Shown here: piece by piece, positions 1 through 64,000 of the stretch
Layout of the letters: every line of letters starts with the position of its first letter
Numbering within the stretch: the stretch's first letter is position 1
Assembly: GCF_002104995.1 (NCBI RefSeq)
Contig: NW_024468254.1
Span: 744,001-808,000 of the forward strand
Direction of reading: 5' to 3'
DNA from: Linderina pennispora
Taxonomy: Eukaryota > Kickxellomycota > Kickxellomycetes > Kickxellales > Kickxellaceae
Length of the DNA: 64,000 nucleotides
Notes under the pieces: generated by a model
Seen by the model: only the letters and a program-made list of their open reading frames with translations
What the model was told of the DNA's origin: nothing
The model's database searches: none
Translations under genes and position numbers: made by a program

Positions 1-337
1 ACGCGTTGCCGTTCTGCACCACATTGTACGACAGGTGGGTGAACCTGCCCGTAGCCGGATCAAACACATGGGTGACAACCGTCGGCGTGTCAGTGTTCTC
101 GCCCGAAATGTGCGAAAAGTCAAAGAACGAAGCCAGGCGGGCCACAGCAGACTGCATGGGCTCAGTTGCCTCGACGTTGGGAACCGGAATGTTGGGCTGG
201 ATGCCTGGCATTTCGAACTGCGGGGCAATGTTGGCGGCAGGCGGGGTTGGCAGGACATCCTGCATGCGCTGCACGGGACCCTGCTGCTGCTGGGCAAGAG
301 CGGCCGAGGCAAGGAAGGCAATGGCAGCGAGTTTCAT
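1..337 (-). CDS. Secreted protein of unknown function, copy A (cut by window edge)
   Basis: The first 112 codons are inside the window; the 3' end lies beyond base 1. The ATG at 337-335 opens a typical signal peptide (MK, then a hydrophobic Ala/Leu/Ile core ending SAALA) followed by QQQQ and a Pro-rich stretch. I recognise no domain. The gene is a near-identical inverted copy of the one at 23669-24250, and its promoter is copied too. It sits 186 bp beyond the ORC1 stop codon, on the same strand. The mature part has a short, possibly folded segment (a THVFDPATGRFTHLSYNVV-like stretch) that is conserved between the copies. A secreted cell-wall or extracellular protein is likely; the role is unknown. 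Confidence 0.6.
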   Translation of the reverse strand, partial: MKLAAIAFLASAALAQQQQGPVQRMQDVLPTPPAANIAPQFEMPGIQPNIPVPNVEATEPMQSAVARLASFFDFSHISGENTDTPTVVTHVFDPATGRFTHLSYNVVQNGNA

Positions 338-443
338 GATGCAGATGAGAATTGACAGAGTAGCAGAGAGAAGTGTATTGAGAGAAAGGCAGGACTAGTG
401 CTTGCTGATGCTGAAGCTCTCCATGGCTGTCTGGATTGCACTC

Positions 444-451
444 CTTTTATA
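444..451 (-). promoter_or_regulatory. TATA box of secreted-protein copy A
   Basis: On the minus strand this reads TATAAAAG, about 107 bp upstream of the ATG at 337. The same box and surrounding sequence recur in the inverted copy at 23555-23562. Confidence 0.55.
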
Positions 452-523
452 CTCTATTCAATATCCAGTCCGCCCCGCCCAGCGACAGAGTCCTCACCCA
501 GATCGTACAGATCCATCAGCAGG

Positions 524-2665
524 TCAGGCACCAACAATCCTTTGGAACAAGGGGTCGGGACGCAGAGCCACAGTAATATCGTCTTCTGCCACACCCAAGC
601 GCACCATCTGGTGCACATCAAGCATGCTGGACTCTGCCAGGATACATCTGGTGGCACCCAGCTGCGCACACACAGTCGCGACCTGGTCCACAGACAAAAT
701 GGCCATGTTATGCAACTTGCACAGCTGGCGGTGCGTATAGGCAACATCGCCCAACGACACCTCGGGGACTCCGGCCTTGCGGATAGCAGCGCGCAACGCA
801 ACCAAAAACATCTTCTGCTGAGTGGCAGCATTCTGGATAAAGGCGACATGACCGGACGCATACATCTCCTTGACCGCACGGTTGATGACCATCATGGTGA
901 CAAGCTTCTCCGTGCCCCTTGATGTCCGCCACTCGGCCTCGACCATCTCCACGGCCCTCCGACAGACATCCAGCGCTCGCCTTGCATCACCCGACACGGC
1001 GCTAATCTTTCTAGCACACAGCTCCACAGCATCCGGATCGAACGCCTGGCACCCCTGAAGCCTCGACTCGACGATGGTAAACAGCTGGGTGTGCGAGTAC
1101 GGCTGGAAATTGATGCGCGTTAGCCCCAGGCGGCTCGACACCTTGTGGTGGAGCATGCGTTCCGGCAGATCCATGGTGTTGGCAATGGCGATGACGATCA
1201 GCTTGGCGTGGGCGCGGTGCGGCCAGTCGAAGAAATTGTACATGACCGACTGCGACTTTGTCACAAGCAGATCCAGCTCGTCCATCAGCACCACGTAGGC
1301 ATGGCGGCGCGGACTGGGCGTGCTGAAATGCGACTCGAGCAGCTGTGCAGCGTGCTTTGGCGTCACCTTGCTCCCCGTTATAGCCTGCCACAGCTGCGTG
1401 TATGCTTGCTGCGGCTCGGTCATCTTCATGCCATTCAGCTCGACGAACTGGAACTGCGGGAGATCGCCTTCCTCGGCACTCTCCTGCAGGGTGCGGATAG
1501 CCTCGCGCACCGTCGCAGTCTTGCCGGTGCCCGGCACTCCCGATATGTACATGCACATGCTGGTGCGCTCCTCGATCGCCGTATACAAGTGGCCGTAGAT
1601 TTCGGCAAACTCATCTTCGCGGCAAGGCAGGGTATCAGGCACAGCAGAGACATGCAGGCGCTGGCGAGCAATCTCGTACATGCTCGCGCCATCCCGGTCA
1701 GCTAGTCGGGTATGTGTTGGCCGTGCTGCGCGCTTGGCCAGGGTGGCAGCTACAGCACCTGTCGGCTGGATATCCTGCAGACGCAGCTTGCGCTTAGATG
1801 TCCTGGATGCTGCCGCAGGTGCTTGCGGCTTGTGCCTACGCCTCGTTGGTTTCGCAACCTCTTCCTCCTCTTCCTCCTCTTCTTCCTCATCGCTTGCTTC
1901 ATCAAATTCCTCATCCATATCGTCGTCACTCACATCATTGATCGAGGCAGCCCGTTTCCGCGTGGCCGGCTTCCGCGACTTAGTCTGGATATTTGATCTG
2001 GCGCGCTTGGCGGCCACAGCCTTCTTGGTCGCCTCCTTCGACTTCATCTGCCTTGGTCTAAACATCGCCTGGTCGACGGATTCGTCCAGCAGCCGCTTGT
2101 CTCCGTAAAAGGTATTCCAGTGGAGATCGCCCACCTCAGCCGTCTGTTCATTAAAATAGCGGCGACAAACATACTGGCCTGCTTCTGAGCCAACATCGAG
2201 CGGAGCCAAAATCACATCAGGCTCGACCAGATCGTCAGCATTCGAGTAAAACACCTCGTTCTCCGCCGTCGCCAGCCGGCCATTGAGGATGACTTCGGCG
2301 GGCCGTAAAAGCCAGCGCAGGACCACCTGCTTTTCTCCCACCTCGCTCTCAAACAGCTTGAATATGATCGCCAGGAATGAGTCGTCGCTGGCACCGCGCA
2401 CCTTGACCGCCTGGCCGATCTCGTATGTGTTTTCGTTGACCACCACCGACTTGTAGTACTGCTTGTTCGACAGCCCGTTGTGCCGCGTTGCGCGACGCGT
2501 CACTGTGCTGGAGGAGACGCTGCCGATGGGCGCGCCCCAGGATACCTCGACATCGTCGGCGTCGTCGTCGATGTAGGCACGCTTGCGCTTGGACGGCTGC
2601 TGCGACTGCTTGACGCCCTTGGCGAGCTTTGTGGCAAGCTTGTTCTGGTGCAACAGCGGTGGCAT
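524..2665 (-). CDS. ORC1: Origin recognition complex subunit 1
   Basis: This 713-residue protein is the large AAA+ subunit of the complex that marks replication origins and loads MCM with Cdc6. A BAH-type domain lies at about residues 75-210. A disordered basic/acidic linker with a run of about ten Glu follows. The AAA+ core starts near residue 340 with Walker A GVPGTGKT (about 375-382) and Walker B LMDELDLL (about 459-466), then a sensor-1 IANTMDLP stretch. A winged-helix region closes the protein. The ATG at 2665 is the first in frame and gives the usual fungal architecture; no intron is needed. Its last 46 codons are duplicated at 23342-23482. Confidence 0.93.
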   Translation of the reverse strand: MPPLLHQNKLATKLAKGVKQSQQPSKRKRAYIDDDADDVEVSWGAPIGSVSSSTVTRRATRHNGLSNKQYYKSVVVNENTYEIGQAVKVRGASDDSFLAIIFKLFESEVGEKQVVLRWLLRPAEVILNGRLATAENEVFYSNADDLVEPDVILAPLDVGSEAGQYVCRRYFNEQTAEVGDLHWNTFYGDKRLLDESVDQAMFRPRQMKSKEATKKAVAAKRARSNIQTKSRKPATRKRAASINDVSDDDMDEEFDEASDEEEEEEEEEEVAKPTRRRHKPQAPAAASRTSKRKLRLQDIQPTGAVAATLAKRAARPTHTRLADRDGASMYEIARQRLHVSAVPDTLPCREDEFAEIYGHLYTAIEERTSMCMYISGVPGTGKTATVREAIRTLQESAEEGDLPQFQFVELNGMKMTEPQQAYTQLWQAITGSKVTPKHAAQLLESHFSTPSPRRHAYVVLMDELDLLVTKSQSVMYNFFDWPHRAHAKLIVIAIANTMDLPERMLHHKVSSRLGLTRINFQPYSHTQLFTIVESRLQGCQAFDPDAVELCARKISAVSGDARRALDVCRRAVEMVEAEWRTSRGTEKLVTMMVINRAVKEMYASGHVAFIQNAATQQKMFLVALRAAIRKAGVPEVSLGDVAYTHRQLCKLHNMAILSVDQVATVCAQLGATRCILAESSMLDVHQMVRLGVAEDDITVALRPDPLFQRIVGA

Positions 2666-2770
2666 TTTGTTTGTGAATTAAAGCAAATGCAAAAAAAAAG
2701 TAAAAGTAACACAAACAGAAAGTCGAAATGCGTTTTTATTAGGAAAATATTGGAGCCGCTGGTCCCTGGC

Positions 2771-5700
2771 TCAGGTGCGGCTGGCAATCTCCTGAACCGC
2801 CTCCCATGTGGTGTACTCCTCGCTGACCTGATTGCTTAGACGCTGAGCCAGCGGATAGAAATTGACCGCGGTCCACACGCGCTTCACTGCGACTCCCTCG
2901 ACGACCAGCTCGCCATCTCCGGTCTGCTTCCACAGCGCAGCAAACAGCTCCCTGACCACGCCCAGTGTGGTGAACTGCCGCATCGAGTCGCAAATGCCCG
3001 TCATTACTCCAGCCAAAAACAGCCTGGAATGTGCCCAGTACGCAACCACTGTGTGCCAGCACGGGTCATCCATGCTCACGGCTGGCAGAAGCAGGTTCAG
3101 AATGCTCACGTTGCGCTCGAGTGCATAGGCCGCTGCCGAGGCCCGCGCCTCAACCGTGATGTGGAGGCTGCCCGAGGTTGTGGCAAACACGGCCTCATGC
3201 GATACGTTGGGGGTCGGCTGCGGGCGCTGGTCCTTGGGAATCAGCCGGGGCTTCAGAGCAATCAGGTTGCGCCGGACATCGGGCTCCTCGGCCACTGCCC
3301 ACAGCATGCTTTCCACGAGCTTTGCCGTGTTCAGGGCATCTGCATGCACTGCAGTGTCAAAGATAGTCTTTGCCAGCGGAAACAGCTCACCGGCAGGCTT
3401 GAACTCGGGGTCGGGATCAGTGGATGCCGGCTTTGCGTCTTCGGCAGCCTCCTTGGGCCGCAGGTTATGGAGAGTCGAGATATCAAGAGGCCGCTTGGCG
3501 AATACTCGACACAGAGACGTGTTCAACATGTGCGCGTCTTTGCTACACACTGCCATTAGCACCTTCTCGATCGTCCTCCGCAGATCGGCGGAGCCAGTGT
3601 GCGTATACACATCCAGCATGGCATCCAACGAGTCCTCCAGGTAAGCCTTCCTACCATTCATCAGGTAAGCGCCCAGGCTCTGCTGCAGTATGTCCCAGCC
3701 AAATGCACGCTCGTTATTCTCGCTGCTGTCGTCGTCGTCACCGTCATTCTCTGTCTCCTCAGGCTCCGTGGTATTCTCGACCGTCGAGATGGCTCTGCCA
3801 AGCGTGTAATCGGCAATTGATAGCAGGACCCGCGCCAACGGCGACAGATATGCGACAAACTTGTCTTTTGCCAGGCGCGGCGAGAATGCCACCGCCGGGC
3901 CGTTGCTCATGGGCATATTCTGCACCAAGCTGGTAGCTACATCAATCCAGGGCACCGCCATGTACAGCAAATCCACCGACGACACAAGCTGACACAGCAA
4001 AGCGCGCGCATTCTCGTTGCTCGGCCACTCGCTGAGAATCACCGGCAGCACATGCACGACGAACCAGTCCCGTGCATTTGCAAAGGTAAGTCGGTCGGGG
4101 CTGCTGGCTGTCAGTTCTGCCAGTATCCATACCGGGTGTTTTCTGGGCGATGCCGTGTTGACCGGGTGCTGCAACATGGCATGGACCAGCTCGGCCTGGC
4201 GCCGCGATGTCTTGCGCATGGTAAACTGGCTGCGGATCAGATCGCACGTAGCTGGCGGCCAGTCGGTCAGCAATGTCACCCAGGTACCGCGCTCAATGGC
4301 TTGCGACAGGACCATACACCCAGTGACGTGTGTCATCAACCGGCCCTCCAGCCGGGGGTCGTGAGACCACATATTCACCAGGGTCTTTGCCTTGCGCGGC
4401 CAGTCGGGCTCAGTCGGAAAGTCTTGCGAGAAATTGGGCCTGCTGCCAAACAGCGACCCAAAGTACGTCTTCAGCACACTCTCGGGCGTCTTGTCCAGCA
4501 CATCTGTCAGCCAGCTGTAAATTGGCGTCTCGCTAAAACTCTGCCCGTATCTGAGCGCCGTCAGCATCTGCAGCACGCGGTTGCAGGCGACTGGTGCACG
4601 GACTGTCGGCTCGTAGCGCTTGCTGCGCACGCTAAGCTCCTGGCCTCCGGCATCCTTCCGCACCCGCCCGCCCACCACAGCATTGAACACAGGCTCGCCT
4701 GTGACAGCAGCAGCTGGCTGCTCTTCCTCCTCCTCGGGCTCAATAGCGACAAACATGCCGCGTATTGTGGAGAACGGACTCTCCCGCCGCCCATACACGA
4801 TGCTGTTGTTAAACATGTGGTCGGCGATTGACCCGATCACAAGCTCCGGCCCGACGACCGGCTCAGTGGACATGAACTCAACCATGACAATGTCCAGGTA
4901 GTGCTTGTGCGGGGACGGGTAGCAGGCCGCGACCAGCGACTGGATGTACTTTCGCGATTCGGCAAAGCTCAGCCGCGAGGTATTGCGACGCCACGTCTTG
5001 GCTGACTGGGTCACGTTGCACAGATCCGGCGCAGGAGCAGAGCCAGTCGGGACTGCTGCCAAAATATTTGGCGTCTCGAACGGATTTCTCTCTGGCTGTT
5101 GACTACGTGATTTCTGTTGCTGCTGCTGCTGCTGTTGCTGCTGTTGCTGCTGTTGCTGCTGCGGGACTACTGGCGACTGCGACAGCAATGCGGCAAACTC
5201 TGGGACAAGATCGGAGGCGTTGTTGACATACCCCCTCAAGAACCCTGCAACCTGCCGCATATCTTGGGTAGTAAGCGGCTGCACAGGCACACCGATCGTC
5301 TGTGCCAACTCCGCATCAGTGCTGGACAGCAGGATTGCCAGCGCTCCCTCCAGCCGCGATTGTGCAAGCGTCAGCCCGTTCTGCTTGTCCTTGGCAATAG
5401 CCGGCATAAACAGCAGCCGGTCGCCCCACATTCGCATATCGCCGCTGCTAAACCAGCTGGATGTCGCCTTCAGCGCCTCTACACCATCTTGCCGCAATGC
5501 CACGTCAAAACCACCGCGATTGTCAGGCTTGGTCGACTTCTGCGCAATGTCGAGCAATTGCACTGCCAAGGCATAGGCCAGACATGCGCTAGTCGGGCGG
5601 CACAGCGCTATGGTGACGCACCACTGAACGACCCAGCTGTTGCTGATCTGTACCTGGGCGTGCTCAGCCAGCCGCTGGGGCAGCGTCATAAGAATCGAGA

Positions 5701-7522
5701 GCATTGAGTTGCCGCCCAGCTTGGTCGCATCCAGTGCCTGCCACTGACTGATATTCAGATCGGCCACCAGGCTCACAATTGGCACCATGCTGCTGGTGCT
5801 TGCTGCCGAAACGCAAAACATGGCCACCGAATCTACTGCAGTCTGTATCTTATGATATAGCCATGCCTGGTCAAACATGGCTTTGTTAAGCACGGCCATC
5901 TCGCACAGACCGACCATCCAGAGGCCAAATTTAGACTCACTGGTTCCAGCAGTGGCTTCACGAACCACACTGGCCAGACTTTCGCCGTATGTCCTGGCCA
6001 TGAACGGGTACTGCATCAGCTGGCCCAGCGCGGTGACCAGCTCGCCTGACTCTGCTGGCACAGATGTGATCAGCGAGAATGTATCGAGCATGGCTGACAT
6101 GACGCGCAGTGTGCGTGTAATACGCGAAGCCAGACCTGGGGTGATACCATCGATGAGCATTGGCGACAGATTCAGGCCAAGGTCGGCCCAGCTGACATCG
6201 AGGTTAAGCACGGTTGTGGCAATGCGCACTGTCAGCGCCTCTGCGTACATGGCATGCACGCCGGTGGTCTGCGGGAACTGACCCAGCAACGCCATGTAGC
6301 AGCCGCTCATGGCTGTGGCATTCATGCTGTTGAGACATGCAACCAGCTTGCTCATATCCATCGCCGACGATAATACGCTGACTTCGAAGCCAAGAATGGG
6401 CGCCAGGCCAGCGCACGCGCGGGCCAAGCTGGCTGCGACGCACTGCTCTGAGCCGGGAACCACCAGCTCCGAGTCATAGCCGCTGATGCCGCCGAGAATC
6501 TGCAGAAGGTGGTGAAGTTCTGTCATCATGCCGTACACGGCTGTTGCGTCCTGTGTGATGATCTGGCCCATGATCGTCTGCTCAAGCTGCTCGAGCCTTT
6601 GCTCCAGCTCTTGCATCCGCTCAGGAGCCGCCACCCACTCGATTCCCTGCAGCTCCTGCTCACCCATGACATTATCTGGAACATACACCGTGGGCGTGCG
6701 CAGCAGAGTGCGTCGCACAACGAAATTTCGCAGTACTTCGGTGGCAGCTACCGAGTGTAGTGTTGGAATTCCCCACGTGAACTGCCGCGACGCCGGATCC
6801 TCAATGACCGTGGGCATGCGGTGGCATAGTGCCGGCCCGTGGTTTTCGAATATCTGCTTGACAATCTGCAGCCAGCTCTCGTACTGCACAACCAGTCGGG
6901 CAACCACCAGATCGATCTCGCCGCCCTGGCTGCTCATCACTCGTGCTGACCATGGCAGCACATGGAACATGGCAAAGACCATCTGTGCAATTGCCCGCCA
7001 ATGAGCACCGTCGATAATGCCGTGGCCCAGAATATGCGCACAGTACACCCGCAGTCGGCTCAGATCCTGTCCCAGGCGTGCCTCGTCTACTCGCGACTGC
7101 TGGTCTGCCTTCTCCAGTGCGCTGATACGCTGGCCGACCTGTAATATTGTCGCCTCGATGCTGAACCCGATGTTCTTGAGCCACGCGCCGTCGCTCATGG
7201 CTAGGGTCTGGATAGGCATACGCAGCAGGCGTTCGCGTAGCTGTTCAAAGTATATGCTGCCAAAGAATGGCTGGGGCTCGTGACTGGTTGTTGGGTCAGC
7301 AAGAATCTGCTCCAGCGGCACCTCAGGTTGCGGGATGCTGAGAACAATCTTCACAAGCTCCAGGTGGGTGCGGGTGGGCCAGCTTAATGTCGCTACTGCC
7401 AGAGCGTTGGCGAGAAAGTCGCGGTTTGCCGGCTGGATCGCGCTGACCAGCGCGTCCCGTGGTGTGCTCGGGTTGTCCAGAAGCGACTGCAGACTGACTA
7501 TAAATTCGCCGATTTGGTCCAT
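2771..7522 (-). CDS. Large unrecognised protein with poly-Gln tract
   Basis: A single 1583-codon reading frame ends only 106 bp from the ORC1 ATG. I chose the ATG at 7522; the open frame extends upstream to 7693 but only with non-ATG starts, and that part looks like leader. The protein is mostly Leu/Ala-rich predicted helix, suggesting an alpha-solenoid scaffold, with a coiled-coil-like Glu/Gln/Leu segment around residues 290-320. A poly-Gln run of about 16 lies near residues 787-803 and an acidic stretch (EEEEEQ) near 930. There are no membrane segments or catalytic motifs. I could not assign a family. Large Integrator, Mediator and NOT-type scaffolds were considered, but no diagnostic motif was seen. 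It is divergent from GatA. Confidence 0.8.
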   Translation of the reverse strand: MDQIGEFIVSLQSLLDNPSTPRDALVSAIQPANRDFLANALAVATLSWPTRTHLELVKIVLSIPQPEVPLEQILADPTTSHEPQPFFGSIYFEQLRERLLRMPIQTLAMSDGAWLKNIGFSIEATILQVGQRISALEKADQQSRVDEARLGQDLSRLRVYCAHILGHGIIDGAHWRAIAQMVFAMFHVLPWSARVMSSQGGEIDLVVARLVVQYESWLQIVKQIFENHGPALCHRMPTVIEDPASRQFTWGIPTLHSVAATEVLRNFVVRRTLLRTPTVYVPDNVMGEQELQGIEWVAAPERMQELEQRLEQLEQTIMGQIITQDATAVYGMMTELHHLLQILGGISGYDSELVVPGSEQCVAASLARACAGLAPILGFEVSVLSSAMDMSKLVACLNSMNATAMSGCYMALLGQFPQTTGVHAMYAEALTVRIATTVLNLDVSWADLGLNLSPMLIDGITPGLASRITRTLRVMSAMLDTFSLITSVPAESGELVTALGQLMQYPFMARTYGESLASVVREATAGTSESKFGLWMVGLCEMAVLNKAMFDQAWLYHKIQTAVDSVAMFCVSAASTSSMVPIVSLVADLNISQWQALDATKLGGNSMLSILMTLPQRLAEHAQVQISNSWVVQWCVTIALCRPTSACLAYALAVQLLDIAQKSTKPDNRGGFDVALRQDGVEALKATSSWFSSGDMRMWGDRLLFMPAIAKDKQNGLTLAQSRLEGALAILLSSTDAELAQTIGVPVQPLTTQDMRQVAGFLRGYVNNASDLVPEFAALLSQSPVVPQQQQQQQQQQQQQQQQKSRSQQPERNPFETPNILAAVPTGSAPAPDLCNVTQSAKTWRRNTSRLSFAESRKYIQSLVAACYPSPHKHYLDIVMVEFMSTEPVVGPELVIGSIADHMFNNSIVYGRRESPFSTIRGMFVAIEPEEEEEQPAAAVTGEPVFNAVVGGRVRKDAGGQELSVRSKRYEPTVRAPVACNRVLQMLTALRYGQSFSETPIYSWLTDVLDKTPESVLKTYFGSLFGSRPNFSQDFPTEPDWPRKAKTLVNMWSHDPRLEGRLMTHVTGCMVLSQAIERGTWVTLLTDWPPATCDLIRSQFTMRKTSRRQAELVHAMLQHPVNTASPRKHPVWILAELTASSPDRLTFANARDWFVVHVLPVILSEWPSNENARALLCQLVSSVDLLYMAVPWIDVATSLVQNMPMSNGPAVAFSPRLAKDKFVAYLSPLARVLLSIADYTLGRAISTVENTTEPEETENDGDDDDSSENNERAFGWDILQQSLGAYLMNGRKAYLEDSLDAMLDVYTHTGSADLRRTIEKVLMAVCSKDAHMLNTSLCRVFAKRPLDISTLHNLRPKEAAEDAKPASTDPDPEFKPAGELFPLAKTIFDTAVHADALNTAKLVESMLWAVAEEPDVRRNLIALKPRLIPKDQRPQPTPNVSHEAVFATTSGSLHITVEARASAAAYALERNVSILNLLLPAVSMDDPCWHTVVAYWAHSRLFLAGVMTGICDSMRQFTTLGVVRELFAALWKQTGDGELVVEGVAVKRVWTAVNFYPLAQRLSNQVSEEYTTWEAVQEIASRT
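5114..5163 (-). repeat. CAG/CAA microsatellite encoding poly-Gln
   Basis: On the plus strand this is a run of CTG and TTG triplets inside the large unknown gene, read as mixed CAG/CAA Gln codons. The interruptions suggest a long-standing, selected Gln tract rather than a fresh expansion. Confidence 0.9.
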
Positions 7523-7903
7523 CCTGCTGTAGGGTCGAATTGTGAAATAAAATTGGGAAACTAAAAGTAACAAGAGGCAAAAGGGAGGTGAGGGAAAAAA
7601 TGGCTGGGCTCGGTAATCAGGATCGTGGGTGACGCAGCCAGCACTAACAGCAACCGTTCCTGCACCCTCTTCTTTTTCACATAGCACATGCACAGCGCAG
7701 CAAACTGGGCTGTGCCTGCACTCTACGCAAGACAGAAATGTGCTCTAGATAGGGCATAGGCTGCTCGAAAAACAGTGGCGAGATGCACCTCCGCCATACC
7801 CCCCATATCTGCAGCACTGGAACCTAGTGGTTCACGGCCCGTGCTAGTGGTCGGGCCAAAAAAATCCCTGGCTTGAGCGTTGCACTCACTTCTAGATATC
7901 CAC
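7523..7903. promoter_or_regulatory. Divergent promoter region, large unknown gene and GatA
   Basis: A 381-bp gap separates two divergently transcribed ATGs. It contains the probable leaders of both genes and no other convincing ORF. I see no strong TATA box. Confidence 0.5.
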
Positions 7904-9367
7904 ATGTCACTGCTACTTACTCGTTCTAGAACGCGCCTCGGGCTGCAAGCCAGCAAGCACTGCTTGGGCCGAACAAAATCAACCGCTGCGCTTAACGCAT
8001 TCGTTTCCCATGCTAATGCGTCGGCTAGCAGCCATGGTCCGCTAAGCGGATGGAGTGTGGGTGTCAAGCTCAATATCGCAACCACAGAGGGCCCCACCAC
8101 ATGCGCATCAGGGGCGCTGTCGACATACAAGTCCCCATATACAGCCACTGCAGTGTCGCTGCTGGAGTCAGCCGGGGCCACGGTTGCCGGAAAAACAAAC
8201 ATGGACGAGTTTGGCATGGGCTCCAAGACCATTTTCAGCATCCACGGGCCGACCGTCAACCCTGCCGCTGCCTCTGATGACCCAGGGCCCCGGGCGGCCG
8301 GTGGCAGTAGTGGCGGCAGTGCTGCAGCAGTCGCCGCTGGCCAGTGCCGTATTGCGCTGGGATCGGACACCGGCGGGTCGGTCCGGCTGCCGGCTGCCTG
8401 GTGCGGCGTGGTCGGCTTCAAGCCCACGTACGGGCGCATTTCGCGCCACGGGCTGGTTGCATATGGCAGTTCGCTGGACACTGTTGGCGTGTTGGGACGG
8501 ACTGTTGACGACGTCCGGGCTGCATTCCAGGCCGTGTCAGTGTCCGATGCCCGAGACATGACCTGCATGACCCAGCAGGTGCGCAGCCGGATTGACCGAC
8601 TCGTTGCACAGGCCCGCCCACCCGCCAGCAGCGTCAACAAGCCATTGTCGGGAATCTGCATCGGCATTCCAGCCGAGTACTGGGTTGACGAGCTGTCCGA
8701 TACCACCGTGGATGCATGGCGTTCTGGCGCCGACCGGCTCGCATCTCTGGGCGCCGACATCGTCAGTGTCTCACTGCCGCACACCAAAAGCGCCCTGCCC
8801 GTCTACTACACGATTGCGCTGGCCGAGGCATCCTCCAACCTTGCGCGGTACGACGGAATCCGCTACGGCCGGAGGTCTTCTGAGCAGCCGCCGAACGAGG
8901 CCACCAATGCATCGCAGAAATACGCTAATACGCGCTCCGAGGGGTTCGGCGACGAGGTGCAGCGGCGGATTCTGCTTGGCACGTACGTGATGACGTCGGC
9001 TGCCTGTCAGCAGTTCTACGCACCAGCGCAGAAGCTCCGCCGGCTGATTCAGCAGGACTTTGACGCGGCTTTTGCCCTGCCGAACGCCATGCACTCAGGC
9101 AATCGCTCCAGGGGCGAAGGCGTCGATGCGCTTTTGTTCCCGACCGCCATTGGCCCGGCGCCGAAGCTGGATGGGAGCAGCGAGGAAAGCCGCGTTGAGG
9201 CGTATGTCAACGATGTCATGACGGTCCCAGCCAGCCTGGCGGGAATTCCGGCGGTCTCGGTCCCCGCGGGCGTATCCAAAAACGGGCTCCCGGTCGGGCT
9301 GCAGCTGGTGGCACAATACGGCGATGACGAATTCCTGCTCGAGACTGCGAGCAGACTCTGCAGCTAA
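7904..9367 (+). CDS. HER2: Mitochondrial glutamyl-tRNA(Gln) amidotransferase subunit A
   Basis: This 487-residue amidase-family protein is the glutaminase subunit of the GatFAB/GatCAB enzyme, which converts Glu-tRNA(Gln) to Gln-tRNA(Gln) in mitochondria. The amidase triad is complete: Lys55 in GVKLNIATTEG, cis-Ser135 in GGSSGGSA and nucleophile Ser159 in SDTGGSVRLPAA. The 24-residue Ser-Ser spacing is that of GatA. The ATG at 7904 is preceded in frame only by a TTG and gives an Arg/Ser/Leu-rich presequence (MSLLLTRSRTRLGLQ) suited to mitochondrial import. The spliced length matches fungal Her2 and human QRSL1. No intron is seen. Confidence 0.93.
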   Translation: MSLLLTRSRTRLGLQASKHCLGRTKSTAALNAFVSHANASASSHGPLSGWSVGVKLNIATTEGPTTCASGALSTYKSPYTATAVSLLESAGATVAGKTNMDEFGMGSKTIFSIHGPTVNPAAASDDPGPRAAGGSSGGSAAAVAAGQCRIALGSDTGGSVRLPAAWCGVVGFKPTYGRISRHGLVAYGSSLDTVGVLGRTVDDVRAAFQAVSVSDARDMTCMTQQVRSRIDRLVAQARPPASSVNKPLSGICIGIPAEYWVDELSDTTVDAWRSGADRLASLGADIVSVSLPHTKSALPVYYTIALAEASSNLARYDGIRYGRRSSEQPPNEATNASQKYANTRSEGFGDEVQRRILLGTYVMTSAACQQFYAPAQKLRRLIQQDFDAAFALPNAMHSGNRSRGEGVDALLFPTAIGPAPKLDGSSEESRVEAYVNDVMTVPASLAGIPAVSVPAGVSKNGLPVGLQLVAQYGDDEFLLETASRLCS

Positions 9368-9443
9368 TTATCTTGCGACTCAAAATCACATTTGATTACT
9401 TTGCCGTTCTTGTTTTAGAAGAAAAATCTCACTTCCCGCAGGG

Positions 9444-9451
9444 TATAAAAG
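9444..9451 (+). promoter_or_regulatory. TATA box upstream of INTS3
   Basis: TATAAAAG, 178 bp before the INTS3 ATG, inside the 261-bp gap after GatA. The same GGTATAAAAGG-like form recurs before several genes in the window. Confidence 0.45.
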
Positions 9452-9628
9452 GCGCTGAGTGCTGCCTTCCATGTCGCAGTGCTTTCCTCTTCCTCCGAGC
9501 AGTCCAGCCCTGTGGAGAGTCCTAGAAAATTACAAACCCCCGCTCGCTCTGCTTTCTCTTTTTCTTCCTTTTCAGCCCACCCCGGCCTTACATGCGCAGG
9601 CAATTCACATTCACTAGTAGTATTCGAC

Positions 9629-12600
9629 ATGGCTGACCCTAGTACTGATACGTCGCCGTTGCCTCCACCACCGCAGCTGTTTAACCTCGAGCCCATCGAC
9701 GTGCCCGAGCCCTGGCAGCAGGAGCTTGTCGACAACTTCCATGCGCTGCGCGCCCTGCTGGCCAACCGGTCTGGCTCCGAGGTGCACGACACGCTGCAGC
9801 AGAAGGCTTCGGAAAGCATGCAGAGCCACTGCAATCTGGTCAACGGACTAGTATACGGGATTCTAACCGAGCCCAGCGAGGGCAGCACTGTAAGTACAAA
9901 CACAGCGGACAGGCCGTCCTCCCCCAGAACCACACATTGTTTACTCAATCTCCTTTAATCATTGTTAGTACTTCCGCAACCTAAGCATTGTATCGCGCGA
10001 CGGATTCGTCCATGCCGTCAGTCGGCTGCAGCACGTAGTCACGTATCTGCGGTTCCGCCTGGTCCGTGGCGACGTTCTGAAGCAGCTCTTCTGGTTCCTC
10101 AGCGAGCTTATCAAAACCAACACATCGGGCATCGATCAGATCTTGATATTTCTGACGCGGCAGATCCGCAGCGGCGACGTGACTCCCGGGAACATCAAGC
10201 TGTGCCGCAACACCTTGCATCTAATTGAGTCCAACATGGACTGGGTCATGCGGTCCCCAGTGCTCATTGCCACAATTGTGTACGCCTTCGGGCGGCTCAT
10301 TCTAGACCACAGCCGGGTACCGGACCTGTGCGCCCGCGAGTGCGATCTGGTGGTGCGACTGATTCGCGACAAGTTCACCGAATGCTCAATGATCGGACGC
10401 GACCTTGTCCGGGTTCTGCAGGACGTAGCAAAACACGATAAATTCAAGGCGCTCTGGCACGACTTCCTGCAGCGCCCGCAGCAGATCAGCCCGCACTTCA
10501 CCGGCATCGAGCAGCTATTGCGCGTGCCCACGCCCCGCGTGTTTCTGGCCAACCGCCTCACATACGACATGGAGGCAAAGCTGCTGTTCATGCTGGAGAA
10601 GCTGCCGTCAAATACGTTCTTCAGAAACATGACGTGGTTCTCGCAGCGCTTCCTAGCCACCCCCGAGTCCGAGTCGCTATATTGCGATTTGATCCGGTAC
10701 ATCTGCGGCGTATTCCATCCGTCAAACGCCCTGCTGGCTTCCAACATCCTGCCGCGGTATGTCTTACTAGGTGCCATTCTACGCCTTATTCGCTCGCAGG
10801 TCGTTGCGGCCAACGCCAAACTGGCACTATTCTACGACTGGTTGTTCTACGATCCGCAGGTCGATAGCATCATGAACATTGAGCCCGGAGTGCTGATCAT
10901 GGCGCGGTCGCTCGACAGGTACACGCATCTGACGGTGACGTTCATTGAGTTTTTGGGATTCACTGCCGATGCGTACTGCCCGACTCTGGCTCCCGCGATC
11001 CGCAGATCCATCAGTCTGACCATGCAGGATGCTGTCGAAAAGGGCGTGATTCCGTCGCTGCTGCCAATATACGAGCACCCAAAGGTTGACGAGGCAACGC
11101 GTAAGCAGATGCAGGTACTGTTCCCTAGCCTGGTCCCAGCACAATCCGGCTTACAGCAGAATGCGTTTGATTCAGACCCCATGGCGCTCGACACCGGTGC
11201 TGATATTGACATGGTTGAAGATGCCGAGTTTGGAAATGGAATTGAACCCCTGGCGCTGAATACAGAATCTACACAGCCCGCAACCGTCCCAGCGCCGCTT
11301 GCAAGCCCATCGCCTCCTATCAGCCCAGTCTCAAGTTCGATGGCCCAGCCTCCAAAATCCGCATTCGAACCGGAACTGCCGCTGGCACCACCACCACCAC
11401 TACAATTGCCGCTGGATCCGGTCTCGCAGATGTTCTCGGACGAGCTGCCTACCCAGACATTCGAGTCTGCAGTTGTTTCACAGCCAGGGCCAGTAACTAC
11501 AAACGGCAGCAGTATCGAGAAACCCCCTGAAGCCATGGAGTGCGATGACAGCGAGTCAGAGGATCTGGAAAGCGTCGAAATGATTCCCGATATCGACGAC
11601 ACGGACACCGATTCGGACAGCGGTTTGCTGCCAACTGGTGAGCAGGCGCTGGAGAACCCGTCGCTATGGCTGTTTGGAACTACGTTGAAGGATTTTGCCA
11701 CCAATTTCCGCAACAACGAAACCGAAAAGGCATCGGCGGCTATCGGCGAGATTATCGAAGTGTTTGCACAGTCGGAGGCACCTGTCAAGGCTGTCAGCAA
11801 CGTGCTTGCATACTCACTGGAGAATTTTGAGCCTGAGGACATCGAAACCAGCGCAGAGCTAATCGAGTCAGGCGACCTGGAGTCAGTCGAGCATGACATC
11901 CTACATACCCTGTTTGCTGTTGTTGCATCGTACATGGACCGTGCGCCAATGTCGCGTGACCGGCTGCTCGACCTGCTAATCCAGCTTACCACCGCTATCC
12001 CCGACATCGGCTTCCGCTGGCTATTATACGCGGTGAACGATGCAAAGCGTCCGCAGCTGTACAGGGACTACGTTGGCCGGTACGCCAAGGGCACGCTGCA
12101 GGCAGCATTGGCGCGCGATATGCGGCTACTGCAGGAACGGTTCAATATGCTGTTCTACAACGTTTTGCCATGCATCTACAAGGCATTCCCGGCCGAGTTC
12201 CCTGGCAACCGCATTATTGTCAAGAGCGTTGTGGCCATGATCGACCAGCCGCAGGTCTATCGGCTCAACATGCTGATGGCCAGGGGCGAGCTGCGGCTGT
12301 TTGGCGACCGTGCAGCCCCTGCCATCTGCGGCACGACCGAGTACGATGCATTTGAGCAAGTATGTCTGTGGCAGCTGGTGGCTGGTGAGCTGGCTGGCGA
12401 TTCGGTGGCAGTTCGGAAGATTGCGCGGACGCTGTTGCTGACGCATGAGCTCGATCCATCGATGAACAGCGAGGCGGCAAATGGGCTGCTGTCGCTGCTT
12501 CGGTCTGTCCCGCCCACCAAAGAGATCCTGGCTGTGTTGGTGCAAAAGCACGTGCAGGGAGACGATGCTGCAGACCTGTGTGGCTCAGTGATGACGGCGT

Positions 12601-13157
12601 GGGCCCGGTCGCGGCGCGAAGACCTGGTGGGCGGAATTCGAGCTCTGGCGGGCGAGCCAGGCATCGGCGGGCTTGTCGCCATGTGGATAAGCCGGTTTGG
12701 CTTGAGGATTGGGCTGTGTGAGATTTTCGAGCAGGCGTGTGTGATACAGGCTGAACCAGAACCCGTGCCTGTAGAGTCGCCACCACCCAGGCAGAAATCC
12801 AAGTCGCCGGAGCCTGCGCCTGAGCCTGCGCCTGATCCCATGGAAGAAGAGCCTGAGCAGGCAAAGCCCGCTGCCAAGACCATGCCGCCAAAGAAGACGC
12901 CTGCAGCCGAGAGGCCCTTAGGCCCTGGTGCCCCAGCTAAGCGGCGGCGACCAATGACACGGCTGCAGAAGCGCCAGGCCAAGCGGCAGCGCCGTAACGT
13001 CATCACGTCTGACGATGACGAAGATGACGAGGATGACGAGAACGACGAGGACGACGAAGGGCAGCTTGCCAGTGTAGCCGATGGCAGCAGCGACGACAGC
13101 AGCGACGACAGTCCAAGTGATCTCAGTAGTCTGTCTGATATCAGCGACGATGAGTGA
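9629..13157 (+). CDS. INTS3: Integrator complex subunit 3 (SOSS-A)
   Basis: Two exons, 9629-9889 and 9969-13157, join in phase 0 across a 79-nt GTAAGT...TTAG intron and encode 1149 residues. Exon 1 ends with GLVYGILTEP and exon 2 resumes YFRNL, exactly as in animal INTS3. Further landmarks are SMIGRDLVRVLQ, DLIRYICGVFHPSN (about 325) and NAKLALFYDWLF...DSIMNIEPG (about 368), all conserved in INTS3. The first 460 residues form the HEAT-like N-terminal domain. A Pro/Ser-rich acidic insert spans about 484-644, then a second helical domain, then a basic and strongly acidic Ser/Asp tail. In animals INTS3 works in Integrator (3' processing and pause attenuation of Pol II transcripts) and in the SOSS ssDNA-repair complex. 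Confidence 0.93.
9890..9968 (+). other. INTS3 intron 1
   Basis: A 79-nt intron with GTAAGT donor and TTAG acceptor. It joins codons 87 and 88 and restores the GILTEP...YFRNL block found in animal INTS3. Confidence 0.9.
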
Positions 13158-13640
13158 ACGTCGCCCGAACACCTGCAGGGCAACAAAATCCGTGGGATGC
13201 TGCGCCCGGGTGCCAAGCAATCCCTGTCGCCTTCGCCGAACCTAATCGACCCTTCCGGTGCTGCGATGCCGACGCCCTCACCAGCCAAAGGGTCGTGAAC
13301 CCCCTCAGAAAAAGCAGAGCCCACTTCTGGATGGATACCGCTGGTTCACGGCGCAGGCAGCCAAAAGGGGGACCTCCAGAGTTACCATTAAGTTCGGTCT
13401 GTGGGCAGTGCTCGTGCAGCGTGGAACTCCGAACCGGGACAAGGCGCTTATGCGTGCCCGAGTCGCCCCGACTCGCAGTGATAACGGTTCGATCATTTGT
13501 AATCACTATAAAATACGATTTGCTGCTGCGAGTCAGCGGCCCGCGTATAAAAACCAGCGCACATCTGGAGCGTGGGACCGCCACTCCTTGCCTCTTTCAT
13601 TTATCTCGCCCATTGCCCACACACTGCAAATCCAAACATT
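13158..13640 (+). promoter_or_regulatory. INTS3-OYE gap with OYE promoter
   Basis: The first 46 codons after the INTS3 stop stay open in the same frame (13158-13295) and look coding; see findings. A TATAAAAA box at 13546-13553 lies 95 bp before the oxidoreductase ATG, with a pyrimidine-rich leader after it. Confidence 0.5.
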
Positions 13641-14879
13641 ATGTCTAACCCTCACGATTTTTACCAGCCGCAGGCAGACCGTGGACCCGGCGCAGCCGTG
13701 CAGCCAACTGACTCTGAGATCAAGCAGGGATTCGCGTCGTCGCAGTCTGAGACGACACCGGCGCTATTCACGCCCCTGAAGATCCGCGGCACTGAGCTCA
13801 AGAATCGGGTTGTTGTCAGCCCGATGTGCATGTACTCGTCGGTAGACGGCTTTGCGACCAACTTCCACCTGGTGCACGTCGGCCAGCTCGCCATGCGCGG
13901 CGTATCCCTTATGATCATGGAGGCCACGGGCGTTGCCCCTGAGGGCCGCATCACGCCCAACTGCCTTGGCATCTGGAAGGACGAGCACATCGAGAAGCTG
14001 CGCGAGGTAGTTGCCTTTGCGCACGCGAACAAGGCGCTGGTCGGCATCCAGCTGGCGCACGCCGGCCGCAAGGCCAGCACGTCGCCGCCATGGCTGATCA
14101 AGTCGCAGGGATACAATCTCGACGAAACCAAGGGCGGCTGGCCCAAGGACATTATTGGCCCGTCAGCCATCCCCTTCGACGAGCGCAGCTTTGTGCCGCG
14201 CGAGATGACCCTGGCAGATATCCAGCGTGTGCAGCAGAACTTTGTCGATGCGGCGGTCCGTGCCGACAAGGCTGGCTTCGATGTGGTTGAGCTGCATGGC
14301 GCCCACGGGTATCTGATCCAAGAATTCCTGTCGCCGATTTCCAACAAGCGCACGGACGCATACGGCGGGTCGTTCGAGAACCGCATTCGCTTCCTGGTCG
14401 AGACTGCGCAGAAGGTGCGCAAGACGTGGCCAGAACACAAGCCGCTGTTTGTGCGCGTCTCGTCGACCGACTGGGTTGCGCCTAGCAGTGATGTCCCCAC
14501 GGGCGGGTGGACCGAGGAGGAGACAGTCGAGCTCGCCAAGGTCCTCAGGGCCCAGGGCGTCGATCTGGTCGACTGCTCGACTGCCGGCAACAGCCCACTG
14601 CAGAAGATCCCGCTGGCACCTGGCTACCAGGTGCAGTTTGCTACGGCGGTGCGCAAGGGCGCCCCTGGGATGCTGTCGGGTGCTGTTGGCATAATCACCG
14701 ATGCGAAGCAGGCAAACGAGATTGTTGCCAGCGGCTCAGCCGACCTGGTGTTCATGGGTCGCCAGCTGCTGCGTGACCCGAACTTTGTGCTGAACGCTGC
14801 TTTGGAGCTCAATGCCTTTGGGCAGTACCCGCACCAGTACGAGCGTGGCCGCCCCAAGACCAAGTACAGCTTCGTTTGA
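13641..14879 (+). CDS. Old yellow enzyme family FMN oxidoreductase (YqjM-like)
   Basis: This 412-residue TIM-barrel flavoprotein belongs to the OYE/NADH:flavin oxidoreductase family. Landmarks are NRVVVSPMCMYSS (N-terminal FMN site; the Cys in SPMCMYS is the redox-tuning Cys of class II/YqjM enzymes), QLAHAGRKAS, the GFDVVELHGAHGYLIQEFLSP active-site His block, NKRTDAYGGSFENRIRF, and the late VFMGRQLLRDP phosphate-binding stretch. Such enzymes reduce activated C=C bonds of enones with NAD(P)H; the physiological substrate here is unknown. I chose the ATG at 13641 because the open frame upstream starts only with GTG. No organelle signal is evident, so it is probably cytosolic. Confidence 0.92.
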   Translation: MSNPHDFYQPQADRGPGAAVQPTDSEIKQGFASSQSETTPALFTPLKIRGTELKNRVVVSPMCMYSSVDGFATNFHLVHVGQLAMRGVSLMIMEATGVAPEGRITPNCLGIWKDEHIEKLREVVAFAHANKALVGIQLAHAGRKASTSPPWLIKSQGYNLDETKGGWPKDIIGPSAIPFDERSFVPREMTLADIQRVQQNFVDAAVRADKAGFDVVELHGAHGYLIQEFLSPISNKRTDAYGGSFENRIRFLVETAQKVRKTWPEHKPLFVRVSSTDWVAPSSDVPTGGWTEEETVELAKVLRAQGVDLVDCSTAGNSPLQKIPLAPGYQVQFATAVRKGAPGMLSGAVGIITDAKQANEIVASGSADLVFMGRQLLRDPNFVLNAALELNAFGQYPHQYERGRPKTKYSFV

Positions 14880-15612
14880 GTATATTTGCAGCCCACATTT
14901 TTGCAGACAAATGTGCATTACACAACTATCCAATTCGTTTTATGCTATCTATTCGGCAGGCTCAAACAGTGCGGGTGTGGTCCCAAGATGAACGGGCTGG
15001 TTGTGAGAGTGACTTTGCCTCACACATCGATAAACAGGCAACATATCATGCACTGTCAACGTATTCACCCGGTACTACCACTAAACAATGGAATCGTCAC
15101 CAGATACAAAAGCGAAGACATAAACCTCCCCTGTATAGCTAGTGTGGCCATGCTTATAGTTCTAGAGCCAGCAAGGGGGTTCGAGCAGCAGATGGACGCA
15201 CACCTATTTCGGATGAAGGCTCTGTATCCTCGCACTTTGCTGCCTAAGCATCAGCATGCAGTCATGAATGCTGATTATATAACCACAATGCAGTCAGCTT
15301 ACACATTGCTGTGCAATACAATAAAGGTTACACCGATACCATTGATGGGAGTCTCTAAACATGCTATTGTTATCAAGCACGCAATTCCACTATTGCAAAA
15401 CACTGCTGATGATGGCAAGTCTTGAATGCCGGGCTTTTCCCAGGCGGCCAGCGTATCCGGCGTGGAAATGCCAGGTATGCGATGAGATCGCCATGCTCCT
15501 TGGCCACAGGTGAAACCAACATTTATTTGCTGTCCAAAGTATGCCACACCAGAATTGGCTCTCTAGACTATACAGCCGACGCTGGCTCCATGTGTAGGCT
15601 AATCAGGCCTAT
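14880..15612. other. Gene-free stretch between convergent genes
   Basis: 733 bp between the 3' ends of the oxidoreductase and SR140 genes. It is AT-richer than the flanks, with only overlapping low-complexity ORFs in several frames. I see no gene, tRNA or repeat in it. Confidence 0.4.
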
Positions 15613-17065
15613 CTATAAGAACCCCTTTGAGAATGCATGCAGCATATCCGGTGGAAAGACCATGCGCACCTCCCACACCGCCAGCACGGCCAGTACCAGT
15701 TTGCGAAAGTGCTCTGCCCTTAATCTCGCCTCAATTGCACGATAAACGTCCGCCAGATGCCTAAACACGCGGTCCAGCACCTTCTCAAACCCCTGCCTCA
15801 GCCGCCACGCACCCTGCTCTGAGCAGTTGTGCAAGATATCCGAGACCACCAGCAATCTGGCGTACTTGCTCATGTACGGTGCGGCATCATCCAGCAGCGA
15901 GCGAGTCACAACATCAACGACGTCCTCCCAGGCGCTGGCACACTCGATGGCCAGCTTCATTGCATGGGCAACACTGCCACGCTCGTTGGTGACGTGGTTC
16001 AGGGCGTCAACCAGCTGCTCGCGCTCGACTCGGCTCAAGCCCAAAACGTCACGCACGATGGGCGGCGGCTGCCACACAGGCCCACCCTGGTCATACATGA
16101 CAAACATTTTGGTGCGCCAGCGCTCCTTGGTGTCGCCGTTCAGAAGCGAGTACATGCGCCAGCGATAATACACGCCTTCGGCAGACCGGCTGTTGATCAG
16201 GAATGCCAGCCGCGGGTCGCCACGGTTGATCAGCATTACTTCGAATGGCGTGCCGTACTGAAGCACATGCTGGATGGTCCAGTGGATTGTGCGCAGCACC
16301 GCCGGGTCCTTTGGCCGGTGCACTGTGACCTCGTCCTGCACGGCATTGAACGGGTTCTCAGGCTCCTCCCCAGCCGATTCCTTGGCTGCCTTCGCTGCGC
16401 CAGCGACCAGCTTCGACACAGGCTTCCCCCAGCGCACACACAGCTTGTTGCCATCCAGGACCTGTCCGTCCATGGCCTCGAGGGCCAGGCTTGCGTGGGC
16501 GCGCAGAGAAAAGCACACGAACGCGTTGTTGCGGCCACGCTCGTGCTCCTCAGGTGTCCGCGGCCACATAATCTTGATGCTGTCGATCTCTCCAAACTGC
16601 ATAAACGCCTGCTTCAGCTGCTGCTCGTCAGTAGTCGGGTGGACATTGCTGATGAACAGGTTCGTGGACTGCATGGCGTCGAAGGACTTTGTGTGCTCGC
16701 GCTGCTCCTGCGTGTGCTTGAGCTCCTCGAGGAACAGGTCCAGGTTGCGCTTCTTCTTTTGCTGTCTGCCAGCCTCCTCCTCACCGGCGCCTTGCTCGCT
16801 GTCGGTGTCTGCAGTAAATACTGGCGGCTTCGCTGGAGCTATTTGCTTCTGTGTGTGGTCTGCTCATTTGAAAGCATGAGTGTTAGGGTCAGCATGCGGG
16901 CAGAATTCTCTGGCTGTGTTTCCTGCTTGGGCAATTTTGCTTACTTCCTGTCGATTCGCCCTGGAGCTCCTTCAGCGGTGTTGATGCTGTCTTCAGCGGT
17001 GCCGACGCCTTCTTCAGTGCCAGGCCAAGGCCCAGTGGCTTTGCCGCGACCTTTCGCTTTTGCAT
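15613..17065 (-). CDS. U2SURP: U2 snRNP-associated SR140/U2SURP-like splicing factor
   Basis: Exon 1 (17065-16945) and exon 2 (16859-15613) join in phase 1 across an 85-nt GTAAGC...GCAG intron and give 455 residues. The order is a basic KKKRN-LDLFLEELK motif, which matches the SR140 block just before the RRM; an RRM (about 104-185, IKIMWPRT and AFVCFSLR); a SURP module (about 226-285, with FEVMLINR and YYRWRMYSLL); and a CID (about 306-455) ending at the conserved VWEVRMVFPP helix. The protein stops right after the CID, so the cwf21-like and RS-rich tails of human SR140 are missing. Its likely role is pre-mRNA splicing at the U2 snRNP. Confidence 0.9.
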
Positions 17066-17161
17066 TCGTGCAACAACAGAGAAATGCGAGGGTGTAGAAT
17101 GAAGTATATTTTCGGGAATAAAAAGTAGTCTGTGGAGTCAAAAAAGAATAAGCTGCTGCGT

Positions 17162-20100
17162 TCACTCCAGCCCCTCGTCATTGTCGATGAGGTGGGCATA
17201 GTCCTCGAACGAGCCAAACATGGGCAGTTTCTCCTTCTTCTTCTTCTTTTTCTTGTCGGCCGACTCGCTGTCGTCGCCCTTGCGCTTGGTGCCCTTGGAC
17301 GCAGGCTCATCAGACACCTCGCCGTCGTCGCTGGCCTCGGACATCTCATCGTCGAATGTCGGGAATCCGTCGTCATCGGACTGGTCCTCATCCAGATCGG
17401 CGCTGTCCTCGCCCTCATCGTTACTGTCGGATTCGCCCATGTCGTCATCGTCATCTCCCTCGTCCTCATCCTCCTGCAGGGCAGCCAGTAGATCTTCATC
17501 ATCCTCGTCAACATCCTCGCCGTCTTCGTCGCCCTCGCCAGTGCGCGGCATGCCCGAGGTCATAGCCTTCCAGACCTCATCCTCGTCAAGCTCGTCCGCA
17601 TTCTCGCCCATGGCATTGGCAAACCCAGTGCTGTCGTCAGCCAGGCCGCTCTCGCCCTCCTGCTTTGACTTCTTGACACGCTTGCCCATGCGCTCCTTCT
17701 TTGTCTGGAAGAACTGCAGGAAGAACTGCTCGTCGGCCGGCATATCAGATTTCTGCAGATCAGCAATCCTCTTCGAAGTCAGATCAAGACCGCCGATGAC
17801 GCCGCCGACGCGCTTCGATGACAGCAGATGGCCACGCATAATGCGTGCGCCATGCTCGCCGAGCTCAAAGTCGGCGCTCTCCGAAGAGGCAACAAACGGC
17901 TGCATCAGCGACTGGCCACGCATGGTAGAAGACTTCTTCGAGTCCTCCGCCTTGGGACGGCGGAACACGAAACGATCCAGGAAGTGCGCCAGCGAGTGGT
18001 TGTGCAGGTTGCTGATAGCGGCCACCTGCTCGCCAGCAAACACCTGCTTGATAGAGTGCGTGATCGACGGGTGGTAGTGGTGCGCCAGCATCGCGGATTC
18101 CCAGAGGCAGCCGGCCTGCGCGTTGGCAAACCGCGGGTCGCGCTTCAGCGGATCGTATGTGTGCTCGGCGTCCTCATGGTCCTCGGGCTGTGTCAGCATC
18201 GTGTTGAGCTGTGGGTTGAGCGCCAGCACCTGCGATACCAGGAACAGTGCACCCGAGGCGAACTCGACCTGGTTCTGTAGACACGCTTGCATGATGCGCT
18301 TGATGAACGCCATGACACGCTTGGTGTCGCTGTCGGCCTTCATGGCCTTGAACAGGACATTCAGATACATGGCCTTCTTGGACGTGCCATCGAGCCGCGG
18401 GTCCAGCAGCGAGTCATACAGGGTGCGGTAGAACCGGTCAGCGATGGTCGGCCGAAGACGTGCAATGTGGTTCAGCAGTACCAGCGACTGCACCACCGTG
18501 TTGAAGTTACCGGCGTGGGCGATCTGGAAGATCACTCCCACATGCTGATCCATGACTGCGTCGTCCATTTTGGCGAACGGCAGCGCGCGGTTGACGCCGG
18601 TCAGGATGGCCGCCAGGAGCTTGTTGTCCATCGACTTCTCCTCTTCTGCATGCTTCTTCGCGAGCTCCTCCTTGGCCTTGCGCAGAGCCTTCTGCCCAAT
18701 GTACACCTTTTGCTCGCGGCCCTTCTTCTCCTTCTTGGGTGGCGCAGTGGCCCCGGCCTTCTTCTTCTCGTCATCGTCGTTGTCGCTGTCAGGACCAGCA
18801 GCCTCTGCCTCGGCAGCATCTGCAGCATCGTTGTCCTGGGTGATCTTGAGCAGCTTCTTGAAGAAGATAAAGTACACTTCAAGCAACAGGTTGGCTGTGT
18901 TCACGTCCTTGGAGGACAGGATGATCTGGTTGAGCGTGATCATGGTGTAGTACTGCGCGCGCTCCTTGGTCGACGACTTTGTCAGCAGCAGCTCCTGGAT
19001 GGTTTTGACCACAATAAACTTCATGTTTGGGTGCGCGTTCAGCAGCTTCAGAATCAGGTACGACGCGCGGGCTGCCAGCTGCCGCTCGTTGTCACCAAGC
19101 TTGTTGACCAGCAAGCGCAGCAGGTTCTTCTCCTGCTCGGGCTTCTGCTCCAGCAGGTCCTCAAAGAACGTAACCATGTTCTGCCGCGTATGGACCACCG
19201 GGTCGTACGACATGGCCTCCATGGTCTGGATCAGCTCAAAGTAGTGCCGCTTCAGCTTGTCCTCGAACGCCCACATAATCCAGTGCGCGCTGGTCACGCC
19301 CCGAGCGCTGATCGGCTGGTCAGCAAAGTACCGCAGCTTGCGGTTCGACGGCAGCAAGTTGATGACCATCAGATCCTTAACACTGGCAACCGCTAGCAGG
19401 GCCTCGCGCCGGTTGTTCTTTTTGACCATCTGCATCAGCTGGTTGAGTGATCCAAGACCATGCACCGGGCTCTCCTGCACGATAAGCGTCAGCGCTGACA
19501 CCCGATCCGTCAGTGTTCCCGACGACAGAATGTTGGACACAAACGATTTGTCTGCCGTTGACATCGACTTCTTACCGGCCCCCTGGGTCGTGTACAGCGA
19601 GTTTTCGCGATCAAGCAGCTCCTCGGCGTACTGGAACTTTTGCAACACCATCTCCTCGCTTGGCTTTTCTGCGTCTTCAGCAATCTCCAGGTCGTCCAGC
19701 GCAATACCAAACCACTGAGGGTTCGGGTCGATGGTAAGCCGCCGGACCGTTGACAGCGGCGCCGAGTCCTTGGCCGACTTGACCTTGAACCCAGGAATAC
19801 CCAGGTCATCGCTGTCAGTGGTCGCAGCAGCAACAGCAGCCTCCTTCTTCTCCTTCCGGGCCTCCTTCTTAGGCTTTTCCTTCTTGGTCGTCTTTGTCTT
19901 CTTACTGTCGTCCTGGCTGGCTGCCTGTGGCTTCTCCTTCTTTGCCGCGTCCTTCTTAGCCTTCTTTTCCTTCTTCTCGCTCTTGCCCTGCATCGCCTTC
20001 CGCTCTTTGTCCGTCAGCCCAGAGAACTCTGGTACATCTGTCGACAGGCCAAGCGACTTGGCGAACGCGCTCAGATCGCCCTGGATCCCACTAGCGTCGC

Positions 20101-20374
20101 CCTTTTTTGTCTTCTTTGCCGACTTGCTGTGTTTCGAGCCCGCAGGTGTGTCAACATCAGCAAGCATGTCGAGATCGGCCTTGTCACCGCCCAACTTTTG
20201 GATCTCGTCCCACAGACCATCATCCTTGTTGCTGCTGTCCTTCGCAGTAGCTGCCTTCTTTGTTCCCTAGTGCAGAGAAGCTGTTGCTGTTAGTTTCCGC
20301 TCCGTACGCCATACCGTGGGATCGCTCGAGCAGAGACTTACCTTGGCCAGCTTTCCCTTGCCGTTCTTCCCCAT
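17162..20374 (-). CDS. MAK21: Ribosome biogenesis factor Mak21/Noc1 (CEBPZ)
   Basis: Exon 1 (20374-20342, only 11 codons, MGKNGKGKLAK) and exon 2 (20266-17162) join in phase 0 over a 75-nt GTAAGT...CTAG intron and give 1045 residues. The frame of exon 2 alone begins with a TTG, which is why the small first exon is needed. A Lys-rich N-terminal tail precedes a HEAT-like body containing the CBF/Mak21 domain (about residues 600-770, NHIARLRPTIADRFYRTLYD and DPRLDGTSKKAMYLN). An acidic Asp/Glu tail (about 900-985) and a terminal Lys run follow. Noc1-Noc2 chaperones early 60S precursors in the nucleolus. It is divergent from the uS10m gene 329 bp away. Confidence 0.93.
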
Positions 20375-20703
20375 ATCTGCAAATAGTCCTGAAATGTAAA
20401 TGTGTATAGAGGTGAGCGACAAATTGAGAGAGGATATGCGAAACGCTAACAACACAGCTTGGTTTTCGCGGCTGCCACTGCGAAAATTTTTGGCCGCTTT
20501 TTTGCAGCCCAAAAAAAAACTCGCAGTAGCTGATCCAGATCCCAATTGGAATCACCGGATCGTGAGGGGTTATCAGCGCCATTTTTTTCGCCCTCTTAGC
20601 ACTTTGGCGCTGCCTGAAAAGAGCGATCGAGCACAGCGAGACTTTTTGCTTACACAAATTCCAAACCATTACTCTCTGTAAATTCAGCTGCATTTGGAAC
20701 GCT
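20375..20703. promoter_or_regulatory. Divergent promoter, MAK21 and uS10m
   Basis: 329 bp between two divergent ATGs, both for ribosome production (cytosolic biogenesis and mitochondrial ribosome). It contains A- and T-runs around 20500-20590 and no ORF of note. Shared regulation is possible but not shown. Confidence 0.5.
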
Positions 20704-21694
20704 ATGATTCGGTCAGCAATTCTCCGCCAGGTACGGCTTGGGCACTGACAGCGCACCCGAGACAAAATTCGGCTATGCCTGGGCCTGCTCCTCATGCAGC
20801 AGCGCTGAATTGGCTTGCTAAACTGTTTAATACTTGTAGGCCACCGCATTTCGCTCGGCAGCGGCAACAGTAGCGAAGATCGCGCCGGTGACAGGGGTGC
20901 GCGCGGCGAGCACATATGCCTCGATTCTGACAAAGGTGCTCGGCCAGGACGTGCATGTCAAACCCAAGGCGATTCCGATCGAGGACGTGGACGCGATCTT
21001 CAAGCAGCCAACGATCCTGCCGATGCCGCACAACATCCCGGTCTGCCGCGTGGCATTCCAGTCGTTCCAGCTGCATCGTCTTGACTTCTACATGGACTTT
21101 TGCCGCAAGGCCGCGCAGCACATGGGAATTCCGTGCACGGGAGTGATCCGGCTGCCGCGAGTGACGCGCCGCTGGACCGTCCTGAAGTCGCCGTTCATCC
21201 ACAAGTCGTCGATGGAGGTGTTTGAGCGCCGCACATACAAGCGCGTGCTGGTGGTGCGTGATGCTGATCCCGAGGTTGTCAAGAAGTGGATCGCGTATAT
21301 TGACAAGAACATCCCGGCTGGCATTGGTATGAAGCACCGTGCCATTGAGTACGAGTCGCTGGACTACGCTACCCAGATTGAGAAGAACATGCAGACTCGC
21401 GATCCGCGCAAGATCAGCACCGAGGAGCTGAAGGCTGTCGACCGCACCCAGGAGGTCGTCAAGCGTGGTCGCCGCATGCTATGGACCACGTACAACAACC
21501 TGCCGGTCTACAGCAAGTCAGATGTTGCTAATATGGCGCAGGATGTTATCAACCAGCTGAAGACCAACCCGAAGGCTAACATTGAGGACATCACCCGCAC
21601 CGTTGTCATGGGCACCCGGCCGCCTGTTAACAAAAAGCCCAAGAAGGCCAAGGCTAGCACTGAGCCAAGCACCCCTTCCAAGGCCGAGAAGTAG
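20704..21694 (+). CDS. RSM10: Mitochondrial small-subunit ribosomal protein uS10m
   Basis: Exon 1 (20704-20730, nine codons, MIRSAILRQ) and exon 2 (20840-21694) join in phase 0 across a 109-nt GTACGG...GTAG intron; the product is 293 residues. The joined N-terminus is rich in Arg, Ala and Ser without acids, a good mitochondrial presequence. The core carries the uS10 fold: LDFYMDFCRKAAQHMGIP, then RWTVLKSPFIHKSSMEVFERRTYKR, the family's typical basic block. A Lys/Pro/Ser tail ends the protein. The large exon alone would start with GTG, so the short first exon is needed. It lies head to head with MAK21. Confidence 0.9.
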
Positions 21695-22307
21695 ACCAAA
21701 AATGCACTAAATGCAAACACGTTTCTTTGACTGCTACATGCGCATAAAAGTATCGATAACACACTGCGGCGGGTTTGGCGGTACGCAAACACATGACGTG
21801 CAATGAGTGCTAAGAACCAACCCAGCTCTATATGCGAGTCTTGATGCAGCACTCTTTTCTACAGGGATCTGCACTCAACTGCTTGCAACAGTGCTTGGTT
21901 TGACACCGATGAGGAGGTGCTTCTGTCCACATTTCTTGCGTGTAGGTTGGCTGAGGCTGTTTGCGGATCTAAACATGCTTTGGTGATACCCTGCTCCTGC
22001 TTCCAATGAGTGAAACTCCTGGGCAGAGTTCCTAGCCCCAAGTATGCAAGATGTTATGTGAGACACCATTCACACTATGCAACCACTTTCATCATGCACT
22101 CGGACAAAAGTTCCTGGCCCAGAACCGTGCATTGCAGATACATGTCTCACAGCCTTACCAATGGACAGACCAGCGCACATCGAATATATATAGATCGGTG
22201 CGGTCTGTAGATCGCTACTAGCCTCAGCAAACAGCAATCGCCCTTCCTCCACAAGCACTCCAACATACACACCCGTCAGCCTCTACTGCTCAAGCCAAGA
22301 ATCAATA
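21695..22307. other. Intergenic region with protease promoter
   Basis: 613 bp. A TATATATAG stretch near 22185-22192 lies about 120 bp before the protease ATG. No other gene seen. Confidence 0.45.
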
Positions 22308-23267
22308 ATGATCGTCAGCACCTCTGCAATTGCCGGGTTCGCCATGCTCGCGACCGCAATTACGGTGCCTAAACTCGAGATGCCCAGCAGCCTTGCAAGC
22401 AGTCTGTTCGAGCCATCCAATACCCAGTCACTCGCTCCTCTCGACTCGGCTGCCAGCGAGCCTGCTGCTGCGACTGAACGCCCAACCTCCTCTGGCAACG
22501 AGCGCATTATCGGCGGATCATTTGCAGCTGACGGCCAGTTCCCTTACCTTGCCTCGCTCCAGTTGACCTGGGGACGGGGCACAGGCCTCTGCGGCGGCAC
22601 TATCATTGCCGACACCGTTATCGTGACTGCAGCCCATTGCGTCGTGGACCTCGATAGCGGCGCGCTCATCCGTGCCAACCATATCAGTGTCGGAATTGGT
22701 AATGTGGAAAAGTCAAAACAGCGAAACGTACGGGCCACTGCTGTTTATGTGCACCCGCGGTTTGACCCGAACGAAATCGTCAATGATATTGCTATTATCA
22801 TCACACCTAGCCTGGGTGTTGGCTACGGGGGTGTGCAGCAGATCAAAATCTATGGCGGCAACATCTCGTCTGGTACCAGACTCACTGCGCTCGGCTGGGG
22901 TCAGTCAGGCACTAACCCAAATGTCGACAGTACCACAAACCGCCTCAAGCAGACCGAAATCATTGTCGGGAACCGTAACGATTGCAAGCAGTTCATTAGG
23001 GGCTACCAGTCTAGCAATGGCCCCCAGATCTGTACTGAGAATAGGCTATTGCTGGGTTCCGATACGTGCCAGGGTGACTCGGGTACAGGCGTTGTCATCA
23101 ATGTTAATGGCAACCAATATTTGGCAGGGCTTACGAGCTACGGCTCGAACCTTAGTGGCGACCCAACCTGTGCGTTGAATGATGGATTCGGCGTCTATAC
23201 ACACGTTAACTACTACTTAGGCTTTATTTCGAGTGTCACTGGAATTCCTACGTACAAATTCCACTAA
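22308..23267 (+). CDS. Secreted trypsin-like serine protease (S1A)
   Basis: The 319-residue preproprotein has an N-terminal hydrophobic signal, a Ser/Ala/Pro propeptide and an R66-IIGG activation site. The mature chymotrypsin-fold domain has the full triad: His110 in TAAHC, Asp160 in NDIAII and Ser258 in CQGDSGT. Asp252, six residues before the catalytic Ser, fits trypsin specificity for Lys/Arg. The usual GDSGGP reads GDSGTG, a small change beside the oxyanion hole. Six Cys can pair as in S1 enzymes. It is probably an extracellular protease for feeding or host/prey protein breakdown. No intron seen; the start is a clear ATG. Confidence 0.92.
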   Translation: MIVSTSAIAGFAMLATAITVPKLEMPSSLASSLFEPSNTQSLAPLDSAASEPAAATERPTSSGNERIIGGSFAADGQFPYLASLQLTWGRGTGLCGGTIIADTVIVTAAHCVVDLDSGALIRANHISVGIGNVEKSKQRNVRATAVYVHPRFDPNEIVNDIAIIITPSLGVGYGGVQQIKIYGGNISSGTRLTALGWGQSGTNPNVDSTTNRLKQTEIIVGNRNDCKQFIRGYQSSNGPQICTENRLLLGSDTCQGDSGTGVVINVNGNQYLAGLTSYGSNLSGDPTCALNDGFGVYTHVNYYLGFISSVTGIPTYKFH

Positions 23268-23341
23268 TCCAATAACTCATTAGATACTAAAATAAATGCA
23301 ATATTGATGCTCTTCAAGCAATATTTCACAACTACATTGAG

Positions 23342-23482
23342 CAGCTGGGTGCCACCAGATGTATCCTGGCAGAGTCCAGCATGCTTGACGTGCACCAGAT
23401 GGTGCGCTTGGGTGTGGCAGAAGACGATATTACTGTGGCTCTGCGTCCCGACCCCTTGTTCCAAAGGATTGTTGGTGCCTGA
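23342..23482 (+). pseudogene. ORC1 3'-end relic
   Basis: Forty-six codons plus stop, identical in frame to the ORC1 C-terminus (QLGATRC...QRIVGA), with no start or upstream ORC1 sequence. It was carried along by the duplication and now forms the upstream flank of secreted-protein copy B. Confidence 0.92.
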
Positions 23483-23554
23483 CTTGCTGATGGATCTGTA
23501 CGATCTGGGTCAGGACTCTGTCGCTGGGCGGGGCGGACTGGATATTGAATAGAG

Positions 23555-23562
23555 TATAAAAG
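23555..23562 (+). promoter_or_regulatory. TATA box of secreted-protein copy B
   Basis: TATAAAAG, 107 bp before the ATG at 23669, conserved with copy A. Confidence 0.55.
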
Positions 23563-23668
23563 GAGTGCAATCCAGACAGCCATGGAGAGCCTCAGCATCA
23601 GCAAGCACTAGTCCTGCCTTTCTCTCAATACACTTCTCTCTGCTACTCTGTCAATTCTCAACTGCATC

Positions 23669-24250
23669 ATGAAGTTCACTGCCATTGCCTTCCTTGCCTC
23701 AGCCGCTCTTGCCCAGCAGCAGCAGGGTCCCGTGCACCGCATGCAGGATGTCCTGCCAACCCCACCTGCCGCCAACATTGCCCCGCAGTTCGAGATGCCA
23801 GGCATCCAGCCCAACACTCCGGTTCCCAACGTCGAGGCAACTGAGCCCATGCAGTCTGCTGTGGCCCGCCTGGCTTCGTTCTTTGACTTTTCGCACATTT
23901 CGGGCGAGAGCACTGACACGCCGACGGTTGTCACCCATGTGTTTGATCCGGCTACGGGCAGGTTCACCCACCTGTCGTACAATGTGGTGCAGAATGGCAA
24001 CGCGTACTATGTGCCGGTGTGCAGCGTCGACTCGATCGTGCAGGCTGGGTCGTCGGCTGTTCCGGCCAGCGATAGCTGCCAATACGGCATCCAGCTGATG
24101 CCGGTGCCGCGCAATGCGGCCAGCGTGATGCTCAGGGCCATGCGCATGGTACTCAGGCTACTTGCACGCGTTCCGAGACTGCTGCCTGTGATTCTGGGTG
24201 GTCAGCCTGGTGCTGGCGAGTACACCTTTGCGGACCAGCCACAGATGTAG
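23669..24250 (+). CDS. Secreted protein of unknown function, copy B
   Basis: Complete 193-residue paralogue of the gene at the left edge. Signal peptide MKFTAIAFLASAALA, then Gln/Pro-rich mature start, and two Cys (about 117 and 132) that could form a disulfide. The last 50 residues (a Met/Leu/Arg-rich run) look less natural than the rest; an unrecognised intron or a decayed 3' end is possible there. The only differences from copy A that I can see are point substitutions, some changing residues near the signal peptide. No known domain; probably extracellular. Confidence 0.65.
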   Translation: MKFTAIAFLASAALAQQQQGPVHRMQDVLPTPPAANIAPQFEMPGIQPNTPVPNVEATEPMQSAVARLASFFDFSHISGESTDTPTVVTHVFDPATGRFTHLSYNVVQNGNAYYVPVCSVDSIVQAGSSAVPASDSCQYGIQLMPVPRNAASVMLRAMRMVLRLLARVPRLLPVILGGQPGAGEYTFADQPQM

Positions 24251-24628
24251 GATGTGGGTACTAGCTTTTTACCACATGCTGTTTGGCAGACACTCTGCAC
24301 TTCCATACTGCCTCAATAAATGTTGTCCCTTGAACTATATACAAAAATGCTACAATGTAAAATGCTGAATATATAGATCCAGTTTTGTTAGCAAACCCTG
24401 TGTAATAGACATGCGATATGCACTTGCCTCTTCATTTAACACATCCATGAGCCAACTAATCAGAAGATCTGATTTTCAGATCCATGCTTTTTTTTCAGTG
24501 TCTGCTAAAATATTTCAGACTACGCAACCAGTCTCCATGTCTCATAGCTTTTCTGGTCACTTGTTTGCCGCGCATTTAGCCTTTCAGTCACATTCTACTT
24601 GCAGCCAAATTCACAGGAAACGCGTAAA
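24251..24628. other. Gene-free stretch before RUVBL2
   Basis: 378 AT-rich bases between the secreted-protein stop and the proposed RUVBL2 ATG. No TATA box or gene recognised. Confidence 0.4.
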
Positions 24629-27780
<3,152 letters not shown>

Positions 27781-28367
27781 ATTCCAGTCCATTAGCAACT
27801 TTGGCGATCTGCCTTTTCTCATTTCTAGCCCGTCTGTTTCCTGCTGAGCTAATGGCAACAACACTTGTTTTACTGCAGCATCGAGAGCATGTGCTGGCCG
27901 ATGAGTAGGTGGATGACAATAAGCCTGTTTTATTTTGTCAGAAAGGGCGTGCGCGAGAATGGCATTCGGATGCCAATGCAGCCCGCGACGGTGGAGCGAG
28001 CTAAAAATACGACATGCAACAATATTAATTGCTTTACGTAAAGCGCTCTACAGATGTAAACCGGGCCGGATAGACCAGCAGCGAAGCCTTTGGCAAGGGC
28101 TGCCAGCTGCAATGTACGAGGGGTTGGCTATTTTTAAACGAGTGTATATGAACTTTACAAAATAAAAAATAGAAGCAAATCAAAAAAATGGATCGCAGGT
28201 GTGGAAATGAAGCAGAAAGATACGAATGCCGAGGAAGGAGAAAATGGTACAGAGGCGGGAACCGTCGAACGGGGAATGTGTATGATGGTGGGGAGGTGTG
28301 AGGAGTGCAACAGACACGCGAGTTCTATAAGCTTAATCAAGCGTCCGGGGGGACACGTTCCAGCCGC
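27781..28367. other. Gene-free stretch between convergent RUVBL2 and HMG genes
   Basis: 587 bp holding the two 3' ends. AT-rich in the middle (28010-28190). Nothing else recognised. Confidence 0.4.
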
Positions 28368-29951
28368 TTACTGAGGAGGTATGGATGACTGCTCAGGTAC
28401 CAAGTTGAAGCTCTGGGGCATCGGCCAGGTGTTGACTGCAGCGATGGTCGGCGGGGTAGCAGTGAGGCTTCCCACCATGTCGCTGGAGATGCTGGCATAG
28501 CCAGTGTTGGCCAGAGCACCGGCCGCTGTGGCAGCGACAGCAGCAGCGTCGACCATGAAGGGCGCCGTGCTGATGGGAGCAGCGGCCACAGTCGACGTAG
28601 CCATCATGCTCAGGCTGGCGGCAAACCCGGCGTCGCTCCAGCTGTTGGCGGCGGCAGCAGCAGCCATGTCCTCCTGGTCAGGCGAGAACACCTCAAACCC
28701 GTCGGCGCTGTGGGCGTAGCCGGCGGCAGTGTTGACTGTCATCGGCGCAGCGGACGCAGCGGCGCTCAGTGCCGGGGTCGAGAAGTCCGAGATGGGGAAG
28801 CCCGGGTTGAGCGGCATCAGCATGGGCGACATGCTGGCAGCCATGAACGGGCTGTGCGAAGCGTCGGCCATGACCGGGCTCTCGTGCAGCGGCCCGTTGG
28901 TGAAGTTGAACTCGGGGTGCGCGTGGTTCTTCTGTGCGTTGGCGGTGGCAGCAGCAGTGGCGTACGCGACGTTCGACTTGCCAGCCAGATGCTTGCGCAG
29001 CTCCTGAGAGATGCGGCGCTTGGCACCTGCCCGCGAGAAGCTGTTGGAGGGCAGTGTCTGGCTGCGGCGGCGACCCGGGTTGAAGCCCATAGGACCGTCG
29101 AAGCTGCTAAGGCCGAGCCCGAAGCCATTGTTAGCGCTCCGGTCGGCGGTACTGGTTGTGTTAGCGTTGCTCGGTGTCGACTGCTGAAGATGGCTAGAGG
29201 TGGAGAGGCCAGGCGAGCCCTCAGTCTGAGACTCAGTCTCCGAGTCAGCCTCGCTCTCCAGGCGCGAGCGCTTGTTGGACTTGTTGGCGTCGTAGATCTT
29301 CTTCTCCTCAAGGTACTGCTTGCGGAAGCGGGCCTTGACCTCCTCCTTCTCTGTCTTCCAGCACTCGCCAGCCATGCGCGAAATCTCAGTCTGGCTAATC
29401 TCAGGGTGCTTCTCCTTGAGGTCAACAATCTTAAAGTTGCGGTACTTGATAAAGGCGTTGGTCGGTTTGTTCGACTTCTCCTTTGGCTTGCGCTGCGGAC
29501 GCGGGACGCGCACCTTCCTCATCTCGCGCATGAAATAGTCAATGTTGACACCGTTGGGAATAAACACCAGGCAGTGGCCAGGGACGTGCTCGATAAACGA
29601 GGTGCCGTCGGCAGAATAGAACTGGCGAACCTTCTGTTCCATGGTCTCGGTTGTGTCGTTGTAGCGGTAAATGGTGCTTTCCGGGTGGTTAATGACTTTG
29701 GAAGAGCAAGGGAGGTTGAGAGTTGTTTTGAGGTAAGAAGGGCCAGCTGGCGGCAGGCAGTTGCCATTTATAGCAGCGACGCCGGGGAGGTGCTGCTGTG
29801 GCGGGTGCTGGTAGTGGTGCATTGACGGCTGAGGGAGCGACATGGGCGGCATCATTGTGACCCCTCCCATGCCCGCAAATCCCATTGAAGGGACAGCGGC
29901 AGTATGGCCGGCGGCTTGATCGCTTGCATATGTAAAGTGGTGGCCGTCCAT
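28368..29951 (-). CDS. MATA-type HMG-box transcription factor
   Basis: 527 residues from the ATG at 29951; the frame continues upstream only to a TTG. The HMG box lies at about 161-228: KPTNAFIKYRNFKIVDLKEK, then EISRMAGECWKTE and KARFRKQYLEEKKIYD. The NAFIKYR opening is typical of MATA_HMG proteins, the group that includes fungal mating-type regulators. Before the box is a conserved-looking block (a VPGHCLVFIPNGVNIDYFMREMRKVRVPRPQ-like stretch). After it come a Ser/Thr-rich acidic linker, a basic RRRSQTLPS segment and an Ala/Pro/Met-rich C-terminal half that may be an activation domain. The neighbours are not the tptA/rnhA genes of the zygomycete sex locus, so a mating role is unproven. Confidence 0.85.
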   Translation of the reverse strand: MDGHHFTYASDQAAGHTAAVPSMGFAGMGGVTMMPPMSLPQPSMHHYQHPPQQHLPGVAAINGNCLPPAGPSYLKTTLNLPCSSKVINHPESTIYRYNDTTETMEQKVRQFYSADGTSFIEHVPGHCLVFIPNGVNIDYFMREMRKVRVPRPQRKPKEKSNKPTNAFIKYRNFKIVDLKEKHPEISQTEISRMAGECWKTEKEEVKARFRKQYLEEKKIYDANKSNKRSRLESEADSETESQTEGSPGLSTSSHLQQSTPSNANTTSTADRSANNGFGLGLSSFDGPMGFNPGRRRSQTLPSNSFSRAGAKRRISQELRKHLAGKSNVAYATAAATANAQKNHAHPEFNFTNGPLHESPVMADASHSPFMAASMSPMLMPLNPGFPISDFSTPALSAAASAAPMTVNTAAGYAHSADGFEVFSPDQEDMAAAAAANSWSDAGFAASLSMMATSTVAAAPISTAPFMVDAAAVAATAAGALANTGYASISSDMVGSLTATPPTIAAVNTWPMPQSFNLVPEQSSIPPQ

Positions 29952-30073
29952 TGTAGAATTGAAAGACGCGTTCTTGTGATGTGGCTGAGCGGAGACAGCA
30001 GTGGCGAGTGCTGTGGCGAGTGGGGCCCGATGCAATAGTGTAAGAGTATCGAAAAGAACAGGACTGACAGCTG

Positions 30074-30307
30074 CTTATTGTGCAATAAGGAGGATCAGAG
30101 CGGGCAGAAAGGGCAAAGCGTGATTGTACAATAAGACGCTTGCTACAATAGCCTGTGGTGGAGCGATGATATGCGGGCAAGTGCGCTAATAGTGCGAAAA
30201 AGGGAGGGAATACGCTGGGTGGTGCAGGAGTGTGGCCAGGAGCGCGGTGTGCTTATTGGGCAAATAGAAACCAAGGCTGGCTACGGCTGGCTATGATTGT
30301 ACAATAA
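30074..30307. promoter_or_regulatory. Cluster of palindromic ACAAT/ATTGT sites upstream of HMG gene
   Basis: Sites seen: CTTATTG-TG-CAATAAG (30074-30089, perfect 7-bp arms), TGATTGTACAATAA (30121-30134 and again exactly at 30294-30307), TACAATAG (30144-30151) and a weaker CTTATTGGGCAAATAG (30252-30267). ACAAT resembles the core bound by HMG/SOX boxes. The cluster lies about 120-360 bp upstream of the HMG ATG, so autoregulation is plausible. Confidence 0.5.
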
Positions 30308-32141
30308 AAGAAATGGGCAGCGCGGTGGCGATATCGCGATGAAAAAATGAAGAGTTGGTTGCTGGGAGGAAAATTGTAAAGTTTGAAGGAGAAGGCAAGC
30401 GGACACCCGCGGTATTATATGCAATCGTTTGGAGAAAGGGCAAAAAGGAAATGCTGTGAGGTGGCCATGCCCGAAAAATAGTGAAAAATAGGTATCGAAC
30501 TCGATGACACTGGCAAAAATCCCCCAGTTCTTTTTTCGTCTGCCAAGCAGGCAAGAGGAATCCTGTGCGTAGCAAGGAGGAAAATGCGGGGCAAGGGGGT
30601 GTGCCGCACGGGTTCGCGGGCATCCCTCTGACCGTTAGAAGAAATGATTGCCAGTAATTGCAACTCAAGCGAAGAGCGCCCAAAACTCACAGGGGTCGGA
30701 GGGGAGGTTGGATTATGAACGGGGTGGGTCAGCGGACCCCCGGGGGCGGGCTGCAGTCCCCCGGGGCAGAGTCAATTAAGCGCAAGTGGGTGCCGAGTGC
30801 TCCCTCCGGCCGCGGCAGATGCAGTTGATTGTTGCAGCCTACATGGTGAGGGCGGATGTGCTCTGCCTGTACAGCCGCTGCCCCACACCCGCTCTCTTAC
30901 TCAGTCGAGCTGTCAGTCTTTTACGCCCGCAGGACCGCTTGGCGATGGATCTCCCTCCGAATGGTCTGCTGTCCAGCACATGTGCAACAATTCAGCTCCC
31001 AGTCCACCACCGCTACCACCAGTACATAGATTCTACTGATTTCGATACTTTCTCGGGCAGGACCACACCCTGCAACCCGTCGCGGTCTGCCAAGCTTTGT
31101 AGCGGGCTGTGACGAAGCTCTTCCCCGAAATCAGCTCCAACAAAAATAGAAAGTAGAACCTTACTTGGTAGTAAGTATTTTTAGTTGCGCAGGGGTTTAG
31201 AAATAGTTGCGGGCCAACATGTGCACGCCAAAGCGCGTATTGAGGATTCGGTCGCGTTCGCAGCCAATGATGTTGCCAACCATTAATAGGTATTTCTTGG
31301 TGCCCAGATGTGGTGGGATGCTGTGCGCACATCCGGCCCGCTGCCTATTTGGTCCGCGCTTCGCTTGGCCCAGCACAAGTTCGGAGCGCACAACGGATTG
31401 GCAAGGACGATGCGGTCTCCAGCCCGTAGCCCACATCGGCTGTGCAGTTTTTACATTATGCCGGCTGCTATCGACCTGGGATTGGCGTCCCTCCAGCCAA
31501 TTAGCCCACTCCATTTCAGAAACCGGCTTGCCATTCCCTACTTTTTGCTGTTCTAAAAATGGAATGTAGATGCGCGTTGTTTTTTCTCGTCCACAAATAA
31601 GGTGGCTAATCCACTCTCTCCTGCGGACAAGGAAGGCCGACATATCCGGACATGACGGCAGTGGTGCTGGAAATGAGAAAAGGGGAGATCCCTCGGCTGC
31701 TGTCGGTGGTGAGGCGAGCTGTGAGCTGCAGCCAAGGACGTATTCGAGTCAGAGCTCGGGTACTATCACACAGCACGCAGCTACTTCATTTTGCGGCTCA
31801 GCCTGATCTGGATAAGTGGTTGAATTTCCAATTAAACCCTCCATTGTCCCAACTTTTTGGATACTTTTTGCGCAGCAGGATAATTCAACTACTGCCCAAC
31901 GAGCCCGGCACGGGTGCGGCCCATTGCAAGCACGCGTATGACATGGGGACCGGACCGAACGGCGTCAAGAACTGGTGCTATTTTTGCAGCCCGTTTCGAT
32001 GGGCAACGAATACAAAGAACGCGCATGGTGGTGTTCTGCAGCAATTTCCACATCGGAGGTGGAACAGCGAGAACACCTGGTTCGCACAGCAGTTGCCCAG
32101 CTCTCGATTTTTTTATGTCGCACCATACCCTGGCGCTTGTG

Positions 32142-32189
32142 AACTGCGAATGTGGCAAACTGCGAATGTGGCAAACTGTGAATGTGGCG
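32142..32189 (+). repeat. 16-bp minisatellite, three copies
   Basis: Unit AACTGCGAATGTGGCA, two exact copies and one with two changes. A partial inverted match (CATTCGCAGTT) occurs near 34743. Confidence 0.85.
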
Positions 32190-32703
32190 AATGCTGCTGT
32201 GCGCGCCGATAATCCAATGAGCAACAGACCACATGAGGAAAAAGTTTGTTATATCAATACACACAACCCACCCCCTCCTGATTCATGAAATGCTGAGCTA
32301 CACGTTCGCGATTGACCGCTGTCCTGGTGACTTACTGCCTCTCCCGCCATCCCTTGTTTTTGCCACACACGAGACGCATATTTGTGTGGCGGGTGGGCAT
32401 TGTTCAACATTGAACGCCGGTCCATGCGAGGATCCGCGCCACAGTGAGAGGGCTGGGTTTCGCCACAGTCCATGCAAGGTGTTATGAGGGATCTACCGCG
32501 AGCGGCACATTCAGAGTTTCTTTGTAGCCCCTCTCCTTTGTAGTGCGTTCATAATGCACCCATACATGCGGGTGAATGCTTCACCAGCCTCACTATGGTG
32601 TGGCGAAAGGCATGGGTCTCTTTGTGGGGCTACGCCACTTTGAACGAGTCCTGTACATCAAGGAGCGGACGATTTTTGTGTAGCAACATGTGTGCAGTAT
32701 AGT

Positions 32704-32727
32704 AAAACAGGAAAACAGGAAAACAGG
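32704..32727 (+). repeat. 8-bp tandem repeat, three copies
   Basis: AAAACAGG repeated exactly three times. Confidence 0.9.
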
Positions 32728-35700
32728 TACTGTGTGCTAGTCAATCTGCGAGGGTACGGCAACGTACATTGTGGCCTGTTGATAGGCTAGCACACAAACA
32801 GCTGGTGCCCATCCACGTATCCGAATTGACTAACAACATTGAATGCATGTCTTCAATGACAATCACCAGAGTTCCCTCCCTCAGCTGCAAGGTGGGCAAC
32901 AGCCTGTGTGTCGCTGAGTAAACCCCAACGTGGTATCTCATGTGTGGGCAGACACCCTTGCCTTAGAGAAACAAAGCAGGACCATCTGTGCTGCGGTACT
33001 GATCAGGTAATATAATCGGTGGCGCTGGCACTCTTAATCCCAGAAATAATGGCACTGCGGAAACCTGTATTCCAGCTCACTGAGATCCTGCCTGGAGCAT
33101 TTCTGCTCTGCCAAAGGCAGCAGTTGGATCGGTAGGATTTCTGCTTTATCCAGTGAGCACCCAAACCAACGTGGCATCAAACAGTATGGCCCTTGGTCGC
33201 TCACAAGACACCACTGTAATAATGCTTCCAGAGTTGAATAGATAACCAGTTATAACCAGTTGGCAAACCCCACAGAATACCGTCGACAAGTAGATTACTT
33301 TAAAAGATATGTGCTGCGAACGGAATTTGCCGGACGGACTGAGTGTTGCTGGGCTGCTGGGCTGTCGGGCAGCCGGGCTTCTGTTCATTGAAGAGTGTGT
33401 CTACAAATCCTCTGCACTACTCCACACCCCTCTCATCAGAATAACTGAACCAGGAGCGGGAGATCACTATGCCAAAAATGGCTCACTGGCCAGACATGTT
33501 ATGTTACAGCTTTAAACATAGCCGCCAAGGCTGCTTGTCTTAATGATTTCCACGCGTCGAGCCCAAGAAAAACTTGGGCGGCATATCACCGGAAAATCAT
33601 TCCCTGTATACTACCATGTCTCTGTTGCAGTTCCACTTGTATTGTTTGCGACTGTGAGTTTGGACGCGTCAGATTCAGCCCGCACCATATGCATTTTGGT
33701 GCGGTTTTGCAGATCAAATATATGTAAGCTGCCTGATTTGCCGTTGGATGAACCAATTGCACCTCTGCTAAAATGCTCGAGAGGAGTTTCCATGCTGCCT
33801 GGTACGTTGCCCTTGGACAGCTTGGTATTTTCTGATATCACTGTGGTTACTCGTTTCCACGCAACGATTACCGTGACCATCCTGGTACAATAGTAGGGCC
33901 AGCTAGCAGATCCCTACAAACCGCAGTATGCATACAAGGGCGGAAACTGGGAGATGTGGTCCACGGCCAGTCTCGCATTGGCAGATCACCATCCTCCAAC
34001 CGATGGCCAGACTTGCTGATCGGCGCCGGTGGTCACTTGATAACGCAGTTCAATTCGTAGAGACTTGGCACCCAAAAGATGAGTGGCTGAGGTTGAGACC
34101 GAAGAGAAATCAGAATTTGCAGTGCCACCTCTCACAATCAAAGGTGTTCTTCCTGCGCACACCATTCAAATCAATTAGAATGGCCGCTGCAGTGACAACC
34201 CCGAGGCAAAAAGCGATATGTCCATAAATGGTCAAAACTGCTCCCACCATGCCCGCTGCCTCCTACTCCGCCATAAATAGGTGCTTGCATGTATTCCTTC
34301 ATGACCATACCTCCACCACTATGCATTTGACAGCATTCGCACCCATTTGACAATGGGTTCTCCAGTGGGAATGTTGGGTCGGCGATTTTTCTCTCGCCAC
34401 ACGCATATATTCCGCCGTCCTCTTGTACTCGGACGAAAACCTACATTGTTGAAAATCAACATGCACCTGCTCGGCACATAGGGCGCATACTACATAAATT
34501 GGTCCTCCCATCTTGTGTAGAACAAAAAAGCTGTGCATGTCATGTGAGTGCATGCTAGTGTGCAAAAATACGTGTCACTATGCACCGCGGTGCGAATCCC
34601 CGTGCCATCAGTGGGCAAGGGGTCCTTGGGAGACGACCATGACGGCAACACTGTAATTTGAGACCTGCTTTAATTTTTCCTTTTTTGGCGACCGTGAATG
34701 CGACAACCATGCATCCACAGCGTAATTGGCAGTGGGCACTGACATTCGCAGTTGGCGTTGCGGACGTTCGGATTCCAACAGGCTGTAAATTGGAGTTGGT
34801 GAGCACTGGCTTAATCGCAACAAACCCGGGTGGGATTACCGCATCTCAAACGGTCATAGAGGGCGGTAATCCCCATTTACTAGCTGCAAGGAGCAGAAGT
34901 CGCTTTACTCTCAAACTGGTTTGTTTCTCTGTGCCAGAAAATGCCCCCATGGGCTGAAGCTGGCAGATTTGATGGCAGATGAGTTGGAAAATTGCAAAAC
35001 TGGGGACAAACAAATAATACGTGCAGTTGACGACTGCATTCCCATCGCACTCTGCCAAACCCATCCAAGGCACAGCCTCGCTCATGCTGTATGGAGAGCG
35101 CACCACCTGTGCAGAGACGTCAGTCGGCTCGGCCTCAGGAAACCATGCAGTTCTTTGCTTTTGTTTCGGGCCATTCACGGCAGCAGCTGTGCATACCGAT
35201 GAGCAAGTGCATCTGCAGAACATACAAAGGATGCCTTTGCGGCGCTTGAAAGAAAACAGAACACCAGTGCAAGTGTGACATGTCCCGCATCCCCTCAGCA
35301 TAGCACGGCTAATGCACAGAAACGTGCAAATACCAAGGATCTGAGTGCCGCGGGGAGTAGGGATGCCAGTAGCATGCCAGTAGCATGCCGAGGACACGGG
35401 CTTGGTACACATGCTTCCCGCATGCGAGTGACTCCAATACAAAGACCCAGTGGCTCTTTGGCACAAAGATGGACCATCATGTAGAAAGACCATGTGTGAT
35501 CGGTGGCCCGGCGTATAAGGACGCGCCCTTTGTGGCAAAGGGAGGGTTCTGCCAACGCATGCAGCGTTTCTCCGGCACGGTTTCTGATGCCATATATCAT
35601 GGCCATTTCCTCATGAGGAAATGCAGTTGGAAGCTGTCCCAAATGGCTTTGTACCATGCAGCCAGCCCTTTTTACATTATGCCGAGAAACCTGGGCGGCA

Positions 35701-36677
35701 CAGGTCGTGGGCAGATCACAGGGCGTAGAAAGGGCGCTGGGGTTGAAAAGAAAGTTTGAATCCCAGACATATCTTTGCATGACGAAAGTAGAGGGCTCAC
35801 TGTTTTTGTGTGAACGACAGTCGGGCCGAGCTCAAACAGCGAACGAACACCAAGCAAGATTGCCCGCTTCTCCCGCCACATGGCGACTCCACAACCGACA
35901 AGCTCAACGGTTTGTGTGGCAAACACCCAGGACCTGCCCAACCAGCACTGGCCTCGCACGCAGCCAAACCCTGCCGTCAACTGGAACTGCGTTGGTGGCG
36001 CGCGTGTTTGCGAGCACCCAGAGGCAAATCCAGGTCGTTCACGGAACAGCTCTGATGTTTGGCGGTGTGTGAAGCCACACATTCTGCCTGCTGCCCAGTG
36101 GATCCCTCCTTCAGCTCTTAGTGCGCGCTGGGAGTACGCCGAGCGGAGGAGGATGAGCAACCGTGAACGCCTGTTATTCACGATTCGCTTTATAACATGC
36201 ACGTCGATTTTCGCGGGTTTCCTTTGCCATGCATAAATTGCTAAAAAGTTGCGAACATGCAAAGCGTTCCTGTTCGCTCCTGAGCCGCGCCGAGAGGGCA
36301 CGCACTTGCGGGCGGGCGAACCCAGCAAACCATGCGGGAGGAGACTGGCTGCGTACACTTTTGCTCGTACTAATGCAAACCGCTTTTAATTAGTCCTTTC
36401 TTGGGCAGCTTTTCTTAGTGACAGGCAAGGGGGTGCGTGGGGGCAGTGCACCCTGGGTGACCTTTTCCTGGTTGGAGATTCTCTATATAATCCGACACCA
36501 AAGTCTCGATGACGGTATTTTATTCATCCTTTGTCCACATATTGTCTTCCACCCTTTGGAACCCCCACTTCTTTTCTGTTCGCTCAAAAGCATCTTCCCT
36601 TTTCGTTGACAATAACGCAGCCCGCTTCCTTTTTAGCGCCTTCCGATTTACGTCTTTCCTGCTATCGACATTCAGCC

Positions 36678-36788
36678 ATGCCCGCCAACAGCAACAGCAT
36701 CAGCGCCTTCGTCAACACTTTTGACGTTCTGTTCATTGAGGACGACGGCAACATCTCCAAGGGCGATATCTGCGGCGCCGTCTACTAG
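36678..36788 (+). CDS. Candidate small protein, 36 residues
   Basis: ATG in good context (CAGCCATGCC) opens MPANSNSISAFVNTFDVL and ends GDICGAVY. Third positions are GC-rich like the real genes around it, although the surrounding DNA is not. A TATATAA at 36484-36490 and a long pyrimidine-rich leader precede it; AATAAA lies near 37057. It may be a small gene, the first exon of an unrecognised gene, or a relic. No homologue recognised. Confidence 0.35.
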   Translation: MPANSNSISAFVNTFDVLFIEDDGNISKGDICGAVY

Positions 36789-37380
36789 AAGGACAAAGCA
36801 TGGGCGTGCAGTGCTGGATCATAAATGAGCCCACGCTCACCACCGCCAAAAGAGCACCCGCATTCACTCTATCGGTGCTCCCACTCCCTTTCTGCACCCC
36901 TCGTCTCGCTTCCTAGGCAACTCGCCCCAGTCCCTTTCTACCATTACCACAACCGCCTTCGATCGCTGCTAGATGGTATCCGTCCCACTTGCAGCCTGTA
37001 TAAAATTATCTCATTTCTTCAATACATGTCTATAACCGACGTCTGGTTTCGTTACAATAAATGGATCGAATCCCTCTCTCTACACTGCGCCTTACTGGGC
37101 TGGTGGTTGAAGCAGTCGCCTCCAAACAAATAGGGCAGTCTTGCTGTCAGTACTGCCAAAGGCTGGATCGGCTCGTGGATGTCAATCGCAATTTACTTCT
37201 CCGCGGCGAGCCGAGCTGCCGCAGCGATTGTGACTCGATCTCCAAGGTGGGCTGCATTTCTGGAGGGAAAAAATTTCGGGTGGCCGCAGGCTGGCGCGGG
37301 GGCTTCTCACTTTTGCTTCTCACTAGTTTTGTTGGCATTTGCAGTGACTAATTGTTATAAATCAAGCGGGAAATCTTAGA
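36789..37380. other. Gap before GCN20
   Basis: 592 bp. Pyrimidine-rich around 36830-36970, AATAAA near 37057. No gene seen. Confidence 0.4.
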
Positions 37381-39618
37381 ATGGCAGACTTGCTGAACCA
37401 GAAGCAGATTGAAAAGCTGCTGCACACCCATGTGCCAGGCATCGACGAGGTCATTGTCGAGTACGTGCAGGGATATCTTAATGACGCAGCGACAGCAGTC
37501 AGCAATGGCGACAAGGACGTGGGTGAAGATCCAGTGGAAGACCTGATCAGGCCGATGCTGGAGGAGGCCGGCGGCAAGGAATCCAAGGTCGAGGATCTGT
37601 GCGTCAAGTTTGCCGCGTTGCTGAGCGAAATCGAGCAAAAGGCTGGTCCGGCCAAACGGTCCGGGATGGCCAAGCTCGCAGCGCCCGTACACATGGCGGC
37701 GCAGCTGGCACAGATCGACAAGGCGGCCCGCCTTGCGCAGACCAGGCCTGCGGACCTGTCGCACACCAAGGGCCGTTCGGTGGCGAGCCAGGTGGACACA
37801 AAGAAGCTGAAGAAGGCAGAGGCGCGCATTGCTGCCAAGCTGCAAAAGCGCGAGCACCGGTCGCTGTACGAGGCATCGAAGCTGATTGAGGAAAACCCGA
37901 TGGATGATGACGAGCTTTTGATGAAGGTGAACCCGATTCTGGATTACACATCGACCCGCGGCAAAATCAAGGATGTCAAGGTCGACAACTTTGACATTTC
38001 GTATGCTGGCAAGCGCATTCTCACCAACTCTAGCATCCACCTTGTGTATGGCCGTCGCTACGGCCTTATCGGCCGCAACGGTATCGGAAAGTCGACACTC
38101 TTGCGGAACATTGCGCGCCGCGAGCTGGCAGTGCCCACGTATATCAGTATTTTGTTTGTCGAGCAGGAGATGGCTGGTGACGACACGCCTGCAATTCGCT
38201 CGGTGCTCAAGGCTGATATCTTCCGTGAGCAGCTGCTGCGTGACGAGGCGGACGTCAATGCGGAGCTGCAGCGGCTGGATGCCCCGGCACCGCTCGATGA
38301 CAACGGCGAGGAGATGACCAAGCTGGAGATCGAGGCAAAGAAGAACGAACTGGGCGACCGTCTGAACGGCATCATGACCAAGCTGCAGGACATCGAGTCC
38401 GACAAGGCCGAGTCCAAGGCCGGCGAGATCCTCAATGGTCTGGGCTTCGGCTCGGTTGACTTCCAGCGCCCGACCAAGAGCTTCTCTGGAGGTTGGCGCA
38501 TGCGTCTGTCGCTGGCCCGTGCTCTGTTCTGCAAACCCGATCTGCTTCTGCTCGATGAGCCGACGAACATGCTTGATATCCCGGCTGTGGTGTGGCTCGA
38601 GCGGTACCTGCGCACGTGGACCAGTACTCTGCTGGTTGTGTCCCACGACCGAGAGTTCTTGGACGAGGTCGCCACCGACATCATCCATCAGCACTCGGAG
38701 CAGCTTGACCACTACCGAGGCAACTTCAAGTCGTTCTGGGACACGCGCGAGGAGCGGCGCAAGAACCAGATCAAGGAGTACGAGTCGCAGATGGCGTACC
38801 GCCAGCACTTGCAGGAGTACATTGACCGCTGGAGGTATAATGCCAACCGTGCTGCCCAGGCGCAGATGAAAATCAAGATCCTTGAGAAGCTGCCGGAGCT
38901 CGAGAAGCCCGAGGACGACAAGATTGTGACGTTCTCGTTCCCGGATCCCGACTCCATCTCGCCGCCGGTTATGTATATGGATGAGGTCACGTTCGGCTAC
39001 AACAGCGAGCGCAAGATCCTTGAGAACGTCAACATTGACATGCAGATGGATGCTCGTGTTGCTATTGTTGGTCCCAACGGCGCCGGTAAGACCACGCTGC
39101 TGAAGCTGCTGATCGGCAAGCTGGATCCGACCACAGGCATGGTGCACCGCCACGGACGCCTGAGAATTGCGTATTTCTCGCAGCACCATGTCGACCAGCT
39201 CGATCTGGGCCTGACGGCCGTGGGCCACCTGAAGAAGACGTACCCGGGCAAGACCGACGAGGAGTACCGCAGCCACCTGGGCTCCTTTGGCATTTCGGGC
39301 ATGACCGGTCTGCAGGAGATCCGCACCCTGTCGGGAGGCCAGAAGAGCCGTGTCACGTTTGCCGGCCTGGCAGTCCAGAACCCGCACTTTTTGGTGCTCG
39401 ATGAGCCGACCAACCATCTTGACATGGAGTCGATTGATGCGCTGACCAACGCGCTGAAGCTGTTCAAGGGCGGCGTGGTGCTGGTCTCCCACGACGAGCG
39501 CTTTATTGACTCGGTGTGCACGGAGATGTGGGTGTGCGCGGACCGCAAGGTCACCAAGTTCTCGGGCGAAGGCATCAAGGAGTACAAGAAGCTGATCTGC
39601 CCGCCAGAGGAGCAGTAG
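37381..39618 (+). CDS. GCN20: ABC-F ATPase Gcn20/ABCF3
   Basis: 745 residues, no membrane spans. An N-terminal helical domain of about 190 residues matches the Gcn1-binding region of Gcn20. Two ABC cassettes follow: the first with Walker A GRNGIGKST (about 231), signature FSGGWRMRLSLARAL and Walker B LLLLDEPTNMLD; the second with GPNGAGKTT (about 563), LSGGQKSRV and VLDEPTNHLD. The linker between them has the charged Arg/Lys/Tyr pattern of ABC-F proteins. Gcn20 with Gcn1 on the ribosome activates the eIF2-alpha kinase Gcn2 during amino-acid starvation. The single-exon frame starts at a clear ATG. Confidence 0.95.
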   Translation: MADLLNQKQIEKLLHTHVPGIDEVIVEYVQGYLNDAATAVSNGDKDVGEDPVEDLIRPMLEEAGGKESKVEDLCVKFAALLSEIEQKAGPAKRSGMAKLAAPVHMAAQLAQIDKAARLAQTRPADLSHTKGRSVASQVDTKKLKKAEARIAAKLQKREHRSLYEASKLIEENPMDDDELLMKVNPILDYTSTRGKIKDVKVDNFDISYAGKRILTNSSIHLVYGRRYGLIGRNGIGKSTLLRNIARRELAVPTYISILFVEQEMAGDDTPAIRSVLKADIFREQLLRDEADVNAELQRLDAPAPLDDNGEEMTKLEIEAKKNELGDRLNGIMTKLQDIESDKAESKAGEILNGLGFGSVDFQRPTKSFSGGWRMRLSLARALFCKPDLLLLDEPTNMLDIPAVVWLERYLRTWTSTLLVVSHDREFLDEVATDIIHQHSEQLDHYRGNFKSFWDTREERRKNQIKEYESQMAYRQHLQEYIDRWRYNANRAAQAQMKIKILEKLPELEKPEDDKIVTFSFPDPDSISPPVMYMDEVTFGYNSERKILENVNIDMQMDARVAIVGPNGAGKTTLLKLLIGKLDPTTGMVHRHGRLRIAYFSQHHVDQLDLGLTAVGHLKKTYPGKTDEEYRSHLGSFGISGMTGLQEIRTLSGGQKSRVTFAGLAVQNPHFLVLDEPTNHLDMESIDALTNALKLFKGGVVLVSHDERFIDSVCTEMWVCADRKVTKFSGEGIKEYKKLICPPEEQ

Positions 39619-39779
39619 GTGCTTTTTTTTATCGTCGCAAATTCTACAGCTTACGCAGATACTAAAAATCGGCCCCTCATCTGCGGCTATTTTGTCAGCA
39701 ACTCAAAAGCCATCCCGATCTGACTCCGCCTTGCTCAGCTCCGCAAAGCTTTTTTCTCTTCAATTTAGGACATTTCAAC

Positions 39780-40673
39780 ATGCGTGGTCTTATCCCCCTC
39801 GTGCGCAGGGCAGCACTTAGAACGCCAGTGCTGGCCCGCACATCGCCGTTTGTTGGCGCTACTGCTATGGCCCGGGCGCCGATTAGCAGCAAATTCAGTC
39901 AGTCGATTGTGGCCCGGCGGCTGCTTACTACCGAGCCGCCCAAGGGCACCACTGGGCAGACAACCGAGAAGAGCGACAAGCCCAAGGAGAGCTTGCTACC
40001 AGCGACTGGTCCGCTGTCGCCGATCGGCATCAGCCTGTTTCTGGCCACGGCGGCCGGTATTGTCTACTATTTCACGGTAACCAAGGAGCGCGTGCAGCAG
40101 GAGCGCAAACAGAAGCAGCACGGCGAGCAGCAGACAGTCGGCAAGCCGAACGTGGGCGGGCCATTCTCCCTCACCAACCAGGATGGCAACCCGCTGACAA
40201 ACGCGGACCTGCAGGGCAAGTTTGCCTTGATTTACTTTGGATTCTGCCACTGCCCGGATATCTGTCCTGATGAGCTGGACAAGATCGGCGAGGCACTAGA
40301 GATCCTGGACCGCAACCCGGCCACCAAGGATACGATCCAGCCGGTGTTTATTACGTGCGACCCGCAGCGCGACTCGCCAGAGGCGATCAAAAAGTACCTG
40401 ACAGAGTTCCACCCCAAGTTCATCGGCTTGACTGGATCAGTCGACCAGGTGCGCAGCGCGTGCAAGGCGTTTAGGGTGTACTTTTCGAAGCCGCCAAAGG
40501 TCGAGGAGGGCCAGGACTACCTGGTGGACCACTCGATCTTTTCGTACTTCATGGACCCCGATGGCCAGTTTATCGATGTGTACGGAAAGGACAAGTCGGC
40601 CTTGGGCATGGCCAGCGATATCGAGCACCGGATCACGCAGTTCCTGGGGACTGGCCGGACCGTCCAGAAGTGA
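39780..40673 (+). CDS. SCO1: Mitochondrial copper chaperone Sco1
   Basis: 297 residues. A basic presequence of about 47 residues precedes one transmembrane helix (about 81-99, PIGISLFLATAAGIVYYF). The thioredoxin-like domain faces the intermembrane space. Copper ligands are all present: Cys158 and Cys162 in CPDIC, plus His251 in VDHSIF. Sco1 delivers copper to the CuA site of cytochrome c oxidase subunit 2. It lies 161 bp after GCN20 on the same strand with its own leader. The ATG at 39780 gives the expected targeting signal. Confidence 0.95.
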   Translation: MRGLIPLVRRAALRTPVLARTSPFVGATAMARAPISSKFSQSIVARRLLTTEPPKGTTGQTTEKSDKPKESLLPATGPLSPIGISLFLATAAGIVYYFTVTKERVQQERKQKQHGEQQTVGKPNVGGPFSLTNQDGNPLTNADLQGKFALIYFGFCHCPDICPDELDKIGEALEILDRNPATKDTIQPVFITCDPQRDSPEAIKKYLTEFHPKFIGLTGSVDQVRSACKAFRVYFSKPPKVEEGQDYLVDHSIFSYFMDPDGQFIDVYGKDKSALGMASDIEHRITQFLGTGRTVQK

Positions 40674-40920
40674 TAAATATCCTAGTGAGTTTCTGGGCAA
40701 TAAAAGGGCTGAAACTGCCATGTTTCTGAGAACTCCAAGCGCATTGTCCACATGTCAGGTCAGGTGATGACACGTCACTATCGCCTCCCGCTGTGCTCGC
40801 ACCTGACTCCAAAAGTCACCATCCACTCTGCCAAGATACTCGTCTTTCTTTTTTCTGGAGTCTCAGACCTGCCTTCATTTTAGCCGCGTACACATTTACA
40901 TTTGCTTTAGAACCGACATC

Positions 40921-41680
40921 ATGGACACTCTCCCGGAAATTGCAGCAACGTTCAAAATTCTGCTTATTGGAGACTCGAATGTGGGGAAGTCATCGATACT
41001 GCTGCGCTTCACTGACGACCACTTTTTGCCACCCGACGAGGCCAGCGCGACCATTGGTAAGCATTCAGGTGCATGCAGCTATGATGCCAACTAGTGAAGA
41101 TGCAGACAGCTGACTGGCATGGGCACTGTAGGCGTGGATTTCAAGGTCAAGATGCTGGATCTGGACGATACACGGTACAAACTGACGCTGGTAAGGCTAC
41201 ATATTTCAACAGGCGCTTGCATACACTATGAGCAGGCTTACATTCCATATTATGCTGTAGTGGGATACTGCCGGGCAGGAGCGGTTCAGGACACTCACAT
41301 CCTCCTACTACCGCGGGGCACAGGGTGTGATCCTTGTCTACGATGTGTGCAGCCGCGAGTCATTCGACCACCTCGACGAGTGGTTTGAGGAGCTCAGCAC
41401 GTACTGTACCAAGGACGAGGTGGTCAAGATGGTTATTGGCAACAAGATCGATAAGGAGGCGGAGCGGGCAGTGTCACGCAAGGAGGGCGCTGAATACGCA
41501 CGCAAGCACCAGACGCTGTTCCTCGAGTGCAGTGCAAAGACAAAGATCGGCGTGCAGCAGGCGATGGAGGAGCTGGTCAGCAAGATCGCAGAGTCTCCCA
41601 CCATCCGCCGGTCCCCAGGGCGCAACACAGTGACAGTCGACGAATCGGTGAGCTCGGGCTACGGTGGTTGCGGGTGCTAG
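40921..41680 (+). CDS. RAB18: Rab18-type small GTPase
   Basis: Exons 40921-41056, 41132-41190 and 41261-41680 (introns of 75 and 70 nt) give 204 residues. G-domain motifs: P-loop GDSNVGKS (17-24), switch ATIGVDFK, WDTAGQERF (66-74, assembled only by splicing), NKIDKE and ECSAKT. RFTDDHF, SSYYRGAQGVILVYDV and LSTYCTKDEVVKMVIGNKIDKE follow Rab18. The C-terminus GCGC provides a double-geranylgeranylated CXC. Rab18 acts at ER and lipid-droplet membranes in other eukaryotes. It ends only 27 bp from the convergent HSP10 stop. Confidence 0.92.
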
Positions 41681-41707
41681 ATGGTTTTATTTTCGCAATA
41701 AACGTAA

Positions 41708-42019
41708 TTACTGGAGCTTGGCCAGGATCTCCTCGGCACGGTACAGCAGGAATTCGTCGTCCTTGCTGGAGCTGACCTTGACGGGGCTGCCGCCGTACGA
41801 GGGGAGCAGGACGCGGTCGCCCTCGGCGAGACCCACGGGGATGTTCTTGCCCTCCTTGGTGACGTTGCCGGGGCCAACCGCGACGACGACGCCCTCGTTG
41901 AGCTTCTCCACGGCCTTCTCGGGAAGGAGAATGCCCGAGGCAGTCTTCGTCTCAGCCTTGACGCGCTGGATCAGGACGCGGTCCAGCATGGGGATGATAC
42001 GCTTAGCGGCGGCCGACAT
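41708..42019 (-). CDS. HSP10: Mitochondrial co-chaperonin Hsp10
   Basis: 103 residues, the full GroES/Hsp10 length. It shows IIPMLDRVLIQR, the mobile loop ETKTASGILLP that grips Hsp60, the roof VVAVGPGNV and the ending DDEFLLYRAEEILAKL. It caps the Hsp60 chamber in the mitochondrial matrix; the N-terminus acts as uncleaved targeting signal in this family. Single exon, ATG at 42019. It is transcribed away from HSP60 from a shared 406-bp region. Confidence 0.96.
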   Translation of the reverse strand: MSAAAKRIIPMLDRVLIQRVKAETKTASGILLPEKAVEKLNEGVVVAVGPGNVTKEGKNIPVGLAEGDRVLLPSYGGSPVKVSSSKDDEFLLYRAEEILAKLQ

Positions 42020-42425
42020 TGTTGCGAATTGTGGATTTTTGGTCTAACGGGAATAGCGAGGAAAAAATACAGAGCGTGCGAGAGATGAGAGAGGCCCAAG
42101 CAGCCAAAGATACGGCGGGGTTCTGGCAAATTCCCCAGCCGGCTCGCTGATCTCGGAGCAGGGGCCACCCGGGCCAGATTGGCGACGATTACGATAATGA
42201 TCCGGCTCGGACCAGGGCGTGCCTCCCAATGAGAAAAGCCAGTCTCACGCCCATCCCCGCGTGCAAGACCGCAATCGCTCGAGCCCCTCCGAGCCAGCGT
42301 TTATCTCCCGGCGGCCCTCCGTCCTCTCCCATCGCATCCTCGTTTGCTTTTTCTTCTCCAAAACACTTTCCTGTACACCTATTCCCCTACCCTGTTCTCT
42401 GGCTAACTTTAAACCACTTGCAAAA
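42020..42425. promoter_or_regulatory. Bidirectional HSP10/HSP60 promoter with candidate heat-shock element
   Basis: 406 bp between the divergent ATGs of the two chaperonin partners. At 42121-42133 TTCTGGCAAATTC is one base short of an ideal inverted three-unit heat-shock element (TTC, GAA with one mismatch, TTC at 5-bp spacing). Pyrimidine-rich leader on the HSP60 side. Confidence 0.6.
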
Positions 42426-44203
42426 ATGTCGACTCTCTCCAAGATCGCTCCCCGTGCCGCAAAGGCCTCCAAGACGGCCAAGACTGCTGTCCGCAACTAC
42501 TCTGGCCACAAGGAGATTCTGTTCGGTATTGAGGGCCGCAACAAGCTGCTTGTCGGTGTCGAGACGCTGGCCAAGGCTGTCGCTGTCACTCTCGGCCCCA
42601 AGGGCCGCAACGTGCTGATCGAGCAGCCGTTCGGCGCTCCCAAGATCACCAAGGACGGTGTCACTGTCGCCAAGAGCATCACGCTCGAGGACAAGTTTGA
42701 GAACCTGGGTGCTCGGTAAGTAGCAAGGGGGTGGAGGCGGGGAAAACGCATTACAGTAAGCGGCTATGGCGTCTGATTTGTTGTACTGATATCTGCACGT
42801 GCTGTAGTCTGGTCCAGGACGTCGCTAACAAGGCTAACGAGGAGGCTGGTGACGGCACCACCACCGCCACTGTCCTTGCCCGCGGCATTTTCAGCGAGGG
42901 TGTGAAGAACGTTGCTGCTGGCTGCAACCCGCAGGATCTGCGTCGCGGCGTGCAGCTGGCGGTCGAGAAGGTCGTCGAGTTCCTGAAGAGCCACTCGAAG
43001 CCGATCACGACCACCCAGGAGATTGCCCAGGTGGCCACGATCTCGGCCAACGGCGACCACCACATCGGCGAGCTGATCTCGCGCGCCATGGAGAAGGTGG
43101 GCAAGGAGGGCGCCATCACGGTGAAGGAGGGCAAGACGATCGCGGACGAGCTTGAGATCACCGAGGGCATGCGGTTCGACCGCGGCTACATCTCGCCGTA
43201 CTTCATCACCGACACCAAGACGCAGAAGGTCGAGTTCGAGAACCCGATCATCCTGCTGTCGGAGAAGAAGATCTCGCTGGTGCAGGACATCCTGCCGGCC
43301 CTCGAGACCGCCGCCAAGCAGCGCCGCCCGCTGCTGATCATCGCCGAGGACGTCGATGGTGAGGCCCTGGCCGCCTGCATCCTCAACAAGCTCCGCGGCC
43401 AGCTGCAGGTGTGCGCTGTCAAGGCGCCGGGCTTCGGTGACAACCGCAAGTCGATCCTGGGCGACCTGGCCATCCTGACCGACGGTTCGGTGTTCTCGGA
43501 GGAGCTCGACATCAAGCTGGAGAACGCCAGCTCCGAGATGTTTGGCGCCACCGGTGCTGTCACGGTGACCAAGGAGGACACGTTCATTCTTAACGGCGCC
43601 GGCGACAAGGAGCGCATCAACCAGCGCTGCGAGCAGATCCGCTCGGCCATGAACGATGCCAGCGTCTCCGAGTACGAGAAGGAGAAGCTGCAGGAGCGCC
43701 TGGCCAAGCTGTCGGGTGGTGTGGCTGTGATCCGTGTTGGCGGTGCCTCGGAGGTCGAGGTCGGCGAGAAGAAGGACCGCTTCGTCGATGCCCTGAACGC
43801 CACGCGCGCAGCCGTCGAGGAGGGTATCCTGCCGGGTGGCGGCACTGCGCTGCTCAAGGCGTCGCTCGAGCTCGACTCGCTCAAGGCCGACAACTTTGAC
43901 CAGAACCTTGGCATCAACATTGTGCGCGAGGCCATCCGCCGCCCTGCCCGCACCATCGCCGATAACGCCGGCCTCGAGGGTGCCGTCATCGTTGGCAAGA
44001 TCCTTGAGCACGACGTGGCCGAGTTCAACTACGGCTTCGATGCTGCCAAGGGCGAGTACACTGACATGATCAAGAGCGGCATTCTGGATCCGCTCAAGGT
44101 CGTCCGCACTGCCCTGCTTGACGCCTCGGGTGTGTCGTCGCTGCTGACCACCTCCGAGTGCATGATCGTCGATGCTCCTCAGCCTCCTGCTGCTGCTCCT
44201 CCG

Positions 44204-44235
<32 letters not shown>

Positions 44236-44248
44236 TGGCATGATGTAA
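42426..44248 (+). CDS. HSP60: Mitochondrial chaperonin Hsp60
   Basis: Exons 42426-42715 and 42808-44248 join inside an Arg codon across a 92-nt GTAAGT...GTAG intron; 576 residues. A Lys/Ala/Ser presequence of about 25 residues precedes group I chaperonin sequence: [42 protein letters not shown] (nucleotide site), the apical domain, and [12 protein letters not shown] with [10 protein letters not shown]. The C-terminus ends in GGM repeats, as in GroEL and Hsp60. It folds imported matrix proteins with Hsp10, encoded head to head. Confidence 0.97.
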
Positions 44249-45609
44249 AAGGGGACACTAGTCTAGCATCTTGCTATCTCTCTTGCACGCGCTGAATCCT
44301 CCCAAAAAGTTTCTGGTTTCTGTCTACACGTTTTCTTCGAATATAAATTCTCGCTCCAAACCAGCACCAAAGAATGGCCAGATGATCTGAGGGTAGGCGT
44401 AGCACGATAAATCTCACGATATCTATATTTTCTCCTACGGTAGCTGTAGTAGTATCATCGGCGTTGGAGTTACTGGGATCAAGCCACTTCGATTCGGATC
44501 AAGCGATATAGGCCGGTGATGTCAGCATTCTATATTGCTGCTGTTGCTGGCTCAGGTGGCCAGTGAGTCTTTGAGAGCAATAGCACGTCGTGAGTGGATT
44601 CATTCCGCTCCGCTGTCTGTCAATCCCACCAATAGGGCTTGCAATGCATGAGCTCTGTTGAAGATTGAGAGTCATCTCGGAGTCCAGGCACAGTATCAGC
44701 CTGCAGGTAGCGGACTCCAGACGAATTGGCAGCTGAACTACTCCACACAACCAGTTTTCTCACCAAATGTCGCTTTCATCCTCAGCTTTCTCGCCGGAGC
44801 ACAGATGCCACGAAACCAGCTGCTCGCAGATGTGATTTTGATTGTGCAACGTGCCCGGCTATATATGGACCACACCGGCTCCAGAAGCGCACTTGCTTCC
44901 CTGAGTCGCTTTAGAGACATGTAGCCTTGCGCTGCCTCCAGATCCAAATGCAGAGGGCAGCCAGCAGCCATCTGAAACAGCAAGAAAACTGTTGAGCTCG
45001 CTTAGGCCAATGGCAGTCCTGCGATCGCCAGCAAAAGAGCATACACCCCAAGGGATCGCCGCTTTCGCGTAGACAGCTCAGCTCGGTCCGCTCTCCTCTG
45101 GCTCGCAGCCAGGTCCACCCCCACTCCGGGGATGACGGCGGTTCAGTGGTAAAATTTTTATTTAGCGCACAGCAGAGATAACAATGCGAGAAGACAAAAA
45201 GTGTTGGGGGGACCAGCTGGCAAGGGCGCTTTTGGCTGCAGGATCGGGTATAAAAGGACAGGCGCCGCGCCCTCACCCTCCGTCCTGGTTCCTTCTCCGA
45301 GGTAGCCTTTTCTTTTTCCATCGCTTCGGAGCAACTTTTTACATTCCACACGTATTTGACTTTACGTGTCTGTTTCAGATCATCGATCGTCTGCTTAAAA
45401 GAACACAATCAAGAGCTTCGTCTTTCTGTTCGGTCATCAACCAACACCACCCGTTATCGCTGTATATTATTATTCATCCTGCCTCCATCTATCCCGGAAG
45501 CGATCTAGAATTTCCAATCCCGTAGCAAGAAAGCCAGGTCGTCGCATACACCCCCGCCTCTCTTGCCTCTGTTTATTTCTACACCTTCAACCCAAAAATT
45601 CAAGACACT
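44249..45609. promoter_or_regulatory. Intergenic region with URA2 promoter and long leader
   Basis: 1361 bp. A GGTATAAAAGG box (TATA core 45249-45256) stands 360 bp before the URA2 ATG, followed by a pyrimidine-rich leader. Upstream (44270-45180) I see no convincing gene. Confidence 0.5.
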
Positions 45610-48600
45610 ATGCCTGCCGTTCCGATCGCCACCAACGTCCAGGAGTCCCGGGCCGCATCGCCCACTCCCGAGGTTGCCATCGTTCCTCCGTGCACAGCCG
45701 CCATCGCCACCTTTGGCCCGAACTGCGGCGCCAAGTCGCCCGAGGAGATCGAGAACTCCACACAACAGCCTACCATTGCCACGCTGGCCCTCAAGGACGG
45801 CGCCCTGCTGCAGGGCTACTCGTTCGGCGCTGAGGCCAAGTCGGTCTCTGGCGAATGCGTCTTCCAGACTGGTAAGTAGCCATGTGCTCTCCCTTGCTGG
45901 TGCGACCTTCTATATGGGCTGCGCCCTGCGCAATTCGACGTTGCGCAGATCATGCATGGTGGTCTTTTTGCCCTCTTTTTGCGGGTGTCAAAAGTCGATC
46001 CCACCCCATCGAAATTAACTTTTCTTTGGGGGCCAGGTCCCAGCGTTATTGTTGGGAAAAATACCCATGCGCTCGGGCAGCTTACCAAAGCTTGCCATCG
46101 CGCGCATTTTTATTATCAAAGAAGCATTGTGATTGAGATAAGCACTGTCGCCTAAAATTTTTGCGGCTTTTTCCCGATCCGTAGGCATGGTCGGCTACCC
46201 CGAGTCGCTGACTGACCCGTCGTATCGCGGCCAGATCCTGGTGCTCACCTACCCGCTGATCGGCAACTACGGTGTACCCAGCCAGACTGAGCTCGATCCG
46301 CTGCTCAAGGATCTGCCTGCATACTTTGAGTCGAACCAGATCCACGTCGCCGGCCTTGTCGTCGGTCAGGCGTCGGCTGAGTTCTCGCACCACCTGGCCG
46401 AGTCCAGCCTCGGCGACTGGCTCAAGCGCGAGGGCGTGCCCGCCATCTACGGCGTCGACACACGCGCCATCACCAAGCGCATCCGCGAGGAGGGTGTGAT
46501 GCTGGGCAAGATCCTGTTCCCGACCTCTGTTGTCGGAACCAACAACTACACTGCCGAGGCGGGCGACGAGGCGGCGCAGGTGCTGCCTGAGTACCAGAAC
46601 GTGGCGTGGGTGGACCCGAACGCTACCAACCTGGTCGCCGACGTGTCGTGCAAGGAGCCCAAGCTGTACAAGCCTGATGAGGCTACGGCCATCAAGCGGC
46701 CCGATGGGCGCACGGTGCGTGTTGTCGCCGTCGACATCGGCATGAAGTACAACCAGATCCGCTGCTTCGTCAAGCGTGGCGTCGAACTGCTCGTGGTGCC
46801 CTGGGACTACGACTTCCTGAAGGAGGCTGACAACATGGACGGCCTGTTCCTGTCCAACGGCCCCGGCGACCCGACCACAATCACGGTCACCATCGAGCGT
46901 GTCAAGCAGGCGCTGGCACTCCAGAAGTTCCCGATCTTTGGTATCTGCCTCGGCCACCAGGTGTTTGCGCTGGCGTCGGGGGCCCAGACCGAGAAGCTGA
47001 AGTACGGTAACCGTGGCCAGAACATCCCGTGCACGGACATGCTCACCAGCCGCTGCTACATCACGTCGCAGAACCACGGCTACGCGGTCAAGGCGGACAC
47101 GCTGCCTGCCACCATCAAGGAGCTGTTCGTCAACGCCAACGACGGCACCAACGAGGGTATCTACCACACCGATCTGCCGTACTTCTCGGTGCAGTTCCAC
47201 CCCGAGTCCAACCCCGGCCCGCGCGACACCGAGATTCTGTTTGATATTTTCATCAGCACCATCAAGCGCTGCCTGGAGACCGGCAAGGTCGCTGGCCCTG
47301 TCGAGTTCCCGGGCGCCGAGGCTGCACAGGCCCGCCGCCAGCAGCGCGAGCAGTGGGAGAAGGAGCTGGCCAATGACACCGACAAGAGTGGGCGCATCGT
47401 CAAGGGCCGCCGCATCCGCAAGGTGCTCGTTCTGGGCTCGGGCGGTCTCAGCATTGGCCAGGCCGGTGAGTTCGACTACTCGGGTTCGCAGGCCATCAAG
47501 GCGCTGAAGGAGGAGGGCATCTATACGATCCTGATCAACCCGAACATTGCCACCATCCAGACGTCCAAGGGTCTCGCCGACAAGTGCTACTTCCTGCCTG
47601 TCACGCCCGACTGCGTGCGCAAGGTCATCAAGCACGAGCGCCCCGACGGTATCTACTGCACGTTCGGTGGCCAGACTGCGCTCAGCATCGGTGTCAGCCT
47701 GAAGGACGAGTTCGAGGACCTGGGTGTCCAGGTTCTGGGCACATCGATTGATACTATCATGGTTACTGAGGACCGCGAGTTGTTCGCGTCTGCCATGTCC
47801 GAGATCGGCGAGAAGTGCGCCAAGTCTGCTGCGGCCATCAGCATTGAGGAGGCCATCGCCGCTGCCAACGACATCGGCTACCCGCTGATTGTGCGTGCTG
47901 CCTATGCTCTTGGCGGTCTGGGCTCTGGATTTGCCTCCAACGAGGAGGAGCTGGTCGCACTGTGCCGCAAGGCCTTTGCCGCGTCGCCGCAGGTGCTGGT
48001 TGAGCGCAGCATGAAGGGCTGGAAGGAGGTCGAGTACGAGGTCGTCCGCGATGCGCAGGACAACTGCATCACCGTGTGCAACATGGAGAACTTTGACCCG
48101 CTGGGCATCCACACTGGTGACTCGATTGTCGTTGCTCCCAGCCAGACGCTCAGCGACGAGGACTACCAGATGCTGCGTACCACCGCAGTAAACGTGATCC
48201 GCCACCTGGGTGTCGTCGGTGAATGCAACATCCAGTATGCGCTGAACCCGCACAGCCGCGAGTACTGCATCATTGAGGTCAACGCGCGTCTCAGCCGCAG
48301 TTCGGCGCTGGCGTCCAAGGCCACGGGCTACCCGCTGGCGTTTGTTGCGGCCAAGCTCGGTCTCGAGATTCCGCTCAACGAGATCCGCAACAGCGTGACC
48401 AAGGAGACCACCGCCTGCTTCGAGCCCAGCCTCGACTACATTGTGGTCAAGATCCCGCGCTGGGATCTGAAGAAGTTTGACCGCGTCAGCAAGAACCTGT
48501 CGTCGGCCATGAAGTCGGTCGGCGAGGTCATGGCTATTGGCCGCACCTTCGAGGAGACCATCCAGGAGGCCATCCGCTCGGTCGACACCAGCTTTGACGG

Positions 48601-51600
48601 CTTCTGCCGCAGCAGCTACGTGCCCGAGACCAAGGAGGCCATTGAGGAGGAGCTGACCAAGCCCACCGATCTGCGTGTGTTTGCCATCGCCAACGCCCTG
48701 CACATGGGCTACACTGTTGAGGAGATCCACAGCCTGACTGCTATCGACAAGTGGTTCCTGTGCAAGCTGCGCAGCATGGTCGAGACCGAGCGCCGCCTGG
48801 CCACCTACTCGGCTGACCAGACCATCCCGCGCCCGCTGCTGCTCCACGCCAAGCAGCAGGGCTTCTCGGACAACGGTATCGCGCAGCTGACCAAGCGTAA
48901 CGAGATGCAGGTGCGCAACACGCGTACCGGCTACCACATCACGCCGTTTGTCAAGCAGATCGACACGGTTGCGGCCGAGTTCCCCGCCTTCACCAACTAC
49001 CTGTACATTACGTACAACGCGTCGGAGCATGACGTCAAGTTTGTCGACAACGGCGTCATGGTGCTGGGCTCGGGCGTGTACCGCATTGGTTCGTCGGTCG
49101 AGTTCGACTGGTGTGCAGTGCGCGCAATCCGCACGCTGCGCGAGAACAAGTTCAAGACCATCATGGTCAACTACAACCCCGAGACGGTGTCCACTGACTA
49201 CGACGAGGCGGACCGCCTGTACTTCTCGAACATCACGCTCGAGCGCATCATGGACATCTACGAGGCTGAGACATCCGCTGGTGTCATCATCAGCATGGGC
49301 GGCCAGGCGCCGAACAACATCGCGCTTGGTCTGCACCGCAACAAGGTCAAGATCTTCGGTACTAGCCCGGAGAACATTGACGGCGCCGAGAACCGCTACA
49401 AGTTCTCGCGCATGCTGGACCAGATCGGCATCGACCAGCCCGAGTGGCGTGAGCTGACCCAGTTCGAGGACGCCGAGGAGTTCTGCGCTGACGTTGGCTT
49501 CCCTGTGCTGGTGCGTCCCTCGTATGTGCTCTCCGGTGCCGCCATGAACGTGGTCTCGACTGCTGGCGATCTCAAGTCATACCTGAACGAGGCAGCCACG
49601 GTGTCGCGCGACCACCCGGTCGTCATCACCAAGTTCATTGAGGAGGCCAAGGAGATCGATGTCGACGCCGTTGCCCTCGATGGCAAGCTGGTCATGCACT
49701 GCGTCTCGGAGCACGTTGAGAACGCCGGTGTGCACTCTGGCGATGCCACTCTCGTGCAGCCGCCGCAGGATCTCGACCCGGTCACCGTGCGCAAGATCGG
49801 TGAGGCCACTGCCGCCATTGGCCAGGCACTGCGTGTTACTGGTCCCTACAACATCCAGTTCATGGCCAAGAACAACGAGATCAAGGTCATTGAGTGCAAT
49901 GTGCGTGCTGCCCGCTCGTTCCCGTTCGTGTCCAAGGTCACCGGCGTTGACCTGATTGAGATGGCCACCAAGGTCATGCTCGGCCTGCCAATCACGCCGT
50001 ACCCGAACCGCGGCAAGCGCCTCGACTATGTCGGTGTCAAGGTGCCGCAGTTCAGCTTCTCGCGCCTGCAGGGTGCCGACCCGATCCTCGGTGTCGAGAT
50101 GGCGTCGACCGGTGAGGTCGCCGCGTTCGGCCGCGACAAGTACGATGCATACCTGAAGGCCATGCTGGCCACTGGCTTCCAGCTGCCCAAGAAGAACATC
50201 TTGCTTTCGATCGGTTCGTACAAGGAGAAGGTCGAGATGCTGCCTTCGGTCCAGCGGCTGTTTGAGAGCGGCTTCCAGCTGTTTGCCACGCCCGGTACCG
50301 CCGATTTCCTTCAGGAGCACGGCATCAGCGTGATTGCGCTCGAGGCCGACAAGGCTCGCGAGGGCTACAGCCTGCAGGAGTACCTGTCGAACACCAAGAT
50401 CGACCTGTACATCAACCTGCCGTCCAAGAACCGCTTCCGCCGCCCGGCCAGCTACGTCAGCAACGGATACCGCAGCCGTCGTATGGCCATTGACTTCTCG
50501 GTGCCTCTGATCACCAACGTCAAGTGCGCCAAGATGTTCATCGAGGCCCTGGCGCGGTTCGTTGTCGACAAGTGGGAGATTGAGAACGTCGACTACATCA
50601 CCTCGCACCGTACCACTGTGCTGCCGGGTCTGGTCAACATCTCTGCCCTGCTGCCCAGCGCCACTAGCGATGCGATCACCGAGTCCACTCGCGCAGCGAT
50701 CTGCGGCGGATTCACGATGCTGGGCGTCAGCGCCCACACTGCCGACGGTGCGGCTGCCACCAGCGACAAGCAGGTCGCCAAGGTCAAGACCGCCGGTCGC
50801 GGCCACTCGTACGCCGACTACGTTGTCGAGGTTGCTGCCACCGACGCGAACCCGGCCTCCGCTGCTGCTCTGAGTGCCGATGCGCCCATCCTGTTCGTGT
50901 CCTTTGACAAGTCGCAGTCGGCGCACGTCGACAAGTACGCGACCGTGTCGGAGCACTTCAAGTCGTGGCCTCAGGGCTCGGCCATCATCACCAACGCATC
51001 GGGCAACGACCTGGCATCGACTCTGCTACTGGCCTCGCTGTTCAACCGTCAGATCCACATCACGGATGTGCGCTCGGCCGACGACCTGGAGCTGATCGAT
51101 CTCAGCCGCACCCGCGGTCTGAACGTCACTTGCGACATGTCGGTCTACGCTCTGTTCGCCGACCGCCTGCCGGCCATCGAGGGTCTGTCCAAGGATGTGG
51201 ATCCGCTGTGGAGCAAGCTGTCGGCCATTGACTGCTTCACCATCGGCGTTCTGCCGGCCCAGGTACTCAAGGCCCTGGGTGCTGAGGGCGTCAACGCTGG
51301 TGCTGTTGGCTACCAGATTGCGCTGCCGCTGCTGTACACGGCCGTTGCCGAGGGCAGGCTCCAGTCGAGCGACATTGTTGAGCGCTTCTGCAAGGCGCCG
51401 CGCCGCATCTTCGGCCTGCCTGAGCAGCCCGAGACCTACGTCGAGATCCACCAGGACCGCCTGGCCCATGTGCCGGCCACCTCCGACGACCTTAAGTGGT
51501 TCGCCGACCTGGCCACCAAGCCGGTGCGCTGCGTGGTCCACCGCGTGGTCATGCGTGGCAAGACGGTGTTCCTTGATGGCAAGTTCTACGACGCCACTGC

Positions 51601-52870
51601 CGAGCCCATGGGCCGCGATCTGGGCTACGTCCTGCGTACCATGAGCTCAGGCCCCAGCAGCAAGCAGCTGGCTCAGGGTGCGTCTGCGGGTATGCTCGCT
51701 GTCAGCACCGCCGGTGCTTCGCGCGACATCGCTGCTGGGCCGATGTCGCCGGTCCCCAAGCACCTTGCTGGTGCGCCGGCTGATGCTGAGGCTAGCGAGG
51801 AGGCCGAGGCCCTGAGCCCGACTGCCCCGACTGCCATCGACCTGGCCAGCTCGGCTCTGGTCAAGGGCGCCATCGAGCGCCCGCTGCGCGAGAACCGTCT
51901 TGCCGACGTGCTCGCCCGCCACGGCAACGTCAACCCGTTCTACATGAAGCATGTGCTGAGCGTCCGCCAGTTCACCCGTGAAGACTTCCATCTGCTGTTC
52001 GCTGTGGCCCAGGAGATGCGCACGGCCGTGCAGCGCTCGGGCCAGCTGCCGATCCTCAAGGGCCGCGTGATGGCTGCTGTGTTCTACGAGCCCTCGTCGC
52101 GCACCTCGTCGTCGTTCCAGGCTGCCATGCTGCGTCTGGGCGGCCAGGTCTTCACAGCCAACTCGGAGACGTCATCGGTCGCCAAGGGCGAGACCCTCGA
52201 GGACACTATCCGCACCTTTGGTTCGTACGCCGACATCATCACGCTGCGTCACCCGCAGCCCGGATCGGTCCAGGGCGCAGCCCGCTTCGCCAATGTGCCG
52301 CTGATCAACGCCGGTGACGGTATCGGCGAGCACCCGTCGCAGGCCATGCTCGACACCTTCACGATCCGCGAGGAGCTCGGCACTGTCAACGGCCTGGTCA
52401 TCACTCTGGTTGGCGACCTGAAGAATGGCCGCACTGTCCACTCGCTGTCCCGCATCATCAGCCAGTACAAGAACATCACCCTCAACTACGTCTCGCCCGC
52501 GTCCCTGGGCATGCCCGAGTCGATCAAGCGCGACATTGCCCTGCGTGCGCCCTACGTCGTCCAGAACGAGTACAATGAGCTGACCGACGAGGTTTTGGCC
52601 AAGACCGATGTCCTGTATGTGACCCGCGTGCAGAAGGAGCGCTTCGAGAGCGAGGCTGCCTACGACGCTGTCAAGAGTGCCTTCATCATCGACAACAGCG
52701 TCATGCGCAAGTGCAAGCGCAACATGATTGTCATGCACCCGCTGCCGCGTGTCACTGAGATTGCCCCTGAGGTCGACACCGACCAGCGCGCTGCCTACTT
52801 CCGCCAGATGCAGTATGGCATGTTTGTGCGTATGGCTCTGCTGGCCCTTGTTCTGAGCAAGAGCTTCTAA
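45610..52870 (+). CDS. URA2: Multifunctional CPSase-ATCase (Ura2) with inactive DHOase-like domain
   Basis: Exons 45610-45871 and 46185-52870 join in phase 1 (313-nt intron) into 2315 residues. Order: glutamine amidotransferase with nucleophile Cys342 in FGICLGHQ and HPE in [10 protein letters not shown]; both CPSase halves (about 498-1540) starting [20 protein letters not shown]; a dihydroorotase-like domain (about 1546-1906); a linker; and aspartate transcarbamoylase (about 1989-2315) with [11 protein letters not shown]. Where active CAD has the HxH zinc ligands after LPGL, this protein reads LPGLVNIS, so the domain cannot bind that metal pair. It makes carbamoyl phosphate and carbamoyl aspartate for pyrimidines; a separate URA4-type enzyme must close the ring. 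Confidence 0.97.
45872..46184 (+). other. URA2 intron 1
   Basis: 313 nt, GTAAGT donor and GTAG acceptor, splitting a Gly codon. The acceptor restores [15 protein letters not shown], a conserved small-subunit CPSase block. Confidence 0.9.
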
Positions 52871-53371
52871 GCTGCTTTTCTGCCTCTTCTTTCTCTTCAA
52901 ATGGATTTTCTTCACTTTTTAAATTACCGAGGGGGGTGGACGGCATTTGTTACCGAGTCTCCGGCTTCTAGACACCCTTTTCATGTGCCAGAAGGGCTGT
53001 GCGTGATTTTCTATGCATGTACATGGGCTGCAGCCTGCCTCCTGGCGGATTGTCCTCAGGAGAATGTGGTCATGCCAGAAAGCAGAGAATGTTCTGTCCT
53101 GCCACAGCGCACGGGAGACACCCAGACAGACTTGCAGAATGCATAGGCTGGTGTGCGGAGCGCTGCAATAACCTCGAGCAGCCGTGTTTCAGCCCCGCTT
53201 TCCTGCCCTCCAGCTGGTAGTACTGCAAGCCACTGTAGTGTCGCTGACTGATAAAAGACACGTGGCCAGCAGTAACTATAAAACGAGGCTTCTCCACACC
53301 TAGGGAATAGTAGACTAGTTATTTTTACACTATCTTTCCTGAGTTCCTCTTTCCCAGCACCACAGCCAACC
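52871..53371. other. Gap between URA2 and lipase cluster
   Basis: 501 bp. TATAAAA at 53277-53283 lies 95 bp before the first lipase ATG. No other feature. Confidence 0.45.
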
Positions 53372-54268
53372 ATGAGTAGCAACCACCAGCACGTTGATGA
53401 GGTAGTCGACTGGGTCACGGTCAACAACTACCAGTTCTACACGCACCTGTACAAGCCTGCAGTGCAGCCACCCAAGGCGACGCTGACAATCGTGCACGGG
53501 CTGGGAGAGCACGTCGACCGGTACGCCGACCTTGCGCGCCATTTCGCTTGCGCCGGGATCCAGGTCCTCGGCTTTGACCAGCGCGGCTTCGGCAAAACTG
53601 GAAAACGAAATAACGACCTAGGCGACAACTCTGGAATTGCCACAGTCGCTACAGATATCGCCGCCATGAACCGTCTTGTCAGCGTGGATGGCATTAGGCA
53701 TTTCCTCCTTGGCCACTCAATGGGCGGTCTGAATGTGCTGAACTTTTGCTCGTTCCACAATAATGACGGGCATGTTGCAGCGGTGATTGCACAGTCGCCT
53801 GCATTGCAGCCTGCGAAGGCGCTGATGCTGGCGCCCGAAGCCATTGAGACCTTCAGGTCGGGTGACTTTGACCGCAGCGTTATCCGCAAGACTAATATCA
53901 AAACTGAGTACCTGACCGACAACCAGAAGGAGTTAGCAAGACTGGCCACTGATGCGGATATGATCGATTTTTGCACTGTCGGGACCATGGCTGACGTCAG
54001 TAACTTCGGCCGCCGGGTTATCGAACATGCGCCCAAGTTCGAAGTTCCGGTGTTTATTGCCCATGGCGATGGCGATCTCGCCGCCGATGCCCAGGGATCC
54101 AAGGCGTTCTTTGCACATCTGCCTGAAGCGCTGGACAAGAGGATTAAGATCTACGAGGACTGTCCGTTCCACGAAATCCAGTTCCAGGAGGATATCGCAC
54201 CAGAGCTGTTTGAGCTGTATACACAGTGGATTCTGGCGCATGCTGACTGTTCTGGTGCTGTGCGTTGA
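53372..54268 (+). CDS. Monoacylglycerol-lipase-like alpha/beta hydrolase, intact
   Basis: 298 residues of the Hydrolase_4/serine aminopeptidase S33 family. Landmarks are IVHGLGEHVDRY (oxyanion region), FDQRGFGKTGK, nucleophile Ser116 in GHSMGG, Asp235 in HGDGDLA and His267 in CPFHEIQ. The layout matches yeast Yju3 and animal MGLL, which hydrolyse monoacylglycerols on lipid droplets; the exact substrate is unknown. No signal peptide. It heads three related genes (54591 and 61460 are the others) and is the only one with an undamaged frame. Confidence 0.9.
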   Translation: MSSNHQHVDEVVDWVTVNNYQFYTHLYKPAVQPPKATLTIVHGLGEHVDRYADLARHFACAGIQVLGFDQRGFGKTGKRNNDLGDNSGIATVATDIAAMNRLVSVDGIRHFLLGHSMGGLNVLNFCSFHNNDGHVAAVIAQSPALQPAKALMLAPEAIETFRSGDFDRSVIRKTNIKTEYLTDNQKELARLATDADMIDFCTVGTMADVSNFGRRVIEHAPKFEVPVFIAHGDGDLAADAQGSKAFFAHLPEALDKRIKIYEDCPFHEIQFQEDIAPELFELYTQWILAHADCSGAVR

Positions 54269-54590
54269 GCATCCTGTTTGCTATAGACACCTTAGTAATT
54301 GCAGCTGAATGAGCATGCCTCAGCGCTTTCGGTGTCCCTTGTATCATGCCACCACGGATCTAAAAAGCCAAGTCTACTTTCTAGCCTACATAACAATGTC
54401 ACACACCGTATATTGCACTATTGTGCCTAACAGGTGGCTGCGAGAATACAATGCAAACAATGCAAGGTGGTGTGTGGACATGGGCCAATTGCGCTAGCCG
54501 CTCTCTACTCCAAATACTGCGTAGAAATACATTTCACTTTTTCTATTTTTCTTCTTACTAGTCTAAAAGCATCCAACAGCTGCTGCAACT
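54269..54590. other. Gap between lipase paralogues
   Basis: 322 bp, AT-rich toward its 3' end, nothing recognised besides the presumed promoter of the second lipase. Confidence 0.4.
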
Positions 54591-55418
54591 ATGGTCATCC
54601 CAGAACAAATTGTCGAGGAAGAGACCAAGTGGGTCACAGCTAACGGCTACCAATTCTATACTCGCCTATTCAAGTCCGCAATCCAGCCACCCAAGGCCAC
54701 CCTGCTGTTCATGCATGGATTAGGTGACCAAGTTGACAACTACAGAGCAATGGCTTCATACCTTGCACGTGCTGGAATTCAGTTCTTTGGGTTCGACCAG
54801 CGTGGATTTGGCAAGTCTGGGAGCAAGGCCAGTGACTTGGGAGACAATGGCGGTATGGACAACGTTGTCAAGGATATCGCTGCCATGAACAGCCTTGCTA
54901 TGATCGACGGTGTGAAACATTTCATGTTTGGCATCTCGATGGGAGGCATGCACGTTCTCAACTACTGCCTGCTCTACAACCAGGATCGTCATATCGCCGG
55001 TATCATATCACAAGTTCCTGGACTGAAGAGTTTGGGGTTCCTATTACCGAGTGATGAGGATGTCAAGAGCTGTGAAGTAGACTCTGCCAACCGCAAGGTC
55101 AAGAGAAGTTACAAATCCACACCAGAGACGCTTTGTAATAACCAAGAGTCTTTGAAGCGGTGGGAAAGCAACGACCGCAATTTAGGCTACTCTGCCTTGG
55201 GTACTTTGGTCGATATGTATACTTTAGGCCCTCGCATTACTGCTCGCGCGCCTGATTTCACCACGCCAGTGCTGCTGATACATGGGGATGGTGACACTAT
55301 CACGGATCCGAATGCCACGAGAAAGTTCTTTGCTGGTCTGCCCGATGATCTTGACAAGAAGCTCAAGATAATTGAGAACTGCCCTTTCCATGTGCTTAAC
55401 TGTGCGGTTGGACTTTAG
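54591..55418 (+). CDS. Monoacylglycerol-lipase-like hydrolase, truncated by in-frame stop
   Basis: 275 residues, closely similar to the preceding gene. It keeps Ser116 but in GISMGG (His of the usual GHSMGG replaced by Ile), Asp in HGDGDTI and the catalytic His in CPFH. An in-frame TAG at 55416-55418 removes the last helix. The frame stays open for 19 further codons to the TAG at 55476-55478, and these encode the expected ELIDEYTQWIL ending. The residues between CPFH and the stop do not resemble the paralogue, so local damage is likely. It is either a recent pseudogene or a shortened enzyme. Its third positions are more AT-rich than in its neighbour. Confidence 0.75.
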   Translation: MVIPEQIVEEETKWVTANGYQFYTRLFKSAIQPPKATLLFMHGLGDQVDNYRAMASYLARAGIQFFGFDQRGFGKSGSKASDLGDNGGMDNVVKDIAAMNSLAMIDGVKHFMFGISMGGMHVLNYCLLYNQDRHIAGIISQVPGLKSLGFLLPSDEDVKSCEVDSANRKVKRSYKSTPETLCNNQESLKRWESNDRNLGYSALGTLVDMYTLGPRITARAPDFTTPVLLIHGDGDTITDPNATRKFFAGLPDDLDKKLKIIENCPFHVLNCAVGL

Positions 55419-55478
55419 CTAGAGCTAATCGATGAATACACACAGTGGATTCTGTCGCGCGTGGAGAGGGATAGCTAG

Positions 55479-56359
55479 ATGGGCTGTATAGCCTGCATAG
55501 CCAACTATACTTTCAATACATCCAACAAAGGAGAACCAGAGGTGCTTGCTTGTGGCAGATGTTTCTTGAGCGGCGATTTGACGCAACATGCTTCTAGGAC
55601 TTGGTCCAGAGATCCAGCTTGGCGGGTATTTTCGGACCATGCAAGCGGATGCCATGGATCATTTGGTTGCAATTTTAGAACTGATTGACATGGCTGCTGG
55701 TGCGTAAATTGGCACCAAGATTGACTCTGCGCATACCTGACAACTAAACATAGACAACATGTGATATCCTTCTTGTATATTTGAGGATATCATTTTGCTT
55801 GGCAGGCAGCGAAGCATGGAACAGTTCAAAGGAAACTGAGTCATGCTGTGGTGATCACACCACAGTCACTCAAGGCCAATACTTTTGCGACCCAGCCGAT
55901 CACAGATGGTGAGACCGATTCATCACCCAGGCTAGGCCATAAGAGTTAGGACTATAAAGTAGACACCGGACCACTCTAGGGGTAACCCGGGTAGGAGCCA
56001 TCTCTTCTTGTTTAATAATATTAATTGCCCCTATTAATTGATTTGTGCCTGGACGATTAGACGAAGCTCGTGACCCTTAAGTAGGATCGCGACAATGCCA
56101 AGATTGGCACTTTTTGGTATGCAGTGCATCTTTTCATTTTATGATATCAGAATTCCATCTTCACCACGATACTCTTGAGGCGAGATAGACGTTTCTACCA
56201 GCATCGCATGTCAGGCGATGTATAAATAAGCTAGACGCGACACCAGAGTATTCCCCGTTTCCATCAACAACTACATCTCACTCTAGCGTCTACACTTGCA
56301 TCTGAATCACCAAATGCATCAACTCCACAAACACAACACCAACTTTCAAATTTAAAACA
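55479..56359. other. Gene-free stretch before secreted repeat protein
   Basis: 881 AT-rich bases. TATAAATA at 56221-56228 lies about 139 bp before the next ATG. No other feature supported. Confidence 0.4.
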
Positions 56360-57235
56360 ATGGGCACCATCATTTCTGCCCCACTTGTCCTCTGTGTCGC
56401 ACTTGCTGCTGCAGCTCCCATCAACCACGCACCTAACCACCAATCGAAAAGTCAGCCTGTCGTCCACCACACCTCGTCTGCTCCCCACTATGCCTATTCT
56501 TCTACCCTTAGTGGTCACCATCTGTATTCTACCACCTACCGCCATTTCGGCGCTATCCCTACTCCTTGGTCGTACCATTTACAAAACAGGATCAATGTCC
56601 GCCAGGTCGCTGAAGATGATATTGCCGAAGATGATATGAGCACCGATGCCTCTGAGGATACCCAAGATGCCGACTCTCTTCCTGATGATATCGAAAGCAA
56701 TGATATGGCATCTGTTGACAATGTCAACCCCAATGGTGATTCTCTCAATGGCTCAGTTGAGGACACCACCTCCTCAGCCACCTCACAAAAGGAACATGAC
56801 AAGAGCGGCAAAAAGAATGACAAGAAACACGACAAGGGCCATAGCAAGAAGAAGGGGAATGACAAGAAGGCTCCTCAGCCTGCCGAGGACGAGACTGAAG
56901 GTGCCAGCGAAGATGCCGATATCCCTGTCGATACTGAATCCTTCTCTGATATCTTTGGCGAGGCGGATATGGCCTCTGATACCTTTGACATCGATTCTGT
57001 TGAGAGTACGCCTGAAAACGCTACTGAAGATCCCACTTCATCAGCTACCTCACACAAGAAGCACCGCAAGGGCAAGAAGGGTCATGGCAAGAAAAGGCAT
57101 GGCAAGAAAAGGCATGGCAAGAAAAGGCATGGCAAGAAGCATAGAAAGGGAGACGGAAAGGGCAAGAAGGCTCGTCAGATTGGCGAAGACTGTGTTGGAT
57201 GCCACGGCTTCCTCTTCACCGATCACACGGGGTAA
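56360..57235 (+). CDS. Secreted acidic/basic repeat protein of unknown function
   Basis: 291 residues starting with a signal peptide (APLVLCVALAAAAP). The mature protein has a His/Ser/Tyr-rich segment, then two copies of one module: an Asp/Glu-rich stretch, a TSSATS linker and a Lys/His-rich stretch. In the second copy the basic part is a tandem KRHGK array encoded by a 15-bp repeat. The end, RQIGEDCVGCHGFLF, holds the only two Cys of the mature protein. RQVAED, QPAEDE and RQIGED recur at module borders and could be processing sites. No domain is recognised; a wall-associated, metal-binding or effector-like role would be guesswork. Confidence 0.75.
   Translation: MGTIISAPLVLCVALAAAAPINHAPNHQSKSQPVVHHTSSAPHYAYSSTLSGHHLYSTTYRHFGAIPTPWSYHLQNRINVRQVAEDDIAEDDMSTDASEDTQDADSLPDDIESNDMASVDNVNPNGDSLNGSVEDTTSSATSQKEHDKSGKKNDKKHDKGHSKKKGNDKKAPQPAEDETEGASEDADIPVDTESFSDIFGEADMASDTFDIDSVESTPENATEDPTSSATSHKKHRKGKKGHGKKRHGKKRHGKKRHGKKHRKGDGKGKKARQIGEDCVGCHGFLFTDHTG
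57083..57127 (+). repeat. 15-bp tandem repeat in secreted protein gene
   Basis: CATGGCAAGAAAAGG repeated exactly three times, with a partial fourth copy. It encodes the repeating HGKKR unit. Confidence 0.9.
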
Positions 57236-57860
57236 TATGCGAAAATATCTTTACCTATATATAAGATTTTATAGTCCAAAAAGCGTCCGACCGTCCGCTA
57301 GAACCTTTTGAATTGGTTAAAAAAAAAACTCTTAAGCTTCAACACGGGTTTGAGTGACTTGCTCTGTAAACTCCTTTTGATCTTGTGCGGCATCTGACCT
57401 CACCGGTGAAACCAGGGTGACGAGTTGTTATTGTAGTGGTCACAGGTCTCTACTGGATATCTCCATTGGTTCAGCGCAAGAGCAGCTCTCAGTATCGGTC
57501 GACCTGATAACTTCTATGGCGTCATCATGGTGGTCATCACCGGCTGCGCAACACCCTTAGGATATTCATTCATGAGCACCTATTGAATAAGGCCATATAG
57601 CTCTTCTGGTGGTTATGCAATATTTGTGGGTTTATTTTATAAGTTAATTTGTCTTATGAACATGCGTAAGCGGTAGTATTTGGGTCACAACGGACCCAGT
57701 ATGTATAGACTGATTCAAGAGACTATATCAGTGCTAAGGGCCCCAAGAACCATGCAAGCCAGAAAATCTTTAATAAAAAGTTCTTAATGCTATGCACACG
57801 CAATAAAGCAAAACTGAACAGCATCATTTCTCTTCTTACTTTGCCTATTGGATTTCTCAA
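57236..57860. other. Left flank of the Fanzor gene
   Basis: 625 AT-rich bases with no ORF of interest. It should contain the promoter and possibly the left end of the mobile element; I could not define a terminal repeat. Confidence 0.4.
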
Positions 57861-60457
57861 ATGGATATTATCCGCAGCACTACTGTCATAAAGACATCAC
57901 TTGGTGGTATTGGCTTCCGTGATTCTATGTTGCCCCGCCTAGAGCAATTTGTACACAGCGTCAATATCATCAAAGAGCATACATACATGCTTGCACGATG
58001 GATATTACTCCATCAACTAGCTGACGATGATGCCTTTGACCCTGCAATATTTGTGAAAAAGGGGTTTTTTCGTTCCATTTATTTATTTATTTATCGCAAC
58101 CTGAAGGTGAAGACTGTCATATCTGCCGAGGATTTCGTCAACCGGAAGGACAGGTCAGAACTGTCGAGCGCAGATTTCGGTGATGTAGTTAGATACCATA
58201 TTTATGATTATCTATTACATAATGGCGATATCGAGCTACATGGCATATGCGACATGAATCAAGTAGCAACATACGTGGATACCAAGCTGATGACAGCATA
58301 CAAGAGCAACATTGTGTTGCACTATGGCAGTTGCCTACAGCAGATTCTGGCCAAATTGATTGATATTCGCAGCCGCAAAACCACACTGCACAGTACAATG
58401 GGCAATGTGTCCAAGGCTGAGTTCAATAATGCATGCCAAGTGTGTATTTATACACCTGCACAGAAGCTCCGCCAGGCAGTTGCCTCTAGGCACCCTGATC
58501 TCAGTGTGCTCACCCCACCGATGCTTGCAATCTACAACAAGCTGGCACCAGTCCTTAATGCCTATGATGCCAAGTACAGATTCGCCAAAGACAGCCGATA
58601 CTATGATGCCAAGGTAAATCCACTTAAGCATCTGCATGCATACATTCGCCTATGCCAGCTTATTGAGAATGAGCAGCTTGGCAAGTCTCCCCCCAATGCT
58701 TGCCTCTGCAGACATCATGGATCCCAGGCCATGTGCGCTTAGACAAGCAAATAATCAAGCAGGTGTTTGTTTCGAAAACACGTGAGGAGGTTACCAAGAT
58801 CAACGCAGCAAAGAGGGCAGCAACAGAGGCAAGGAAAGCAGCAGAAAAGGGCGAAAAATTGGCCAAGAAGGCTGCACGCGAAGCAGCGAAGATGCCATCA
58901 GATGAAACAGAGGCCACTGCAGCAACTGCAGCAGTAGTGGCTGATTCACTTGCTGCTGCATCGGCGGCAGCAGCAGACACTGTTGCAGCACTTAACAATG
59001 CATATGCATCAGCACCCCCAGTCTGTGCACACGACCCGGTCCAAGGGATCACACAACCTGTGTGGGATGTATGGGGCCGGGTCGCAGATCTAACATCAAA
59101 GCCATTTAAGGCGCATGGTGATAGAAAATTCCACGGAATGGCGACAACAGATGGTGTAACGATATGCATTCTGTTACAAGACAAGATATCCAAGGCTGAT
59201 GGTGCAGTAGATGCTGATGGTGCAGGAGGCGATGCTGCGGGAGGCGATGCTGCGGGAGGCAATTCTGTGGGAGGCGATGCTACAGGCGATGCTACAGGCG
59301 ATGCTACAGGCGATGCTACAGGCGATGTTGCAGGAGGTGATGCTGTGGGAGGCAGTACTATAGCTGACTGTCGCTATATCCACCAGATCCCAAAGCCAGA
59401 GCTGCAGAATCTGAAAGGCCGCTGTGTATTCATCGATCCAGGTCGGGGCGATTTGCTATACATGATGCACGAAAATAGCAGCAATGGGAAAGAGGGTGAG
59501 AGAATGCTCTACCGCTACACACGGCAGCAGCACAATAAGGAGCTCAAGCTGCGCCACTATGACAGGATTCGTCGGGCTACAAAGGATCAAGTCCCAGAAG
59601 ATGCTGTCCGCAGAGCAGAGGCAGAGCTTTCCAAGCACTGCTGCCGGACCCTTAGCCCAGCAAAATTCCGTGCCTACGTTGCTGCCCGTGCATCTGTGCG
59701 GTGTGTCCTAGCACCATTTTATGCCAACACGATGACAGCGCGAAGGCTACTAGAGCAGCAGCCCACTAAGTCAAACAAGCAGCATCAGAGGCGCTGGAAG
59801 GCCCATCCGGGTGTCGGGACCAGTCCCAAGGTGTACCCGCTTCACCGCAAGCTGCGCCTTGATTCATTCATGAACCAGGCCCGTGCAGACCACAGGCTTG
59901 CCGCGAAACTCCGGAGCAAGTTCGGTCCAGACCCAGTGCTGATCATGGGCAATTGGAGTGCGCCGATGGCCCGGCACCATGCGCCGATTCGTGGCAAGGG
60001 ATGGCGCGACAAGTTCAAGCACCATGGCTTTGAAGTCTATCTGATCGACGAATTCCGGACATCGTCGGTGTGCCCGTTCTGCTGCGATAAGTCACTGCAG
60101 ACATTCCGGCATGTTCCCAATCCGCGGCCCTACCAGAGATCGAAGAACCCAACTGTGAAGTGCCATGGCCTTCTCCGCTGTACAAGCGAGTCATGTAAGC
60201 GGGCCATGGCACAATACAGGCGAGCCTATTCGTCTCGGCTCTTGAACCGCGACCTCGCAGCAGTTCTAAACTTCAGACTCATTTTCCAGTCACTCTGTGA
60301 CTCAGGCAGTATTCCTGAACGGTTCCGTCGCTTTACGGCCATTGCTGCCGATACTTCTGGCACCACCCCTGCAACAAAGAACCCGCGCAAGAGGCGTGCA
60401 GCAGCAGGCGATTCTGTTGCCAGCAGCAGCGAGCCAGCGCTGAAGCACCTACGCTGA
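57861..60457 (+). pseudogene. Fanzor (eukaryotic TnpB-like RNA-guided nuclease), frameshifted
   Basis: Two overlapping frames, 57861-58742 and 58694-60457, form one gene of about 865 residues broken by a missing base at a C6 run (58689-58694). The N-terminal part is the helical recognition lobe, starting TTVIKTSLGG. PLQTSWIPGHVRLD follows the break. Then come a Lys/Ala coiled coil, a Gly/Asp/Ala repeat, and a RuvC core: FIDPGRGDLLYM (RuvC-I Asp), LIMGNWSAP, LIDEFRTSSVCPFC (with the relocated Glu of Fanzors and the first zinc-finger Cys pair), CHGLLRCTSESC and LNRDLAAVLNF (RuvC-III Asp). Proven Fanzors cut DNA guided by an RNA from their own 3' end. No second transposase is nearby. Confidence 0.85.
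59276..59323 (+). repeat. 12-bp minisatellite inside the Fanzor gene
   Basis: GATGCTACAGGC four times exactly, flanked on both sides (59216-59354) by decayed copies. It encodes a GDAT/GDAAG linker just before the RuvC-I strand. Confidence 0.9.
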
Positions 60458-60749
60458 GCAGGCCATCAAGATGGGAGATGTCCATGATCGACATTGCACC
60501 AACAACCATCCGACACGTTCAAATGACCGGTTCGCCGTGATGCCCTTATCGACGTGTCAACCCATGCTGACTAGCAGCCGAGCTCGCATCGCGAGCAGAT
60601 ATTTCTAGTACGTAAATATATTGGCTGGGGAACGTTCAGAGTTTGTGAGCTAGAAACAAGAGGCAAGCGGTATAGTTGGCCTTATTTATAGACTCACCCG
60701 GTGGCTGTGCTGCAACCCACTTGCCACCAGTACGTCCTTTTCAGGTAGC
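60458..60749 (+). ncRNA. Fanzor 3' flank, candidate guide-RNA (omega/f-RNA) region
   Basis: In characterised Fanzors the guide RNA comes from the end of the ORF and the following non-coding DNA. Here the flank has a perfect 6-bp hairpin GCTCGC-ATC-GCGAGC (60582-60596) followed by an AT-rich segment. No transcript evidence; the boundaries are arbitrary. Confidence 0.25.
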
Positions 60750-61004
60750 ATGGGACATGGTCTAGTAGTTCTTCCTACGCCCACTGCGCACCAGCCGCAT
60801 AATAGCGGCCATAAGAGCGGCCATTCCGATGTGAAAAAGAACAAGAGCAAGCACGTCCGCCAGGTCACTGGTGCCATCGAAGCCTTCGAGGAGTTTGTTG
60901 GCGACCTGTTTGATGTTAGCATGAACAACCTCCAGAACGGAAACGAAAACGACCATCTACAGACTCCCGGAGCGCCCATTCAGATCGGGCAGATTGAAAT
61001 TTAA
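60750..61004 (+). CDS. Hypothetical 84-residue protein
   Basis: ATG start, frame ending IQIGQIEI. Pro/His-rich at the start, then a KKNKSKHVRQ basic block and an acidic amphipathic segment (IEAFEEFVGDLFDV). The basic block followed by VRQ recalls the secreted repeat protein at 56360, but there is no signal peptide; a TTTTCAG just upstream could be a splice acceptor, making this a second exon. Weak support. Confidence 0.35.
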   Translation: MGHGLVVLPTPTAHQPHNSGHKSGHSDVKKNKSKHVRQVTGAIEAFEEFVGDLFDVSMNNLQNGNENDHLQTPGAPIQIGQIEI

Positions 61005-61459
61005 ATAATAAAGCAGCAATGGAGTAAATTGCGCAAACGGTGGCTATGCCTGTAGAATCCTCCAACACACATATTGTGCAACAATAAGTAACTAGTAATT
61101 GCAATCTAACACCTATTTCGTGTCCTAACATTAAAACACCGCAAATTCACCGCTTATCGAAAACTTTGAATAAATGTTTGAACCAAAGGTAGCAGCAGAT
61201 GTTTATCCCATTAATCTTCACCGCCAATATTGCCAGCAGAATATTATAATGAATCCACTAGCTTCAATGTCTGTTGTCCATCATGTATACAAGGAACATA
61301 CTAGGGTCCATTGGCAAACGCATGCTCCTACCGCATTGCCAGGCCGCATGTGATATAGTAGTGGATTTTAAAAGTTGCTAGGCACGAAGTTGGGCTCATA
61401 AAAACCAAGCCTCATCATTTTACATCTGAACTAGATTGATTGCGTGTACCCCACCCGTC
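61005..61459. other. Gap before lipase pseudogene
   Basis: 455 AT-rich bases; nothing recognised. Confidence 0.4.
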
Positions 61460-62360
61460 ATGGTTTTCGAGAGCGCTGCTGAATATATATCGCATGATGC
61501 TCCTATAAAAGAATCCTCTAGCTGGGTAGTGTTTAATGGTTGCGAGTTCTACACACGAGTATACAAGCCTGATATCCAGCCTCCGCTCGCAGTGATGACA
61601 ATTGTCCATGGCCTTGGTGGTTGCACTGGGCTGTACAGCAGCCTATCCCACCAGTTTGCTAGAAATGGAATCCAGGTGTTTGGTTTTGACCAGCGTGGCT
61701 GTGGCAAGACCGGTATGCGCAACGGTGGCCTGGGTGATAGTAGAGGCATGGGTGTTGTTGCACATGATATTGAAGAGTTCAACAAACTTGTCAGCATCGG
61801 CGGGATCCCACACCTTCTCTTTGGACACTCCATGGGTAGGCACAACCTGCTGAACTACTGCATGGCACAACAAGGATGGGCTGGTAAGAGGAGTAATTGC
61901 TCAGGCACCGTCAATGGCTCTAGGCAATGCCATGGCAGAAATGGCGGAGGCCATGCTGCAGTACTGGGATGGCGGACTCGACAAAACGCCCTAGTACCAA
62001 TTGCTGATGAAGTACATATGCTGACCAGCAACCAGGACGCATCGAAGAGATCAAACACCTGCAAGGATTTCATCTGGAGCTGCACTGCTGGCACGGTATC
62101 TGATGTCGTCCTGTTTGAACAGAGGCTTATCTGGGGGTGCTCGCAGGTTCAGCACACCAGTTTACTTGGTACACTCCAAGTTTGATGTGATTACAAGCGT
62201 TGAGGGCACACGCAGACTCCATGACAATCTGCCAGAGAACCTGGACAAAACATCCAATAAAGTCAAAGATGGAAAGTACCACGACATCCACTCTGAGAAG
62301 GATCTGGGCTTTGATCTAGTTGGGTTCTATGTGAGATGGACACTTGGCCGACTAGAATAG
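61460..62360 (+). pseudogene. Monoacylglycerol-lipase-like pseudogene
   Basis: Third relative of the gene at 53372. From the ATG at 61460 it follows the family through YTRVYKPDIQPP, IVHGLGG, FDQRGCGKTG and FGHSMG (61820-61837). After about 61870 the similarity jumps to another frame (GVIAQAPSMA), which meets stop codons near 61993 and 62020. It returns to the first frame (CTAGTVSDV) and switches again from about 62103 to the end (STPVYLVHSKFD, a degraded His region KYHDIH). The line of similarity covers the full gene, so this is a decayed copy rather than an exon structure; no splice signals fit the switches. Confidence 0.85.
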
Positions 62361-62435
62361 ACTAGGACATAGCACTTTGCAAGTGCTGGCAGTGACAAAG
62401 TCATTCGCACCCTGTCCACTAAACGCATAAGATGG

Positions 62436-63301
62436 TTAGAGAGATGCAAAGTACGAGTCAAGCAACCTGTTGACTGATGTCGCCTGGCTGGCACCAAACT
62501 GGCGGCTAACAAGCTGGCGCAGCTCGTTCCTGAAAGCACCATTGTCCTGCTTCAGCCGGTCCTTGGTCAGCTCTGTCATAACCTCGGCTTCATCGTCACT
62601 CTCATCGTCGCTTTCGTGTCCATCGACGGTGCTCTGAGCCTCCACCGTCTGCTTATTGCTAACGGCGCTGGCAACGATGCTGGTCGGGCGGGAGCGGGAG
62701 CCATCGTCCTCCTTCTCCAGCACACTCGACAGAGGGTTCGCTTCGTCGGCTGCTACCACCTCAGTGGCCTTGTCTGCATCTGGATCGGCGCTGCCCGCTG
62801 GCCGCGAAATAATCTGGATCACCGAGTCGCTCTGAATCGGATAGTCGCCGATGAGCTTCGAGTCCACCAGGCCCTTGCCACCCAGGACCAGGCGCATCGT
62901 CGAGACAGGGATGTTTGACACCCGCGAGAGGTGGCGCTTCACCTGTGCAACCGTACGAATCGATGACGTGTGCAGGGTGAATTTGCGCACCGGAGCCTTG
63001 AGTGTCTTGAACGTGAGCGAGAAGTAGTCCTCGCGCTCCTCAGGCGGAAGGGTGGCAGCAGCGTCAACAGGAGGCATCTAAAAATAAAATATGTTGCAAA
63101 ATTAGTAGGCCGCCGACTCTTTCCAGGACAAGATTTCGCTCCAAGGTGATTTCTAAGTGGGTTCCTTACCTTGAAATCGCAGTGCTGAGGCGGATAGCGC
63201 GCACCAGCCGGAACTTTGGCGTCGGCCTCGAAGGCCCGCAGAGGACTGAGCTGCGAGAGCTGGGTAAGAAGCGTGTCGTAGAGAGCGCTGTTTGCAACCA
63301 T
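62436..63301 (-). CDS. GET5: Ubiquitin-like protein, probable GET-pathway Get5/UBL4A
   Basis: Exon 1 (63301-63170, 44 codons) and exon 2 (63077-62436) join in phase 0 over a 92-nt GTAAGG...TTTAG intron and give 257 residues. The short N-terminal part (MVANSALYDTLLTQLSQLS) may be the Get4-binding segment. A ubiquitin-like domain lies at about 59-138 (VAQVKRHLSRVSNIPVSTMR, LVLGGKGL, LIGDYPI). An acidic Ser/Asp linker follows. The last 33 residues (ELRQLVSRQFGASQATSV...) resemble the C-terminal homodimerisation/TUGS region of Get5 and UBL4A. Get5 hands tail-anchored proteins from Sgt2 to Get3. Another UBL protein remains possible. Confidence 0.65.
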
Positions 63302-64000
63302 TGCCGTAGGCTTGAAATGCGGAATAGAGTGGAAAATTAGCCTGGTGAAAATGTGGAGGGAAAGGCAAAACGTCTCAGCGACTCTTGATGCTTTTCTGCT
63401 GAACCGGTGGCTGCCCAACGCAGCACAGATGCATCCCCGAGTCAAGAATTTTTTTCTCGCCGGGATCGGCAGGGTGGTCATTGCGCCATCAGGAGCAGTG
63501 GCTCTTCGAGAGGTCGGAGAATATGTGAAGAGCACGTGTGGCAATTCCTTGTAGACCGTCGACCCGGTGGCCAGGATCTCTGCGTGGTGTGCTGGCCAGC
63601 CACATTTGTCTATCCATGGCTCAGCCTGCCCAAAGCGCCGCTGGACAGGTGCAATGCAGGGTCACATGGCCAGTGTGCTGGCTCTTTTGAGATAAGAAAC
63701 GCCAACAAAGTCACTACCGCGTAGCATACTCCTCACATCTGCCTGGTTCAATGGGGTTTTTGTACCAGTCAGATCACATTCTCCTTTGGTGACGCGTAAA
63801 GCTGAGCCTAAAGCACCTCCTTACCTGAACGCAATATTTATATCTTCAGGAAACCTAGTGATGCAATGGCTTGCTCGTGAGACTACAGCCGGCCTGGGCC
63901 ACCACATTTTAATACCATGAGTTGAGAGCTATGCAGCATGCAGCGCCCGTGTCATAATCATAGATCGGATGCCGCCTCAAACACCATTGGTATCCATGTC
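63302..64000. other. Right-edge stretch without recognised gene
   Basis: 699 bp upstream of GET5, holding its promoter. Short ORFs only; the next gene lies beyond the window. Confidence 0.4.

Follow-up and report, generated by a model that had tools for sequence, protein, structure and literature searches.

We found that the locus at 57248-60608 of the window (the whole 64,000-nucleotide stretch of Linderina pennispora contig NW_024468254.1 that was analyzed) is a Helitron-like mobile element whose only detected gene encodes a protein of the Fanzor1 family, by sequence and predicted fold. Variants of the gene that are widely shared among copies show purifying selection. It is probable that this Fanzor1 is an RNA-guided nuclease within a rolling-circle element that is moved by a related Rep-helicase, and that it would cut empty sites guided by flanking DNA; the RNA-guided cleavage itself we infer. 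The features are listed below, with residue numbers that refer to P0001, a reference protein of 861 residues translated from locus L005 (the frame of which extends 9 residues further), and with conservation given among 65 aligned proteins.

57248-60608, + strand: Helitron-like element, with Fanzor1 as the only gene found (blastn repeat boundaries, empty sites)
57248-57327, + strand: 5' terminal 80 bp common to Rep-helicase Helitrons of the same genome (93.75%, E 4e-30)
57861-58742, + strand: N-terminal part of Fanzor1, first frame from the ATG (open reading frame listing)
58673-60457, + strand: C-terminal part of Fanzor1, second frame, delimited by stops and containing RuvC and the zinc ribbon
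58817-59044, + strand: Ala/Lys-rich insert, predicted long helices (approximately residues 320-395)
59196-59362, + strand: Gly/Asp/Ala repeat, predicted to be disordered, length variable among copies
59429-59452, + strand: RuvC-I, FIDPGRGD (D521; D in 62/65)
60047-60082, + strand: RuvC-II glutamate and first zinc-ribbon Cys pair, DEFRTSSVCPFC (E726, C733, C736)
60161-60196, + strand: second zinc-ribbon Cys pair, CHGLLRCTSESC (C769, C774)
60242-60274, + strand: RuvC-III, LNRDLAAVLNF (D793; D in 56/65, N in 8/65, gap in 1/65)
60458-60608, + strand: non-coding 3' end and candidate guide-RNA scaffold (located where known Fanzors have theirs)
60582-60596, + strand: 3' subterminal hairpin GCTCGC-ATC-GCGAGC (repeat alignment)

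The first-pass annotation had described a single open frame of about 865 residues at 57861-60457. Instead, the window copy consists of two overlapping frames, 57807-58742 (with the ATG at 57861) and 58673-60457, and it is split because its C run near 58690 contains a frameshift. The same genome contains nine uninterrupted copies with one stop-free open frame of 860-894 aa (contigs C46, C57, C139, C157, C161, C173, C174, C186 and C212), defined by a match to residues 1-281 of the first frame that continues into the second frame. At least 14 of 46 copies have the frameshifting form of the C run, according to a pattern that overlooked some of the other 32. A programmed frameshift or an intron at this position was considered and rejected: the tract is a mononucleotide run in which slippage suffices, so that neither is needed.

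The Fanzor identity is backed by homology, predicted fold and conserved catalytic positions. The 594-aa frame matches PpFz1 (Parasitella parasitica Fanzor1) with E 1e-59 and SpuFz1 with 1e-31; for P0001 the values are 1e-83 and 5e-36, with 3e-6 for GtFz1, the homology covers most of the protein, and its N-terminal part aligns with chain positions 516-796 of PpFz1. The four motifs named in the first-pass annotation are all present on the + strand in the order that it gave, and the matches to PpFz1 and SpuFz1 put them far beyond chance. P0001 has the full set of catalytic RuvC residues (D, E and D at 521, 726 and 793) and of zinc-ribbon cysteines (733, 736, 769 and 774); among the 65 aligned proteins, the RuvC-II glutamate is found in 63, C733 in 63, C736 in 65, C769 in 64 and C774 in 57. 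The predicted fold is that of the solved Fanzor structures, in a model based on an alignment (a single-sequence model was useless, with a pLDDT of 38.6). In eight Coemansia relatives (P0002, P0004, P0006, P0043, P0060, P0062, P0068 and P0078) the RuvC-III aspartate is replaced by N (NRN versus NRD), which may indicate altered or lost nuclease activity.

The Pfam profile PF07282 (zinc ribbon of TnpB and relatives) gave 10.2 and 15.2 bits, below the cut-off of 26.3, and had no match in the whole Linderina genome; since the family is abundant there and yet the profile finds nothing, PF07282 misses these Fanzors in their own genome. The NCBIfam profiles had no match to the Fanzor protein. PF26935 is listed in Pfam for many relatives of the protein, and a Pfam search of P0001 and four relatives did not return it. 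Relatives were collected by a search with residues 655-825, which gave 81 proteins, and by a search with the whole protein, which gave at least one. Two Coemansia proteins, P0031 and P0073, fuse Fanzor-like sequence with host domains (PF01301 and PF21467; PP2A regulatory subunit by name); these fusions are perhaps gene-model artefacts.

An Ala/Lys coiled coil and a Gly/Asp/Ala repeat had been proposed as an unusual insert. Both are real. In the Ala/Lys part, five to six of the 65 aligned proteins are occupied at residues 320 and 330, and P0001 alone (1/65) is occupied at residues 340-390 (six positions, every 10), with helices predicted by the structure model at 308-344 and 347-380. The loop that contains the Gly/Asp/Ala stretch is filled in 30 to 65 of the 65 proteins, depending on the position. 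Residues 452-496 of the model have a pLDDT below 50, and alignments of copies to the window break into overlapping HSPs at 59216-59363. At the level of the protein, to which this comparison is confined, the Linderina Fanzor differs from PpFz1, which has a FRI domain (PDB 9cf0-9cf3; PMC11423790), in carrying the Ala/Lys helical insert and the Gly/Asp/Ala repeat.

The boundaries of the element were read from an alignment of the window to 60 loci, in which the repeat has sharp ends, and consist of A followed by TCTTTACC at the 5' side and of CTAG followed by TA at the 3' side. Thus, the element starts with TC and ends with CTAG, the 5' flank ends with A (57247), and the 3' flank starts with TA (60609-60610). 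TC is present at most 5' ends, and the 42 listed 3' ends, which collapse to 36 distinct flanks, read CTAG (37), CTGG (3), ATAG (1) and CCAG (1). The hairpin is separated from CTAG by 8 nt in the window copy and by 9 nt in most listed copies. These are features of the Helitron1 type (5' TC, 3' CTRR and a subterminal hairpin); no transposase gene was found inside the element. The mobile element suspected in the first-pass annotation is supported and assigned to a Helitron-like family. The accessory region suggested as its setting is unsupported: the window contains large open reading frames that, read by eye, we take to be ORC1, CAD/URA2, HSP60 and ARB1, for which reason the region looks like core genome, and a homology search identified a GatA gene with 82% identity to its counterpart in Linderina macrospora, the best match that carries a species name, which places the genome in Linderina or a close relative. 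A host open reading frame with HGKKRHGKK-type repeats (56306-57235) ends 12 bases upstream of the element, which places the insertion just past a host stop codon.

The insertion site is probably about A^TA. The sample of 5' flanks was reduced from 46 rows to 35 usable, 32 distinct and 22 clean ones, leaving out seven with TCTTTA-type extensions and, by hand, two tandem junctions and one flank nested in a related end; the last base of the clean flanks is A in 17, G in three, C in one and T in one, provided that flanks of elements with an extra T are re-anchored by one base (without re-anchoring, 15 of 25 end in A). Empty sites were searched with 22 joined flank pairs, of which the first 10 yielded one clear site and the next 12 four more host loci, whereas the other 17 pairs had no clear match spanning the junction; three of six candidate pieces (L071-L073) match one flank only and lack the 5' flank. 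At the five host loci with empty paralogs, the TA on the 3' side either aligns with host sequence or borders a gap; no long target duplication was found. In all five, filled and empty forms (L068-L070, L091-L096) differ by gaps of 2 to 11 bp located at the junction or beside it: the empty paralog has 8, 8 and 11 extra bases at three loci, five empty paralogs of a host repeat on C113 have 2 to 4 extra bases, and the empty paralog in one comparison (L091) has two fewer. Canonical Helitrons are predicted to leave no junction gaps, and A^T insertion is expected from a Helitron Rep alone, so that the TA may be a preference of the Rep. Immediately outside the 5' end, several copies of Fanzor as well as Rep elements carry repeats of the hexamer TCTTTA, which look like an iteration of the 5' terminus (e.g., C112:1222852-1226694 (L052), L006 on C46, L047 on C173, and the Rep-Helitrons L076 and L077).

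The same data bear on another reading, namely, that the element is a Mariner-like DNA transposon that targets TA and has degenerate ends, as a counterpart of the SpuFz1 element of Spizellomyces. TA follows all 42 listed 3' ends, 10 of the 22 clean 5' flanks end in TA, and the L091 comparison of filled and empty sites also fits a TA duplication. Conversely, the other 12 clean 5' flanks lack a terminal TA, no terminal inverted repeat between the two ends was seen by eye, and both the 5' 80 bp and the 3' hairpin have counterparts in elements with genes for Rep and helicase, which makes this reading very improbable compared to that of a Helitron-like element.

Further copies in the same genome, for which the first-pass annotation had proposed a search, are numerous. 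In the 26.17 Mb (222 contigs) searched, the N-terminal frame has at least 137 matches at about 131 places, as read from the matches (lower bounds, with 134 of 322 candidates scored), and the C-terminal frame has at least 101 (74 of 431 candidates scored). Among 47 classified patches, 34 contain the middle part, which need not be intact, another 11 are deletion derivatives and two are other forms; these classes are not a census because the 60 aligned loci were the best-scoring ones. The derivatives have lost the RuvC part and have kept approximately 1.7 kb of the 5' side and approximately 515 bp of the 3' end, with deletion junctions mostly near 58924 or 58979 and 60097. Some RuvC-less derivatives (L034, L038, L039, L060 and others) keep an open N-terminal frame of approximately 296-308 aa.

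We classified nonsynonymous (N) and synonymous (S) variants by copy frequency in 32 copies that cover over 80% of the coding sequence. Variants present in one copy only behave neutrally (244 N, 100 S, omega 1.09) and include 10 stops. Variants in two to four copies (83 N, 72 S, one stop) have an omega of 0.51, and those in five or more copies (44 N, 66 S, no stops) have an omega of 0.30. In the C-terminal part, variants in at least four full copies (35 N, 51 S) differ from neutrality with p 5e-8, and singletons (155 N, 74 S) have an omega of 0.93. In the N-terminal part, variants in at least two full copies (51 N, 57 S) have an omega of 0.40 (p 3e-6); when variants also present in derivatives are removed, the remainder (16 N, 12 S, omega 0.59, p 0.22) is not different from neutral. 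The derivatives in this test numbered 21, of which 11 are confirmed by the sequence of the deletion junction and 10 are presumed. The variants that at least two confirmed derivatives share, and that no full copy has, are 1 N and 8 S, or 14 N and 16 S when presumed derivatives are included; among derivative singletons the deviation is upwards (87 N, 23 S, omega 1.68, p 0.02). Since derivatives are unable to make a full Fanzor and also show mostly synonymous shared variants, a simple cis reading of the selection is weakened; perhaps these synonymous variants were inherited from full-length ancestors.

The derivatives and the selection test point in opposite directions with respect to the possibility that Fanzor is a captured passenger, such that the element spreads only via recognition of its ends by the Rep-helicase while the nuclease is idle. 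Copies without the RuvC half, which make up 11 of the 47 classified patches, retain both ends; the ends alone seem to be enough for movement. A passenger is not expected to show omega values of 0.51 and 0.30 with a single stop in total among shared variants, next to neutral singletons with 10 stops, and we consider this possibility unlikely. These results suggest that lineages that spread have kept a working protein, whereas inserted copies decay freely, and, because the gene bears the mark of selection, that Fanzor probably helps the element to spread. No such selection signal on a Fanzor gene was found in the openly accessible literature.

Known Fanzors keep their guide RNA at the 3' end of the element (PMC10432273). 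In Linderina, the 3' end, which is retained in the deletion derivatives, is a candidate source of a guide RNA, with the 3' flanking host DNA as the candidate guide. There are 15 variable sites within 60458-60608; tiles from 60518 onward have a diversity of 0.020-0.044, the lowest of the 3' tiles being 60548-60577 (0.020). The diversity of the 3' part is not significantly below that of third codon positions (p 0.70) or of the 5' untranslated part (p 0.16), the minimum free energy fold of the 3' non-coding region is no better than that of shuffles (z -0.71), and an Rfam search of the 3' end gave nothing above the gathering score.

In the mechanism that we propose, the Rep-helicase of related Helitrons most likely would move the Fanzor element, because the 5' end is shared and head-to-tail joins occur at several places. 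Fanzor would bind an RNA copied from the 3' end of the element into the neighboring host DNA, which would serve as the guide, and would cut a matching site without the element at an A-T-A motif beside the guide; repair from a filled copy would then restore or copy the element. Since the element ends in G, a filled site reads G-T-A, and the element is predicted not to cut itself. The prediction is thus an ATA target motif, with the guide starting after TA. The published PpFz1 TAM is 5'-ATN-3' (PMC11423790), and for TnpB a model has been described in which empty sites are cut and then repaired with the filled copy as template (PMC10432273); there is also related gene-drive work on IS200/605 (PMC11870625).

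The Rep-helicase lies outside the Fanzor element, in relatives that share its ends. Helitron_like_N is found at seven places in the genome, six of which form one close family; PIF1 helicase matches adjoin five of these six, with none listed at C112, where the Helitron is shortened. The seventh place (C68:196071-198650) has lower scores and a 1989-aa open frame. The 5' ends of five Rep-Helitrons (L067, L074-L077) match the first 77-82 bp of the Fanzor element with 92.5-93.9% identity. At the 3' end, a Rep-Helitron (one read) has the hairpin GCTTGC-ATC-GCAAGC in place of GCTCGC-ATC-GCGAGC, with changes that match on both arms, and the same CTAG. The Rep-Helitron 3' end GCAAGCATGAGACTGCTAG, searched with up to two mismatches, occurs eight times, always exactly (a control pattern, 0 times), and all eight run straight into a 5' end of the Fanzor-element type. 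As the 80 bp are shared between the families, the junctions were checked further for the identity of the downstream element. At C1, C23, C112 (where it is a derivative) and C212, the element downstream of the Rep-Helitron is the Fanzor element itself; C157:1115020 and C171 match the end of the Fanzor element over 153 bp; and a Fanzor copy is present at C157:14422 at the distance from the Rep-Helitron 3' end that a tandem would predict. The tandem is thus established at seven of the eight places, only eight bases being known at C2. The helicase match at C212 is split (574439-574975 and 588199-588336), which probably reflects a later insertion into this Helitron.

The four tandem Fanzors placed in the tree do not form one clade; the tandem is either old, feeding solo copies, or was formed repeatedly. 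That the tandem is not a unit, and arose by repeated joining to Rep-Helitron 3' ends through insertion or tandem formation, has a chance somewhat short of even: the absence of a single clade agrees with it, as do junctions in at least three forms, whereas the joining of all eight Rep-Helitron 3' ends, with many solo Fanzor elements in other DNA, speaks against it. Tentatively, and with some doubt, the autonomous unit may be a two-gene Helitron, with Rep-helicase and Fanzor head to tail, that is ancestral to the solo Fanzor elements and to the RuvC-less derivatives.

A Fanzor1 in a non-autonomous Helitron is already known: CRe-1, CRe-2 and CRe-3 of Chlamydomonas are Helitron2 elements of this kind (Bao and Jurka 2013, PMC3627910). 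These resemble the Linderina element in the lack of Rep, 5' and 3' ends shared with Helitrons (verified ones in the case of CRe), internal deletions and high copy number; they are algal, with multi-exon genes, target site duplications of approximately 7-19 bp in many copies, a T-rich target and 5' truncations. The Linderina element differs in the single frame of its intact copies, in its target of about A^TA, and in its head-to-tail joins with Rep-helicase elements. SPu-1 and the ghost elements with SpuFz1 likewise have many shorter relatives that keep the 3' end, and the SpuFz1 TAM, CATA (PMC10432273), may include the TA target; putative TA duplications have been reported (PMC3627910). SPu-1 has inverted repeats at both ends, with no transposase found between them (PMC10432273). 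Unlike the SPu-1 relatives, the Linderina derivatives also keep 1.7 kb of the 5' side. Bacterial IS200/IS605 elements combine the HUH transposase TnpA with TnpB, and nuclease-only elements exist. The likeness is that a single-strand transposase of the HUH type is paired with a RuvC nuclease that is, or in Linderina is predicted to be, RNA-guided; in Linderina, however, a eukaryotic Rep-helicase takes the role of the transposase and Fanzor1 that of the nuclease. Helitron transposases are among those associated with Fanzor1s, with up to hundreds of copies (PMC10711439). Neither the Rep-helicase/Fanzor tandem nor this Fanzor family was found described in the titles and abstract openings of the openly accessible literature.

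According to Saito et al. 2023 (PMC10432273), the biological role of Fanzors is unknown, and the Helitron parallel was raised there as a possibility. The Linderina genome offers a direct test of the use of Fanzor to its element: about 131 places, with intact and decayed nucleases, occur in one genome, next to end-sharing Rep-helicase partners, empty paralogs of filled sites and a nuclease gene that bears a signal of selection. A specific prediction follows from this family, namely, an ATA target motif and self-protection by the terminal G of the element. The two-gene Helitron, if real, would be a eukaryotic counterpart of IS200/IS605, with an HUH transposase and an RNA-guided nuclease cooperating; in it, the nuclease would be a retention or drive device, and the last base of the element would separate self from target (ATA to GTA).
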